This document shows, in pieces, positions 1-38,963 of a stretch of 38,963 nucleotides of DNA. Numbering within the stretch: position 1 is the first letter of the stretch; the number at the start of each line of letters is the position of its first letter. Source of the stretch: Prevotella sp. (GTDB lineage Bacteria > Bacteroidota > Bacteroidia > Bacteroidales > Bacteroidaceae); NCBI GenBank assembly GCA_017847725.1, contig JAGAXW010000022.1, forward strand, positions 1-38,963, read 5' to 3'. Made by a program: the position numbers and the translations under genes. The notes below the pieces were generated by a model, which made no database searches, was not told where the DNA came from, and saw only the letters and a list, made by a program, of their open reading frames with translations.

Positions 1-87
1 AACGGAGCATCAAAGTTTGGAACACTATACCAACTGATGATTGAGGACAATCCTGACAGCAGCTTTATCGAAACTATCACTTCTTAG
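1..87 (+). CDS. C-terminal end of an unidentified protein (partial)
   Basis: The first frame is open from base 1 to a TAG at 85-87 and gives 28 residues ending ...SSFIETITS. The start lies outside the window. The composition is ordinary for a soluble protein and no family is recognised from so short a tail. The stop codon falls inside the left arm of a strong hairpin (79-114), and the 3' end overlaps the convergent DUF4923 gene by 11 bases. A hairpin exactly at its end supports this being a real gene terminus, but a chance open frame of this length cannot be excluded. Confidence 0.45.
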   Translation, partial: NGASKFGTLYQLMIEDNPDSSFIETITS

Positions 88-778
88 GGGCATGCTTGGT
101 ACCCCCTAAGAAGTCATGGGTACATGACTGAGTAGTTACACGCAGCGTGATGCCAGCCTGCATACCGTTGACGCTCTTCATCAGAGAAGCTACCGTCTTG
201 ATACTGGAATTATTTGACTGGGCACCAAAGGTCTTGAACATATTGAGCAACTTGGTGGCATCCGTGACAAACTGCATATCCTTACCGTCTATCTGTGTGG
301 TGATAGCCACTGTCTTCAACTTGGCAATAGTCAGTTTCAACTTCGAGTCTTCTATCTTCCAAGTACCATTTATAGTCTTGCCCTTAAGCGTCTCTGTGAA
401 CGTGCCATCCTCATTGAATGTCATGCTGAACGAACCAGGAGCAATGCCATATTGTGTCAGATAGCCCTGAAGTTTCTTCTCCACCTTGTTGGATGCAATC
501 TTAGCGGCAGCCTTGGCCAGCAGATTATCAGAACTAAATACGATGGCCGGTTCGGAATACACCCACGTACCTATAATATTATTTTCCTTGGCCTGCTTGT
601 CACTGGAGAAAACGCTGGTCAGATTGGAAATCACATTATCCCCCGACTTGTTGGCCGAATTAGACGTAGACTCTAACACATTACCCAATACATTCTTCAA
701 ATCAAACTGTGCATTCACATTGACAGCCAGCGTCATGGCGACCACAGTGACTGTCATTCTCAACAGATTTCTCTTCAT
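77..778 (-). CDS. DUF4923 family exported lipocalin-like protein
   Basis: This 233-residue protein has a Sec signal peptide at about residues 1-23 (hydrophobic core after KRN, cleavage near VNA-Q). The body matches my memory of the Bacteroidales DUF4923 family, including the segments GTWVYSEPAIVFSSDNLLAK and FNEDGTFTETLKGK. The family is predicted to fold like a lipocalin, and its role is unknown. The ATG at 778 lies about 32 bases downstream of a TACTTTTG box (811-818). The last 20 or so residues (TTQSCTHDFLGGTKHAPKK) look unlike the preceding domain and are encoded by two consecutive hairpins. The original stop may therefore have lain further upstream and been lost. The gene is monocistronic and divergent from the glycosyltransferase at 901. 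Confidence 0.88.
   Translation of the reverse strand: MKRNLLRMTVTVVAMTLAVNVNAQFDLKNVLGNVLESTSNSANKSGDNVISNLTSVFSSDKQAKENNIIGTWVYSEPAIVFSSDNLLAKAAAKIASNKVEKKLQGYLTQYGIAPGSFSMTFNEDGTFTETLKGKTINGTWKIEDSKLKLTIAKLKTVAITTQIDGKDMQFVTDATKLLNMFKTFGAQSNNSSIKTVASLMKSVNGMQAGITLRVTTQSCTHDFLGGTKHAPKK
79..114. terminator. Bidirectional terminator-like hairpin at the end of two convergent genes
   Basis: A perfect 12-bp inverted repeat (79-90 with 103-114) encloses a 12-base loop. A second 7-bp inverted repeat, AGTCATG/CATGACT, follows at 112-129. The first stem contains the stop codon of the plus-strand partial gene and encodes the last ten or so residues of the minus-strand DUF4923 protein. There is no clear U-tract on either strand. 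Its position between two convergent genes suggests a shared transcription end. Confidence 0.6.
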
Positions 779-810
779 ACTCTTCTAAATAAAATATTTT
801 CAAACGCCTG

Positions 811-818
811 CAAAAGTA
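811..818 (-). promoter_or_regulatory. -7 box TACTTTTG for the DUF4923 gene
   Basis: It matches the Bacteroidetes TAnnTTTG consensus on the minus strand. A TTTG (-33-like, complement at 840-843) lies 21 bases upstream. The distance to the start codon is 32 bases. Confidence 0.65.
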
Positions 819-881
819 CAACTTTTCAAGCAAAATCACCAAATATCACCATCAAAAACGCAAAATATAACTTTTTTTGAT

Positions 882-889
882 TAATTTTG
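882..889 (+). promoter_or_regulatory. -7 box TAATTTTG for the GT2 gene, nearly leaderless
   Basis: The consensus box ends 11 bases before the ATG at 901. The predicted transcript would carry only a few leader bases. It also lies inside the longer open frame that begins with TTG at 877, so it decides the start in favour of 901. Confidence 0.6.
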
Positions 890-900
890 CACGAGTAATT

Positions 901-1797
901 ATGATAACAGAGCTGTCCATACTCATACCCACCTACAACACCACCTGCATACAGCTGGTCAAACGACTGCAACAGCTATGCGAACAAATATCCCGTACTG
1001 CTGGTGAAAGATTCGACTACGAAATCATTGTTGCCGACGACGCCTCGTCTGATTCTGCTATTATTGCCGAAAACTGCAACATTTCGCAAATTCCCCATTG
1101 CTTCTTTATACAGAAGACCAAGAATGAAGGCAGTGCAGCCACGCGTAACTTTCTGGCCGATCACAGCCATTTCAGGTGGATGCTCTTTGTCGATTGTGAT
1201 ATAGAGGTTCTTGACGACCATTTCCTGCGCCGATATCTGCCATACGACCAAGCCGACATTGTGAATGGCGGCATCAGGACTGGTGGAGAAAGGCAAAGTA
1301 ACAATCTTAGATTCCTATACGAAGAGAAGTCGCAACGTAGACACGATGCCAAACACCGTCAGATGCGCCCCTATCAGTCGTTTCGTTCCACCAATTTTAT
1401 TATTACGCGCACCTGTATGGAACGGTGTCATTTTGATGAACGATTCACAAAAAGTGGATATGAAGACGTACACTTCGGACTGATACTTGACAGACAGAAG
1501 GCCCGCATAGAACATATCGACAATCCCGTTTATATTACAGATTTTGAAAACAACGTCGACTACCTCAGCAAGTGTGAACGCAATCTACATACGCTCCACG
1601 CCTTCCGTCATGAACTGGGTGATTATTCTCCACTACTCGCCTTAGCCAAAAGACTTGCCCCAATAATTCCCATACTACGATTACTACATAGAATATGCAG
1701 CCCGTGGGAACGCCGAAATCTCACAGGGCGACATCCCTCACTACTGCTGTTCCAACTTTACCGTTTAGGCTACTACATTAGTATTGACACCAAATAA
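901..1797 (+). CDS. Glycosyltransferase family 2 (GT-A fold)
   Basis: This 298-residue protein opens with the GT2 signature SILIPTYN (residues 5-12). It continues with an acidic DDAS motif (46-49) that contacts the nucleotide sugar, the metal-binding DCD (98-100) and a GYED acceptor/base motif (186-189). It probably transfers a sugar from an NDP donor to a cell-surface glycan or lipid carrier. Donor and acceptor cannot be read from sequence. No transmembrane segment is obvious, so it is probably cytosolic or peripheral. The ATG at 901 is chosen over the upstream TTG at 877 because a -7 box occupies 882-889. No other polysaccharide genes are adjacent. It is convergent with the metallo-hydrolase gene, with only five bases between the two stops. 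Confidence 0.88.
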   Translation: MITELSILIPTYNTTCIQLVKRLQQLCEQISRTAGERFDYEIIVADDASSDSAIIAENCNISQIPHCFFIQKTKNEGSAATRNFLADHSHFRWMLFVDCDIEVLDDHFLRRYLPYDQADIVNGGIRTGGERQSNNLRFLYEEKSQRRHDAKHRQMRPYQSFRSTNFIITRTCMERCHFDERFTKSGYEDVHFGLILDRQKARIEHIDNPVYITDFENNVDYLSKCERNLHTLHAFRHELGDYSPLLALAKRLAPIIPILRLLHRICSPWERRNLTGRHPSLLLFQLYRLGYYISIDTK

Positions 1798-1802
1798 AAA
1801 TA

Positions 1803-2606
1803 CTAAACCAGTTCATAAGGTCCTGTCGGTGTCGTACGTTTGAGCACCTCCAATACGATATCCGTACCCACTGCAATACCATAGCTACGCAAAATACTCT
1901 CTACCGTCTTGCGCGCCAGTTCCGGATGATTGTTTTCCTCGCTCAGGTGACAAAGCCACACATGACGCAGGTCTTCCGACATATTCTCTGCCACAGCAGT
2001 CGCAGAGGCTGTATTACTCAAATGCCCTGTCTGCGATAGTATTCTGTCTTTGAGAAACTGCGGATATGGCCCGTTGACGACCATCTCTGTATCATGGTTA
2101 GCTTCTATGATCAAGTGTCGGGCCTTGGCAATATACTGTTTCATAACGTCTGTAACATTACCTGCATCAGTAATGATACATATATTAGTATCGCCAGCCT
2201 CTATGAAATAGCCGACATTGTCAGAGCTGTCATGGGGAACTCCAAAGGGTGTCACCGTAAATTCACCAATCTGCTCTGTACGACCCTTTTCGAGATAGTG
2301 CGTCATGTCTGCCGCTATCTTCTGCGTGATACAATAGTTGCGATTGATACCATCGTGTACCTCTCGTGTAGCATATACAGGCACGTTGAAGTCGTGACTA
2401 AACGAGCCAACAGACTTGATATGGTCGGCATGGTCGTGGGTAATGAGCACATGACGCACACCGGCAAGCGAGACCCCATAGTCCCTGCAGGCTTTCTTGA
2501 GTCCTCTTATTCCCACCCCGACATCTACCAATAGCGCATCACCGGCAGTCGCCAGATAATAGCAATTGCCGCTGCTTCCACTACCGAATGATATGAATTT
2601 CAGCAT
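1803..2606 (-). CDS. MBL-fold metallo-hydrolase, YycJ/WalJ-like
   Basis: This 267-residue single-domain metallo-beta-lactamase-fold protein begins MLKFISFGSGSSGNCYYL, a start typical of the YycJ/WalJ group. The zinc-binding HxHxDH motif is HDHADH at residues 57-62, and further His and Asp ligands follow (PHDS, DAGN, EANHD). Related Firmicute proteins are linked to the WalRK cell-wall pathway or to exonuclease activity. In Bacteroidetes the role is not established, and a phosphodiesterase or nuclease activity is inferred. The ATG at 2606 is preferred to an in-frame TTG four codons upstream. A TACCTTTG box lies 20 bases upstream. The gene is divergent from the small lipoprotein gene. Confidence 0.88.
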   Translation of the reverse strand: MLKFISFGSGSSGNCYYLATAGDALLVDVGVGIRGLKKACRDYGVSLAGVRHVLITHDHADHIKSVGSFSHDFNVPVYATREVHDGINRNYCITQKIAADMTHYLEKGRTEQIGEFTVTPFGVPHDSSDNVGYFIEAGDTNICIITDAGNVTDVMKQYIAKARHLIIEANHDTEMVVNGPYPQFLKDRILSQTGHLSNTASATAVAENMSEDLRHVWLCHLSEENNHPELARKTVESILRSYGIAVGTDIVLEVLKRTTPTGPYELV

Positions 2607-2626
2607 GCCTGTGTTCAAATTTTGTG

Positions 2627-2634
2627 CAAAGGTA
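2627..2634 (-). promoter_or_regulatory. -7 box TACCTTTG for the metallo-hydrolase gene
   Basis: A consensus minus-strand box 20 bases before the ATG at 2606. No convincing -33 TTTG is seen. Confidence 0.6.
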
Positions 2635-2678
2635 CAAAATAATTAAGAATTTAAAGTTATGTGTTAAGAATAATTTTG

Positions 2679-2686
2679 TACCTTTG
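2679..2686 (+). promoter_or_regulatory. -7 box TACCTTTG for the small lipoprotein gene
   Basis: A consensus box that ends eight bases before the ATG at 2695, giving a near-leaderless transcript. A second weaker match, TAATTTTG, lies at 2671-2678 directly upstream. Confidence 0.6.
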
Positions 2687-2694
2687 CATAAATT

Positions 2695-3144
2695 ATGACA
2701 TACAAAAGGTTCTTTTCTCTCATTTGTGTAACAGGCCTGCTCATGAGTTGCCAACTTACACCTGACGATGAATCCAAAGCACAAGATGCTGTAGAGAAGT
2801 GGGCTGCCGCCTATTTCTCTTGTGACTTTCACGATGCAGCCAGATACTGTACACCTGAGAGTGAGCGATGGTTGCGTTTTGCCGCTTCCAACACCACACA
2901 GCACGATCTCGACCTACTATCCGCCCATCCTGCCAACATCAACGTTGAGGACTGTTATGCAGCCGGTGGAGATACACTTTATGTCGTCAGACTGAGCATA
3001 GAGAATTACCTGAAGCCTACAACTCTCGGCGACACCACGACACTGGCTGACGGACTGTTCGACTTCATCGCCGTCAGGCGCGATGGCCAATGGCTGGTTA
3101 GAATGGAAGACCTACCGCGAAGTGAAAAGCAAAGTCGCGACTGA
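2695..3144 (+). CDS. Small lipoprotein, NTF2/DUF4878-like
   Basis: This 149-residue protein has a lipoprotein signal peptide with lipobox LLMSC and acylated Cys19. The mature protein starts with a short acidic linker (QLTPDDES). The remainder looks like an NTF2-like alpha+beta domain: a helix with AAYFSCDFHDAARYCTPES followed by strands ending in GQWLVRME. This resembles DUF4878-type lipoproteins, but the family call is tentative. It is probably anchored in the outer or inner membrane facing the periplasm. No enzymatic residues can be argued. The 3' end overlaps the convergent tamL gene by 47 bases, so the last 15 codons are antisense to the end of the TamL barrel. Confidence 0.75.
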   Translation: MTYKRFFSLICVTGLLMSCQLTPDDESKAQDAVEKWAAAYFSCDFHDAARYCTPESERWLRFAASNTTQHDLDLLSAHPANINVEDCYAAGGDTLYVVRLSIENYLKPTTLGDTTTLADGLFDFIAVRRDGQWLVRMEDLPRSEKQSRD

Positions 3145-5308
3145 GTTTTGGATGAATGATGGGGAAATGTCCCTTGCTGTCCTCGTAGGCAGGATTGACC
3201 GCCTTCATACCCATATCAAAACGAACGATAAAATAGTCGAAGTTGAGTCGTAGTCCCAATCCATAACTTACTGCCAGTTCTTTCCAGAACTCAGAAATCT
3301 TAAACTGCCCGCCCGGCTGTTCCTCGTAAGAGCGCAATGTCCAGATGTTACCGGCATCAACAAACAGGGCTCCGTGGAATTTCCAGAACAGGAAGGCCCG
3401 ATACTCCATATTCAGGTCGAGCTTCATGTCGCCCGTCTGGTTGATAAAGTCGATACGACCGTCATGCCCCACAAACTTTCCTGGTCCAAGCGAGCGCACA
3501 CTCCATCCGCGCACACTGTTGGCACCCCCCGAAAAATAACGCTTCTCAAATGGCAGGATACGGCTGTTACCATAAGGATAGGCGATGCCTAATCCGACGT
3601 GAAACACCAGTTGATTGTTGTAGTCAAAACGTATATTACGCGTGAAGTCGAAGTTGGCACGCGCATATTGCGCATAGGCCAGATTAAGAAACGTATATTG
3701 CCCCTCGCTATTCTGATGGAAGTTCAACAGGTGCGATGCTGCCTTCAGCAGATTGCCCGCAGTCTCAAAGTTGGTTTTGATGGCATATACACCATTATTA
3801 TATGTATAGCCGAACCCTATCTTCATAATGAACAAGTTCTCATAGTTGTAGCGCAGGATAGAGTTGCGCGAGTTGGTGTCCTCCAGGTATTCCCGGCGGA
3901 ATGTTGCGCTCACCCAAGGCATGTAGATATAGTTCAGGTCGAGCAAGTCGAGCTGGTAGCGGCTGTTGCTAAATTGGCTGTTCCACTTATAGTGCCATCC
4001 CACAGAGAACACGCGGCGATAGAACTCCGGGCGATTCTGCATGTCGTATAGCACCGAAACCTCTGAGGTGGCATTCATCCGACGACGAAAGTCTGACGAG
4101 AGGAAGGGAGCAATGAATCGCGGGAAATTCAGTTTGGCACCCGCGCTGAGCTCAAAATAATTGGAGTTACTATATCCCTCCAATCCCTTGATAGCCTCGT
4201 AGGCACCACGCAACTCGATACTCAGGTTCTCAGAACCGTGGAAGAGATTCCTGTTCTGATAGGTCAATGACACTGCAGCACCCAAGTCGCCGGCAGTATT
4301 TGTACCTTCCGGTTGGAAAGAGATGGTCGACGGTTTGTTGGTGCTGAGCTGAATGTCGCAGTCGAGCAGCAGACTATCGGGGTTTTCGTGGAACGAGATA
4401 TTGGTATAGCGTACCACCCCCAGCCTACCAAGGTGGTTGTAGGTATTCTGCAGTGCGCGAGCAGAGTACAGTTCTCCCTTATTGACAAACGTATTACTTT
4501 GCAGCACAGACATTCGTATCGGTATTTTCGACTCATCGGGATTGCCACAGAGATAGTTGACATTCCTTATTCTATATTGGCGATGCGGCAGGCTGTCTTC
4601 CCTATTGGTGCGGTAAGGGTGGAGCACCACCGTCAGGTCTATCTCCTGACTGTCGGCCACCGAATCGGCTCTATAGCTGATAAAGTCTTTGTTAAAGCGG
4701 TAGTAGCCTCGATTGGTCAGATATTGCGTCATGCGCTTGCGCTCCGTGTCCAGGTTTTCGACGTTAAAGACGACACCTGTTCGCAAGAGTCGGTATTCAG
4801 GAGGCACGCTGTCCAGTATGGCAGCGATGGCAGAATCCTGAATGTCATAGCTGACATTACGCAGATAATACGCTTTCCCAGGATGTAGCAGGTAGGTTGT
4901 AGTCACCTTCTTGCCCTTCACCTTGTTCAGCACATCAACTGATGCGCGCAGATAGCCAAGGTTCTGCAACTGCGCCAGCAAGTCGCTGGCCGTCTGATAG
5001 GTGCTGGCCGAATCATAGAGCTGGGGGGGCTCACCGATAGAGCGTAGCATGCGGTTAATCCACTTCGTAGTGTCGCGCCCAGACAACGAATAGGTTGCCA
5101 ACGGCAATTTGGCAGCTGAGAACCAGCGGGAATTGCCACGCTGTCGGACCAGGGAACGCAGCTCATCAGGGTTGACATTCTGAGCTTTCGTGTCGCTCAC
5201 CACCTTAACCTTGTCGAGCAGATACCTGCCTTCAGGGACATACTTTGTCTCCGAGCATGAGGCCAAAACAATGGCCGAAATGAGGGTTATGACAATTCTA
5301 TACCGCAT
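3098..5308 (-). CDS. tamL: TamL: outer-membrane lipoprotein-anchored BamA/TamA-family protein
   Basis: The protein is 736 residues. A lipoprotein signal ends at Cys18 (lipobox VLASC). POTRA-like repeats follow over roughly residues 25-330, then a C-terminal Omp85 beta-barrel. The barrel has the conserved VRGW (RGF-type) motif near residue 600 and ends in the phenylalanine expected of barrel proteins (VGLPF). Bacteroidetes TamL replaces proteobacterial TamA and works with TamB in moving proteins or lipids between the membranes. The start is the ATG at 5308, because a -7 box at 5316-5323 overlaps the TTG extension. A tamB homologue is not adjacent. The 3' end overlaps the convergent lipoprotein gene. 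The 5' end shares a divergent promoter region with the RNA methyltransferase. Confidence 0.92.
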   Translation of the reverse strand: MRYRIVITLISAIVLASCSETKYVPEGRYLLDKVKVVSDTKAQNVNPDELRSLVRQRGNSRWFSAAKLPLATYSLSGRDTTKWINRMLRSIGEPPQLYDSASTYQTASDLLAQLQNLGYLRASVDVLNKVKGKKVTTTYLLHPGKAYYLRNVSYDIQDSAIAAILDSVPPEYRLLRTGVVFNVENLDTERKRMTQYLTNRGYYRFNKDFISYRADSVADSQEIDLTVVLHPYRTNREDSLPHRQYRIRNVNYLCGNPDESKIPIRMSVLQSNTFVNKGELYSARALQNTYNHLGRLGVVRYTNISFHENPDSLLLDCDIQLSTNKPSTISFQPEGTNTAGDLGAAVSLTYQNRNLFHGSENLSIELRGAYEAIKGLEGYSNSNYFELSAGAKLNFPRFIAPFLSSDFRRRMNATSEVSVLYDMQNRPEFYRRVFSVGWHYKWNSQFSNSRYQLDLLDLNYIYMPWVSATFRREYLEDTNSRNSILRYNYENLFIMKIGFGYTYNNGVYAIKTNFETAGNLLKAASHLLNFHQNSEGQYTFLNLAYAQYARANFDFTRNIRFDYNNQLVFHVGLGIAYPYGNSRILPFEKRYFSGGANSVRGWSVRSLGPGKFVGHDGRIDFINQTGDMKLDLNMEYRAFLFWKFHGALFVDAGNIWTLRSYEEQPGGQFKISEFWKELAVSYGLGLRLNFDYFIVRFDMGMKAVNPAYEDSKGHFPIIHPKLSRDFAFHFAVGLPF

Positions 5309-5315
5309 TTTGGTG

Positions 5316-5323
5316 CAAAAATA
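5316..5323 (-). promoter_or_regulatory. -7 box TATTTTTG for tamL, near-leaderless
   Basis: A minus-strand box that ends seven bases before the ATG at 5308. It sits back to back with the plus-strand box at 5337, so the two promoters probably compete for or share RNA polymerase. Confidence 0.55.
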
Positions 5324-5336
5324 CAAAAAAAAATTC

Positions 5337-5344
5337 TATCTTTG
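5337..5344 (+). promoter_or_regulatory. -7 box TATCTTTG for the RNA methyltransferase gene
   Basis: A consensus box 19 bases before the ATG at 5364. It lies within the longer open frame that begins at 5190, which supports the inner start. Confidence 0.65.
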
Positions 5345-5363
5345 CACCATCGATAGAAAAAAC

Positions 5364-6086
5364 ATGCTTAGTAAAAACCAAATAAAACTAATTCGCTCAC
5401 TGGAACTAAGGAAAAACCGCAAGGCCGAAGGACTCTTCGTAGCCGAGGGACCAAAGGTTGTGGGCGATTTGTTGCGCGCCGGCTTCAAGCCATACGCGAC
5501 ATACTCCACCACAGAGCGTCCCGATTCCCTGCTCATCAGCAAGAGCGACCTGCAGCGCATCAGTTTTCTTCAGCATCCGCAGGAGGTACTCGCCGTCTTT
5601 CACATACCGTCGCCTGTCTCCCGTCCGCAGGCCGAAGGCAATCAACTGTCTTTGGCACTCGACGGCATACAAGACCCCGGCAACATGGGTACTATCATTC
5701 GCATTGCCGACTGGTTTGGCATCAACACCGTCTATTGCTCGCCCGACACCGTCGACATCTACAATCCCAAAGTCGTACAAGCCACAATGGGCAGCATTGC
5801 ACATGTCAACATTATATATACCGACCTGCTGACGCTGTTGGAACATGCCGACTGCCCCGTCTACGGCACACTGCTCGACGGTGAAGACATCTATCGGCAG
5901 GAGCTCTCCGCCAACGGCATCATTGTCATGGGCAACGAGGGCAATGGCATCTCGCAACCTGTCAGGAGATTCATTACCCACAAACTCTACATTCCCAATT
6001 TCCATGCTGCAGAAGAGACGGCCGAAAGCCTCAATGTAGCCATCGCCACAGCCATCACCTGTTCTGAGTTTCGTCGCCGAAACTGA
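5364..6086 (+). CDS. TrmH/SpoU-family RNA 2'-O-methyltransferase
   Basis: This 240-residue SPOUT-class enzyme has all three family motifs: motif 1 DGIQDPGNMGTIIR (100-113, with Asn107 and Arg113), motif 2 GNEGNGIS (190-197) and motif 3 SLNVAIATA (222-230). The last forms the trefoil knot that binds S-adenosylmethionine. The N-terminal 80 residues form the usual RNA-binding substrate domain (KAEGLFVAEGPKVVGDLL). It should methylate a ribose in rRNA or tRNA, but the exact nucleotide cannot be inferred. The start at 5364 is chosen because the promoter box lies just upstream and the preceding 58 codons overlap tamL and its promoter. The 3' end overlaps maf by 32 bases, convergently. Confidence 0.92.
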   Translation: MLSKNQIKLIRSLELRKNRKAEGLFVAEGPKVVGDLLRAGFKPYATYSTTERPDSLLISKSDLQRISFLQHPQEVLAVFHIPSPVSRPQAEGNQLSLALDGIQDPGNMGTIIRIADWFGINTVYCSPDTVDIYNPKVVQATMGSIAHVNIIYTDLLTLLEHADCPVYGTLLDGEDIYRQELSANGIIVMGNEGNGISQPVRRFITHKLYIPNFHAAEETAESLNVAIATAITCSEFRRRN

Positions 6087-6651
6087 GCAGTGCCTCGTAG
6101 ATACGCTGTACGGGCAGTCCTACCACATTAAAATAGCTACCGTTGAGAGCCGTCACCCCAATGTAGCCTATCCATTCCTGTATGCCATAGGCACCCGCTT
6201 TGTCCAGCGGCTTGTACTTGCTGACGTAATAGTTGATTTCCTCCTCGCTCAGCGTCCTGAACGTCACGTCCGTCACCACGCTCAGGCTCTTCTGGCAATG
6301 CCGGGTGGTCAGTGTGACACCCGTCACCACCTGATGCGTCTGTCCGCTCAGCTGGCGCAGCATGCGACAAGCCTCTGCCTCGTCGCGAGGCTTGCCCAAG
6401 ACCTGATTGCCCAGGATGACGACGGTGTCAGCCGTGATAACCAGTTCATCGGGAGCGATGGTTTCCAGATAGGCCGCAGCCTTCTTCTTCGATATATATT
6501 CTGCTATCTTCAAGGTTGGCAAATCATGAGGATAGCGCTCGTCGATACCTTTGATGACGCGCACCTCGAAGTCGATATCCAGACCTGCCAGCAGTTCCCG
6601 GCGACGCGGTGAGTTGCTGGCCAGAACGATTTTATACTGCTGTGCTACCAT
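6055..6651 (-). CDS. maf: Maf family nucleoside triphosphate pyrophosphatase
   Basis: This 198-residue protein carries the Maf signature [10 protein letters not shown] (12-21), the catalytic-base segment TADTVV (73-78, Asp75) and GKPRD (86-90). Maf proteins hydrolyse dTTP, UTP or modified NTPs to the monophosphate and pyrophosphate, acting as house-cleaning enzymes and, in some species, affecting septum formation. It is cytosolic. It is the last gene of the minus-strand operon beginning with the nitroreductase. Its ATG overlaps the end of the KdsC-like gene by seven bases, suggesting translational coupling. Bacteroidetes often pair these two genes. Length is normal and no key residue is missing. 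Confidence 0.95.
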
Positions 6652-7163
6652 CCAAAAGCCCTCTCGTCTTTAAGCCATTTACCCTGTGCCTTCAACGTCT
6701 GCTCGATGACGTCACGCCCGCAACCATAGCCGCCGGCATACTCACTGATGTACAGACTGGCCTCTTTCACCTCACTACATGCATTCTTCGGACATACGGG
6801 ACATCCCACCGTTCGCATCACCTCAAGGTCGGGGATATCGTCGCCCATGAACATGACCTCCTCGTCGCTCAGCCCGTATTTGGCCTTCAGCTCCTCGTAG
6901 GTCTTGATTTTCACAGCAGCCCCCAGGTAGATGTCCTCCATTCCCAGCCGCTCGTAGCGATGGCGGACGGCCTCAATCAGACAGCCGGAGATAATCACTA
7001 TGCGCAGTCCCATCTTCATAGCCAGCTGAATGGCATAGCCGTCCTTGATGTTCACCGTGCGCAGCGGAGTGCCGTCCACGCCCAGGGAGATGGTCTCAGC
7101 AGAGAGTACGCCATCCAGGTCAAACACGATGGCCCGTATCTTCTTTAAGTCGTAATTGATCAT
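6645..7163 (-). CDS. HAD-IIIA hydrolase, KDO 8-phosphate phosphatase (KdsC)-like
   Basis: This 172-residue capless HAD phosphatase has motif I FDLDGV (14-19, nucleophile Asp15 and acid Asp17), motif II at ISG (58-60) and motif IV GDDIPD (107-112). The segment [17 protein letters not shown] is typical of KdsC, which removes phosphate from KDO-8-phosphate in LPS core synthesis. The C-terminal tail is rich in Gly (AGGYGCG), as in KdsC, where it reaches the neighbouring active site of the tetramer. The start MINYDLKK at 7163 is chosen from family similarity. In-frame ATGs at 7175 and 7181 would overlap the upstream gene. No KDO synthase is adjacent, so the substrate is inferred. Confidence 0.88.
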
Positions 7164-7164
7164 G

Positions 7165-7863
7165 TCATATTGCATTTTCATGAATACTTTGTGACAGTCG
7201 TTCGTAGAGTTCGCGCATCGCGCCGTCGAGCAGTTGAGACTGCATGTTGATAACGTTTTCGTCGTAACGCACGGCTGGCCCGGTCTGCGCATCCAGCGGA
7301 TGCAGCTCGTGCACCTTCCGAGCCGTCTCGTCAATGAGTGGCAGCATCACGTCGAAGGGCAGTCCGTGACGTTCCAGAATCCTGGCCGACAACGTATAAC
7401 AATGATTGGCAAAGTTGCATGCGAAGACTGCCGCCAGATGCAGGTACTTACGTTCTTCCGTCGAGAGAGCATAGACACGTCGGGTGATGCTGTCAGCCAG
7501 CAGTTTTATCGTCGGGTCACTTCCCTCGATAAAGACAGGAATCTCCATAAAGTCCACCAGCCGCTCCTTGGAAAAAGTCTGCATAGGATACAGCACGCCA
7601 TAGCGGCGGGTATGCCCTTCAAAGATGTTTAGCGGCATTGAGCCGGCCGTATGCACAAAGAGCTGGTTCTCCCTGCCCTTAGCAGCCTTTCCTATAACCT
7701 CCTTCAGCGCCGCGTCCTTGACGCTGACAATAAAGATGTCTGCCTCCACGGGCAGTTCGTCCAGCGTCCTGCTGTTAATACTGGCCACCTCGTGTCCGGC
7801 CCTTTCCAGCGCAGCGTGCAAGTTCGTTGCCAGCCGTCCTCGACCTATCAGCACTACACGCAT
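7165..7863 (-). CDS. Rossmann-like/DUF2520 domain protein
   Basis: The protein is 232 residues. The N-terminal Rossmann half begins [15 protein letters not shown], with a nucleotide-binding IGRGRLA loop at 6-12. The helical DUF2520 half runs from about residue 115 ([15 protein letters not shown], typical of the family). The fold resembles ketopantoate and pyrroline-5-carboxylate reductases, so an NAD(P)-dependent dehydrogenase role is plausible, but no substrate is known. It is the second gene of a four-gene minus-strand operon: one base separates it from the nitroreductase stop, and its own stop is next to the KdsC-like start. Conserved co-location with kdsC and maf in Bacteroidetes is recalled rather than checked. 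Confidence 0.88.
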
Positions 7864-7864
7864 C

Positions 7865-8389
7865 TCACCACTTGTCTACGTGTACGTTTTCCCACTTCAG
7901 CTTGTCTTCGTTCTGTGGCTTCCGCTCGTCGGCCTTATGGCCAATTGCCAGGACGCACAGACAAGACATGTTGTCGGGTATGTCGAGCACACCGCGTATC
8001 ACGGTGTCGGCCGCTGTGGCGTCGCTCAGTCCTCGCCCGCGCATCTGTATCCAGCACGAGCCAAGTCCCAAATCCTCTGCCTGATACTGCATCGAGATGG
8101 CGGCGATGGCACCATCCTCTACCCAGCAGTCGTTCTGCATCGGATCGCCCAGCACAACGATGGCCAGCGGTGCATCCTTCAGGAACTGCCCACCCAGGTC
8201 TTTTGCATCCGAGAGCTTCTCCAGATCCATCTTGTCGTCGACCACCACAAACTGCCATGCACGCTGTCCTTTCGACGTCGGCGCCATCAGTCCTGCACGT
8301 AATATCATCTTCACGTCGTCGCCGTCTATTTCTTCGTCCGTAAATTTACGGTGCGAGCGGCGCATCTGTACCAAATCTTTGAATTGCAT
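7865..8389 (-). CDS. Nitroreductase family protein (FMN-dependent)
   Basis: This 174-residue protein has the FMN-binding RRSHRKF segment (9-15) and APTSKGQRAWQF, which lines the isoalloxazine pocket. It has a C-terminal GLGSCWIQ and a conserved hydrophobic tail. These enzymes reduce nitro compounds, quinones or flavins using NAD(P)H. The physiological substrate cannot be deduced. The protein is at the short end of the family, consistent with the small single-domain homodimeric subgroup common in anaerobes. It is the first gene of the operon, with a TAATTTTG box 24 bases before the ATG at 8389. The next start codon follows after one base, so downstream genes are probably translated by coupling. 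Confidence 0.9.
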   Translation of the reverse strand: MQFKDLVQMRRSHRKFTDEEIDGDDVKMILRAGLMAPTSKGQRAWQFVVVDDKMDLEKLSDAKDLGGQFLKDAPLAIVVLGDPMQNDCWVEDGAIAAISMQYQAEDLGLGSCWIQMRGRGLSDATAADTVIRGVLDIPDNMSCLCVLAIGHKADERKPQNEDKLKWENVHVDKW

Positions 8390-8413
8390 AACTTCGTCTT
8401 ATTTTTAGCGCTG

Positions 8414-8421
8414 CAAAATTA
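8414..8421 (-). promoter_or_regulatory. -7 box TAATTTTG for the nitroreductase-DUF2520-kdsC-maf operon
   Basis: A minus-strand consensus box, 24 bases before the ATG. It is the only visible promoter for the four-gene operon. Confidence 0.6.
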
Positions 8422-8497
8422 GGAATAAAATAGCAAAGGACAAAGGAAAAACGGGAAAAAACAAACGCTTTTGTTTTGTTCTTCTCCCGACTTTTCG

Positions 8498-8505
8498 TAT
8501 ATTTG
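8498..8505 (+). promoter_or_regulatory. Promoter with TTTG-N19-TATATTTG, leaderless start
   Basis: The -33 TTTG at 8475-8478 and the -7 TATATTTG at 8498-8505 are 19 bases apart. Only four bases separate the -7 box from the proposed GTG start at 8510. Confidence 0.65.
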
Positions 8506-8509
8506 CAGC

Positions 8510-9472
8510 GTGAAAGTGACGATATACACGGATGCCAGCATGCTGCCCGACATGCCCGGCAACAACTATTTCCAAAGCAAAGAGCTGATGGAACTGTGCC
8601 AGCGCACGCCACACCATAAGCCATACATGGCCGTGGCGACGGACGACGCGGGAAGGTACGTGGCGAACCTGCTGGCCGTGGAGCGTTACCGCTACGCATG
8701 GCTTCCACCCAACCTGCATCGGCAGGCCCGCATCATGGGCGAAGGCGAATATGCCGGCAAGCCCGACAACATGGTGTTTGCCATGATGCTATCGGCCCTG
8801 ACACGAAGGCTGCAGAACCGGACGCTGTACATCGAGCTGAGCAACCTGAAGCAGAAGATGTTCGGATATGCAGCGCTGAGAGCGGCCGGATATTTTCCCG
8901 TGCGCTGGATGAACATCCACAACTCGCTGCACTCGAGGACTCCCGAAGAGCGCATCACACCGCGCATGCTGCAGCGCGTGACGACAGCCATGGAGCGCGG
9001 CATCGAGACGCACGAGGTGAACAGCAGGGAGGAGCTGCGTGCCGCAACCCGACTGCTAAGCCGCCACTACTGGCTGAAGCCGCGCCGATTCCTGCCCAAG
9101 GACTCCTTCTTCCAGGGCATGATGGAAGAAGGCCACTGCAAGGCATACATCTCCACATTCATGGGGAAGACCGTCGGGTGCTCCGTGTGTGCGCTCTCCG
9201 AGGGCGATGCCTATCTGTGGTATTCGGCATCGCGGCGAAAGAGCTTCGCTCCACTTCATCCAAACGCAGTAACCTTCTGGAACACCATACGTTACTGTCA
9301 CAAGAACGGATGCCAGCACATCCGGTTTATGGACGTCGGCCTGCCGTTCCGCAAGAATCCCTATCGCGACTTTATCCTGAGCTTCGGAGGCAAGGAGGTG
9401 AGCACCTACCGATGGTTCCGCATCAACATTCGCTGGGCCAACAAACTGGCATCGTGGCTGTGGCGAGAATAA
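8510..9472 (+). CDS. GNAT/FemAB-like acyltransferase
   Basis: This protein of about 320 residues appears to have two acyltransferase-like halves. The N-terminal half contains TDASMLPDMPGNNYF and later MVFAMMLSALTRRLQNRTLYIE. The C-terminal half contains GKTVGCSVCALSEGDAYLWY and FMDVGLPFRKNPYRDF, in the style of GNAT or FemAB-type enzymes. Substrate and acyl donor are unknown. Plausible acceptors are an amino sugar, an antibiotic-like amine or a peptidoglycan peptide. The GTG at 8510 is preferred because the -7 box ends at 8505 and no ATG occurs before codon 11. An ATG start at 8540 would trim conserved-looking sequence. The following TonB receptor gene starts 46 bases downstream on the same strand and may be co-transcribed. 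Confidence 0.75.
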   Translation: MKVTIYTDASMLPDMPGNNYFQSKELMELCQRTPHHKPYMAVATDDAGRYVANLLAVERYRYAWLPPNLHRQARIMGEGEYAGKPDNMVFAMMLSALTRRLQNRTLYIELSNLKQKMFGYAALRAAGYFPVRWMNIHNSLHSRTPEERITPRMLQRVTTAMERGIETHEVNSREELRAATRLLSRHYWLKPRRFLPKDSFFQGMMEEGHCKAYISTFMGKTVGCSVCALSEGDAYLWYSASRRKSFAPLHPNAVTFWNTIRYCHKNGCQHIRFMDVGLPFRKNPYRDFILSFGGKEVSTYRWFRINIRWANKLASWLWRE

Positions 9473-9518
9473 GCAGCGGCAGACAATAAACGCGAAAGTG
9501 CTGCGTTATAATACTACG

Positions 9519-11897
9519 ATGAAATCCAAGAAGACGATAACCATACTCCTGCTGTGGCTGACAGCCGTTGTCGCCCAGGCACAGCAGTTCACCCTGTCGG
9601 GCAAGGTGACCGACGCCGACGGCAATGCCATCGAGCTGGCCACCGTGAGCTGTCTGGAACAGGGAGCCGTGACGATGGCCAACCTGAAAGGCGAATACTC
9701 GCTGAAGCTGCACTCTGCTGACTCGGTTGTGATAAAATTCTCAATGGTGGGCTACCAGACGCGCACCCGCGTGCTGCGCCGCCCGCGCGGCAACCAGCGG
9801 CTGCTCATCTCGCTACAGTCCATGAAGGCACTGGACGAGGTGGTGGTGACGGAGCGGCGCCGACAGACGACGGCAACCGAGCAGCTGGACACGAAGAACC
9901 TGAAGCAGACGCCATCGACCACGGGCAACGCCGTGGAGGAACTGGTGCAGCAGCAGGCCGGCGTGTCGACGCACAACGAGCTGTCGAGTCAGTACAACGT
10001 GCGCGGCGGCTCGTTCGACGAGAACTCCGTATACATCAATAACGTTGAGGTCTATCGCCCGCTGCTCATCCGCAGCGGCCAGCAGGAGGGTCTCTCCGTC
10101 ATCAACAGCGACATGGTGGAGAAGATAGGATTCTCGAGCGGCGGCTTCGAGGCCAAATACGGCGACAAGATGTCGTCGGCCCTGGACATCCAGTATCGCA
10201 AGCCGACACGATGGGAGGGCAACGTGCAGGCCTCGCTGCTGGGCGGCAGCGTCTTCCTGGGCTATGGCAACAAGAAATTCTCCATGAGCCACGGACTGCG
10301 CTACAAGACCAACCGCTACCTGCTGGGGTCGCTGGAGACGAAGGGCGAATACAAACCGAACTTCCTGGACTACCAGACCTACATCACCTTCAGCCCCAAC
10401 GAGCGCTGGAACATCGACTTCATCGGCAACATATCCGAGAACCACTACAACTTCTCGCCAAGCGACCGCGAGACGTCGTTCGGCACGATGGAGAACGTAA
10501 AGTCCTTCAAGGTGTACTTCGACGGACAGGAGAAGGATATCTTCCGCACCCTCTTCGGTACGCTGCGCATCCAGCGCAACTTCACCAGCAAGACCAAGGC
10601 GAGCCTGCTGTTCAGCGCCTTCCACACCAAGGAGCAGGAGACCTACGACATACAGGGCCAATACTGGCTGGACGACACGCAGACACAGGAGCAACTGGGC
10701 GTGGGCACCTACATGGAGCACGCCCGCAACTACCTGAAGGCAAACGTGATGAGCCTCAAGCTGATGGGCAACCACAAGAGCGGACACCACGACATCGAGG
10801 GAGCCGTGACCATGAAGTGGGAGAAAATAGAGGAACAGGCGCGCGAATACGAGATGCGCGACTCGAGCGGCTACTCCATCCCCCACTCTGCCAACCGGCT
10901 GGACCTCATCTACTCACTGGCATCCAGCAACAAGCTGTCGTCGACACGCTTCGAAGCCTACCTGCAGGACACCTACCGTTTCCAGTCGCACGGGGAGAAG
11001 CCGTGGTACTTCACGCTGAACTACGGTGTGCGCGTCGCCCACTGGAGCTATAACAAGGAGACCATCGCCTCGCCACGCATCTCGCTGGCCGCCATCCCGT
11101 CGTTCAACGAGGACATGACGTTCCGCCTCTCGGCCGGCCTCTACTACCAGGCACCCTTCTACAAGGAGGCCAGAGACACGTCGACCGTGAACGGCACCAC
11201 CAACGTGACGCTCAACGAGAAGATAAAAAGCCAGCGCAGCATACACATCGTGGGAGCCTTCGACTACCGCTTCCACATGATGAAGCGCCCGTTCCGCTTC
11301 TCGGCCGAGGCCTACTACAAGATACTGAACAACCTGATACCCTACAACGTGCAGAACATGAAGGTGGTGTACTACGGCAAGAACATGGCCAGCGGACACG
11401 CCTTCGGACTGGACCTGAAGCTCTTTGGCGAATTCGTGCCCGGCACCGACTCGTGGATTACCTTCTCCGTGATGTCGACCAAGCAGAAGATCAACGGCGT
11501 CAGCGTACCGCTGCCCACCGACCAGCGCTGGGGCGTCAACCTGCACTTCACCGACAACTTCCCCGGCACGGAGCGCTGGAAGATGACGCTGCGCCTGGCC
11601 TTTGCCGACGGACTGCCCTTCGGCGCCCCCCACCGCGGACTGGAGTACCAGCAGTTCAGGGCCCCTGCCTACAAGCGTGCCGACATCGGCATGAGCTACC
11701 TGCTGCTGGGCAGCGCCAGTCAGAAGCCCACCATCAGGAAACCACGCATCTGGCTGGGCATCGACGGTCTGAACATCTTCGGCATCTCCAACGTCAACAG
11801 CTACTACTGGGTGACCGACGTCACCAACCACCAGTATGCCGTACCCAACTACCTGACAGGGCGCCAAATCAACGGACGCGTACTTGTGGAGTTCTGA
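9519..11897 (+). CDS. TonB-dependent outer-membrane receptor with N-terminal carboxypeptidase-like domain
   Basis: The protein is 792 residues. A signal peptide (about 1-21, VVAQAQQ) precedes a CarboxypepD_reg-like beta-sandwich (about 24-105, GKVTDADGNAIELATV). The plug domain follows (about 110-230, with VRGGSFDENSVYINNVEV), then a 22-strand barrel ending in LVEF. The family imports siderophores, cobalamin, glycans or other large ligands through the outer membrane using TonB energy. The substrate is not evident. No SusD-like partner follows, so it is not a standard SusC/D glycan locus. The start is the ATG at 9519 rather than the GTG seven codons upstream. GC content is visibly higher than in flanking genes, which creates long spurious antisense frames. 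No terminator hairpin is obvious after the stop. Confidence 0.93.
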   Translation: MKSKKTITILLLWLTAVVAQAQQFTLSGKVTDADGNAIELATVSCLEQGAVTMANLKGEYSLKLHSADSVVIKFSMVGYQTRTRVLRRPRGNQRLLISLQSMKALDEVVVTERRRQTTATEQLDTKNLKQTPSTTGNAVEELVQQQAGVSTHNELSSQYNVRGGSFDENSVYINNVEVYRPLLIRSGQQEGLSVINSDMVEKIGFSSGGFEAKYGDKMSSALDIQYRKPTRWEGNVQASLLGGSVFLGYGNKKFSMSHGLRYKTNRYLLGSLETKGEYKPNFLDYQTYITFSPNERWNIDFIGNISENHYNFSPSDRETSFGTMENVKSFKVYFDGQEKDIFRTLFGTLRIQRNFTSKTKASLLFSAFHTKEQETYDIQGQYWLDDTQTQEQLGVGTYMEHARNYLKANVMSLKLMGNHKSGHHDIEGAVTMKWEKIEEQAREYEMRDSSGYSIPHSANRLDLIYSLASSNKLSSTRFEAYLQDTYRFQSHGEKPWYFTLNYGVRVAHWSYNKETIASPRISLAAIPSFNEDMTFRLSAGLYYQAPFYKEARDTSTVNGTTNVTLNEKIKSQRSIHIVGAFDYRFHMMKRPFRFSAEAYYKILNNLIPYNVQNMKVVYYGKNMASGHAFGLDLKLFGEFVPGTDSWITFSVMSTKQKINGVSVPLPTDQRWGVNLHFTDNFPGTERWKMTLRLAFADGLPFGAPHRGLEYQQFRAPAYKRADIGMSYLLLGSASQKPTIRKPRIWLGIDGLNIFGISNVNSYYWVTDVTNHQYAVPNYLTGRQINGRVLVEF

Positions 11898-12001
11898 GGA
11901 AGAAACACAAATATAATTTGGGGTTTCTCTTCGCTAAGCATGAATTGGGGGATGGCCACGTTTTGATTGATCATCAGCATGGAAAAGCGCCTTTTCACCA
12001 T
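11849..12001 (-). other. Doubtful 50-codon frame behind a promoter-like box
   Basis: On the minus strand an ATG at 12001 follows a TACCTTTG box (12010-12017) by eight bases, the same arrangement seen at genuine genes here. The first 33 or so codons (MVKRRFSMLMINQ...) lie in the gap. The remainder runs antisense into the end of the TonB receptor gene and stops at 11849. It resembles nothing I recognise. It may be a decayed 5' end of a lost gene, perhaps from an insertion sequence, or a chance frame. Confidence 0.2.
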
Positions 12002-12103
12002 AATGGGTGCAAAGGTACGCTTTTTCCAGACATCAGGATTGGAGCTGTGTCATAAACTATCCTAAAATTTGGCTTCATCATCCGTAATGTAGCCAGAAAT
12101 GAC

Positions 12104-12111
12104 TAATTTTG
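12104..12111 (+). promoter_or_regulatory. -7 box TAATTTTG for the thioesterase gene
   Basis: A consensus box 38 bases before the ATG at 12150. It overlaps the first codons of a longer in-frame ATG start at 12099, which argues against that start. Confidence 0.5.
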
Positions 12112-12149
12112 CAGCAAATATTAATACAGACAAAACGGTATTTACTGAC

Positions 12150-12854
12150 ATGTATAGTTTAAAGTGTAAAGTAACGACAAGTGCCTGCGATAGTGAGGGA
12201 CGGCTGAAGCTCTATTCTGCCCTCCAGATGATGCAGGACTGTTCGGAGATGTGGATTGACAGTGAGCCAGGCGTAAAACGGTATTTCACAGAGCAGAATA
12301 TGGCCCAGTTGTTGGCTACCCGGCAGGTGGAGATTATACGGACTCCCGAGTACAAAGAGGAACTGACGGTGACGAGCACCGTCTATGGCATGAAGCCCAT
12401 GTTCGGATTCCGCAACACGTTCATCTATGATGCCGACGGGAAGCCGTGCTACAAGACGTGGAGCATGGGGGCTTTCGTGGACAAGTCAGCTGGCAAGCTG
12501 AAACGGGTGGACGAAGCCACGATTGCCTCGATGACCCTGGAGCCTCAGTTGGAGATGAACTACAAAGACCGCAGGATTATACTGCCCAAGAATGGCGGCG
12601 AACAGCTTGACCCCGTCAAAGTGCTTCGTGCGGACATCGATTACAACAGGCACATGAACAACGCCAATTATGTCCGTGTGGTTATGGAGCTGCTGCCTGA
12701 GGATTTCATTGTGAAAGGCCTGAGAGTGGAATATCGCGTAGCAGCAAAACTGGGCGACATCCTGCTTCCTACTGTCTATCAGACTGCCGACGGTATCATC
12801 GTGTCGCTTTCTGTCGGTGATGATGTCAGCGCGATTATTGAATTCACAGAGTAG
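12150..12854 (+). CDS. Acyl-ACP thioesterase (double hot-dog, FatA/FatB type)
   Basis: This 234-residue protein is built of two hot-dog domains. The first spans about 1-125, with the long helix LYSALQMMQDCSEMW. The second carries the catalytic signature DYNRHMNNANYVR, with Asp164, Asn166 and His168 as the D-x-N-x-H set of FatB-like enzymes. It hydrolyses acyl-ACP to release free fatty acid, ending chain elongation in the cytosol. The start at 12150 is chosen because the promoter box precedes it. A start at 12099 would add 17 residues and put the -7 box inside the coding region. The gene stands alone: the repeat structure follows it and a poorly explained 250-base gap precedes it. Confidence 0.85.
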   Translation: MYSLKCKVTTSACDSEGRLKLYSALQMMQDCSEMWIDSEPGVKRYFTEQNMAQLLATRQVEIIRTPEYKEELTVTSTVYGMKPMFGFRNTFIYDADGKPCYKTWSMGAFVDKSAGKLKRVDEATIASMTLEPQLEMNYKDRRIILPKNGGEQLDPVKVLRADIDYNRHMNNANYVRVVMELLPEDFIVKGLRVEYRVAAKLGDILLPTVYQTADGIIVSLSVGDDVSAIIEFTE

Positions 12855-12917
12855 CCCATCCGGCCCCATGCCTGACGGCCAAAATCCGTCCTGACATTTT
12901 CATGGCCGAAAAAGGCA

Positions 12918-12977
12918 AAAGCCTACACTAAGTCATTTAACAGACTGAATTACAATAGATTAGACCGTGTAGGCTTT
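12918..12977. repeat. Left 60-bp cassette bounded by inverted 11-mers
   Basis: AAAGCCTACAC at 12918-12928 and GTGTAGGCTTT at 12967-12977 enclose a 38-base core. The right-hand cassette has exactly the same length. Compared with the reverse complement of the right core, about half of the core positions match, mainly a TTAACA and a TTAG block. Confidence 0.8.
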
Positions 12978-12992
12978 ATCAAAAGCCTACAC
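12967..12992. repeat. 26-base hairpin with 11-bp stem and 4-base loop, left
   Basis: GTGTAGGCTTT, a loop ATCA, then AAAGCCTACAC. The right-hand equivalent at 13205-13230 is its reverse complement except for one loop base. Confidence 0.85.
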
Positions 12993-13013
12993 AAAGCCTA
13001 CACAAGCCTACAC
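12982..13013. repeat. Left tandem array: three AAAGCCTACAC units
   Basis: Units start at 12982, 12993 and 13004. The third lacks one A and is 10 bases. The orientation is opposite to the right array. Confidence 0.9.
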
Positions 13014-13039
13014 GGGCAAAAATAGGGGTAGGAAGAAAA

Positions 13040-13144
13040 TTTCCACGGCGTGGAAATCGGATTTCCAAGCGGCGGAAATTAGTTTTCCATGCGGCGGAAA
13101 TATATTTTCCACGTGACGGAAATTTGATTTCCACGCCGTGGAAA
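13040..13144. repeat. Five 17-bp palindromes at exact 22-bp period
   Basis: Units of form TTTCC-N7-GGAAA start at 13040, 13062, 13084, 13106 and 13128 and are separated by 5-base AT-rich spacers. The outer two, TTTCCACGGCGTGGAAA and TTTCCACGCCGTGGAAA, are exact reverse complements of each other and nearly perfect palindromes. The inner three keep the TTTCCA and CGGAAA arms with a varied centre. Conserved arms and fixed spacing suggest a dimeric DNA-binding protein occupying the same face of the helix every two turns. Confidence 0.92.
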
Positions 13145-13160
13145 TTTTGAATCCCGTCGG

Positions 13161-13215
13161 ATGTAGGCTTCGTGTAGGCTTTGTGTAGGCTTTGTGTAGG
13201 CTTTGTGTAGGCTTT
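13161..13215. repeat. Right tandem array: five GTGTAGGCTTT units
   Basis: Five contiguous 11-bp units start at 13161, 13172, 13183, 13194 and 13205. The last four are identical and the first differs at two positions (ATGTAGGCTTC). The array is in the same 11-bp register as the palindrome starts. Confidence 0.93.
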
Positions 13216-13219
13216 TGAG

Positions 13220-13279
13220 AAAGCCTACACTGGCTAACCAACTACGTGATAGAGTGTTAAGTCGTCCAGTGTAGGCTTT
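13220..13279. repeat. Right 60-bp cassette bounded by inverted 11-mers
   Basis: AAAGCCTACAC at 13220-13230 and GTGTAGGCTTT at 13269-13279 enclose a 38-base core. With the preceding tandem unit it forms a 26-base hairpin (13205-13230, loop TGAG). Confidence 0.8.
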
Positions 13280-13408
13280 TGGCATTTTTTATGCCGAAAA
13301 TGCCAGGAGTGATTTTACGGAGTGCTGCCGATTCGCGGTTTGGCGGGTCCATGATATTTAATAATGTTAATAATTCATGGTTTGTTTCGTCTATTTGAAT
13401 AAATGTTG

Positions 13409-13416
13409 TATCTTTG
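13409..13416 (+). promoter_or_regulatory. -7 box TATCTTTG for the methylmalonyl-CoA operon
   Basis: A consensus box 31 bases before the epimerase ATG at 13448. It is the only visible promoter for the four-gene operon and lies 130 bases right of the repeat structure. Confidence 0.65.
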
Positions 13417-13447
13417 CAACAATTTAAACAATCTTAATAACAAGGAT

Positions 13448-13852
13448 ATGAAAATTTCTCACATTGAGCATCTGGGCATCGCCGTCCAGAGCATTGAAGA
13501 GAGCCTGCCGTTCTTCACCGACGTGCTGGGCCTGGAGTGTTATGCAACTGAAGTCGTAGAAGACCAGAAGGTAAAGACCGCCTTCCTGAAGTGCGGAGAG
13601 GTGAAGCTGGAGCTGCTGGAGCCCACATCACCTGAGAGCACCATCCAGAAGTGGCTCGACAAGGGCAACAAGGGCGTGCACCACGTAGCCTTCTGCATCG
13701 AGGACGGTGTGGCCAACGCACTGGCCGAGGTGAGCGAGAAGGGCGTGCGCCTGATCGACCAGGCTCCGCGCAAGGGTGCCGAGCAGCTGAACATCGCCTT
13801 CCTGCATCCGAAGTCGACAGCCGGCGTGTTAACCGAACTCTGTGAACATTAA
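13448..13852 (+). CDS. mce: Methylmalonyl-CoA epimerase
   Basis: This 134-residue vicinal-oxygen-chelate protein starts MKISHIEHLGIAV. It has metal-ligand candidates His8, His79 (in GVHHVAF) and Glu130 near the C-terminus, and normal length for the family. It interconverts (2R)- and (2S)-methylmalonyl-CoA, linking methylmalonyl-CoA mutase to decarboxylation on the succinate route to propionate. The next genes encode the carboxyltransferase, a small subunit and the biotin carrier, so the operon context agrees fully. The start at 13448 is chosen because the upstream in-frame extension would begin in the promoter. The carboxyltransferase gene follows 23 bases later. It is cytosolic. Confidence 0.93.
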   Translation: MKISHIEHLGIAVQSIEESLPFFTDVLGLECYATEVVEDQKVKTAFLKCGEVKLELLEPTSPESTIQKWLDKGNKGVHHVAFCIEDGVANALAEVSEKGVRLIDQAPRKGAEQLNIAFLHPKSTAGVLTELCEH

Positions 13853-13875
13853 TCATTTAGATATAGAAATAAACA

Positions 13876-15441
13876 ATGTCAAAGCAATTAGAGAAAATCA
13901 AGAAGCTCATCGAGAAGCGCGAACAGGCTCGTCTCGGTGGTGGTGAGAAGGCAATACAGAAGCAGCACGACAAGGGCAAGTACACTGCCCGCGAGCGCAT
14001 CGACATGCTGCTCGACAAGGGTTCGTTCGAAGAGTACGACATGTTCAAGGAGCATCGCTGCCATAACTTCGGTATGGAGAAGAAGCAGTTCCTGGGCGAC
14101 GGTGTGGTAGCCGGTAGCGGTACCATCGACGGCCGTCTGGTGTTCGTCTTCGCACAGGACTTCACCGTACATGCTGGTTCGCTGTCGGAGACGATGTCGC
14201 AGAAGATCTGCAAGGTGATGGACATGGCCATGAAGATGGGTGCCCCCGTCATCGGCATCAACGACTCGGGCGGTGCGCGCATTCAGGAGGGCATCAACGC
14301 CCTGGCCGGCTATGCAGAGATTTTCGAGCGCAACATCCTGGCCTCGGGCGTCATTCCCCAGATTAGCGGTATCTTCGGCCCCTGCGCAGGCGGTGCCGTA
14401 TACTCCCCTGCCCTCACCGACTTCACGCTGATGATGGAAGGCACGTCATACATGTTCCTGACGGGTCCGAAAGTGGTGAAGACCGTTACGGGCGAGGACA
14501 TCGACCAGGAGCACCTCGGCGGTGCCAGCGTACACGCCTCGAAGTCGGGTGTCACCCACTTCACCGCCAAGACGGAGGAAGAGGCCGTCGAGATGCTGAA
14601 GACGCTGCTGTCGTACATCCCCTCCAACAACATGGAGCTGGCTCCGCGCAAGAAGTGCGACGACCCCATCGACCGTCTGGAGGACTCGCTCAACGAGATT
14701 ATCCCCGAGAACCCCAACGAGGCTTACGACATGTACAAGGTGATTTCGGCCATCACGGACAACAACGAGTTCTTCGAGGTGCAGCCTAAGTTTGCCAAGA
14801 ACATCATCGTGGGCTTTGCCCGCTTCAACGGCCAGTCGGTAGGCATCGTGGCCAACCAGCCCTCGTGCTATGCCGGCGTGCTCGACGTCAACGCCTCGCG
14901 CAAGGGTGCCCGCTTTGTACGCTTCTGCGACGCCTTCAATATCCCCATCGTCTCGCTGGTCGACGTACCCGGATTCCTGCCCGGCACGGGCCAGGAGTAC
15001 AACGCCGTCATCCTGCACGGCGCCCAGCTGCTCTACGCCTACGGCGAGGCTACCGTTCCCAAGATTACGGTCACGCTGCGCAAGTCGTATGGCGGCTCTC
15101 ACATCGTGATGGGCTCCAAGCAGCTGCACACCGACCTCAACTACGCATGGCCCTCGGCCGAGATAGCCGTGATGGGTGCCTCCGGTGCCGCTGCCGTGCT
15201 GTATGCCAAGGAAGCCAAGGCCAAGAAGGAGGCCGGCGAGGACGTCAAGGCCTTCATCGCCGAGAAGGAGGAAGAGTACAACGAGCTCTTCGCCAATCCC
15301 TATCAGGCAGCCAAGTACGGCTACATCGACGATGTCATCGAGCCGCGCAACACGCGCTTCCGCATCTGCCGCGCACTGGCTCAGCTGGCCACCAAGCGTG
15401 ACTCGCTGCCCGCCAAGAAGCATGGTAACATTCCTATGTAA
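13876..15441 (+). CDS. mmdA: Methylmalonyl-CoA decarboxylase/propionyl-CoA carboxylase carboxyltransferase subunit
   Basis: This 521-residue acyl-CoA carboxyltransferase has two crotonase-like halves. The N-terminal half includes [21 protein letters not shown] and the acyl-CoA oxyanion-hole region [13 protein letters not shown] with [20 protein letters not shown]. The C-terminal half includes the biotin-site region [12 protein letters not shown] and [12 protein letters not shown]. The length equals MmdA or PccB subunits. It moves CO2 between methylmalonyl-CoA and carrier-bound biotin. The presence of mce, an OadG/MmdE-like small protein and a separate biotin carrier favours the decarboxylase (propionate-forming) direction. 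A carboxylase use cannot be excluded because no membrane beta subunit is adjacent. Confidence 0.92.
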
Positions 15442-15459
15442 GAAAAAACGACTCTGCTT

Positions 15460-15609
15460 ATGAAGAACGAAGTTTATGCCGCCATCGCACTGGCACTATA
15501 CGAGTTCAAGGGCAACAACGTCCACGACAAGGAGCCCGGCATCATCACGATTGCCGAGAAGCAGACCCAGTGGAACGGCTATGCCCTGACAATGACAGAA
15601 CATCCTTAA
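15460..15609 (+). CDS. 49-residue OadG/MmdE-like small decarboxylase subunit
   Basis: An ATG 18 bases after the mmdA stop opens a 49-codon frame that ends 12 bases before the biotin-carrier gene, so it sits exactly in an operon slot. The sequence (VYAAIALALYEFKGN, later GIITI and TQWNGYAL) resembles the soluble C-terminal part of OadG/MmdD subunits and the short MmdE subunit: an Ala-rich helix, a beta segment and a conserved Trp-x-x-x-Gly-like end. In Veillonella MmdE stabilises the decarboxylase complex. A similar adaptor role is inferred. There is no transmembrane helix, so it does not itself anchor the complex. Codon usage matches its neighbours. The gene is short enough to be missed by automated callers. 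Confidence 0.8.
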   Translation: MKNEVYAAIALALYEFKGNNVHDKEPGIITIAEKQTQWNGYALTMTEHP

Positions 15610-15621
15610 AAAATAATCATC

Positions 15622-16050
15622 ATGAATAAAGAGTATAAATACACCATCAACGGCAACAAATACGAAGTGGCCATTGGTGAAATCATAGAGAATGAGGTGA
15701 CCGTCACCGTCAACGGTGAGGAATACAAGGTAGAGATGGAGCCCGAGCCAGTAGAGGAGAAGAAGGTGGTGGTACGCCCCGTCGCACAGCCCAGCGCAGC
15801 CAGCGAGCCTGCCGAGGGCGGTGCCAGGGTGAACACCAACAACGCCGTGAAGGCTCCCCTGCCCGGCGTCATCACGTCGGTCAACGTCAGCGTGGGCGAC
15901 GAGGTGAAGGTCGGCGACACGCTGCTCGTGCTGGAGGCCATGAAGATGGCCAACAACATCGAGGCCGAGAAGGACGGCAAGGTGACTGCCATCTGCGTAC
16001 AGCCCGGACAGAGCGTCATGGAAGACGACGCCCTGGTGGTCATCGAGTAA
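15622..16050 (+). CDS. mmdC: Biotin carboxyl carrier subunit of methylmalonyl-CoA decarboxylase
   Basis: The protein is 142 residues. An N-terminal beta-rich region (1-40) and a Pro/Ala/Glu-rich flexible linker (about 40-75) lead into a biotinyl domain (75-142). The biotinylation motif is EAMKM at 105-109, with Lys108 the modified residue, preceded by the conserved APLPGV at 78-83. It carries CO2 on biotin between the carboxyltransferase and its partner. It is the last gene of the mce operon and is followed at once by a strong terminator. Bacteroidetes operons often continue with a sodium-pumping beta subunit (oadB/mmdB), but none follows here. Confidence 0.93.
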   Translation: MNKEYKYTINGNKYEVAIGEIIENEVTVTVNGEEYKVEMEPEPVEEKKVVVRPVAQPSAASEPAEGGARVNTNNAVKAPLPGVITSVNVSVGDEVKVGDTLLVLEAMKMANNIEAEKDGKVTAICVQPGQSVMEDDALVVIE

Positions 16051-16071
16051 GATATGACCGGTATAGACGAA

Positions 16072-16105
16072 GAAGCCGCTCGACAGTCGAGCGGCTTCTT
16101 TGTTT
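16072..16105 (+). terminator. Rho-independent terminator of the mce-mmdA-mmdC operon
   Basis: A perfect 12-bp GC-rich stem (16072-16083 with 16087-16098), a 3-base loop and the tract TTTGTTT. It sits between convergent mmdC and panD, and its U-tract overlaps the panD stop codon. Confidence 0.92.
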
Positions 16106-16448
16106 AGAGCTTGTTGCCTGCCTGCGGAAAGACGACGGAAGGCTTGAAATGCTTGGCCTCCTCAAAGTCCATCAAGGCATAGGAGATGATGATGACGACA
16201 TCGCCCACCTGCACCTTGCGTGCGGCAGCACCGTTCAGGCAGATGCAGCCCGAGCCGCGCTCACCTTTTATAATATAGGTCTCAAAGCGCTCCCCATTGT
16301 TGTTGTCGAGCACCTGCACCTTCTCACCGGCTATCATGTTGGCAGCGTCCATCAGGTCCTCGTCGATCGTGATGCTACCCATATAGTGGAGGTTAGCCTC
16401 CGTGACGGTGGCGCAGTGGAGCTTCGACTTCATTACCTCTATCATCAT
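16104..16448 (-). CDS. panD: Aspartate 1-decarboxylase
   Basis: The 114-residue pyruvoyl-dependent enzyme has the self-processing site MGSITID, with cleavage expected between Gly24 and Ser25 to form the pyruvoyl cofactor. This numbering matches the E. coli enzyme. Other family features are [11 protein letters not shown] near the start, [17 protein letters not shown] and [10 protein letters not shown]. It makes beta-alanine from aspartate for pantothenate and CoA. The ATG at 16448 overlaps the panC stop in a four-base ATGA, implying translational coupling. A second ATG one codon later is also possible. The C-terminal tail ends inside the convergent terminator U-tract. Confidence 0.96.
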
Positions 16449-17299
16449 GACTCCTTGTATTTAATATGGTCAATCAGGCGAATAGGCGTATGGCCGCAAT
16501 AGACGGTGATGCAGCCTACGACGTAGGGACTGTCGTCCCAGCTGGCGACGTCCTGCAGCGTATTGCCGTCGACGATGGAGAAATACTCGACGTCGAGCCC
16601 CTCGACGGCATTGATGTCGGCCACCACCTTGTCGTGCGTCTCTGCCACGGTATGCTCCTTGGCATAGGCGAGGCTGTCCTTCAGGGCCTTGTAGATGGCG
16701 GGGGCGATGGCGCGCTCCTCCTTGGTGAGCAGCGTGTTGCGGCTGGAGCGGGCCAGCCCGTCGGCATCGCGCACGATGGCACACTCGACTATCTGGACGC
16801 GGATGCCCAGATGGCGGACCATCGCCTTGATGACGGCTATCTGCTGCCAGTCCTTCTCGCCAAAATAGGCACGCGTGGGCTTCACGATGTAGAACAGGCG
16901 GCTCACCACCTGACAGACACCGTTGAAGTGGCCTGGGCGATGGGCGCCCTCCATGACGGTCGACACGGGGGGATACTCAAAGTGGCGCGTATCGGGCGTG
17001 GGATACATCTCCTCTACGCTCGGAGCCAGCACGTAGTCGGCCCCGCACTCCGTCAGCAGCTCGCAGTCGGCCTCGAGGGTGCGCGGATAATTCTTCAGGT
17101 CGTTTTTATCATTAAACTGAGTGGGATTGACGAACACTGATACTACCGTAACAGCGTTTTCCTTGACACTGCGACGCACCAGCGAGGCGTGTCCCTCGTG
17201 CAGTGCTCCCATGGTTGGTACAAGACCGATTTCCTTTCCTTGCTTGCGGTCCTCAAACAACTGATTCTGGAGGTCCACAATCCGATTGAATACTTTCAT
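16445..17299 (-). CDS. panC: Pantoate--beta-alanine ligase (pantothenate synthetase)
   Basis: This 284-residue HIGH-family nucleotidyltransferase-like ligase has [10 protein letters not shown] (28-37), FVNPTQF, and the [14 protein letters not shown] and YFGEKDWQQ blocks that bind pantoate and [12 protein letters not shown] serves as the KMSKS-like loop. It joins pantoate and beta-alanine using ATP to give pantothenate. The beta-alanine comes from PanD, encoded next in the same operon. panB is not adjacent. The ATG at 17299 is the only good start. No clean TAnnTTTG box was found in the 170-base region shared with the divergent GT5 gene. TTATTTTG near 17330 (minus strand) is the closest match. 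Confidence 0.96.
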
Positions 17300-17442
17300 T
17301 CTCTTACGTTTGTATGCAAAATCGGGTGCAAAATAACAACATTTTTACCAAATAAGGAAAAAATATCGTAAAAATATGCCAAAATAGAGGCTAAAAAATC
17401 TAAAATAAGCATGTTTCTCTGTTTTTTGTGAATTATTTTTCG

Positions 17443-17450
17443 TAACTTTG
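17443..17450 (+). promoter_or_regulatory. -7 box TAACTTTG for the GT5-domain gene
   Basis: A consensus box 21 bases before the ATG at 17472. Upstream is AT-rich sequence with poly-T runs and no clean -33 element. Confidence 0.6.
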
Positions 17451-17471
17451 CATGGAATTAAAACGTCTGAT

Positions 17472-18269
17472 ATGCCAAAGAAGATACTGTTCATCAATCA
17501 GGAGATAACACCCTACGTACCCGACAGCGAACTCTCACTGATGGGTAAGGCACTGCCGCAGGCCATGCAGGAAACCGGTCACGAGATCCGCACCTTCATG
17601 CCCAAATGGGGCACCATCAACGAGCGCCGCGGCCAGCTACACGAGGTCATCAGGCTCTCCGGCATGAACCTCATTATTGACGACACCGACCACCCACTCA
17701 TCATCAAGGTAGCCTCCATCGCACAGACGCGCATACAGGTGTACTTCATCGACAACGAGGACTACTTCTCCAAGCGGCAGATGACCACCAACGAGAAGGG
17801 CGAAGACTATCCCGACAACGGAGAGCGCGCCATCTTCTTCGCACGCGGCGTATTGGAGACGGTGAAGAAGCTGCGCTGGGTGCCCGACATCATACACGTG
17901 CAGGGATGGATGGGCGCAGTCGTTCCCCTCTACATCAAGACAGCCTATCGCGAAGAGCCGTCGTTCGCCGAGACGAAGGTCGTCACGTCGCTCTTCAGCA
18001 AGAGCATGACCTCCGAGCTGGGCAGCAACTTCAAGCGCTGCGTGGCTTTCCGCGACGCCAAGGCTGACCTGCTCAAGAAATACAACGACAACTTCGACTT
18101 CGAGGAACTCGCCAAGCTGGCCATCGACTACAGCGACGGCATCGTCGCCGGCACCAAGAACGCCAGCAAGACGCTCATGAAGTATGCCAAAGACCAAAAG
18201 ATACCCACGCTGGCCTACCCCGGTGAGGATTTCGCAGAGGCCTACGAGACATTCTATGAGAAGCTGTAG
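17472..18269 (+). CDS. Glycogen/starch synthase GT5 N-terminal domain-only protein
   Basis: The 265-residue protein aligns by eye to the N-terminal catalytic half of GT5 glycogen synthases: the start KKILFINQEITPYVPDSELSLMGKALPQA, then NGERAIFFARGVLETVKKL and PDIIHVQGWMGAVVPLYIK. The usual ADP-glucose-binding C-terminal Rossmann half is absent. The frame ends cleanly after LAYPGEDFAEAYETFYEKL, so it is not an obvious frameshift. Short proteins of this type beside panC and DUF4270 recur in Bacteroidales, as I recall, which suggests a conserved non-canonical role. The Lys-x-Gly-Gly motif of active enzymes appears as SLMGKA. Catalytic glycogen synthesis by this protein alone is doubtful. A DUF4270 lipoprotein gene follows after 64 bases. 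Confidence 0.85.
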   Translation: MPKKILFINQEITPYVPDSELSLMGKALPQAMQETGHEIRTFMPKWGTINERRGQLHEVIRLSGMNLIIDDTDHPLIIKVASIAQTRIQVYFIDNEDYFSKRQMTTNEKGEDYPDNGERAIFFARGVLETVKKLRWVPDIIHVQGWMGAVVPLYIKTAYREEPSFAETKVVTSLFSKSMTSELGSNFKRCVAFRDAKADLLKKYNDNFDFEELAKLAIDYSDGIVAGTKNASKTLMKYAKDQKIPTLAYPGEDFAEAYETFYEKL

Positions 18270-18333
18270 ACATCAAAACATATAGGATATCGCAATATTC
18301 ACATTCCATTCATTCAGACAACAACAACATCTA

Positions 18334-19818
18334 ATGGTGAGAAAAATAATTTTTGCCGGGATTGCAATGCTTGCGCTTGCAATCTCGTCGTGTACTGAAG
18401 ACACCACAACACTGGGCAACTCGCTGACGAGCGAAGTAGATAAGTTTACCATCATCCCCGACACTTTCGACGTCCAGACACGCTCGATAAAAATCGACTC
18501 CGTACTGTCGAGAAGCGAATACAGCTATCTGGGCCGCGTAAAGGACCCGGAGACCAGCTCGTATATCACCAGCGACTACATGACGCAGTTCCACATCCTG
18601 GAGAACGAGGCCTCGGCCATCTTCCCGCCAAAGTCCAGCATCGTCAACCACGACCAGAACAATGAACCCGTGGCCGACTCATGCTTCATCAACGTCATCG
18701 TCAACGCATTCCAGGGCGACTCGCTGACCGCCATGAAGCTGACCCTCTGCGAACTGGACAAGCCCGTCAGCGACAAGGGACTCTACTACACCGACTTCGA
18801 CCCCGAGGCCAAAGGCTATCTGCGACCCTACAAGAACGAGAGCGGCGAACTGACGGGTGCCGTCAGGGTGAACCGCGTCTATTCGCTCACCGACATGACC
18901 CAGAACGACAGCGTGCGCAACCTCCTACGCGACGGCAGCCGCTACATGTACGTATCCATCCCCCTCAACCAGCCATACAAGGACAAGGCTGGCAAGGAAT
19001 ACAACAACTACGGCACCTATCTGCTCCGCACCTACTACGAGCACCCGGAGTATTTCAAGAACGCTACCACCTTCACACGCAACGTATGCCCAGGCTTCTA
19101 TTTTAAGAGCAGCGACGGACTGGGACTGATGCTGGAAGTCACCATGACCCAGCTGGAGCCATATTTCACCTATAACAACAACAGCAAGAAGGTGGTCGAC
19201 TCACGCAGGTTCTACTCTACCGAAGAGGTGCTGCAGACCACGCATATCTCCAACGACAAGTCAAGCATCGAGAAACTCGTCAACCAGACCAACTGCACCT
19301 ATCTGAAGACGCCGGCAGGCATCTGCACAGAGGTCACCCTGCCCATCGAGCAGATCAAGCGCGGACACGAGAACGACACCATCACGTCGGCCAAGATTAC
19401 GTTCAACCGCATGAAGGACTACAGCGTCCTCTCCGAGGGGATGCTGGAAGAGCCCACCAACCTGCTCATGATAGAGCGCGACAGCCTGTACTCCTTCTTT
19501 GAGCACAACAGCCTGCCCGACAATATCAGGTCGTATATTGCCACCTACAACAGTGAGCAGAAGACCTACAGCTTCAACAACATCAACAACCTCATCAACC
19601 GCATGTACAGCCACCAGGGCACCAGCGAGAACTGGAACAAGGCGGTGCTGATACCCGTACAGGTGACTGAGACTATCAACACGACAAACTCCGTCTCGGC
19701 AACTACTATAACCAACGTCTCCAACGAGATGAATATCAACAGCGTACGACTGGTTGGCGGAGAGAATAACGAGCACCAGCCCGTGCGCATCAGCATCATC
19801 TACAACAAGAACAAGTAG
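18334..19818 (+). CDS. DUF4270 family lipoprotein
   Basis: This 494-residue protein has a lipoprotein signal (lipobox AISSC, Cys20) followed by TEDTTTLGNSL, typical of the Bacteroidetes DUF4270 family. The mature part is predominantly beta-strand, with repeated charged and aromatic segments (YSYLGRVKDPETSSY, YVSIPLNQPYKDK). It is presumably exported and anchored to a membrane. Family function is not known to me. It lies downstream of the GT5-domain gene, probably in one transcript, and is followed three bases later by a 43-codon frame. There are no catalytic motifs and the length is normal for the family. Confidence 0.9.
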   Translation: MVRKIIFAGIAMLALAISSCTEDTTTLGNSLTSEVDKFTIIPDTFDVQTRSIKIDSVLSRSEYSYLGRVKDPETSSYITSDYMTQFHILENEASAIFPPKSSIVNHDQNNEPVADSCFINVIVNAFQGDSLTAMKLTLCELDKPVSDKGLYYTDFDPEAKGYLRPYKNESGELTGAVRVNRVYSLTDMTQNDSVRNLLRDGSRYMYVSIPLNQPYKDKAGKEYNNYGTYLLRTYYEHPEYFKNATTFTRNVCPGFYFKSSDGLGLMLEVTMTQLEPYFTYNNNSKKVVDSRRFYSTEEVLQTTHISNDKSSIEKLVNQTNCTYLKTPAGICTEVTLPIEQIKRGHENDTITSAKITFNRMKDYSVLSEGMLEEPTNLLMIERDSLYSFFEHNSLPDNIRSYIATYNSEQKTYSFNNINNLINRMYSHQGTSENWNKAVLIPVQVTETINTTNSVSATTITNVSNEMNINSVRLVGGENNEHQPVRISIIYNKNK

Positions 19819-19821
19819 CCG

Positions 19822-19953
19822 ATGGCAGACAATTTTCTGGAGAAGCACTACGAAGAGTACGAGGCGCGCAAAGCCGCCTACCTCCGCAAGAAAAAACACC
19901 TGCCAAAGACAAAGCCTCATCTTCCGGAACGTCCGGAAGATGAGGCTATGTAG
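19822..19953 (+). CDS. 43-residue basic small protein downstream of the DUF4270 gene
   Basis: The ATG lies three bases after the DUF4270 stop. The protein begins MADNFLEKHYEEYEARK and has a strongly basic stretch LRKKKHLPKTK. It is predicted to be a single charged helix with a disordered tail, with no signal or membrane segment. Similar short proteins beginning with LEKHYE-like sequence occur after DUF4270 genes in Bacteroidales, as far as I recall. This is not verified. The last 14 codons fall within a 16-bp-stem hairpin that serves the convergent uvrD gene, so the C-terminal sequence may be shaped by the terminator rather than by protein function. Confidence 0.6.
   Translation: MADNFLEKHYEEYEARKAAYLRKKKHLPKTKPHLPERPEDEAM
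19913..19947 (-). terminator. Terminator of the UvrD/PcrA helicase gene
   Basis: A perfect 16-bp stem (19913-19928 with 19932-19947) with loop ACG. On the minus strand it is followed by a U-rich tract (TTTGTCTTT). It lies 20 bases beyond the helicase stop and inside the coding end of the convergent 43-residue gene. Confidence 0.85.
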
Positions 19954-19966
19954 AATCGGCCTTTCC

Positions 19967-22303
19967 TCAGCCTACTATCGTATAACGGGCAAACTTCAGC
20001 AGCAACTGCTTGGTGCCGGCATTCTTAAAGGCGACAGTGGCCTTGGCATTCTCGCCACTGCCTTCCACCTTGACGACGGTGCCGATGCCAAAGCGCTGGT
20101 GCTCTATCACGTTGCCTTCCTTCAGCCCGATATCGCCAATGGCCGACTGCGGGAGGGGTGCTTCCTTGCGCAGCGGTACGAGCCGCGGCTTCACATCGGC
20201 AACAAACTGGGTGGCCACGGGACGTGGATTCTGCACCGGGCGCCGATAGGCATCGCTGCCGCTGGAATAGCGGGAAGAGCCCGCTGCGATACCGGGCACT
20301 GAGCCTTCGACACGCAACAGCGACGGGTCGATGTCGCGAATGAAGCGCGACGGCGTGTCGAACTCCATCTTACCATAGCGGAAGCGGTTCTGCGCACAGG
20401 TCAGTATGCAGTGCTTCTCAGCACGCGTGATGGCGACATAGAGCAGGCGGCGCTCCTCTTCCAGTTCGCGTATCGAACCGACACACAGGGGCGACGGGAA
20501 GATATTCTCCTCCAGGCCGACGACGAAAACGGTGGGAAACTCCAGACCCTTGGCGGCATGGATGGTCATCAGCACCACCTTCGACTGCTCGTCGCCGTCG
20601 TCGCTGTCCAGGTCGGTCAGCAGGGCGACTTCCTGCAGGAAGTCGCTCAGCGATGTCTCGTCGATGCGTCCCTCCTCCTTGCGTGTCTCCACAAAGTCCT
20701 GCATACCGCCAAGAAACTCCTCCAGGTTCTCCTGTCGCGACAAGTCTTCCGGATTGTTCGAGCTGTAGATGTCACGGCTGACACCACTCTCCATGATGAC
20801 AGAATGGCCCAGTGCGTAGGCATCCTCCTTATCCATACGGCCCGACCAGCCTTCCACCTGCTGGCAGAAGGCTGCTATCTTTGAGAGCGTGCCCTTATTC
20901 AGCTTCACGTCGAACACCATGGGCTGCGAGAGCACGGTCCACAGGCTCACATGGTGGACATTGGCCGCCTCCACAATCTTGGCAACCGTCGTGTCGCCGA
21001 TGCCGCGTGTGGGATAGTTGATGATGCGGCGCAGCGCCTCCTCGTCGTCGTGGTTGGCCACCAGACGGAAGTAGGCGATGACGTCCTTGATCTCCTTGCG
21101 CTGGTAGAACGACAGACCGCCATAGATGCGATACGGTATGCCCTCCTTGCGCATCTGCTCCTCAAACGAGCGGCTCTGCGCATTGGTGCGGTAGAGGATG
21201 GCAAAGTCGGCATAGTCGGCATGCTCCTGTCGGCGGATGCGCTTGATGTCGTTGCATACGATGATGGCCTCCTCCTTGTCGCTGTAGGCGGGCTTGAGCG
21301 TCAGGCGCTCACCCTCCTCGTTCTCGCTGTACACGTCCTTGTGTATCTGGCGCTCGTTCTTGCGTATCAGGCTGTTGGCCGCCTGGACAATGAGCTGCGT
21401 CGAACGATAGTTCTGCTCCAGTTTGAAGAGACGCGCGCCCTCGTACATCTTCTGAAAGTCCAGGATATTGTCAATGTTGGCACCGCGGAAGCTGTAGATG
21501 CTCTGCGCGTCGTCGCCGACCACACAGACACGCCCCTGCTCACGAGTCAGCAGCAGCACGATTTCCTGCTGCGCATAGTTGGTGTCCTGATACTCATCCA
21601 CAAGGACGTACTGATAGCGAGCGACATATTTCTGGCGGATATCCTCATGCTGCTTGAAGAGCAGGTAGGTCTGCACCAGCAGGTCGTCGAAGTCCATGGC
21701 GTTGGCCTGCCGGCAGCGCTCCACATAGCGGGCATAGATATGGGCCACCTGCGGGCGCTTCTTCTGAGCGTCGTCGGCAGCCCACGAGCTGGTCATATAC
21801 TGCTGGGGCAGCAGCAGGTGGTTCTTGGCCATCGAGATGCGGTCGGCCACGGAGGCCGGCTTGTACACCTTGTCGTCGAGCTGCATCTCCTTGATGATAT
21901 TCTTCACTAAAGATCGCGAGTCCGACTGGTCGTAGATGGTGAAGTTGGCATTGAAGCCAATGGTCGCCGCCTCGGCCCGCAGGATGCGGGAGAAGACAGA
22001 GTGGAACGTACCCATCTGCAGGCGTACCGCCCGCTCATGGCCCACCAGGCGCCCGATGCGCTCCTTCATCTCGCGCGCCGCCTTGTTGGTAAAGGTCAGC
22101 GCCAGGATGTTCCACGGCGCCAGTCCCTGCTCCAGCAGATAGGCTATCTTGTAGGTGAGCACGCGCGTCTTTCCCGAACCGGCACCAGCTATCACCAACT
22201 GCGGACCGTCGCAATAGACTACCGCCTCACGCTGACTGTCGTTCAGCTGACCCAGCAGCTGAACGACAGTTTCTTCTGATAAAATATTGTTCTTATCACC
22301 CAT
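19967..22303 (-). CDS. UvrD/PcrA-family ATP-dependent 3'-5' DNA helicase
   Basis: This 778-residue SF1A helicase has Q-motif LNDSQREAV, Walker A GAGSGKT (40-46), motif Ia ALTFTNKAAREMKER (68-82), Walker B VDEYQD (235-240), GDDAQSIYSFRGA, QNYRS, and the C-terminal motifs MTIHAAKGLEFP and LYVAITRAE. The extreme C-terminus (GNVIEHQRFGIGTVVKVEG) is the Tudor-like RNA-polymerase-interacting module of PcrA/UvrD. It works in nucleotide-excision and mismatch repair and in clearing replication-transcription conflicts. The start at 22303 begins MGDKNNILSEE. No -7 consensus is seen in the 100 bases to the upstream pyruvate kinase stop, so read-through from pyk is possible. Confidence 0.95.
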   Translation of the reverse strand: MGDKNNILSEETVVQLLGQLNDSQREAVVYCDGPQLVIAGAGSGKTRVLTYKIAYLLEQGLAPWNILALTFTNKAAREMKERIGRLVGHERAVRLQMGTFHSVFSRILRAEAATIGFNANFTIYDQSDSRSLVKNIIKEMQLDDKVYKPASVADRISMAKNHLLLPQQYMTSSWAADDAQKKRPQVAHIYARYVERCRQANAMDFDDLLVQTYLLFKQHEDIRQKYVARYQYVLVDEYQDTNYAQQEIVLLLTREQGRVCVVGDDAQSIYSFRGANIDNILDFQKMYEGARLFKLEQNYRSTQLIVQAANSLIRKNERQIHKDVYSENEEGERLTLKPAYSDKEEAIIVCNDIKRIRRQEHADYADFAILYRTNAQSRSFEEQMRKEGIPYRIYGGLSFYQRKEIKDVIAYFRLVANHDDEEALRRIINYPTRGIGDTTVAKIVEAANVHHVSLWTVLSQPMVFDVKLNKGTLSKIAAFCQQVEGWSGRMDKEDAYALGHSVIMESGVSRDIYSSNNPEDLSRQENLEEFLGGMQDFVETRKEEGRIDETSLSDFLQEVALLTDLDSDDGDEQSKVVLMTIHAAKGLEFPTVFVVGLEENIFPSPLCVGSIRELEEERRLLYVAITRAEKHCILTCAQNRFRYGKMEFDTPSRFIRDIDPSLLRVEGSVPGIAAGSSRYSSGSDAYRRPVQNPRPVATQFVADVKPRLVPLRKEAPLPQSAIGDIGLKEGNVIEHQRFGIGTVVKVEGSGENAKATVAFKNAGTKQLLLKFARYTIVG

Positions 22304-22403
22304 TAGGATGTCATGTTATTTATTGTACAATCGTCTTCTCGCCGTTGCGGGTGAAAACACCAAAAGTAAAGCTATAAGCTATGCGCGTATTCCGCTTAAA
22401 ATC

Positions 22404-23840
22404 TTACAGTTTCGGAATATGGAACTGGTAGCTTTGGTCGAAGACTTCCTTGACGGTATTCACCTCCAGGAACTTGGTAGCACCACCGGCGCCGACATTT
22501 CCGCTCAGGTAGGCTATCTTATCGTCGAGCTCCACGTAGCCCTTCTGTCGCAGCATGCGCACTGCCGCCAGGAAGAGGCGTTCTGAACCGATATGCTCTT
22601 TCTGGTAGACGGCAATGACACCATACGACAGGTTGAGCAGTCGCTGCAGCTTGTCATTATAGCAGATGGCAAGCACGGGGTGCGGACCGCGGAAGGCGGC
22701 CAGCGAGCGGGCCGTGGTACCCGTTGTCGAGTCGGTGATGATGCCCTTGACGCCCAACTTCTCCGTGGCCTCTATCGCACTGTGCGCCATAAACTCACGG
22801 ATGTCGCAACCGTCGGACAGCGGTGCGACGAAGCTGTTATGCTGACGGTCGTGCTCAGCCTGCTCGGCGATGGCCGCCATCGTCTGTACAGCCTCTACGG
22901 GATACTTGCCGCTGGCAGTCTCGCCAGAGAGCATCAAGGCGTCGGTGCTCGAGTAGATGGCATTGGCGATGTCGGTCACCTCGGCACGTGTGGGGCGCGG
23001 ATTGCTTATCATGGTGTGGAGCATCTGCGTGGCCACAATGACAGGTTTCTTCTTCTCCACACACTTGCGGATAATCTGTCGCTGGATGCCGGGGATGCGC
23101 TCGATGGGCACCTCGATGCCCAGGTCGCCACGGGCTATCATAATGCCGTAGCTGGCATCGATAATCTCGTCGATATTGTCGACGCCCTCCTGATTCTCTA
23201 TCTTGGAGATAATCTTGATGTCTGAGTTGTAGGCGTCGAGGATAGCCTGCACGGCACGCACGTCGGCTGCCGACCTGACAAAGCTGTGGGCGATGAAGTC
23301 GATATCCTGCTCGATGGCCAGCATGATATTCTTGCGGTCCTTGCTGGTCAGTGCGGGCAGGTCGATGTGCCGACCGGGCACGTTGACACTCTTATGGGCG
23401 CCCAGCACGCCGTCGTTGGTCACTTGTGCCACCACCTGCGGTCCGTTGATGCCGATAATCTGCATGTCGAGTGCTCCGTCGTCGAAGAGCACGTGGTCTC
23501 CCTCCTGCACGTCGGCGGCAAAATTCTCGTACGTCAGGTTGACAATGTCGTGGGTGGAGTCCATCTCGGGACGGCCGAAGAGTTTGACGACGTCGCCCGT
23601 CTTGTATTCGATGGGGGCTGCGCAACCCGTGGTACGCACCTCGGGCCCTTTGGTGTCTATCAGTATACCGATGTGGCTGCTTACCGCGCGCACGTTCCTT
23701 ATAATATTTTTAATACCGTCCTCCGAAGCGTGGGCAGTATTCATACGAACTACGTTCATTCCAGCGTTGAAAAGCTGGCGTATAAACTCGACGTCGCAAC
23801 GACGGTCACTGATGGATGCTACAATTTTAGTCTGTTTCAT
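22404..23840 (-). CDS. pyk: Pyruvate kinase
   Basis: This 478-residue enzyme has the (beta/alpha)8 barrel with TKIVASISDRR at the start and NAGMNVVRMNTAHAS in place of the more usual RxNFSHG. LIDTKGPEVRT follows. Lys216-type chemistry lies at KIISKIENQEG, the metal site at MIARGDLGIEVPIERIP, and the signature at VIVATQMLHTM. A B-domain lid and a C-terminal allosteric domain are present, and the length is normal. It converts phosphoenolpyruvate and ADP to pyruvate and ATP, the last step of glycolysis, competing with PEP carboxykinase for PEP on the route to succinate. The ATG at 23840 follows a TAACTTTG box by 25 bases. It is divergent from the HU-like gene. Confidence 0.96.
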   Translation of the reverse strand: MKQTKIVASISDRRCDVEFIRQLFNAGMNVVRMNTAHASEDGIKNIIRNVRAVSSHIGILIDTKGPEVRTTGCAAPIEYKTGDVVKLFGRPEMDSTHDIVNLTYENFAADVQEGDHVLFDDGALDMQIIGINGPQVVAQVTNDGVLGAHKSVNVPGRHIDLPALTSKDRKNIMLAIEQDIDFIAHSFVRSAADVRAVQAILDAYNSDIKIISKIENQEGVDNIDEIIDASYGIMIARGDLGIEVPIERIPGIQRQIIRKCVEKKKPVIVATQMLHTMISNPRPTRAEVTDIANAIYSSTDALMLSGETASGKYPVEAVQTMAAIAEQAEHDRQHNSFVAPLSDGCDIREFMAHSAIEATEKLGVKGIITDSTTGTTARSLAAFRGPHPVLAICYNDKLQRLLNLSYGVIAVYQKEHIGSERLFLAAVRMLRQKGYVELDDKIAYLSGNVGAGGATKFLEVNTVKEVFDQSYQFHIPKL

Positions 23841-23865
23841 GTTGATTAACGATTCTATTTTGGTG

Positions 23866-23873
23866 CAAAGTTA
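23866..23873 (-). promoter_or_regulatory. -7 box TAACTTTG for pyk
   Basis: A consensus minus-strand box 25 bases before the ATG at 23840. Confidence 0.65.
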
Positions 23874-23935
23874 CAAAAAATAAACTTTTTTAGAAAAAAA
23901 AGCCCATAAAATTTCCTTATCCCACTGAAAAACAG

Positions 23936-23943
23936 TATCTTTG
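23936..23943 (+). promoter_or_regulatory. -7 box TATCTTTG for the HU-family gene
   Basis: A perfect consensus box 35 bases before the ATG at 23979, downstream of an AT-rich region. Confidence 0.7.
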
Positions 23944-23978
23944 CACTCCGAAATCAAAACAATAAACAAAATACAGCA

Positions 23979-24260
23979 ATGACAAAAGCAGATATCATCA
24001 ACAAAATCTCCGAAGATACCGGTCTTCCCAAGAAGGATGTCGGTGCTACGGTAGAGGCCTTTATGGAAGAAATCCGCAACAGCATGGCCGTCCGCAAGGA
24101 GAACGTATACCTACGTGGTTTTGGTACGTTCACCATCAAGCATCGCGCTCAGAAGACAGCCCGCAACATTTCGAAAAACACTACCATGATTATCGACGCT
24201 CACGACATTCCCGCCTTCAAGCCGGCCAAGAGTTTCGTCAGCAAGATGCAAAAGGGTTAG
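23979..24260 (+). CDS. HU/IHF-family DNA-binding protein
   Basis: This 93-residue protein has the HU fold: an N-terminal helical pair (MTKADIINKISEDTGLPKKDV), a GFGTFTIKHRAQKTARN beta-arm signature with the DNA-intercalating region after it, and a C-terminal helix AFKPAKSFVSKM. The HU arm proline is replaced by KNTTMIIDAHDIPAFKP, usual in Bacteroidetes homologues. It bends and compacts DNA as a dimer. The first gene after a good promoter, it is followed 41 bases later by a 29-codon Lys/Arg-rich gene and then the RNase G gene. It could be one candidate protein for periodic DNA sites such as those at 12.9-13.3 kb, but nothing links them directly. Confidence 0.94.
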   Translation: MTKADIINKISEDTGLPKKDVGATVEAFMEEIRNSMAVRKENVYLRGFGTFTIKHRAQKTARNISKNTTMIIDAHDIPAFKPAKSFVSKMQKG

Positions 24261-24301
24261 AAAGCAAACAAAACAATAAACATCAATAAAATTTTAGTAT
24301 T

Positions 24302-24391
24302 ATGCCAAACGGAAAAAAGAAAAAGGGCCACAAGATGGCTACCCACAAGCGCAAGAAGAGACTGCGCAAGAATCGTCACAAGAGCAAGTAA
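24302..24391 (+). CDS. 29-residue Lys/Arg/His-rich protein, possible ribosomal protein
   Basis: The frame MPNGKKKKGHKMATHKRK... to a TAA at 24389-24391 has 29 residues, of which well over half are Lys, Arg or His. It is recognisable as the small basic protein that Bacteroidetes encode directly before the RNase E/G gene. Composition and size resemble tiny ribosomal proteins such as bTHX. It may correspond to bL38, which I recall from the Flavobacterium johnsoniae ribosome, but I cannot verify this. It lies between the HU and RNase G genes and is probably co-transcribed with HU. It is below the size limit of most gene finders. Confidence 0.82.
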   Translation: MPNGKKKKGHKMATHKRKKRLRKNRHKSK

Positions 24392-24420
24392 AAAGCTCGG
24401 CAACGACTAAAAAAAGAAAT

Positions 24421-24466
24421 GAAGGGAGTGCATCGGAGAATCTATTTTCTGCGGTGCGCTCCTTTC
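24421..24466 (+). promoter_or_regulatory. Long RNA hairpin in the leader of the RNase G gene
   Basis: GAAGGGAGTGC at 24421-24431 pairs with GCGCTCCTTTC at 24456-24466 through Watson-Crick and G-U pairs. Inside, GAGAAT pairs with ATTTTC. No long U-tract follows (CATTAAG). It sits 31 bases before the RNase G start and could be a weak terminator or an autoregulatory RNase cleavage site. Confidence 0.45.
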
Positions 24467-24497
24467 CATTAAGAACTGAAAATGCAAAAGAGCCCCT

Positions 24498-26078
24498 ATG
24501 ACAAGTGAACTCATCATCGATGTACAGCCAAAAGAGATATCCATCGCCCTGCTCGAAGACAAAGCCCTGGTGGAATACCAGAACGAGAAGCGAGAAGAAG
24601 CGAGCTACTCCGTAGGCAACATCTATCTGGGGCGTGTGCGAAAGCTCATGCCCGGACTCAATGCCTGCTTCGTAGAAGTAGGCTCTGAGCGCGATGCCTT
24701 CCTGCACTATCTGGACCTCGGCACTCAATTCAGCTCTTACGAGAAGTACCTTAAACAGGTGCAAAGCGACAAAAAGAAACTCTATCCCATCGCGAAGGCC
24801 ACCCGTCAGCCTGACCTGCCCAAGGAGGGCAGCGTGCAGAACACACTGAAGCAGGGTCAGGAGATACTGGTACAGGTGGTGAAAGAACCTATCTCTACCA
24901 AGGGACCGCGACTGACCTGCGAGCTCAGTTTTGCAGGGCGCTACATGGTACTGATGCCCTTCGGCGATAAAGTTTCTGTTTCTTCAAAAATCAAGAAAAG
25001 CGAGGAAAGAGCGCGTCTGAAGCAACTCGTCCAGAGCATCCGCCCCAAGAACTTCGGCGTCATCGTACGCACGTCGGCCGAAGGCAAGCGCGTGGCCGAG
25101 CTGGATGCTGAGCTAAAAGTGCTGCTGAAGCGGTGGGAAGACACCATCACGCACGCACAGAAAGCTACCAAGACGCCACAACTCTGCTTCGAGGAGACCG
25201 GACGCGCCGTAGCACTGCTGCGCGACGTCTTCGACCCCACCTACGACGGTATCTTCGTCAACGATGAACAAATCTGCCAGCAGGTGAAAGACTACGTGGC
25301 ACTCATCGCCCCCGACAAGAAGGACATCGTAAAGCTCTACAACGGCAACGTGCCCATCTTCGACAACTTCAACGTCACCAAGCAGATCAAGTCGTCGTTC
25401 GGACGCACCGTCAACTACAAGCGGGGTGCCTACCTCATCATCCAGCACACCGAGGCCATGCATGTGGTCGACGTCAACTCGGGCAACCGAACACGCGCCG
25501 AGAACGGACAAGAGCAGAACGCCCTCGAGGTCAACCTCGGTGCTGCCGACGAGCTGGCACGCCAGCTGCGACTGCGCGACATGGGCGGCATCATCGTAGT
25601 AGACTTCATCGACATGAACCTCGCAGAAGACCGTCAGATGCTCTATGAGCGCATGTGCAAGAACATGCAGAAAGACAGAGCACGCCACAACATCCTGCCG
25701 CTGTCGAAATTCGGACTGATGCAGATTACGCGTCAGCGCGTCCGACCGGCCATGGACGTCAACGTTGAAGAAACATGCCCCACATGCTTCGGCAAGGGAA
25801 AAATCAAGTCGTCTATCCTGTTTACGGACCAGTTGGAGAGCAAGATTGACCGCCTGGTCAACAAGATTGGCATCCGCAAATTCTACCTCCACGTCCATCC
25901 CTATGTGGCCGCCTACATCAATCAGGGCCTGCTGTCGCTCAAGCGTCAGTGGCAACTGAAGTACGGCATGGGCGTGCGCATCATTCCATCGCAGAAGCTG
26001 GCCTTCCTGCAGTACGAGTTCTACGACAAAGACCGTCAGTTCATCGACATGCAGGAGGAGATAGAGACCAATTCCTAA
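24498..26078 (+). CDS. rng: Ribonuclease E/G family endoribonuclease
   Basis: This 526-residue protein has an N-terminal S1-like domain (SVGNIYLGRVRKLMPGLNACFVEVG, about 36-120), a 5'-sensor/RNase H-like part and a DNase I-like catalytic region. That region has the Mg-binding Asp in VVDVNSG and VVDFIDM. The zinc-link motif CPTC is at 427-430. It has the RNase G core architecture without the long disordered degradosome tail of RNase E. It processes rRNA precursors and mRNA in the cytosol. The ATG at 24498 is preceded by a stable leader hairpin. The glycosyltransferase gene starts five bases after the stop, so the two are probably one transcript. Confidence 0.95.
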   Translation: MTSELIIDVQPKEISIALLEDKALVEYQNEKREEASYSVGNIYLGRVRKLMPGLNACFVEVGSERDAFLHYLDLGTQFSSYEKYLKQVQSDKKKLYPIAKATRQPDLPKEGSVQNTLKQGQEILVQVVKEPISTKGPRLTCELSFAGRYMVLMPFGDKVSVSSKIKKSEERARLKQLVQSIRPKNFGVIVRTSAEGKRVAELDAELKVLLKRWEDTITHAQKATKTPQLCFEETGRAVALLRDVFDPTYDGIFVNDEQICQQVKDYVALIAPDKKDIVKLYNGNVPIFDNFNVTKQIKSSFGRTVNYKRGAYLIIQHTEAMHVVDVNSGNRTRAENGQEQNALEVNLGAADELARQLRLRDMGGIIVVDFIDMNLAEDRQMLYERMCKNMQKDRARHNILPLSKFGLMQITRQRVRPAMDVNVEETCPTCFGKGKIKSSILFTDQLESKIDRLVNKIGIRKFYLHVHPYVAAYINQGLLSLKRQWQLKYGMGVRIIPSQKLAFLQYEFYDKDRQFIDMQEEIETNS

Positions 26079-26083
26079 GCAGT

Positions 26084-27268
26084 ATGCTAATACTCAAGAC
26101 AATCTGCTGGTTCTGCATCTTCATTACCGTCTACACCTACCTGGGTTATGGCGCCGTCCTCTATGTGCTGGTGCTCATCAAACGGTGGGTCAAGGGGAAC
26201 CCCAATCCCCTACCCCTACCTGCCGACGAGCAACTGCCCGAGGTTACCTTCATGGTGTGCGCCTTCAACGAGCAGGAAATGGTCGGCATGAAGATGCAGA
26301 ACATTTACGAATTTGACTACCCCAAGGAGAAGCTGCACATCATGTGGGTTACCGACGGTTCTACCGACGATACCAACCAGCGACTGGCAGCCTACCCCGA
26401 CGTACAGGTCGTCTACAGTCCGGAGCGCCGCGGCAAGACGGCAGCGCTCAACCACGGCATGTCGCTGGTGAACAGCGAAATCACCGTCATGACCGATGCC
26501 AACACCATCGTCAACAGAGAGGCTATCCGCGAAATCGTACGCTGCATGCAAGACCCTCAGGTGGCCTGTGTGGCAGGTGAGAAACGCGTCATAGCACGCG
26601 ACGCACAACAGGGCGCAGCAGAGGGCGAAGGCCTCTACTGGCGATACGAGAGCACCCTGAAGAAGCTCGACAGCGAGCTCTATTCAGCCATGGGTGCCGC
26701 CGGTGAGCTCAACGCCATCCGCACCCGTCTCTATGAACCCATGCCCGAAAATGCGCTGCTCGACGACTTCGTCATGTCCATGCGCCTTGTCGACCACGGC
26801 TACCGCATCGCCTATGCACCCAATGCATACGCCATGGAGTATGGCTCGGCCGACCTTGCCGAGGAGTCGAAACGCAAGCGGCGCATTGCCGCCGGCGGCC
26901 TGCAGAGCAGCTGGTGGCTACGGCGCATGATGCTACCCTTCCGCCAGCCCCTCGTTGCCTTCCAACTGGTGTCGCACCGCGTACTACGCTGGTCGCTCAC
27001 TCCCGTCTGCATGCTACTGCTCATCCCCGTCAGCGTGGCTCTTGTCATGATGAAGGCTGGCAGCATCTACACCCTCATCTGGCTGCTGCAAATAGCATTC
27101 TACCTAGCTGCCTACGCAGGCTACGAACTCGACCGTCGCGGCCGTCGCAACAAGGTGCTCTATGCCATTTACTATTTTGTCTTCATGAACCTCAACGTAT
27201 TCCGTGGCATGTACTACCTGCACACTCATCAGGGCGGCGGAACATGGGAAAAAGCAAAAAGAGGATAA
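26084..27268 (+). CDS. Membrane-anchored glycosyltransferase family 2
   Basis: This 394-residue protein begins with one transmembrane helix (about 6-31), followed by a GT2 domain with FMVCAFNEQEMVG, TDGSTDDT and the metal-binding TDAN. The acceptor-site DDFVMSMR is followed by KRRIAAGGLQ, a variant of the QxxRW region. Two or three C-terminal transmembrane helices follow (about 300-380). This is the organisation of processive or lipid-linked polysaccharide synthases, so it may polymerise or extend a surface glycan. The product is unknown. The ATG at 26084 is chosen over the longer in-frame extension, which would overlap the RNase G gene. It shares the rng transcript. The following kinase gene has its own promoter. 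Confidence 0.9.
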   Translation: MLILKTICWFCIFITVYTYLGYGAVLYVLVLIKRWVKGNPNPLPLPADEQLPEVTFMVCAFNEQEMVGMKMQNIYEFDYPKEKLHIMWVTDGSTDDTNQRLAAYPDVQVVYSPERRGKTAALNHGMSLVNSEITVMTDANTIVNREAIREIVRCMQDPQVACVAGEKRVIARDAQQGAAEGEGLYWRYESTLKKLDSELYSAMGAAGELNAIRTRLYEPMPENALLDDFVMSMRLVDHGYRIAYAPNAYAMEYGSADLAEESKRKRRIAAGGLQSSWWLRRMMLPFRQPLVAFQLVSHRVLRWSLTPVCMLLLIPVSVALVMMKAGSIYTLIWLLQIAFYLAAYAGYELDRRGRRNKVLYAIYYFVFMNLNVFRGMYYLHTHQGGGTWEKAKRG

Positions 27269-27308
27269 AAAAGTCACGATTTTTGATACAACTTTAAAGA
27301 AATATTTG

Positions 27309-27316
27309 TATCTTTG
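27309..27316 (+). promoter_or_regulatory. -7 box TATCTTTG for the hybrid histidine kinase gene
   Basis: A perfect consensus box in the 76-base gap after the glycosyltransferase gene, 28 bases before the ATG at 27345. Confidence 0.65.
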
Positions 27317-27344
27317 CATCGGTTTGTATGCGTAGAATTGTATC

Positions 27345-28604
27345 ATGAATCAGGACGAAAAGGATTTGCTCCTTCAAAAATTATCCGATGCCAACATCCG
27401 ACTACAGCATGTAGAACGCGAACTGGCAGAAGCAAAAGCAAAACTTAAAGAATACGAAGAGAAGACGAAAAAAGCGGAGGATGCCAGCCGCATGAAGTCC
27501 CTCTTCCTGGCCAACATGAGCCATGAGATACGCACCCCGCTGAACGCCATCGAGGGCTTTTCACGCGTGATGGCCGAGACCGACGACCCGACAGAGCGTA
27601 TGAAATACATGGAAATCGTTGAGAGTAATAACAGCCGCCTGCTGGAACTCATCAACGACATCCTCGACCTGTCACGCGTCGAGGCCGGCGAACTCGCTAT
27701 CAGAAAATCTGACGTCGACCTCAACGAGATGTGCCATAGCCTGCAGAACATCTTTAAGTTCCGTTGTCCTGACAGCATACAACTCGTGTGGAACAAAACC
27801 AACATGCACGTCACGCTCAACACGGACGCCAACCGCATCACGCAGGTACTTTCCAACCTCATCAGCAATGCCCTCAAGCACACCTCGAAGGGCAACATCA
27901 CTTACGGCTACCGTCTTGTCAACGACGGCACAGAGATAGAATTCTACGTCTCTGACACGGGCTCGGGCATCGACGAGCACGACCTGAAGAAAATCTTTAA
28001 CGTGTATATGTCGCGCGACGCCGAAAAGCAGAACGGCTATGGGCTCGGTCTGGCACTATGCAAGACGCTCGTCGAGAAGATGGGCGGTACCATCAGCGTC
28101 AGCAGCAAACTGGGCCAGGGGTCTACCTTCCGCTTTACGCTACCCTTCGAGGGAACCATCGGCGGACTGAGCAAGGGCAGCCGCACCACCACCAACTCAC
28201 GCACCATCCGCGCCACTACCAAGACCGACATGCGAAACGCACCGCTCATCCTGGTAGCGGAAGACGAGGACAGCAACTACGAACTGGTGCGCATCGTACT
28301 GTCCAAGCGCTACCGCTTGCTGCGTGCTGTCAACGGCATCGAGGCTGTCACCTACTGTGAGGAGGAGCAGCCAGACTTGATACTGATGGACATCCGCATG
28401 CCCGAGATGGACGGTCTTGACGCCACGCGCATCATCAAAGAGGTGTCGCCCGACATACCCGTCATCGGCCTCAGTGCCTATGCCTTCGACGAAAACATCC
28501 AACAGGCCAAGGAGGCCGGATGTGACGAATTCATGGCCAAGCCCTTCCGCGTGGAAGACTTGATAGATATGGTACAGAAATACATCCGCGTCGGCAACGA
28601 GTAA
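27345..28604 (+). CDS. Soluble hybrid histidine kinase with response-regulator receiver
   Basis: The protein is 419 residues. A coiled coil (about 5-48) leads into the HisKA H-box SHEIRTPLN (phospho-acceptor His60) and an HATPase_c domain with N-box NLISNALKH (Asn175), G1 DTGSGI (204-209) and G2 GYGLGLAL (231-238). A linker rich in Thr/Ser and a receiver domain follow, with Asp349 in LILMDIRMPEMDG and Lys399 in MAKPF. There is no signal peptide, transmembrane helix or recognisable sensor domain, so it is cytosolic, with input probably through the coiled coil or a partner protein. Phosphate would pass His to Asp intramolecularly. No output DNA-binding domain or HPt protein is adjacent. The EEP hydrolase gene follows after 39 bases. 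Confidence 0.94.
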   Translation: MNQDEKDLLLQKLSDANIRLQHVERELAEAKAKLKEYEEKTKKAEDASRMKSLFLANMSHEIRTPLNAIEGFSRVMAETDDPTERMKYMEIVESNNSRLLELINDILDLSRVEAGELAIRKSDVDLNEMCHSLQNIFKFRCPDSIQLVWNKTNMHVTLNTDANRITQVLSNLISNALKHTSKGNITYGYRLVNDGTEIEFYVSDTGSGIDEHDLKKIFNVYMSRDAEKQNGYGLGLALCKTLVEKMGGTISVSSKLGQGSTFRFTLPFEGTIGGLSKGSRTTTNSRTIRATTKTDMRNAPLILVAEDEDSNYELVRIVLSKRYRLLRAVNGIEAVTYCEEEQPDLILMDIRMPEMDGLDATRIIKEVSPDIPVIGLSAYAFDENIQQAKEAGCDEFMAKPFRVEDLIDMVQKYIRVGNE

Positions 28605-28643
28605 CCAGTTCACACAACCATCTAACACACACCACAATTCTTT

Positions 28644-29705
28644 ATGGGAAAATTAGCAGTTCGCAAATATGTAGCCACGATGTTCCTCGTGCTACAGGTT
28701 ATTATATCCGTATTCACCATCGTGGCACTCTATGGCGGCGACGTCAGCCCCATTGGCAACTCTGCACGCGCCATGCTCGTCTACATACTGCCCTTGCTCA
28801 TCATGGCCAACATGCTGCTGCTGCTCTACTGGCTGATACGCCGCCGCTGGCTGTTCCTCACCATCCCCGTCATCACCCTGCTGTGTTGCATCAACTACAT
28901 CGGCACCATCTACCAACTCAATCTGGGCGGCGGCAACGAGCCCACCACGAACAAGACCGGACTGAAGATAGCCAGCTACAACGTCGCCATGTTCAATCGC
29001 GAGACATCCGGCTTCATGGCCCAAGACATACTCGCCGAGATGCGCCGTCAGAAAGTCGACGTACTCTGTATTCAGGAGTACAACGAGATTAGCGGCGACA
29101 AGAAGAATTCAGAGAGCTATAAGGAGTATTTCCCCTATATGGCCGTAGGGCGTCAAGACATGGTTGTCTACAGCCGCTACCCCATCATAGGCAAGAAGAC
29201 GCTGCTCTTTGAGGCAACCAACAACAGCGCCATGTGGGTCGACATCGATGTCAAAGGCCACGAGCTGCGCGTCTTCAACGTCCACCTGCAGACCACTGGC
29301 ATAAACCGCACCATGCACCAAGCAGACAAGATGATCGCACGCAACTACGACGTCAGCAACAGTCGGCTACTCAATGCCATCTATGGCAACTATACACTGG
29401 GACTGGTGTTCCGCTCCGGACAGGCAGCCATGATCAGCAACGAGTGCCGCAAGTCACGCTATCCCGTCATACTCTGTGGCGACTTCAACGACGTGCCCTA
29501 CTCCTACACCTACAACACCATGCTGGGCGACCTTGTCGACGGTTTCCGCGAGTGCGGCAAGGGCTTCATGTACACTTTCCGTGGCAAGAAGCCTGTACGC
29601 ATCGACTACATCTTCCACGACAAGCACCTGCAAGGTCTGGAGTATTACCGCTCAGACCTCACCTACTCTGATCACTATCCCATCTACATGAAGATAGCGC
29701 TATAA
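28644..29705 (+). CDS. Membrane-anchored endonuclease/exonuclease/phosphatase family protein
   Basis: The protein is 353 residues. Three N-terminal transmembrane helices (about 10-30, 38-62 and 66-88) precede an EEP catalytic domain. The motifs are IASYNVAMFNR (metal site), CIQEYNE (catalytic Glu), HLQTTG, GDFND (279-283) and SDHYP (342-346). Members with this layout are common in Bacteroidetes. The catalytic domain probably faces the periplasm and could cleave phosphodiesters of nucleic acid, lipid or glycan, but the substrate is unknown. It lies 39 bases after the hybrid kinase and may be co-transcribed. Its stop overlaps the convergent AlaX-like gene by six bases. Confidence 0.92.
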   Translation: MGKLAVRKYVATMFLVLQVIISVFTIVALYGGDVSPIGNSARAMLVYILPLLIMANMLLLLYWLIRRRWLFLTIPVITLLCCINYIGTIYQLNLGGGNEPTTNKTGLKIASYNVAMFNRETSGFMAQDILAEMRRQKVDVLCIQEYNEISGDKKNSESYKEYFPYMAVGRQDMVVYSRYPIIGKKTLLFEATNNSAMWVDIDVKGHELRVFNVHLQTTGINRTMHQADKMIARNYDVSNSRLLNAIYGNYTLGLVFRSGQAAMISNECRKSRYPVILCGDFNDVPYSYTYNTMLGDLVDGFRECGKGFMYTFRGKKPVRIDYIFHDKHLQGLEYYRSDLTYSDHYPIYMKIAL

Positions 29706-30164
29706 TATCTTGAAGCGCACGCGGAACGACCGTTCCTGTTCATCCCAATTGGTGCCCAACATCTCAAAGCGCCCTATCTGTGCGGTCGACCGCACGTGGC
29801 GGCCGATACACGGACACACATCATAGTCACCGATGCGCACCAGCCGTATCGTCTCACTGGCATCGGCTGGCAGGCGGTCCGTCCGCACCCCTTCAGGCAC
29901 ATTGTCTCTGTCCACAAACTCGAACGTCACAGGCAGGTCTTCCGCTATCAGCCGCTGCATCTCGTGCTCTATCTCCTTCTCCTCCTGCCTGCTCGGCTTA
30001 TGCTCCAGATGAAAGCTCATCTTACTCTTCTTACGCTCGATATGCGCATTATATGAACGCTCGCATCCGAACATGCGTACCATCACCTGGTTCAGCAGAT
30101 GCTCTGCCGTGTGAGCAGGAGGGAACTCCTCCTTGTTATGGTCATTCAGGAAAAACGCTTCCAT
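29700..30164 (-). CDS. AlaX-like trans-editing tRNA deacylase
   Basis: This 154-residue protein corresponds to the stand-alone second additional domain (SAD) of alanyl/threonyl-tRNA synthetases. The zinc-binding motifs are HTAEH (His18 and His22) and C-I-G-R-H (Cys119 and His123). AlaX proteins hydrolyse mischarged Ser- or Gly-tRNA-Ala. Whether this one acts on tRNA-Ala or tRNA-Thr cannot be told. A Thr normally seen between Gly and His is Arg here, a departure worth noting. The ATG at 30164 is preferred over an upstream TTG. It is the last gene of the fabD-GH13-alaX operon, 15 bases after the amylase stop. The 3' end overlaps the EEP gene. Confidence 0.82.
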   Translation of the reverse strand: MEAFFLNDHNKEEFPPAHTAEHLLNQVMVRMFGCERSYNAHIERKKSKMSFHLEHKPSRQEEKEIEHEMQRLIAEDLPVTFEFVDRDNVPEGVRTDRLPADASETIRLVRIGDYDVCPCIGRHVRSTAQIGRFEMLGTNWDEQERSFRVRFKIL

Positions 30165-30179
30165 ACCACTATTCAATGG

Positions 30180-31829
30180 TTATACTTTCAGTTTCCAAAC
30201 CCGGCCACTGCGGGGAGCAATCAACATACGCACGGAGCCGTCCCTATGGAGCAGCATGCTCTCTTTCTCCTTGGTAAGCAGGTCGACAGCCATAGCGGTC
30301 CTCTCCTGCAGCTGCAGATAGTCGAAGGCATGGGCAGGCAGATGAACATTGGCATCGACCTCGCAATCGTCGAAATTTACGACGACGAGCAACAGGTCGG
30401 TACCGGCCTTGCGCAGGAATGCATATTGACGACCGAGATGGCCATTGACATACATGAGGTCGAAGAAGCTGCCTTCGCTGAAGGCCTTCTCCTTGCGGGC
30501 TATCTGCATGGTGCGCTTGTAGATGCCGAAGAGGCTACGCTCGTCTGCCGTGAGTTGCTTGGCGGCAGCACGGCAGAGCGTATCGATGCTCCAATAATCG
30601 AAAATGGTGGTGCGACCGTCGTTACCACTGAAGCCCTCCTTATCCATGCCTCGCTCACCATACTCCTGACCGGCGTAGAGCATGAAGGGATTCTGCTGCA
30701 TCAGCAGCGAAGCTATCATGCCAGGCACACCCTTGCGGCCGTCAGCAGCAAAGAAGTCGCTGGCGATACGCTGCTCGTCGTGATTCTCGAGGAAGTAAAG
30801 CATGTGGTCTCGAATGTCATCAGTCTGCTGCCAGGCACCACTGATAGCTGACGCAGGAGCCTGGTGGCAGATGACGCTACGCATGGTGTCGTACATGCCC
30901 ACCTTGTCGTAAAGCCAGTCAAAGCCGTTGAGCAGGTAGCGTCGGTAGTCATAAGGATTGTAGACCTCGCCGATGAACTTGATGTGAGGATAGCGGGCAC
31001 GCACGTTCTTGGTGGCAAAACGCCAGAACTCGGCAGGTACCATCTCTGCCATGTCGCATCGGAAAGCATCAATGCCCTTGGAGGCCCAGAAAAGGAGTAT
31101 CTCGGTCATCTTGTACCATGTGTCGGGAATGGGGTCAAAATAACCAATGCAGCCGGCATAGTAGTCGACACCATAGTTGAGCTTGACCGTCTCATACCAG
31201 TCGGTACGACTGGGAGCACTGTCGAAATGGTCGTTGCCAGTGGCCTTAGCAGGTTCCTCAAGATAGGGTTCCTGCTCACCTGCATAAAGGTCGAAATAAG
31301 GCTGGAAGCGCTCACCCGGACAGTAGTAGAAATTATTCTGCGGGTCGAAGCCGTGCTGCGGATTGTCTCCGGCACCGAGGTCCTGGATACTGCGCGGCTT
31401 GCCGACGGAGCGATACTGGCGGGCCACGTGGTTAGGTACGAAGTCGATGACCACCTTAAGACCAGCCTCGTGAGTGCGCTCCACCAGCTGCTCAAACTCT
31501 CGCATGCGCTGGCGTACGCTGACAGCAAGGTCGGGGTCGACGTCATAATAGTCGCAAATGGCATAGGGTGAGCCGGCACGCCCCTTGATGACGGCGGGGT
31601 GCTGGCGTGGTATGCCATACTTGGTGTAGTCTGTCTGTGTGGCATGCCTGATGATGCCGGTATACCACACGTGGCTGATACCCATAGAGGCGATGTCCTT
31701 CAGCACCTTGGGCGTGAAGTCGTTCATCTTTCCACAACCATTTTCGGCAATCGTGCCGCTCTCCTTGCGGGAGAGGTTACGATTGCCGAAAAGTCTGGTA
31801 AAAACCTGATAGATAATTACCTTTTCCAT
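30180..31829 (-). CDS. GH13 alpha-amylase family glycoside hydrolase
   Basis: The 549-residue protein has a (beta/alpha)8 GH13 barrel with region I DFVPNH (129-134), the nucleophile Asp259 in FRCDM, the acid Glu288 in FIGEVYN and the third acid Asp351 in LENHDE. A C-terminal beta domain follows from about residue 455. No signal peptide is present, so it acts in the cytosol, probably on alpha-glucans such as glycogen or imported maltodextrin. Exact specificity is not evident. The ATG at 31829 is chosen because the 19 upstream codons would overlap the fabD end. It lies 10 bases after fabD in the same operon, an uncommon pairing of fatty-acid and glucan genes. Confidence 0.93.
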   Translation of the reverse strand: MEKVIIYQVFTRLFGNRNLSRKESGTIAENGCGKMNDFTPKVLKDIASMGISHVWYTGIIRHATQTDYTKYGIPRQHPAVIKGRAGSPYAICDYYDVDPDLAVSVRQRMREFEQLVERTHEAGLKVVIDFVPNHVARQYRSVGKPRSIQDLGAGDNPQHGFDPQNNFYYCPGERFQPYFDLYAGEQEPYLEEPAKATGNDHFDSAPSRTDWYETVKLNYGVDYYAGCIGYFDPIPDTWYKMTEILLFWASKGIDAFRCDMAEMVPAEFWRFATKNVRARYPHIKFIGEVYNPYDYRRYLLNGFDWLYDKVGMYDTMRSVICHQAPASAISGAWQQTDDIRDHMLYFLENHDEQRIASDFFAADGRKGVPGMIASLLMQQNPFMLYAGQEYGERGMDKEGFSGNDGRTTIFDYWSIDTLCRAAAKQLTADERSLFGIYKRTMQIARKEKAFSEGSFFDLMYVNGHLGRQYAFLRKAGTDLLLVVVNFDDCEVDANVHLPAHAFDYLQLQERTAMAVDLLTKEKESMLLHRDGSVRMLIAPRSGRVWKLKV

Positions 31830-31839
31830 ATATGTCCGT

Positions 31840-32733
31840 TTACGCGTCGATACCGTGGGCAGAAACTTCTCTGTTGATTTTGGCAATCATGCCCTGCAGT
31901 GCCTTGCCCGGACCGCACTCGGTGAAGTCGGTAGCCCCGTCGGCAATCATGTGCTGCACAATCTGGGTCCAACGTACCGAACTGGTGAGCTGGGCGATGA
32001 GGTTCTGCTTGATTTCAGCAGCATCGGTATGGGGCTGTGCATCCACATTCTGGTAGACAGGACACTTGGGGGTCTTGAACTCTGTCTTCTCGATGGCCGC
32101 CTGCAACTCGTCCTTGGCGGGCTGCATCAGGGGCGAATGGAATGCGCCACCGACCTTCAGCGGAAGGGCACGCTTGGCACCGGCAGCCTTGAGCTGCTCA
32201 CAGGCCTCGTTGACAGCCTCAATGTTACCAGAGATAACGAGCTGACCAGGATTATTATAGTTGGCGGCAACGACAACGCCCTTACCCTGCTTGCTCACCT
32301 CAGCGCAGACCTGCTCGACCTGCTCGTCGGCCAATCCAATGATGGCGGCCATCGTAGAGGGCTGAGCCTCGCAAGCCTTCTGCATGGCCATGGCACGGGC
32401 ATAGACCAACTTCAGACCGTCCTCGAACGAGAGGGCGCCGGCAGCTACCAGTGCAGAGAATTCGCCCAGCGAGTGACCGGCCGTCATCTCGGGCTGGAAC
32501 TTGTCGCCCATGCAGATGGCAGAGATGACACTGTGCAGGAATACTGCGGGCTGAGTCACCTTGGTCTGCTTGAGATCCTCGTCGGTACCCTCGAACATGA
32601 TGTCGGTGATACGGTAGCCCAGGATTTCGTTGGCCTTTTCAAACAAGTTGCGTGCGGTCTCATTGTTGTCGTACAGGTCCTTGCCCATTCCGACAAATTG
32701 TGCTCCCTGTCCGGGAAAAACAAATGCTTTCAT
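31840..32733 (-). CDS. fabD: Malonyl-CoA--acyl carrier protein transacylase
   Basis: The 297-residue enzyme has the N-terminal FPGQGAQ (6-12, oxyanion hole), the nucleophile Ser88 in GHSLGEF, the carboxylate-binding Arg in YARAMAMQ and the catalytic His in GGAFHSPLM. It loads malonate from CoA onto ACP for type II fatty-acid synthesis in the cytosol. Length and motifs are complete. A TACCTTTG box 38 bases upstream drives fabD and the following GH13 and AlaX-like genes. Other fab genes are not in the window. Confidence 0.96.
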   Translation of the reverse strand: MKAFVFPGQGAQFVGMGKDLYDNNETARNLFEKANEILGYRITDIMFEGTDEDLKQTKVTQPAVFLHSVISAICMGDKFQPEMTAGHSLGEFSALVAAGALSFEDGLKLVYARAMAMQKACEAQPSTMAAIIGLADEQVEQVCAEVSKQGKGVVVAANYNNPGQLVISGNIEAVNEACEQLKAAGAKRALPLKVGGAFHSPLMQPAKDELQAAIEKTEFKTPKCPVYQNVDAQPHTDAAEIKQNLIAQLTSSVRWTQIVQHMIADGATDFTECGPGKALQGMIAKINREVSAHGIDA

Positions 32734-32771
32734 TTCTATGTGTTTTTTATTACGTTTCTGTTAATCAAGCG

Positions 32772-32779
32772 CAAAGGTA
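32772..32779 (-). promoter_or_regulatory. Promoter TTTG-N20-TACCTTTG for fabD operon
   Basis: The minus-strand -7 box is at 32772-32779 and the -33 TTTG lies at 32800-32803 (complement), 20 bases apart. It is divergent from the tRNA-Ser promoter. Confidence 0.75.
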
Positions 32780-32852
32780 GTGTTTTTCTACGACATAGCC
32801 AAATATTTTGAAATTTCTAAGCCATTATTTTGGTTGTTTCAGAAAAAAGCAC

Positions 32853-32860
32853 TACCTTTG
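32853..32860 (+). promoter_or_regulatory. Promoter TTTG-N20-TACCTTTG for tRNA-Ser
   Basis: The -33 TTTG at 32829-32832 and the -7 TACCTTTG at 32853-32860 are 20 bases apart, 34 bases before the mature tRNA 5' end. Confidence 0.78.
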
Positions 32861-32894
32861 CACCCGATTTCAAGGACACATCATTCCTTAAATT

Positions 32895-32985
32895 GGAAGG
32901 TTGGCAGAGTGATCGATCGCGCTGGACTCGAAATCCGGTATACCCCTTTCGGGTATCGGGGGTTTGAATCCCTCACCTTCCGCCA
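32895..32985 (+). tRNA. tRNA-Ser(CGA)
   Basis: The acceptor stem is GGAAGGT/ACCTTCC with discriminator G and an encoded CCA at 32983-32985. The anticodon loop CTCGAAA gives CGA, reading UCG. The long variable arm (TACCC-TTTC-GGGTA type) and T-loop TTTGAATC are typical of class II tRNA-Ser. It has its own promoter and terminator. Confidence 0.95.
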
Positions 32986-32986
32986 G

Positions 32987-33025
32987 AAAAAAGAGAATAC
33001 CTGTATGGGCATTCTCTTTTTTTTT
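32987..33025 (+). terminator. Terminator of tRNA-Ser
   Basis: The stem AAAAAAGAGAAT/ATTCTCTTTTTT flanks a 12-base loop, and a run of nine T ends at 33025. It starts one base after the encoded CCA. Confidence 0.9.
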
Positions 33026-33059
33026 GAAGACACAGACATATCCCATCGATTAAGGAAAT

Positions 33060-33085
33060 GGGTCCCCGATTCGCATCGGGAACCC
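33060..33085. terminator. GC-rich hairpin between tRNA-Ser and galE
   Basis: GGGT-C-CCCGAT, loop TCGC, then ATCGGG-A-ACCC: ten paired bases with one internal mismatch. It lies beyond the likely galE terminator and may be a second stop for either transcript. Confidence 0.5.
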
Positions 33086-33097
33086 AAACAACACAAA

Positions 33098-33136
33098 CAC
33101 AAAATAAACCTTGCCACCATAGCTGGAAAGCAAGGT
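33098..33136 (-). terminator. Terminator of galE
   Basis: On the minus strand ACCTTGC/GCAAGGT (33130-33136 with 33108-33114) with a 15-base loop is followed by a U-rich tract (TTTATTTTGTG), eight bases beyond the galE stop. Confidence 0.65.
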
Positions 33137-33143
33137 GTTCTTC

Positions 33144-34184
33144 TTATTGTATACCGTCAGCACGCAGTTTCTGCTGCCACTTCCATGCAGACTTCAACAC
33201 TTCGTCGGTAGGGGTATCGGCCTTCCAGCCGAGCACCTTGTTGGCCTTGTCCACATTGCCCCAGACCTGCTCGATGTCGCCCTCGCGACGGGGAGCATAG
33301 GTCCAGTTGACCTTCACGCCAGTGGCGCGCTCAAAGCCCTCGACGACCTCAAGCGTCGAGAGGCCTTTGCCTGTGCCGATGTTGAACACCTCGACAGCAT
33401 CGGTTTCCGGCTTGTCGAGCACACGCTCCATCGCCTTGACGTGGGCCTTGGCCAAGTCTACGACATAAATATAGTCGCGAATGCATGTCTTGTCGGGGGT
33501 ATTGTAGTCGTTGCCGAAGATTTTCAGCTGCTGGCGGATGCCAATGGCCGTCTGCGTCACAAAGGGTATCAGGTTCATGGGCACGCCATTGGGCAGCTCA
33601 CCGATGAGAGCCGAGGGATGGGCGCCAATGGGATTGAAGTAGCGCAGGATGATGCTCTTGATGGGCGCTCCGGAATGGATATAGTCCTGGATAATCTCTT
33701 CGTTGATTTGCTTGGTGTTGCCGTAGGGCGACATGGCCTTCTGGATGGGAGCCTCCTCAGTGACTGGCAGATTCTCCTTGGAGGGCTGACCATAGACGGT
33801 GCACGACGAGGAGAAGATGATGCCCTTGACATTGTACTTGGGCATGAGCTCAAGCAGGTTGATGAGCGAGGTCAGGTTGTTGCGATAGTACATGAGCGGT
33901 TTCTCCACGCTCTCGCCCACAGCCTTGGATGCGGCAAAGTGGATGATGCCCTCAATGGCGGGATACTTCTGGAAGATGCGCTCCATGGCGTCGAGGTCGC
34001 AGCAGTCTGCCTTCTCGAAGGCGGGACGTATGCCCGTTATCTTCTCAATGCCGTCAATGACCTGTTCGTTAGAATTAGAGAGGTTGTCGACGATGACAAC
34101 CTGATAGCCGGCTTCCTGCAGTTCCACAGTGGTATGACTTCCAATAAAACCAGTTCCACCTGTTACAAGTATTGTCTGTTTCAT
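33144..34184 (-). CDS. galE: UDP-glucose 4-epimerase
   Basis: This 346-residue extended short-chain dehydrogenase/reductase has the NAD-binding GGTGFIG (9-15), the catalytic Ser in SSSCTVYG (125-132) and YxxxK as YGNTK (Tyr154, Lys158). C-terminal substrate-binding segments RYFNPIGAHPS and RDYIYVVDLAKAH follow. It interconverts UDP-glucose and UDP-galactose for galactose use and surface glycans. Length and motifs are complete. It is monocistronic, with a TATCTTTG box 35 bases upstream and a hairpin terminator downstream. The two tRNA-Asp genes lie upstream on the same strand but have their own promoter and terminator. Confidence 0.95.
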   Translation of the reverse strand: MKQTILVTGGTGFIGSHTTVELQEAGYQVVIVDNLSNSNEQVIDGIEKITGIRPAFEKADCCDLDAMERIFQKYPAIEGIIHFAASKAVGESVEKPLMYYRNNLTSLINLLELMPKYNVKGIIFSSSCTVYGQPSKENLPVTEEAPIQKAMSPYGNTKQINEEIIQDYIHSGAPIKSIILRYFNPIGAHPSALIGELPNGVPMNLIPFVTQTAIGIRQQLKIFGNDYNTPDKTCIRDYIYVVDLAKAHVKAMERVLDKPETDAVEVFNIGTGKGLSTLEVVEGFERATGVKVNWTYAPRREGDIEQVWGNVDKANKVLGWKADTPTDEVLKSAWKWQQKLRADGIQ

Positions 34185-34219
34185 ATTAATAGTAGTATAA
34201 CCTTATTTATAAAGTAGGG

Positions 34220-34227
34220 CAAAGATA
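34220..34227 (-). promoter_or_regulatory. -7 box TATCTTTG for galE
   Basis: A perfect minus-strand consensus box 35 bases before the ATG at 34184, in an AT-rich region. Confidence 0.65.
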
Positions 34228-34292
34228 CGAATTATTTATGAATTACGAACCTTTTCCCTGAAAATATTTATTTTTACAGTACATTTAAACGA

Positions 34293-34328
34293 AAAACTCA
34301 CTGAACAAGTGGATGTCCAATGAGTTTT
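34293..34328 (-). terminator. Terminator of the tRNA-Asp pair
   Basis: AAAACTCA/TGAGTTTT arms (34321-34328 and 34293-34300) with an inner TGGA/TCCA pairing possibility are followed by a U-tract on the minus strand. Confidence 0.75.
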
Positions 34329-34339
34329 CCATCTTTCTG

Positions 34340-34413
34340 CGGTGCGTACGAGATTCGAACTCGTGACCTCCTGCGTGACAGGCAGGCATTCTAACCTACT
34401 GAACTAACGCACC
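34340..34413 (-). tRNA. tRNA-Asp(GTC), second copy in the transcript
   Basis: A 74-base cloverleaf: acceptor GGTGCGT/ACGCACC, discriminator G, anticodon loop CTGTCAC giving GTC and T-loop TTCGAATC. CCA is not encoded. The sequence is identical to the copy at 34445-34518. Confidence 0.95.
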
Positions 34414-34444
34414 CCATTTTTTTGCTTTCAAGACCTCCGAGATG

Positions 34445-34518
34445 CGGTGCGTACGAGATTCGAACTCGTGACCTCCTGCGTGACAGGCAGGCATTCTAAC
34501 CTACTGAACTAACGCACC
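34445..34518 (-). tRNA. tRNA-Asp(GTC), first copy in the transcript
   Basis: Same 74-base sequence as the other copy, separated from it by 31 unrelated bases. It is transcribed first, from the promoter at 34548-34555. Confidence 0.95.
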
Positions 34519-34547
34519 AAGGTGTCTCTTCTGTCTTTTAGCGGGTG

Positions 34548-34555
34548 CAAAGGTA
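34548..34555 (-). promoter_or_regulatory. Promoter TTTG-N19-TACCTTTG for the tRNA-Asp pair
   Basis: The minus-strand -7 box, with -33 TTTG (complement at 34575-34578) 19 bases away. It lies 29 bases before the first tRNA. Confidence 0.78.
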
Positions 34556-34595
34556 AACAGAATTTTTGAATATACAAAACTTTTTGGAAGAAAAG

Positions 34596-35102
34596 TTATA
34601 AAAATCTTTGTAACAGCACTGCGCCCATATAGGAATTTCCGTCGCTGAGCCAGTCTGTCAGCACCCCCTGACGGCAGAAACCCGCCTTGAGGAACAGGTT
34701 GACAGCAGCCTCATTATTGACTGCCGCGATGGCGTACAACTGGTGCAGATGCAGCACCTGCTGCGCGTAGGCTGCCAGCGATTCCACGGCGGCAGTAGCA
34801 TATCCACGTCGACGAAATGCGTCGAGGATGACGATGCCCACCTCGGCACGCAGGTGCTGAGGCTCAAAGCGTACCAGGTCTACCAGCCCTACCGGCTCGT
34901 GGTCGGCGTCCTCCACAATCAGCCGCACCTGGCGGTCGGCATAGATATCGTCGGCAGACGTGGCTATGTAGTCGTGGAGCGTATAGCGCGAATAAGGTAC
35001 GTTGGTGGTTCCGACGTTCCACAGCCTCACGTCGTTCTCGATGCCATACAGCAGGTCCAAGTCTTCCGGCTCGATGGCTCTCAGGTTTACAACGGGTGTC
35101 AT
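34596..35102 (-). CDS. GNAT family N-acetyltransferase (RimJ/RimL-like)
   Basis: This 168-residue protein begins VNLRAIEPEDLDLLYGIEND and has the acetyl-CoA pyrophosphate loop RRRGYATAAV (motif A) and the motif B region NNEAAVNLFLKAGF, as in RimJ/RimL and SpeG-like acetyltransferases. It would acetylate an amine on a protein, polyamine or small molecule. The substrate is unknown. It is the terminal gene of a minus-strand block and starts two bases after the glycosyltransferase stop, so it is translated from the same transcript. The stop lies 41 bases from the tRNA-Asp promoter. Confidence 0.92.
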   Translation of the reverse strand: MTPVVNLRAIEPEDLDLLYGIENDVRLWNVGTTNVPYSRYTLHDYIATSADDIYADRQVRLIVEDADHEPVGLVDLVRFEPQHLRAEVGIVILDAFRRRGYATAAVESLAAYAQQVLHLHQLYAIAAVNNEAAVNLFLKAGFCRQGVLTDWLSDGNSYMGAVLLQRFL

Positions 35103-35104
35103 GA

Positions 35105-35971
35105 TCAGGGATTGTTTTGTGGATAGACAAAGCGGAAAAAGCGATGGCTCATCATCTGCAGGAGCGCCATGAAGGCACGGAAGTAGATGGCCACCTTGAT
35201 GGGCAGCGCATAAAACAGGCTGAGGTGGCTGTAGTGCTTGTTGAAGAAGATGAGCATGGCCTGATAGAACACATGCACATAGCGGAACGACGTCTTCTGC
35301 GTAGAGCCGCCCTTATAGTGCACGATGTCATAGGGGAGATACCAATTCTGCCAGCCCCCCTTCAGCAGCCGGAAGCTCAGGTCGATGTCCTCGCCATACA
35401 TAAAGAAGTTCTCGTCGAGCAGACCGACCTGGTCGAGGGCCTTGCGGCGCAGCAGGCAGAAGGCCCCGCTGATAGCCTCGATGCGGCACGGCTCGTCCCA
35501 CGGCAGGTCGCTCAGATAGTAGCGGCGCGTGAAGCCCAGCATCTTCAGCATCGACACCCACGGCGTAGGGATGGCACGGCGCGACTCCGGAGCGGGCTGC
35601 CCGGCGCCTGTCAGCATCCGCACTCCTGCCCCACCCGCCTCGGGATGGCTGTCCATGAAGTCGAGGGCACGGCGCAGCGTCTGCTCTCCCACCACCGTGT
35701 CGGGGTTGAGCAGCAGCACATAGTCGGCCTGCGACTGGCGTATGGCCTGGTTGTTGGCACGCGCAAAGCCGCTGTTATTCTTGTTGGCGATGACGCGCAC
35801 CTGCTGATGGCGCTGGCGCAACATGACGAGGGTGTCGTCTGTCGAGTGGTTGTCGACGACAAAGACTTCGCCGTCAATACCCTCAAGCGCTCTCTCCACA
35901 CTGGCGAGACAGGCATCGAGCAGTTCGCTGACGTTGTAGCTGACAATGACTATGCTGATTTTCTTGGCCAT
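35105..35971 (-). CDS. Glycosyltransferase family 2, rhamnosyltransferase-like
   Basis: This 288-residue GT2 protein has VIVSYNVSELL (8-18), VVDNHSTDDT (38-47), NSGFARANNQ (65-74), the metal-binding NPDT in LLLNPDTVV, and the acceptor/base region MYGEDIDLSFR. It resembles WbbL-type rhamnosyltransferases, which act on lipid-linked glycans. The donor is not proven. A C-terminal hydrophobic segment (LFYALPIKVAIYFRAFMALL) may bind the membrane. Its start overlaps the upstream small membrane protein gene by 22 bases, and the GNAT gene follows two bases after its stop. Confidence 0.92.
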   Translation of the reverse strand: MAKKISIVIVSYNVSELLDACLASVERALEGIDGEVFVVDNHSTDDTLVMLRQRHQQVRVIANKNNSGFARANNQAIRQSQADYVLLLNPDTVVGEQTLRRALDFMDSHPEAGGAGVRMLTGAGQPAPESRRAIPTPWVSMLKMLGFTRRYYLSDLPWDEPCRIEAISGAFCLLRRKALDQVGLLDENFFMYGEDIDLSFRLLKGGWQNWYLPYDIVHYKGGSTQKTSFRYVHVFYQAMLIFFNKHYSHLSLFYALPIKVAIYFRAFMALLQMMSHRFFRFVYPQNNP

Positions 35972-36189
35972 ACAAACGGGATGCAGATAAGGAGCACGAC
36001 GGCCATATAGAAGAATGGCGTCGTGCGATAGACAATATACAATAATACGTTGACCAACAAGGGTATGGCGACGATGGCCATACGCAGCTTCCAGCTCTTC
36101 TTGTAGAGGCGCAAGCCCAGATAGGCGGCTGCCATCGAGATGAGCTCCATGGATGTGGTCAGGACAAACTGCAGGATTTCTTCATTCAT
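35950..36189 (-). CDS. 79-residue small membrane protein
   Basis: The ATG at 36189 opens a 79-codon frame with two or three hydrophobic helices (about 7-26, 36-54 and 58-74) and a basic patch (RLYKKSWKLR) between the first two, giving an N-out/K-in type topology. It ends PFVWPRKSA. No family is recognised. It lies 34 bases after recR and overlaps the glycosyltransferase start by 22 bases, so it may be an accessory of that enzyme, similar to small membrane partners of glycosyltransferases. Confidence 0.75.
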   Translation of the reverse strand: MNEEILQFVLTTSMELISMAAAYLGLRLYKKSWKLRMAIVAIPLLVNVLLYIVYRTTPFFYMAVVLLICIPFVWPRKSA

Positions 36190-36223
36190 CGTTTTACTTG
36201 ATTCATACGTTAGACATCATCTG

Positions 36224-36844
36224 TCACTTCCCCTCGAAGGGCGTGCGGTTCAGTATCGAACGGCCCAGCGTCACCTCGTCGGCATACTCCAGCTCGTCGC
36301 CCACGGCAATGCCGCGCGCTATGATGCTTATCTTCAGGTCGCCGTAAGGGGCCAGCTTGCGGTAGATATAGAAGTTGGTGGTGTCGCCCTCCATGGTAGA
36401 GCCCAGCGCCAGGATGACCTCTCTCACTCCGCCCGCCGCGACACGGCCTACAAGCGACTCTATCTCCAGGTCGGCAGGACCGATGCCATCCATGGGCGAG
36501 ATGACACCGCCCAGCACGTGGTAGAGGCCTCCAAACTGCTGCGTATTCTCCACGGCCATGACGTCCTGTATATTCTCTACGACGCAGATAATGCTGCTGT
36601 CGCGCTTGGGGTCTCCGCAGATGGGACAGACGTCGTCGTCGCTCACGTTGTGGCACACGCGGCAGTGACGCACTTCGCGGCGCATCTTGGAGATGGCGTC
36701 GGCAAACTGCACCACGTCAGCCTCGTCCCGGCGGAGCAGGTGGAGCACCAGCCTCAAGGCCGTCTTGCGCCCGATGCCGGGCAGCTTGGCAAACTCCTGT
36801 ACCGCCCGCTCCAGCAGTTGTGATGGATATTGTTGTTGTATCAA
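36224..36844 (-). CDS. recR: Recombination mediator protein RecR
   Basis: This 206-residue protein has an N-terminal helix-hairpin-helix ([17 protein letters not shown], 21-37), a four-Cys zinc finger (Cys61, Cys64, Cys73, Cys76) and a Toprim domain starting [15 protein letters not shown]. The Walker-B-like C-terminus has [21 protein letters not shown]. RecR with RecO loads RecA on single-stranded DNA gaps. Length and motifs are complete. The gene follows the ABC-F gene by 21 bases on the same strand. The next gene starts 34 bases after its stop. Confidence 0.96.
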
Positions 36845-36865
36845 TTTTCTATCTTTGTTTCTCGT

Positions 36866-38653
36866 TTAACATCCCACTTCGCTCAGTTCCAGCCAGCGCA
36901 TCGACTTCTCGTCCAGCTCCTCTTTCAGCTGTGGCAGCCGCTTGCTCATAGCCGTGATTTCCTCTACCGACGTAGTGCCTCCGCACAGCGCATTCTCCAG
37001 CCGGCGCTGCTCCTCCTCAAGGGCCTCTATCTCGCGCTCCAGCTGTTCCAGTTCGCGCTTCTCCTTATAGCTGAGCTTTCGCTTGGCCGGATTACTATCG
37101 CCGCCAACCGCCTGGTGCTTCCTGGACTTTTCCTCCTTGGGAGCCGTGTCGGAAGCAGCCTTGGCGCCCTCAGCCCTGCTGTACGCCCGATACTGCGTGT
37201 AGTTGCCGGGAAAGTCCTGAATGTCGCCCTGCCCGTGGAACACCAGCAGGTGGTCGACCACCTTGTCCATGAAGTAGCGGTCGTGGCTGACCACGATGAC
37301 ACAGCCCGGGAAGTCCTGCAGATATTCCTCCAGTATCTGCAGCGTCACGATATCGAGATCGTTGGTGGGCTCGTCGAGTACCAGGAAGTTCGGATTCTGC
37401 ATGAGCACCGTACACAGGTAGAGCTTGCGTCGCTCGCCGCCGCTCAGCTTATAGACATAGTTGTACTGCTGGTCGGGAGTGAAGAGGAAGTATTGCAGCA
37501 GCTGCGTAGCCGACAGCTTGCGCCCGCCGCCGAGGTCGACATACTCGGCAATGTCACGCACCACGTCGATGACCTTCTGCTGCTCGTCGAACTGCAGGCC
37601 CTCCTGCGAGAAATAGCCGAACCTGACGGTGTCGCCGACGACGATGCTTCCCTCGTCGGGCTGCACCTGTCCGAGCAGCATCTTCACGAATGTCGATTTG
37701 CCCGTACCGTTAGAGCCGACAATGCCCATTTTCTCAAAGCGCGCGAAATTATAGTAGAAGTCCTTCATGATGACCGTGTCGTCATAGCGTTTGGAGATAT
37801 ACTGGCACTCAAAGATTTTAGAACCGATGTACACGTTGGAGGCCTTCAGCCGCAACTGTCGCTCCTCAATCCGCTGCTTGGCCACCTTCTCCAGTTCGTA
37901 GAAAGCCTCCTCCCTGTAGCGGGCCTTGTGGCCACGGGCCTGCGGCATACGGCGCATCCACTCCAGCTCCGTGCGAAACAGATTGTTGGCCCGGGCTATC
38001 TCCGCACGCTTGTTGTCGATGCGTTCCTGCCGCTTCTCCAGATAATAGGCATAGTTGCCACGGTAGGTATAGACGGTATGGTCGTCGAGCTCGAGTATCA
38101 CAGAACAAACGCGGTCTAAGAAGAAGCGGTCGTGGGTGACCATCAGCAGCGTGCGCGAGCTGTGTCCGAGATATCCCTCCAGCCACTCTATCATCTCCAG
38201 GTCGAGATGGTTGGTCGGCTCGTCGAGTATCAGCAGGTCGGGCTCCGTCAGCAGCACGTTGGCCAGGGCCACGCGCTTCTGCTGGCCTCCGCTGAGCTGA
38301 CCCATGGGCTGCTGCAGGTCGCGTATCTTCAACTGCGTCAGCACCTGTTTGGCCTTCAGCACTTTCTCCGCCTCGCCCTGATGATTAAAGCAGGCATCCA
38401 GCACCGACTCTGCCGGGTCGAAGCGTGGCGTCTGCTCCAGGAATCCCACTTTCAGGTCGCGGCGGAATACGATGTCGCCAGCGTCGTACCCCTCCTTTCC
38501 GGAGAGTATCGACAACAGCGTCGACTTGCCCGTACCGTTTTTCGCTATCAGTCCCACCTTCTGGCCTTCGCCGATAGAGAAGCTGATGTCGCTGAACAGT
38601 TCGAGGGCACCGAACGACTTGGACAGGTGTTGTACGTCAAGATAAGGTACCAT
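36866..38653 (-). CDS. ABC-F family ATPase, Uup-like
   Basis: This 595-residue protein has two nucleotide-binding domains and no transmembrane part. NBD1 has Walker A NGTGKST (39-45), signature LSGGQQKR and Walker B LLILDEPTNHLD. NBD2 has Walker A GSNGTGKST near 310, LSGGERRK and LVLDEPTNDLD. The interdomain linker is basic, and the C-terminal region from about 510 (KRKLSYKEKRELEQLEREIEALEEE) is a coiled coil as in Uup. Such proteins act on the ribosome or branched DNA. Specific antibiotic resistance is not indicated. A TACCTTTG box lies 25 bases upstream. It heads the recR block and is divergent from the DUF4160 gene. Confidence 0.95.
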   Translation of the reverse strand: MVPYLDVQHLSKSFGALELFSDISFSIGEGQKVGLIAKNGTGKSTLLSILSGKEGYDAGDIVFRRDLKVGFLEQTPRFDPAESVLDACFNHQGEAEKVLKAKQVLTQLKIRDLQQPMGQLSGGQQKRVALANVLLTEPDLLILDEPTNHLDLEMIEWLEGYLGHSSRTLLMVTHDRFFLDRVCSVILELDDHTVYTYRGNYAYYLEKRQERIDNKRAEIARANNLFRTELEWMRRMPQARGHKARYREEAFYELEKVAKQRIEERQLRLKASNVYIGSKIFECQYISKRYDDTVIMKDFYYNFARFEKMGIVGSNGTGKSTFVKMLLGQVQPDEGSIVVGDTVRFGYFSQEGLQFDEQQKVIDVVRDIAEYVDLGGGRKLSATQLLQYFLFTPDQQYNYVYKLSGGERRKLYLCTVLMQNPNFLVLDEPTNDLDIVTLQILEEYLQDFPGCVIVVSHDRYFMDKVVDHLLVFHGQGDIQDFPGNYTQYRAYSRAEGAKAASDTAPKEEKSRKHQAVGGDSNPAKRKLSYKEKRELEQLEREIEALEEEQRRLENALCGGTTSVEEITAMSKRLPQLKEELDEKSMRWLELSEVGC

Positions 38654-38678
38654 TTCTTCTGTGGCTTATTTTAAGCTG

Positions 38679-38686
38679 CAAAGGTA
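38679..38686 (-). promoter_or_regulatory. -7 box TACCTTTG for the ABC-F operon
   Basis: A minus-strand consensus box 25 bases before the ATG at 38653. It probably drives ABC-F, recR, the small membrane protein, the glycosyltransferase and the GNAT gene. Confidence 0.65.
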
Positions 38687-38801
38687 GCAATTATTTCCCA
38701 AACGGTAAAGTTTATCATGTTAAAATCAGTGACTCATACGATTTTTTCAGAAGCTTTGCACAATCGAGAATAAAGCTTTCCGATGCAGAAATCACCAGAA
38801 A

Positions 38802-38825
38802 CAATTTTTTTTGGCAAAAAAATTG
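38802..38825. promoter_or_regulatory. Perfect AT-rich inverted repeat upstream of the DUF4160 promoter
   Basis: CAATTTTTTT and AAAAAAATTG form a 10-bp stem around TGGC. The right arm ends with the TTG that would serve as the -33 element 20 bases from the -7 box. An operator or RNA-independent structural role is possible. Confidence 0.5.
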
Positions 38826-38845
38826 TTGGTATCGAAAATAATTCC

Positions 38846-38853
38846 TATCTTTG
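38846..38853 (+). promoter_or_regulatory. -7 box TATCTTTG for the DUF4160 gene
   Basis: A perfect consensus box with -33 TTG at 38823-38825, 20 bases apart. It lies 28 bases before the ATG at 38882. Confidence 0.7.
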
Positions 38854-38881
38854 CACTGTCACTATAAAATGAGATAGAGAT

Positions 38882-38963
38882 ATGCCAGAAGTATTTAGAT
38901 TCTTTGGATTCTCCTTCTTCTTTTACAGTAAGGAGCATGAGCCTGTCCACGTTCACGTTGAAG
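38882..38963 (+). CDS. DUF4160 protein, N-terminal part (runs off the window)
   Basis: The first 27 residues, MPEVFRFFGFSFFFYSKEHE followed by PVHVHVE, match the DUF4160 start as I know it. The family is short (about 80-100 residues) and is often encoded beside a DUF2442 gene. Such pairs have been proposed as toxin-antitoxin-like modules, but this is not proven. The His-x-His near the end of the visible part is conserved. A good promoter and an inverted repeat precede it. The partner gene, if present, lies outside the window. Confidence 0.88.
   Translation, partial: MPEVFRFFGFSFFFYSKEHEPVHVHVE

What the first reader, a model, noticed from the sequence alone, without database searches (positions are those of the whole stretch)
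12918..13280. Undescribed symmetric repeat structure with 11-bp and 22-bp periods
Seen directly: twelve copies of an 11-mer (AAAGCCTACAC or its complement), arranged as cassette, three tandem copies, five palindromes, five inverted tandem copies, cassette. Paired copies on the two sides share a midpoint of about 13098.5. The region is gene-free and sits between two metabolic genes. Known parallel: plasmid R1 parC has two groups of five 11-bp direct repeats bound by ParR. No par or rep gene is present here. Inference: a protein-binding array (chromosome organisation, partition or replication control) or a folded RNA/DNA element.
Basis: partly seen in the sequence, partly recalled or inferred. 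Interest (0 to 1): 0.88.

Follow-up and report, generated by a model that had tools for sequence, protein, structure and literature searches.

The report
Dispersed iteron arrays matching primase-helicase genes
The odd symmetric repeat is one of several scattered copies of a DNA array that, in related bacteria, sits in front of a gene for a DNA primase-helicase and often shares its repeat letters with that gene's own array, which hints at replication-origin-like sites strewn over the chromosome.

Summary
The element spans 12881-13316: two mirrored arrays of 11-bp units, each with an outer cassette, around five 22-bp palindromes. The own genome has eight such elements; at least eight other genomes of the genus have relatives. 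In 42 of 44 cassettes the span GCCTACA-TGTAGGC is exactly 54 bp. Key finding: the same build, often with quite different letters, lies upstream of BT4734/VapE-family genes (primase plus helicase domains). Of 18 such genes (at least 40% identity, a cut-off set afterwards) 11 have mirrored chains of at least three units on each side and 14 at least three plus two; 0 of 147 control genes do. A prediction held: the unit read before the vapE gene of genome G007 located five more complete elements and a single cassette there. The window element is best read as a solo copy of a vapE-cognate iteron array, origin- or operator-like, mobile within lineages. Binding, replication and transposition are inferred. 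Against it: the own genome (80.6% complete) shows no BT4734-type gene, and two solo elements of G018 match none of the vapE arrays read there. The design resembles phage-satellite pri-rep/ori modules but differs in position, centre and dispersed copies. I found no report of it.

The parts
12881..13316 (.). whole dyad-symmetric element (solo copy), axis 13098.5
   Evidence: self-match to its reverse complement, 70%
12881..12917 (+). left terminal inverted repeat, a degenerate copy of the TTCACTYTGACATTTT end seen in the other elements of this genome
12918..12977 (+). left cassette: 11-mer, 38 bp, inverted 11-mer (GCCTACA to TGTAGGC 54 bp, 12921-12974)
12938..12962 (.). IHF-like back-to-back core of the left cassette (TAA...TTA)
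   Evidence: positions 18-42 of the cassette
12982..13013 (+). left iteron array: two 11-mers and one 10-mer
13039..13145 (.). centre: five 22-bp-spaced palindromes TTTCC...GGAAA
   Evidence: D1; lag 22 is the top lag
13162..13215 (-). right iteron array: five units, 10 or 11 bp apart
13220..13279 (-). right cassette (54-bp core 13223-13276)
13235..13259 (.). IHF-like core of the right cassette
   Evidence: positions 18-42 of the cassette
13280..13316 (-). right terminal inverted repeat, degenerate

Best explanation
The element is a solo, non-coding copy of the iteron array that belongs to a BT4734/VapE-type primase-helicase gene. In relatives the same array stands just before the start of that gene. 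The most likely working: the primase-helicase, as two oligomers on the two mirrored 11-bp arrays, binds the iterons on one helical face; a DNA-bending protein of the HU/IHF type folds each 54-bp cassette so that the outer inverted unit joins the complex; the 22-bp palindromes in the centre serve as a second, structural or melting, segment where unwinding and priming start, and the array also controls the adjacent gene. Solo copies such as the window's respond to the initiator in trans and have been copied to new intergenic places. Shown here: architecture, fixed cassette spacing, linkage to vapE, units that agree between vapE array and solo copies in five genomes and differ between gene lineages, and one recent copy. 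Inferred: binding, bending, origin activity and the way of copying.
For: Eight elements in the own genome, 16 cassettes in eight inward-facing pairs. 42 of 44 cassettes are exactly 54 bp where 44-56 was allowed; interior positions A19 and T40 are invariant in the 38 of 44 tabulated. In four species an element stands before the start of the same ~710-aa gene: 84, 89 and 91 bp in three, 14 bp in G242 by the longest frame or about 120 bp by the homologous start. That gene has BT4734-like_N and VapE-like domains, matches phage primase/helicase families and PDB 7pds, 'Similar to D. nodosus vapE'. Upstream of the 18 genes with at least 40% identity and at least 600 bp upstream: mirrored chains of 3+3 units or more in 11 of 18, 3+2 or more in 14 of 18, controls 0 of 147 for both; long-loop inverted repeats scoring 34 or more in 15 of 18, controls 2 of 145 after setting aside two control rows that are themselves a vapE element; best lag 21 or 22 in 17 of 18. 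Without the five loci that led to the idea: 9, 10, 10 and 12 of 13. Prediction: the G007 vapE unit AACGTCA finds 13 cassettes at 54 bp on seven contigs, plus one stray one-mismatch hit, reversed control 0; one pair is at vapE, five pairs and one single elsewhere. IHF consensus at fixed cassette positions: within two mismatches in 14 of 37 and 20 of 37, shuffles mean 0.5, maxima 4 and 3 (cassettes of one genome are related, so not independent). PMC5862659 (passages) lists BT4734-like as an archaeo-eukaryotic primase family and predicts PF05272 to be helicases of mobile-element replication.
Against: The own genome shows no BT4734-like_N domain (80.6% complete), only a short VapE-domain gene (33% identity, 444-aa frame). 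In G018 two solo elements (C283 with CCTACA units, C105 with GCC[AG]TCAC units) match none of the eight vapE upstream regions read there; a ninth vapE fragment lies at a contig end, so its upstream is missing. I saw no matching vapE array for the elements of G258 C44 or of G096. vapE genes under 40% identity mostly lack mirrored 11-bp arrays: 3 of 23 rows reach 3+2. Of the 18 close genes, L221 and L222 have weak or partial arrays. The centres are 54-68% AT, not clearly a melting region. In the own genome the distances between cassettes do not keep strict steps of 11. No target-site duplication, no empty site and no gene-bearing version was found. There are no binding or replication data.
Confidence: 0.55

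Rival explanations
1. Operator and regulon: the arrays are binding sites of a repressor or activator (VapE itself, an HTH protein or DUF6078); the copy at vapE is autoregulatory and solo copies regulate other genes. No replication takes place.
For: The element lies at the promoter side of vapE; DUF6078 genes (G040, G379) and an HTH gene (G414) are neighbours in some loci.
Against: Solo elements lie at unrelated genes, also between convergent genes (G000 C17 and C54), and few neighbours are shared between species. A symmetric array of a dozen units is more than a usual operator.
Confidence: 0.22
2. Chromosome organisation or partition site.
For: Helical phasing, several copies per genome, bending-type motif.
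Against: Patchy in the genus: the loose pattern hits 25 of 398 genomes, 19 of them once only, and the reversed control also hits 19. Positions are shared between species only beside vapE and at one G258/G414 locus, as far as neighbours within 4 kb show.
Confidence: 0.1
3. Ordinary MITE moved by a transposase that reads the terminal repeats; the array inside is cargo and the vapE linkage is incidental.
For: Terminal inverted repeats, small non-coding element, one pair 99.6% identical over 469 bp with unrelated flanks in G258.
Against: vapE linkage across species and agreement of units; vapE lies outside the cassette pair. A search for the end motif found it only at these elements, but that search was insensitive: it found 4 of the 16 known ends.
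Confidence: 0.09
4. A structured RNA or transcription terminator.
For: Very stable predicted fold, z -18.4.
Against: Any long inverted array folds so; symmetric on both strands, no Rfam family at the gathering score, units conserved at DNA helical spacing.
Confidence: 0.03

Closest known systems
PICI / SaPI pri-rep-ori replication module
   Same: A primase-helicase gene next to two sets of short iterons with unit sequences particular to each element (PMC6092414 and PMC7581432: passages read).
   Different: There the origin is 3' of rep and flanks an AT-rich region; here the array is 5' of the gene, units are 11 bp in mirrored order with outer 54-bp cassettes, the centre is a 22-bp palindrome array, and solo copies are scattered over the chromosome.
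SCCmec Cch2 putative origin
   Same: A helicase of the SaPI5 Rep type binds direct repeats beside its operon (PMC7581432, passages).
   Different: Three 5-nt iterons, downstream of the gene, in a recombinase-bearing cassette; no dispersed solo arrays in the passages read.
BrickBuilt MITE of Porphyromonas gingivalis
   Same: Dispersed intergenic element with terminal inverted repeats and internal short-period repeats (PMC4596501: abstract and passages).
   Different: 23-nt direct tandem repeats; no mirrored iterons and no primase-helicase link in what I read; sequences were not compared.
PINSR repeat of Prevotella intermedia
   Same: Amplified intergenic Prevotella repeat (PMC4755523: abstract and passages).
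Plasmid R1 parC
   Different: Eight copies in the genome, mirrored order, outer cassettes; no partition gene among the neighbours annotated.

Membership tests
PICI-type pri-rep-ori | primase/helicase initiator gene adjacent to the iterons | tested here: met
   met for the vapE-linked copies; not for the window copy itself
PICI-type pri-rep-ori | two sets of iterons | tested here: met
PICI-type pri-rep-ori | AT-rich region between the sets | tested here: inconclusive
   centres 54-68% AT in ten elements chosen from the set
PICI-type pri-rep-ori | origin directly 3' of rep | tested here: not met
   arrays lie 5' of the gene
PICI-type pri-rep-ori | integrase, attachment sites, phage induction | not tested
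   no search for integrases beside vapE was made
PICI-type pri-rep-ori | drives autonomous replication | not testable with these tools
   needs a bench test
MITE | short, non-coding, dispersed copies | tested here: met
   29 elements listed: two are overlapped by short frames of 95 and 110 aa, three have a mechanically called frame that runs 6-35 bp into the outer edge, the rest are intergenic
MITE | terminal inverted repeats | tested here: met
   by eye; motif differs by lineage and is degenerate in some ends
MITE | target-site duplication | tested here: inconclusive
   none seen by eye; no empty site available
MITE | cognate insertion sequence with the same ends | tested here: inconclusive
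   own genome: four matches to the end motif, all at these elements, but 12 of the 16 known ends were missed too
BrickBuilt | 23-nt direct tandem repeats | tested here: not met
   units are 11 bp mirrored and 22-bp palindromes
parC-type centromere | one site beside parM/parR-type genes | tested here: inconclusive
   eight elements in the genome; the two genes flanking the window element are not of that type; other neighbours were not annotated

The most novel reading that the evidence does not exclude
BT4734/VapE primase-helicases and their matched arrays form a class of chromosomal multi-origin systems: one initiator gene with its own array plus several dispersed, initiator-matched solo origins, which spread as selfish 'origin satellites' or act as auxiliary chromosome origins, each lineage with its own private unit code.
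Probability: 0.33. Interest if true: 0.9.

Novelty: new variant of a known kind. Interest (0 to 1): 0.76.

Why it matters
VapE/BT4734-type genes occur in most of the genomes of the genus that I searched (24 of 34), and nothing I read tells what these chromosomal enzymes do. A matched, re-coded DNA array in front of the gene, and scattered solo copies of it, give a concrete substrate to test whether they start local replication, regulate genes, defend the cell or copy their own sites. If the arrays fire, some bacterial chromosomes carry several initiator-specific origins, against the usual single-origin picture.

Tried and rejected
Rfam: three matches, all below the gathering score and of eukaryotic type. 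Exact-cassette scans of species genomes and of viral contigs gave 2 and 1 stretches; read they look like chance or unrelated hairpins. DNA searches with the element: eight plasmid records with short weak matches, no phage match. VapE relatives in viral contigs by the search for related loci: none confirmed. NCBIfam gave no family for the VapE; PADLOC gave PrimPol and DRT-associated models, a lead not followed. Search for a longer, gene-bearing version: in the eight genomes searched with the model the strong cassettes are in pairs 64-367 bp apart; some weak hits stand alone, and in G007 one of 13. Empty site: in the relatives hit, thioesterase and epimerase genes did not appear together at one place, so none could be shown. 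G047 and G040 C44 were false leads. One search failed through my miscount of the pattern (55 instead of 54 positions) and one search used a unit in the wrong frame; both are void as tests and were replaced. Structure prediction was not used, because its stated rule does not cover loci from the fetch from genomes.

Papers: searches showed no report of such arrays or of vapE-linked iterons in Bacteroidales; most subscription journals are not in the library. Passages of PMC7145576, PMC12118408, PMC2880560 and PMC10061031 were also read and added nothing decisive.

Full report
What is in the window. The element is longer than stated, 12881-13316, because terminal inverted repeats lie outside the cassettes; it matches its own reverse complement over that span at 70%. 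Twelve GCCTACA/TGTAGGC cores, ten of them full 11-mers, stand as cassette, three, five palindromes, five, cassette around axis 13098.5. The flanking genes are an acyl-ACP thioesterase and a glyoxalase-family epimerase, the latter followed by a carboxyl transferase.

The family in the own genome. The 11-mer occurs 46 times in 2.39 Mb, all in eight clusters on eight contigs; the reversed control occurs 0 and 1 times. Each cluster is an element of the same build. One (C17) is a minimal form: two cassettes back to back without arrays and centre. The 16 cassettes form eight inward-facing pairs.

Relatives. The exact cassette is in none of the other 199 genomes searched. A looser inverted core is in 25 of 398 genomes; more than one hit only in the own genome, G040, G379, G258, G096 and G242, while 19 have a single hit and the reversed control also hits 19 genomes, so most single hits are chance (G414 is one that is not). 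Reading these and weak blastn leads shows the same build in G040, G379, G258, G242, G414 and G018 and a looser form in G096. A tolerant pattern on 26 element loci found 44 cassettes (none in G018 C283), of which 42 are exactly 54 bp (44-56 allowed; the two others, 50 and 56, are from G096). I tabulated 38 of the 44, leaving out four near-duplicates and the two of other length. Apart from the end units, which the pattern selects for, A19 and T40 are invariant and the interior reads TTAAC...YT...A...TTA. At fixed positions this fits two back-to-back IHF consensus sites: within two mismatches in 14 of 37 and 20 of 37, against shuffle means of 0.5 and maxima of 4 and 3. The IHF consensus is recalled, related cassettes are not independent, and binding is inference. 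Distances between the two cassettes of a pair are 334, 345-346, 355-356 or 367 in G040 and G379, about steps of 11 as for one helical face; in the own genome they are 64, 289, 290, 300, 302, 310, 310 and 343, which do not keep such steps.

The centre. In ten elements chosen from eight genomes the top lag is 22 in eight and 21 in two, though the sequences are unrelated: TTTCC..GGAAA in the own genome, GGTTACT..AGTAACC in G040, AAAACTG..CAGTTTT in G379, AATTCTCTAGAGAATT in G258, GGGAAC..GTTCCC in G007. The build is conserved, the letters are not.

The link to a gene. Comparison of the genes around 29 elements (up to two per side, within 4 kb) showed one striking shared neighbour: in G040, G379, G242 and G414 an element lies before the start of the same ~710-aa gene, 65-83% identical: 91, 84 and 89 bp in G040, G379 and G414; in G242 14 bp by the longest frame, about 120 bp by the homologous start. 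The gene has BT4734-like_N (PF08800) and VapE-like (PF05272) domains and matches PHROG primases and helicases and PDB 7pds. The other shared neighbours are one orthologous locus of G414 and G258 (90.7% over 1803 bp), DUF6078 and HTH genes at the vapE loci, and weak paralogy.

Test on other vapE genes. The VapE search covered 34 genomes that I chose (eight with elements, 26 others); 24 have a hit at 1e-30, 107 matches in all. I took upstream regions of 42 of the longer matches: 22 of the 30 loci given and 20 fetched; one locus is in twice (L206, L231) and one (L200) has too little upstream. Fifteen of them had been read by eye before the scores were written, and the 40% cut-off was set after seeing the results. 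For the 18 genes at 40% identity or more: mirrored 11-bp chains of at least 3+3 units in 11, at least 3+2 in 14; of 147 upstream regions of other genes in the same loci none exceeds 2+2. Long-loop inverted repeats of 34 or more: 15 of 18, against 4 of 147 controls, of which two are the G018 C71 vapE element that my exclusion list had missed and two are one region read on both strands. Best lag 21 or 22: 17 of 18; 16 of 18 reach 0.55, against 6 of 142 controls, five of these at lag 21. Five of the 18 (L197, L198, L201, L202, L203) had led to the idea; the other 13 give 9 (3+3), 10 (3+2), 10 (inverted repeat) and 12 (lag). In the 23 rows under 40% identity (22 distinct loci), 3 reach 3+2 (L241, L242, L244), but 11 reach 0.55 at lag 21/22, five of these in one genome. 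Of eight Bacteroides, Parabacteroides and faecal phage-labelled records that I opened, out of 94 plasmid and 390 phage records matched, the best lag is 22 in six, 23 in one and 18 in one; five reach 0.55. So the 22-bp array may be the older mark of the gene family, and mirrored 11-bp arrays with cassettes the mark of one branch.

Unit code. Units differ between genes: GCCTACA, AACGTCA, CCGACAT, CTCTACT, TCTACTA, CCATAAA, CTACATA, CCTACAT. Solo elements agree with a resident vapE array in five genomes: G040 (seven solo), G379 (two), G258 (three; its vapE copy is cut by a contig end), G414 (C15) and G007; G242 has only the vapE copy. By eye, G414 C21 also shares CCTGCAC units with the partial array before the G414 C4 gene. 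G007 was a prediction: the unit read before its vapE gene finds 13 cassettes at 54 bp on seven contigs and one stray hit, control 0; they form six complete elements of 422 or 423 bp, one of them at vapE, plus a single, 79-93% alike in the better orientation. A first attempt used the wrong frame and tests nothing. Against: the own genome has no BT4734-like_N domain; in G018 the units of C283 and C105 are in none of the eight vapE upstream regions read (a ninth fragment lies at a contig end); I saw no match for G258 C44 or G096.

Mobility. Two G258 elements are 99.6% identical over 469 bp with different flanks. The G007 C27 copy matches the vapE-linked one over about 551 bp (94%) up to a few bases before the vapE start codon, but no vapE follows: either the site was copied with its promoter or the gene was lost there. 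No target duplication or empty site was seen. In G040 the two ends of an element are of two types, usually one of each (by eye).

Mechanism. I favour a replication-initiation complex: primase-helicase on two mirrored arrays, bent cassettes, a central structural segment, and control of its own promoter. PMC5862659 (passages) lists BT4734-like proteins among archaeo-eukaryotic primases and predicts PF05272 to be helicases of mobile-element replication. PMC6092414 (passages) describes PICI origins as two iteron sets flanking an AT-rich region and shows that rep plus ori maintain a plasmid; PMC7581432 (passages) shows a helicase binding such repeats. Shown here are anatomy, linkage and, in five genomes, matched units; all biochemical steps are inferred.

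Against. The own genome, 80.6% complete, has eight solo elements and no BT4734-like_N domain; its one VapE hit is a short frame with 22-bp palindromes but, by eye, no 11-bp arrays upstream. G018 is unmatched. The centre is not clearly AT-rich. L221 and L222 have only partial arrays. An operator role cannot be excluded.

Novelty. Nine library searches gave no description. It works like an initiator-iteron replicon; it fails the PICI feature 'origin 3' of rep' and others were not tested, so I do not file it as a PICI; MITE membership is open. I rate it a new variant of a known kind.

Noticed in passing
L173 (G018:C105:26458 on); L172 (G018:C71): Two further systems in one genome with the same build but other units (GCC[AG]TCAC in a solo element, and a TTACATACAT type before a vapE gene), so several private codes can coexist.
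   Followed up: partly
L167 (G414:C21) and L169 (G258:C44): Element with CCTGCAC units at the same place in two species, 90.7% alike over 1803 bp including the neighbouring gene.
   Followed up: partly
L267 (G007:C27) 751-1301: Solo copy that ends a few bases before where a vapE start codon would be, carrying the vapE promoter but no vapE.
   Followed up: partly
L248, L249, L250 (Bacteroides, Parabacteroides), upstream of the BT4734/BF3469 gene: 22-bp-period palindrome arrays of unrelated sequence before BT4734-family genes; an HU-family gene (L250) or a DUF6078 gene (L249) is a neighbour.
   Followed up: partly
L218 (G000:C28): Short VapE-domain gene of the own genome with three 22-bp-spaced palindromes upstream, seen by eye.
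   Followed up: no
L191:1450-3588 (VapE): PADLOC models PrimPol and RTasVirE-PriCT2 match its primase part, a possible link to defence systems.
   Followed up: no
window 34339-34518 and 32895-32985: Two adjacent tRNA-Asp genes and one tRNA-Ser gene.
   Followed up: no
L132-L134 (G096): Looser elements with CCTACACC-type units and cassettes of 50, 54 and 56 bp; perhaps a different branch.
   Followed up: no
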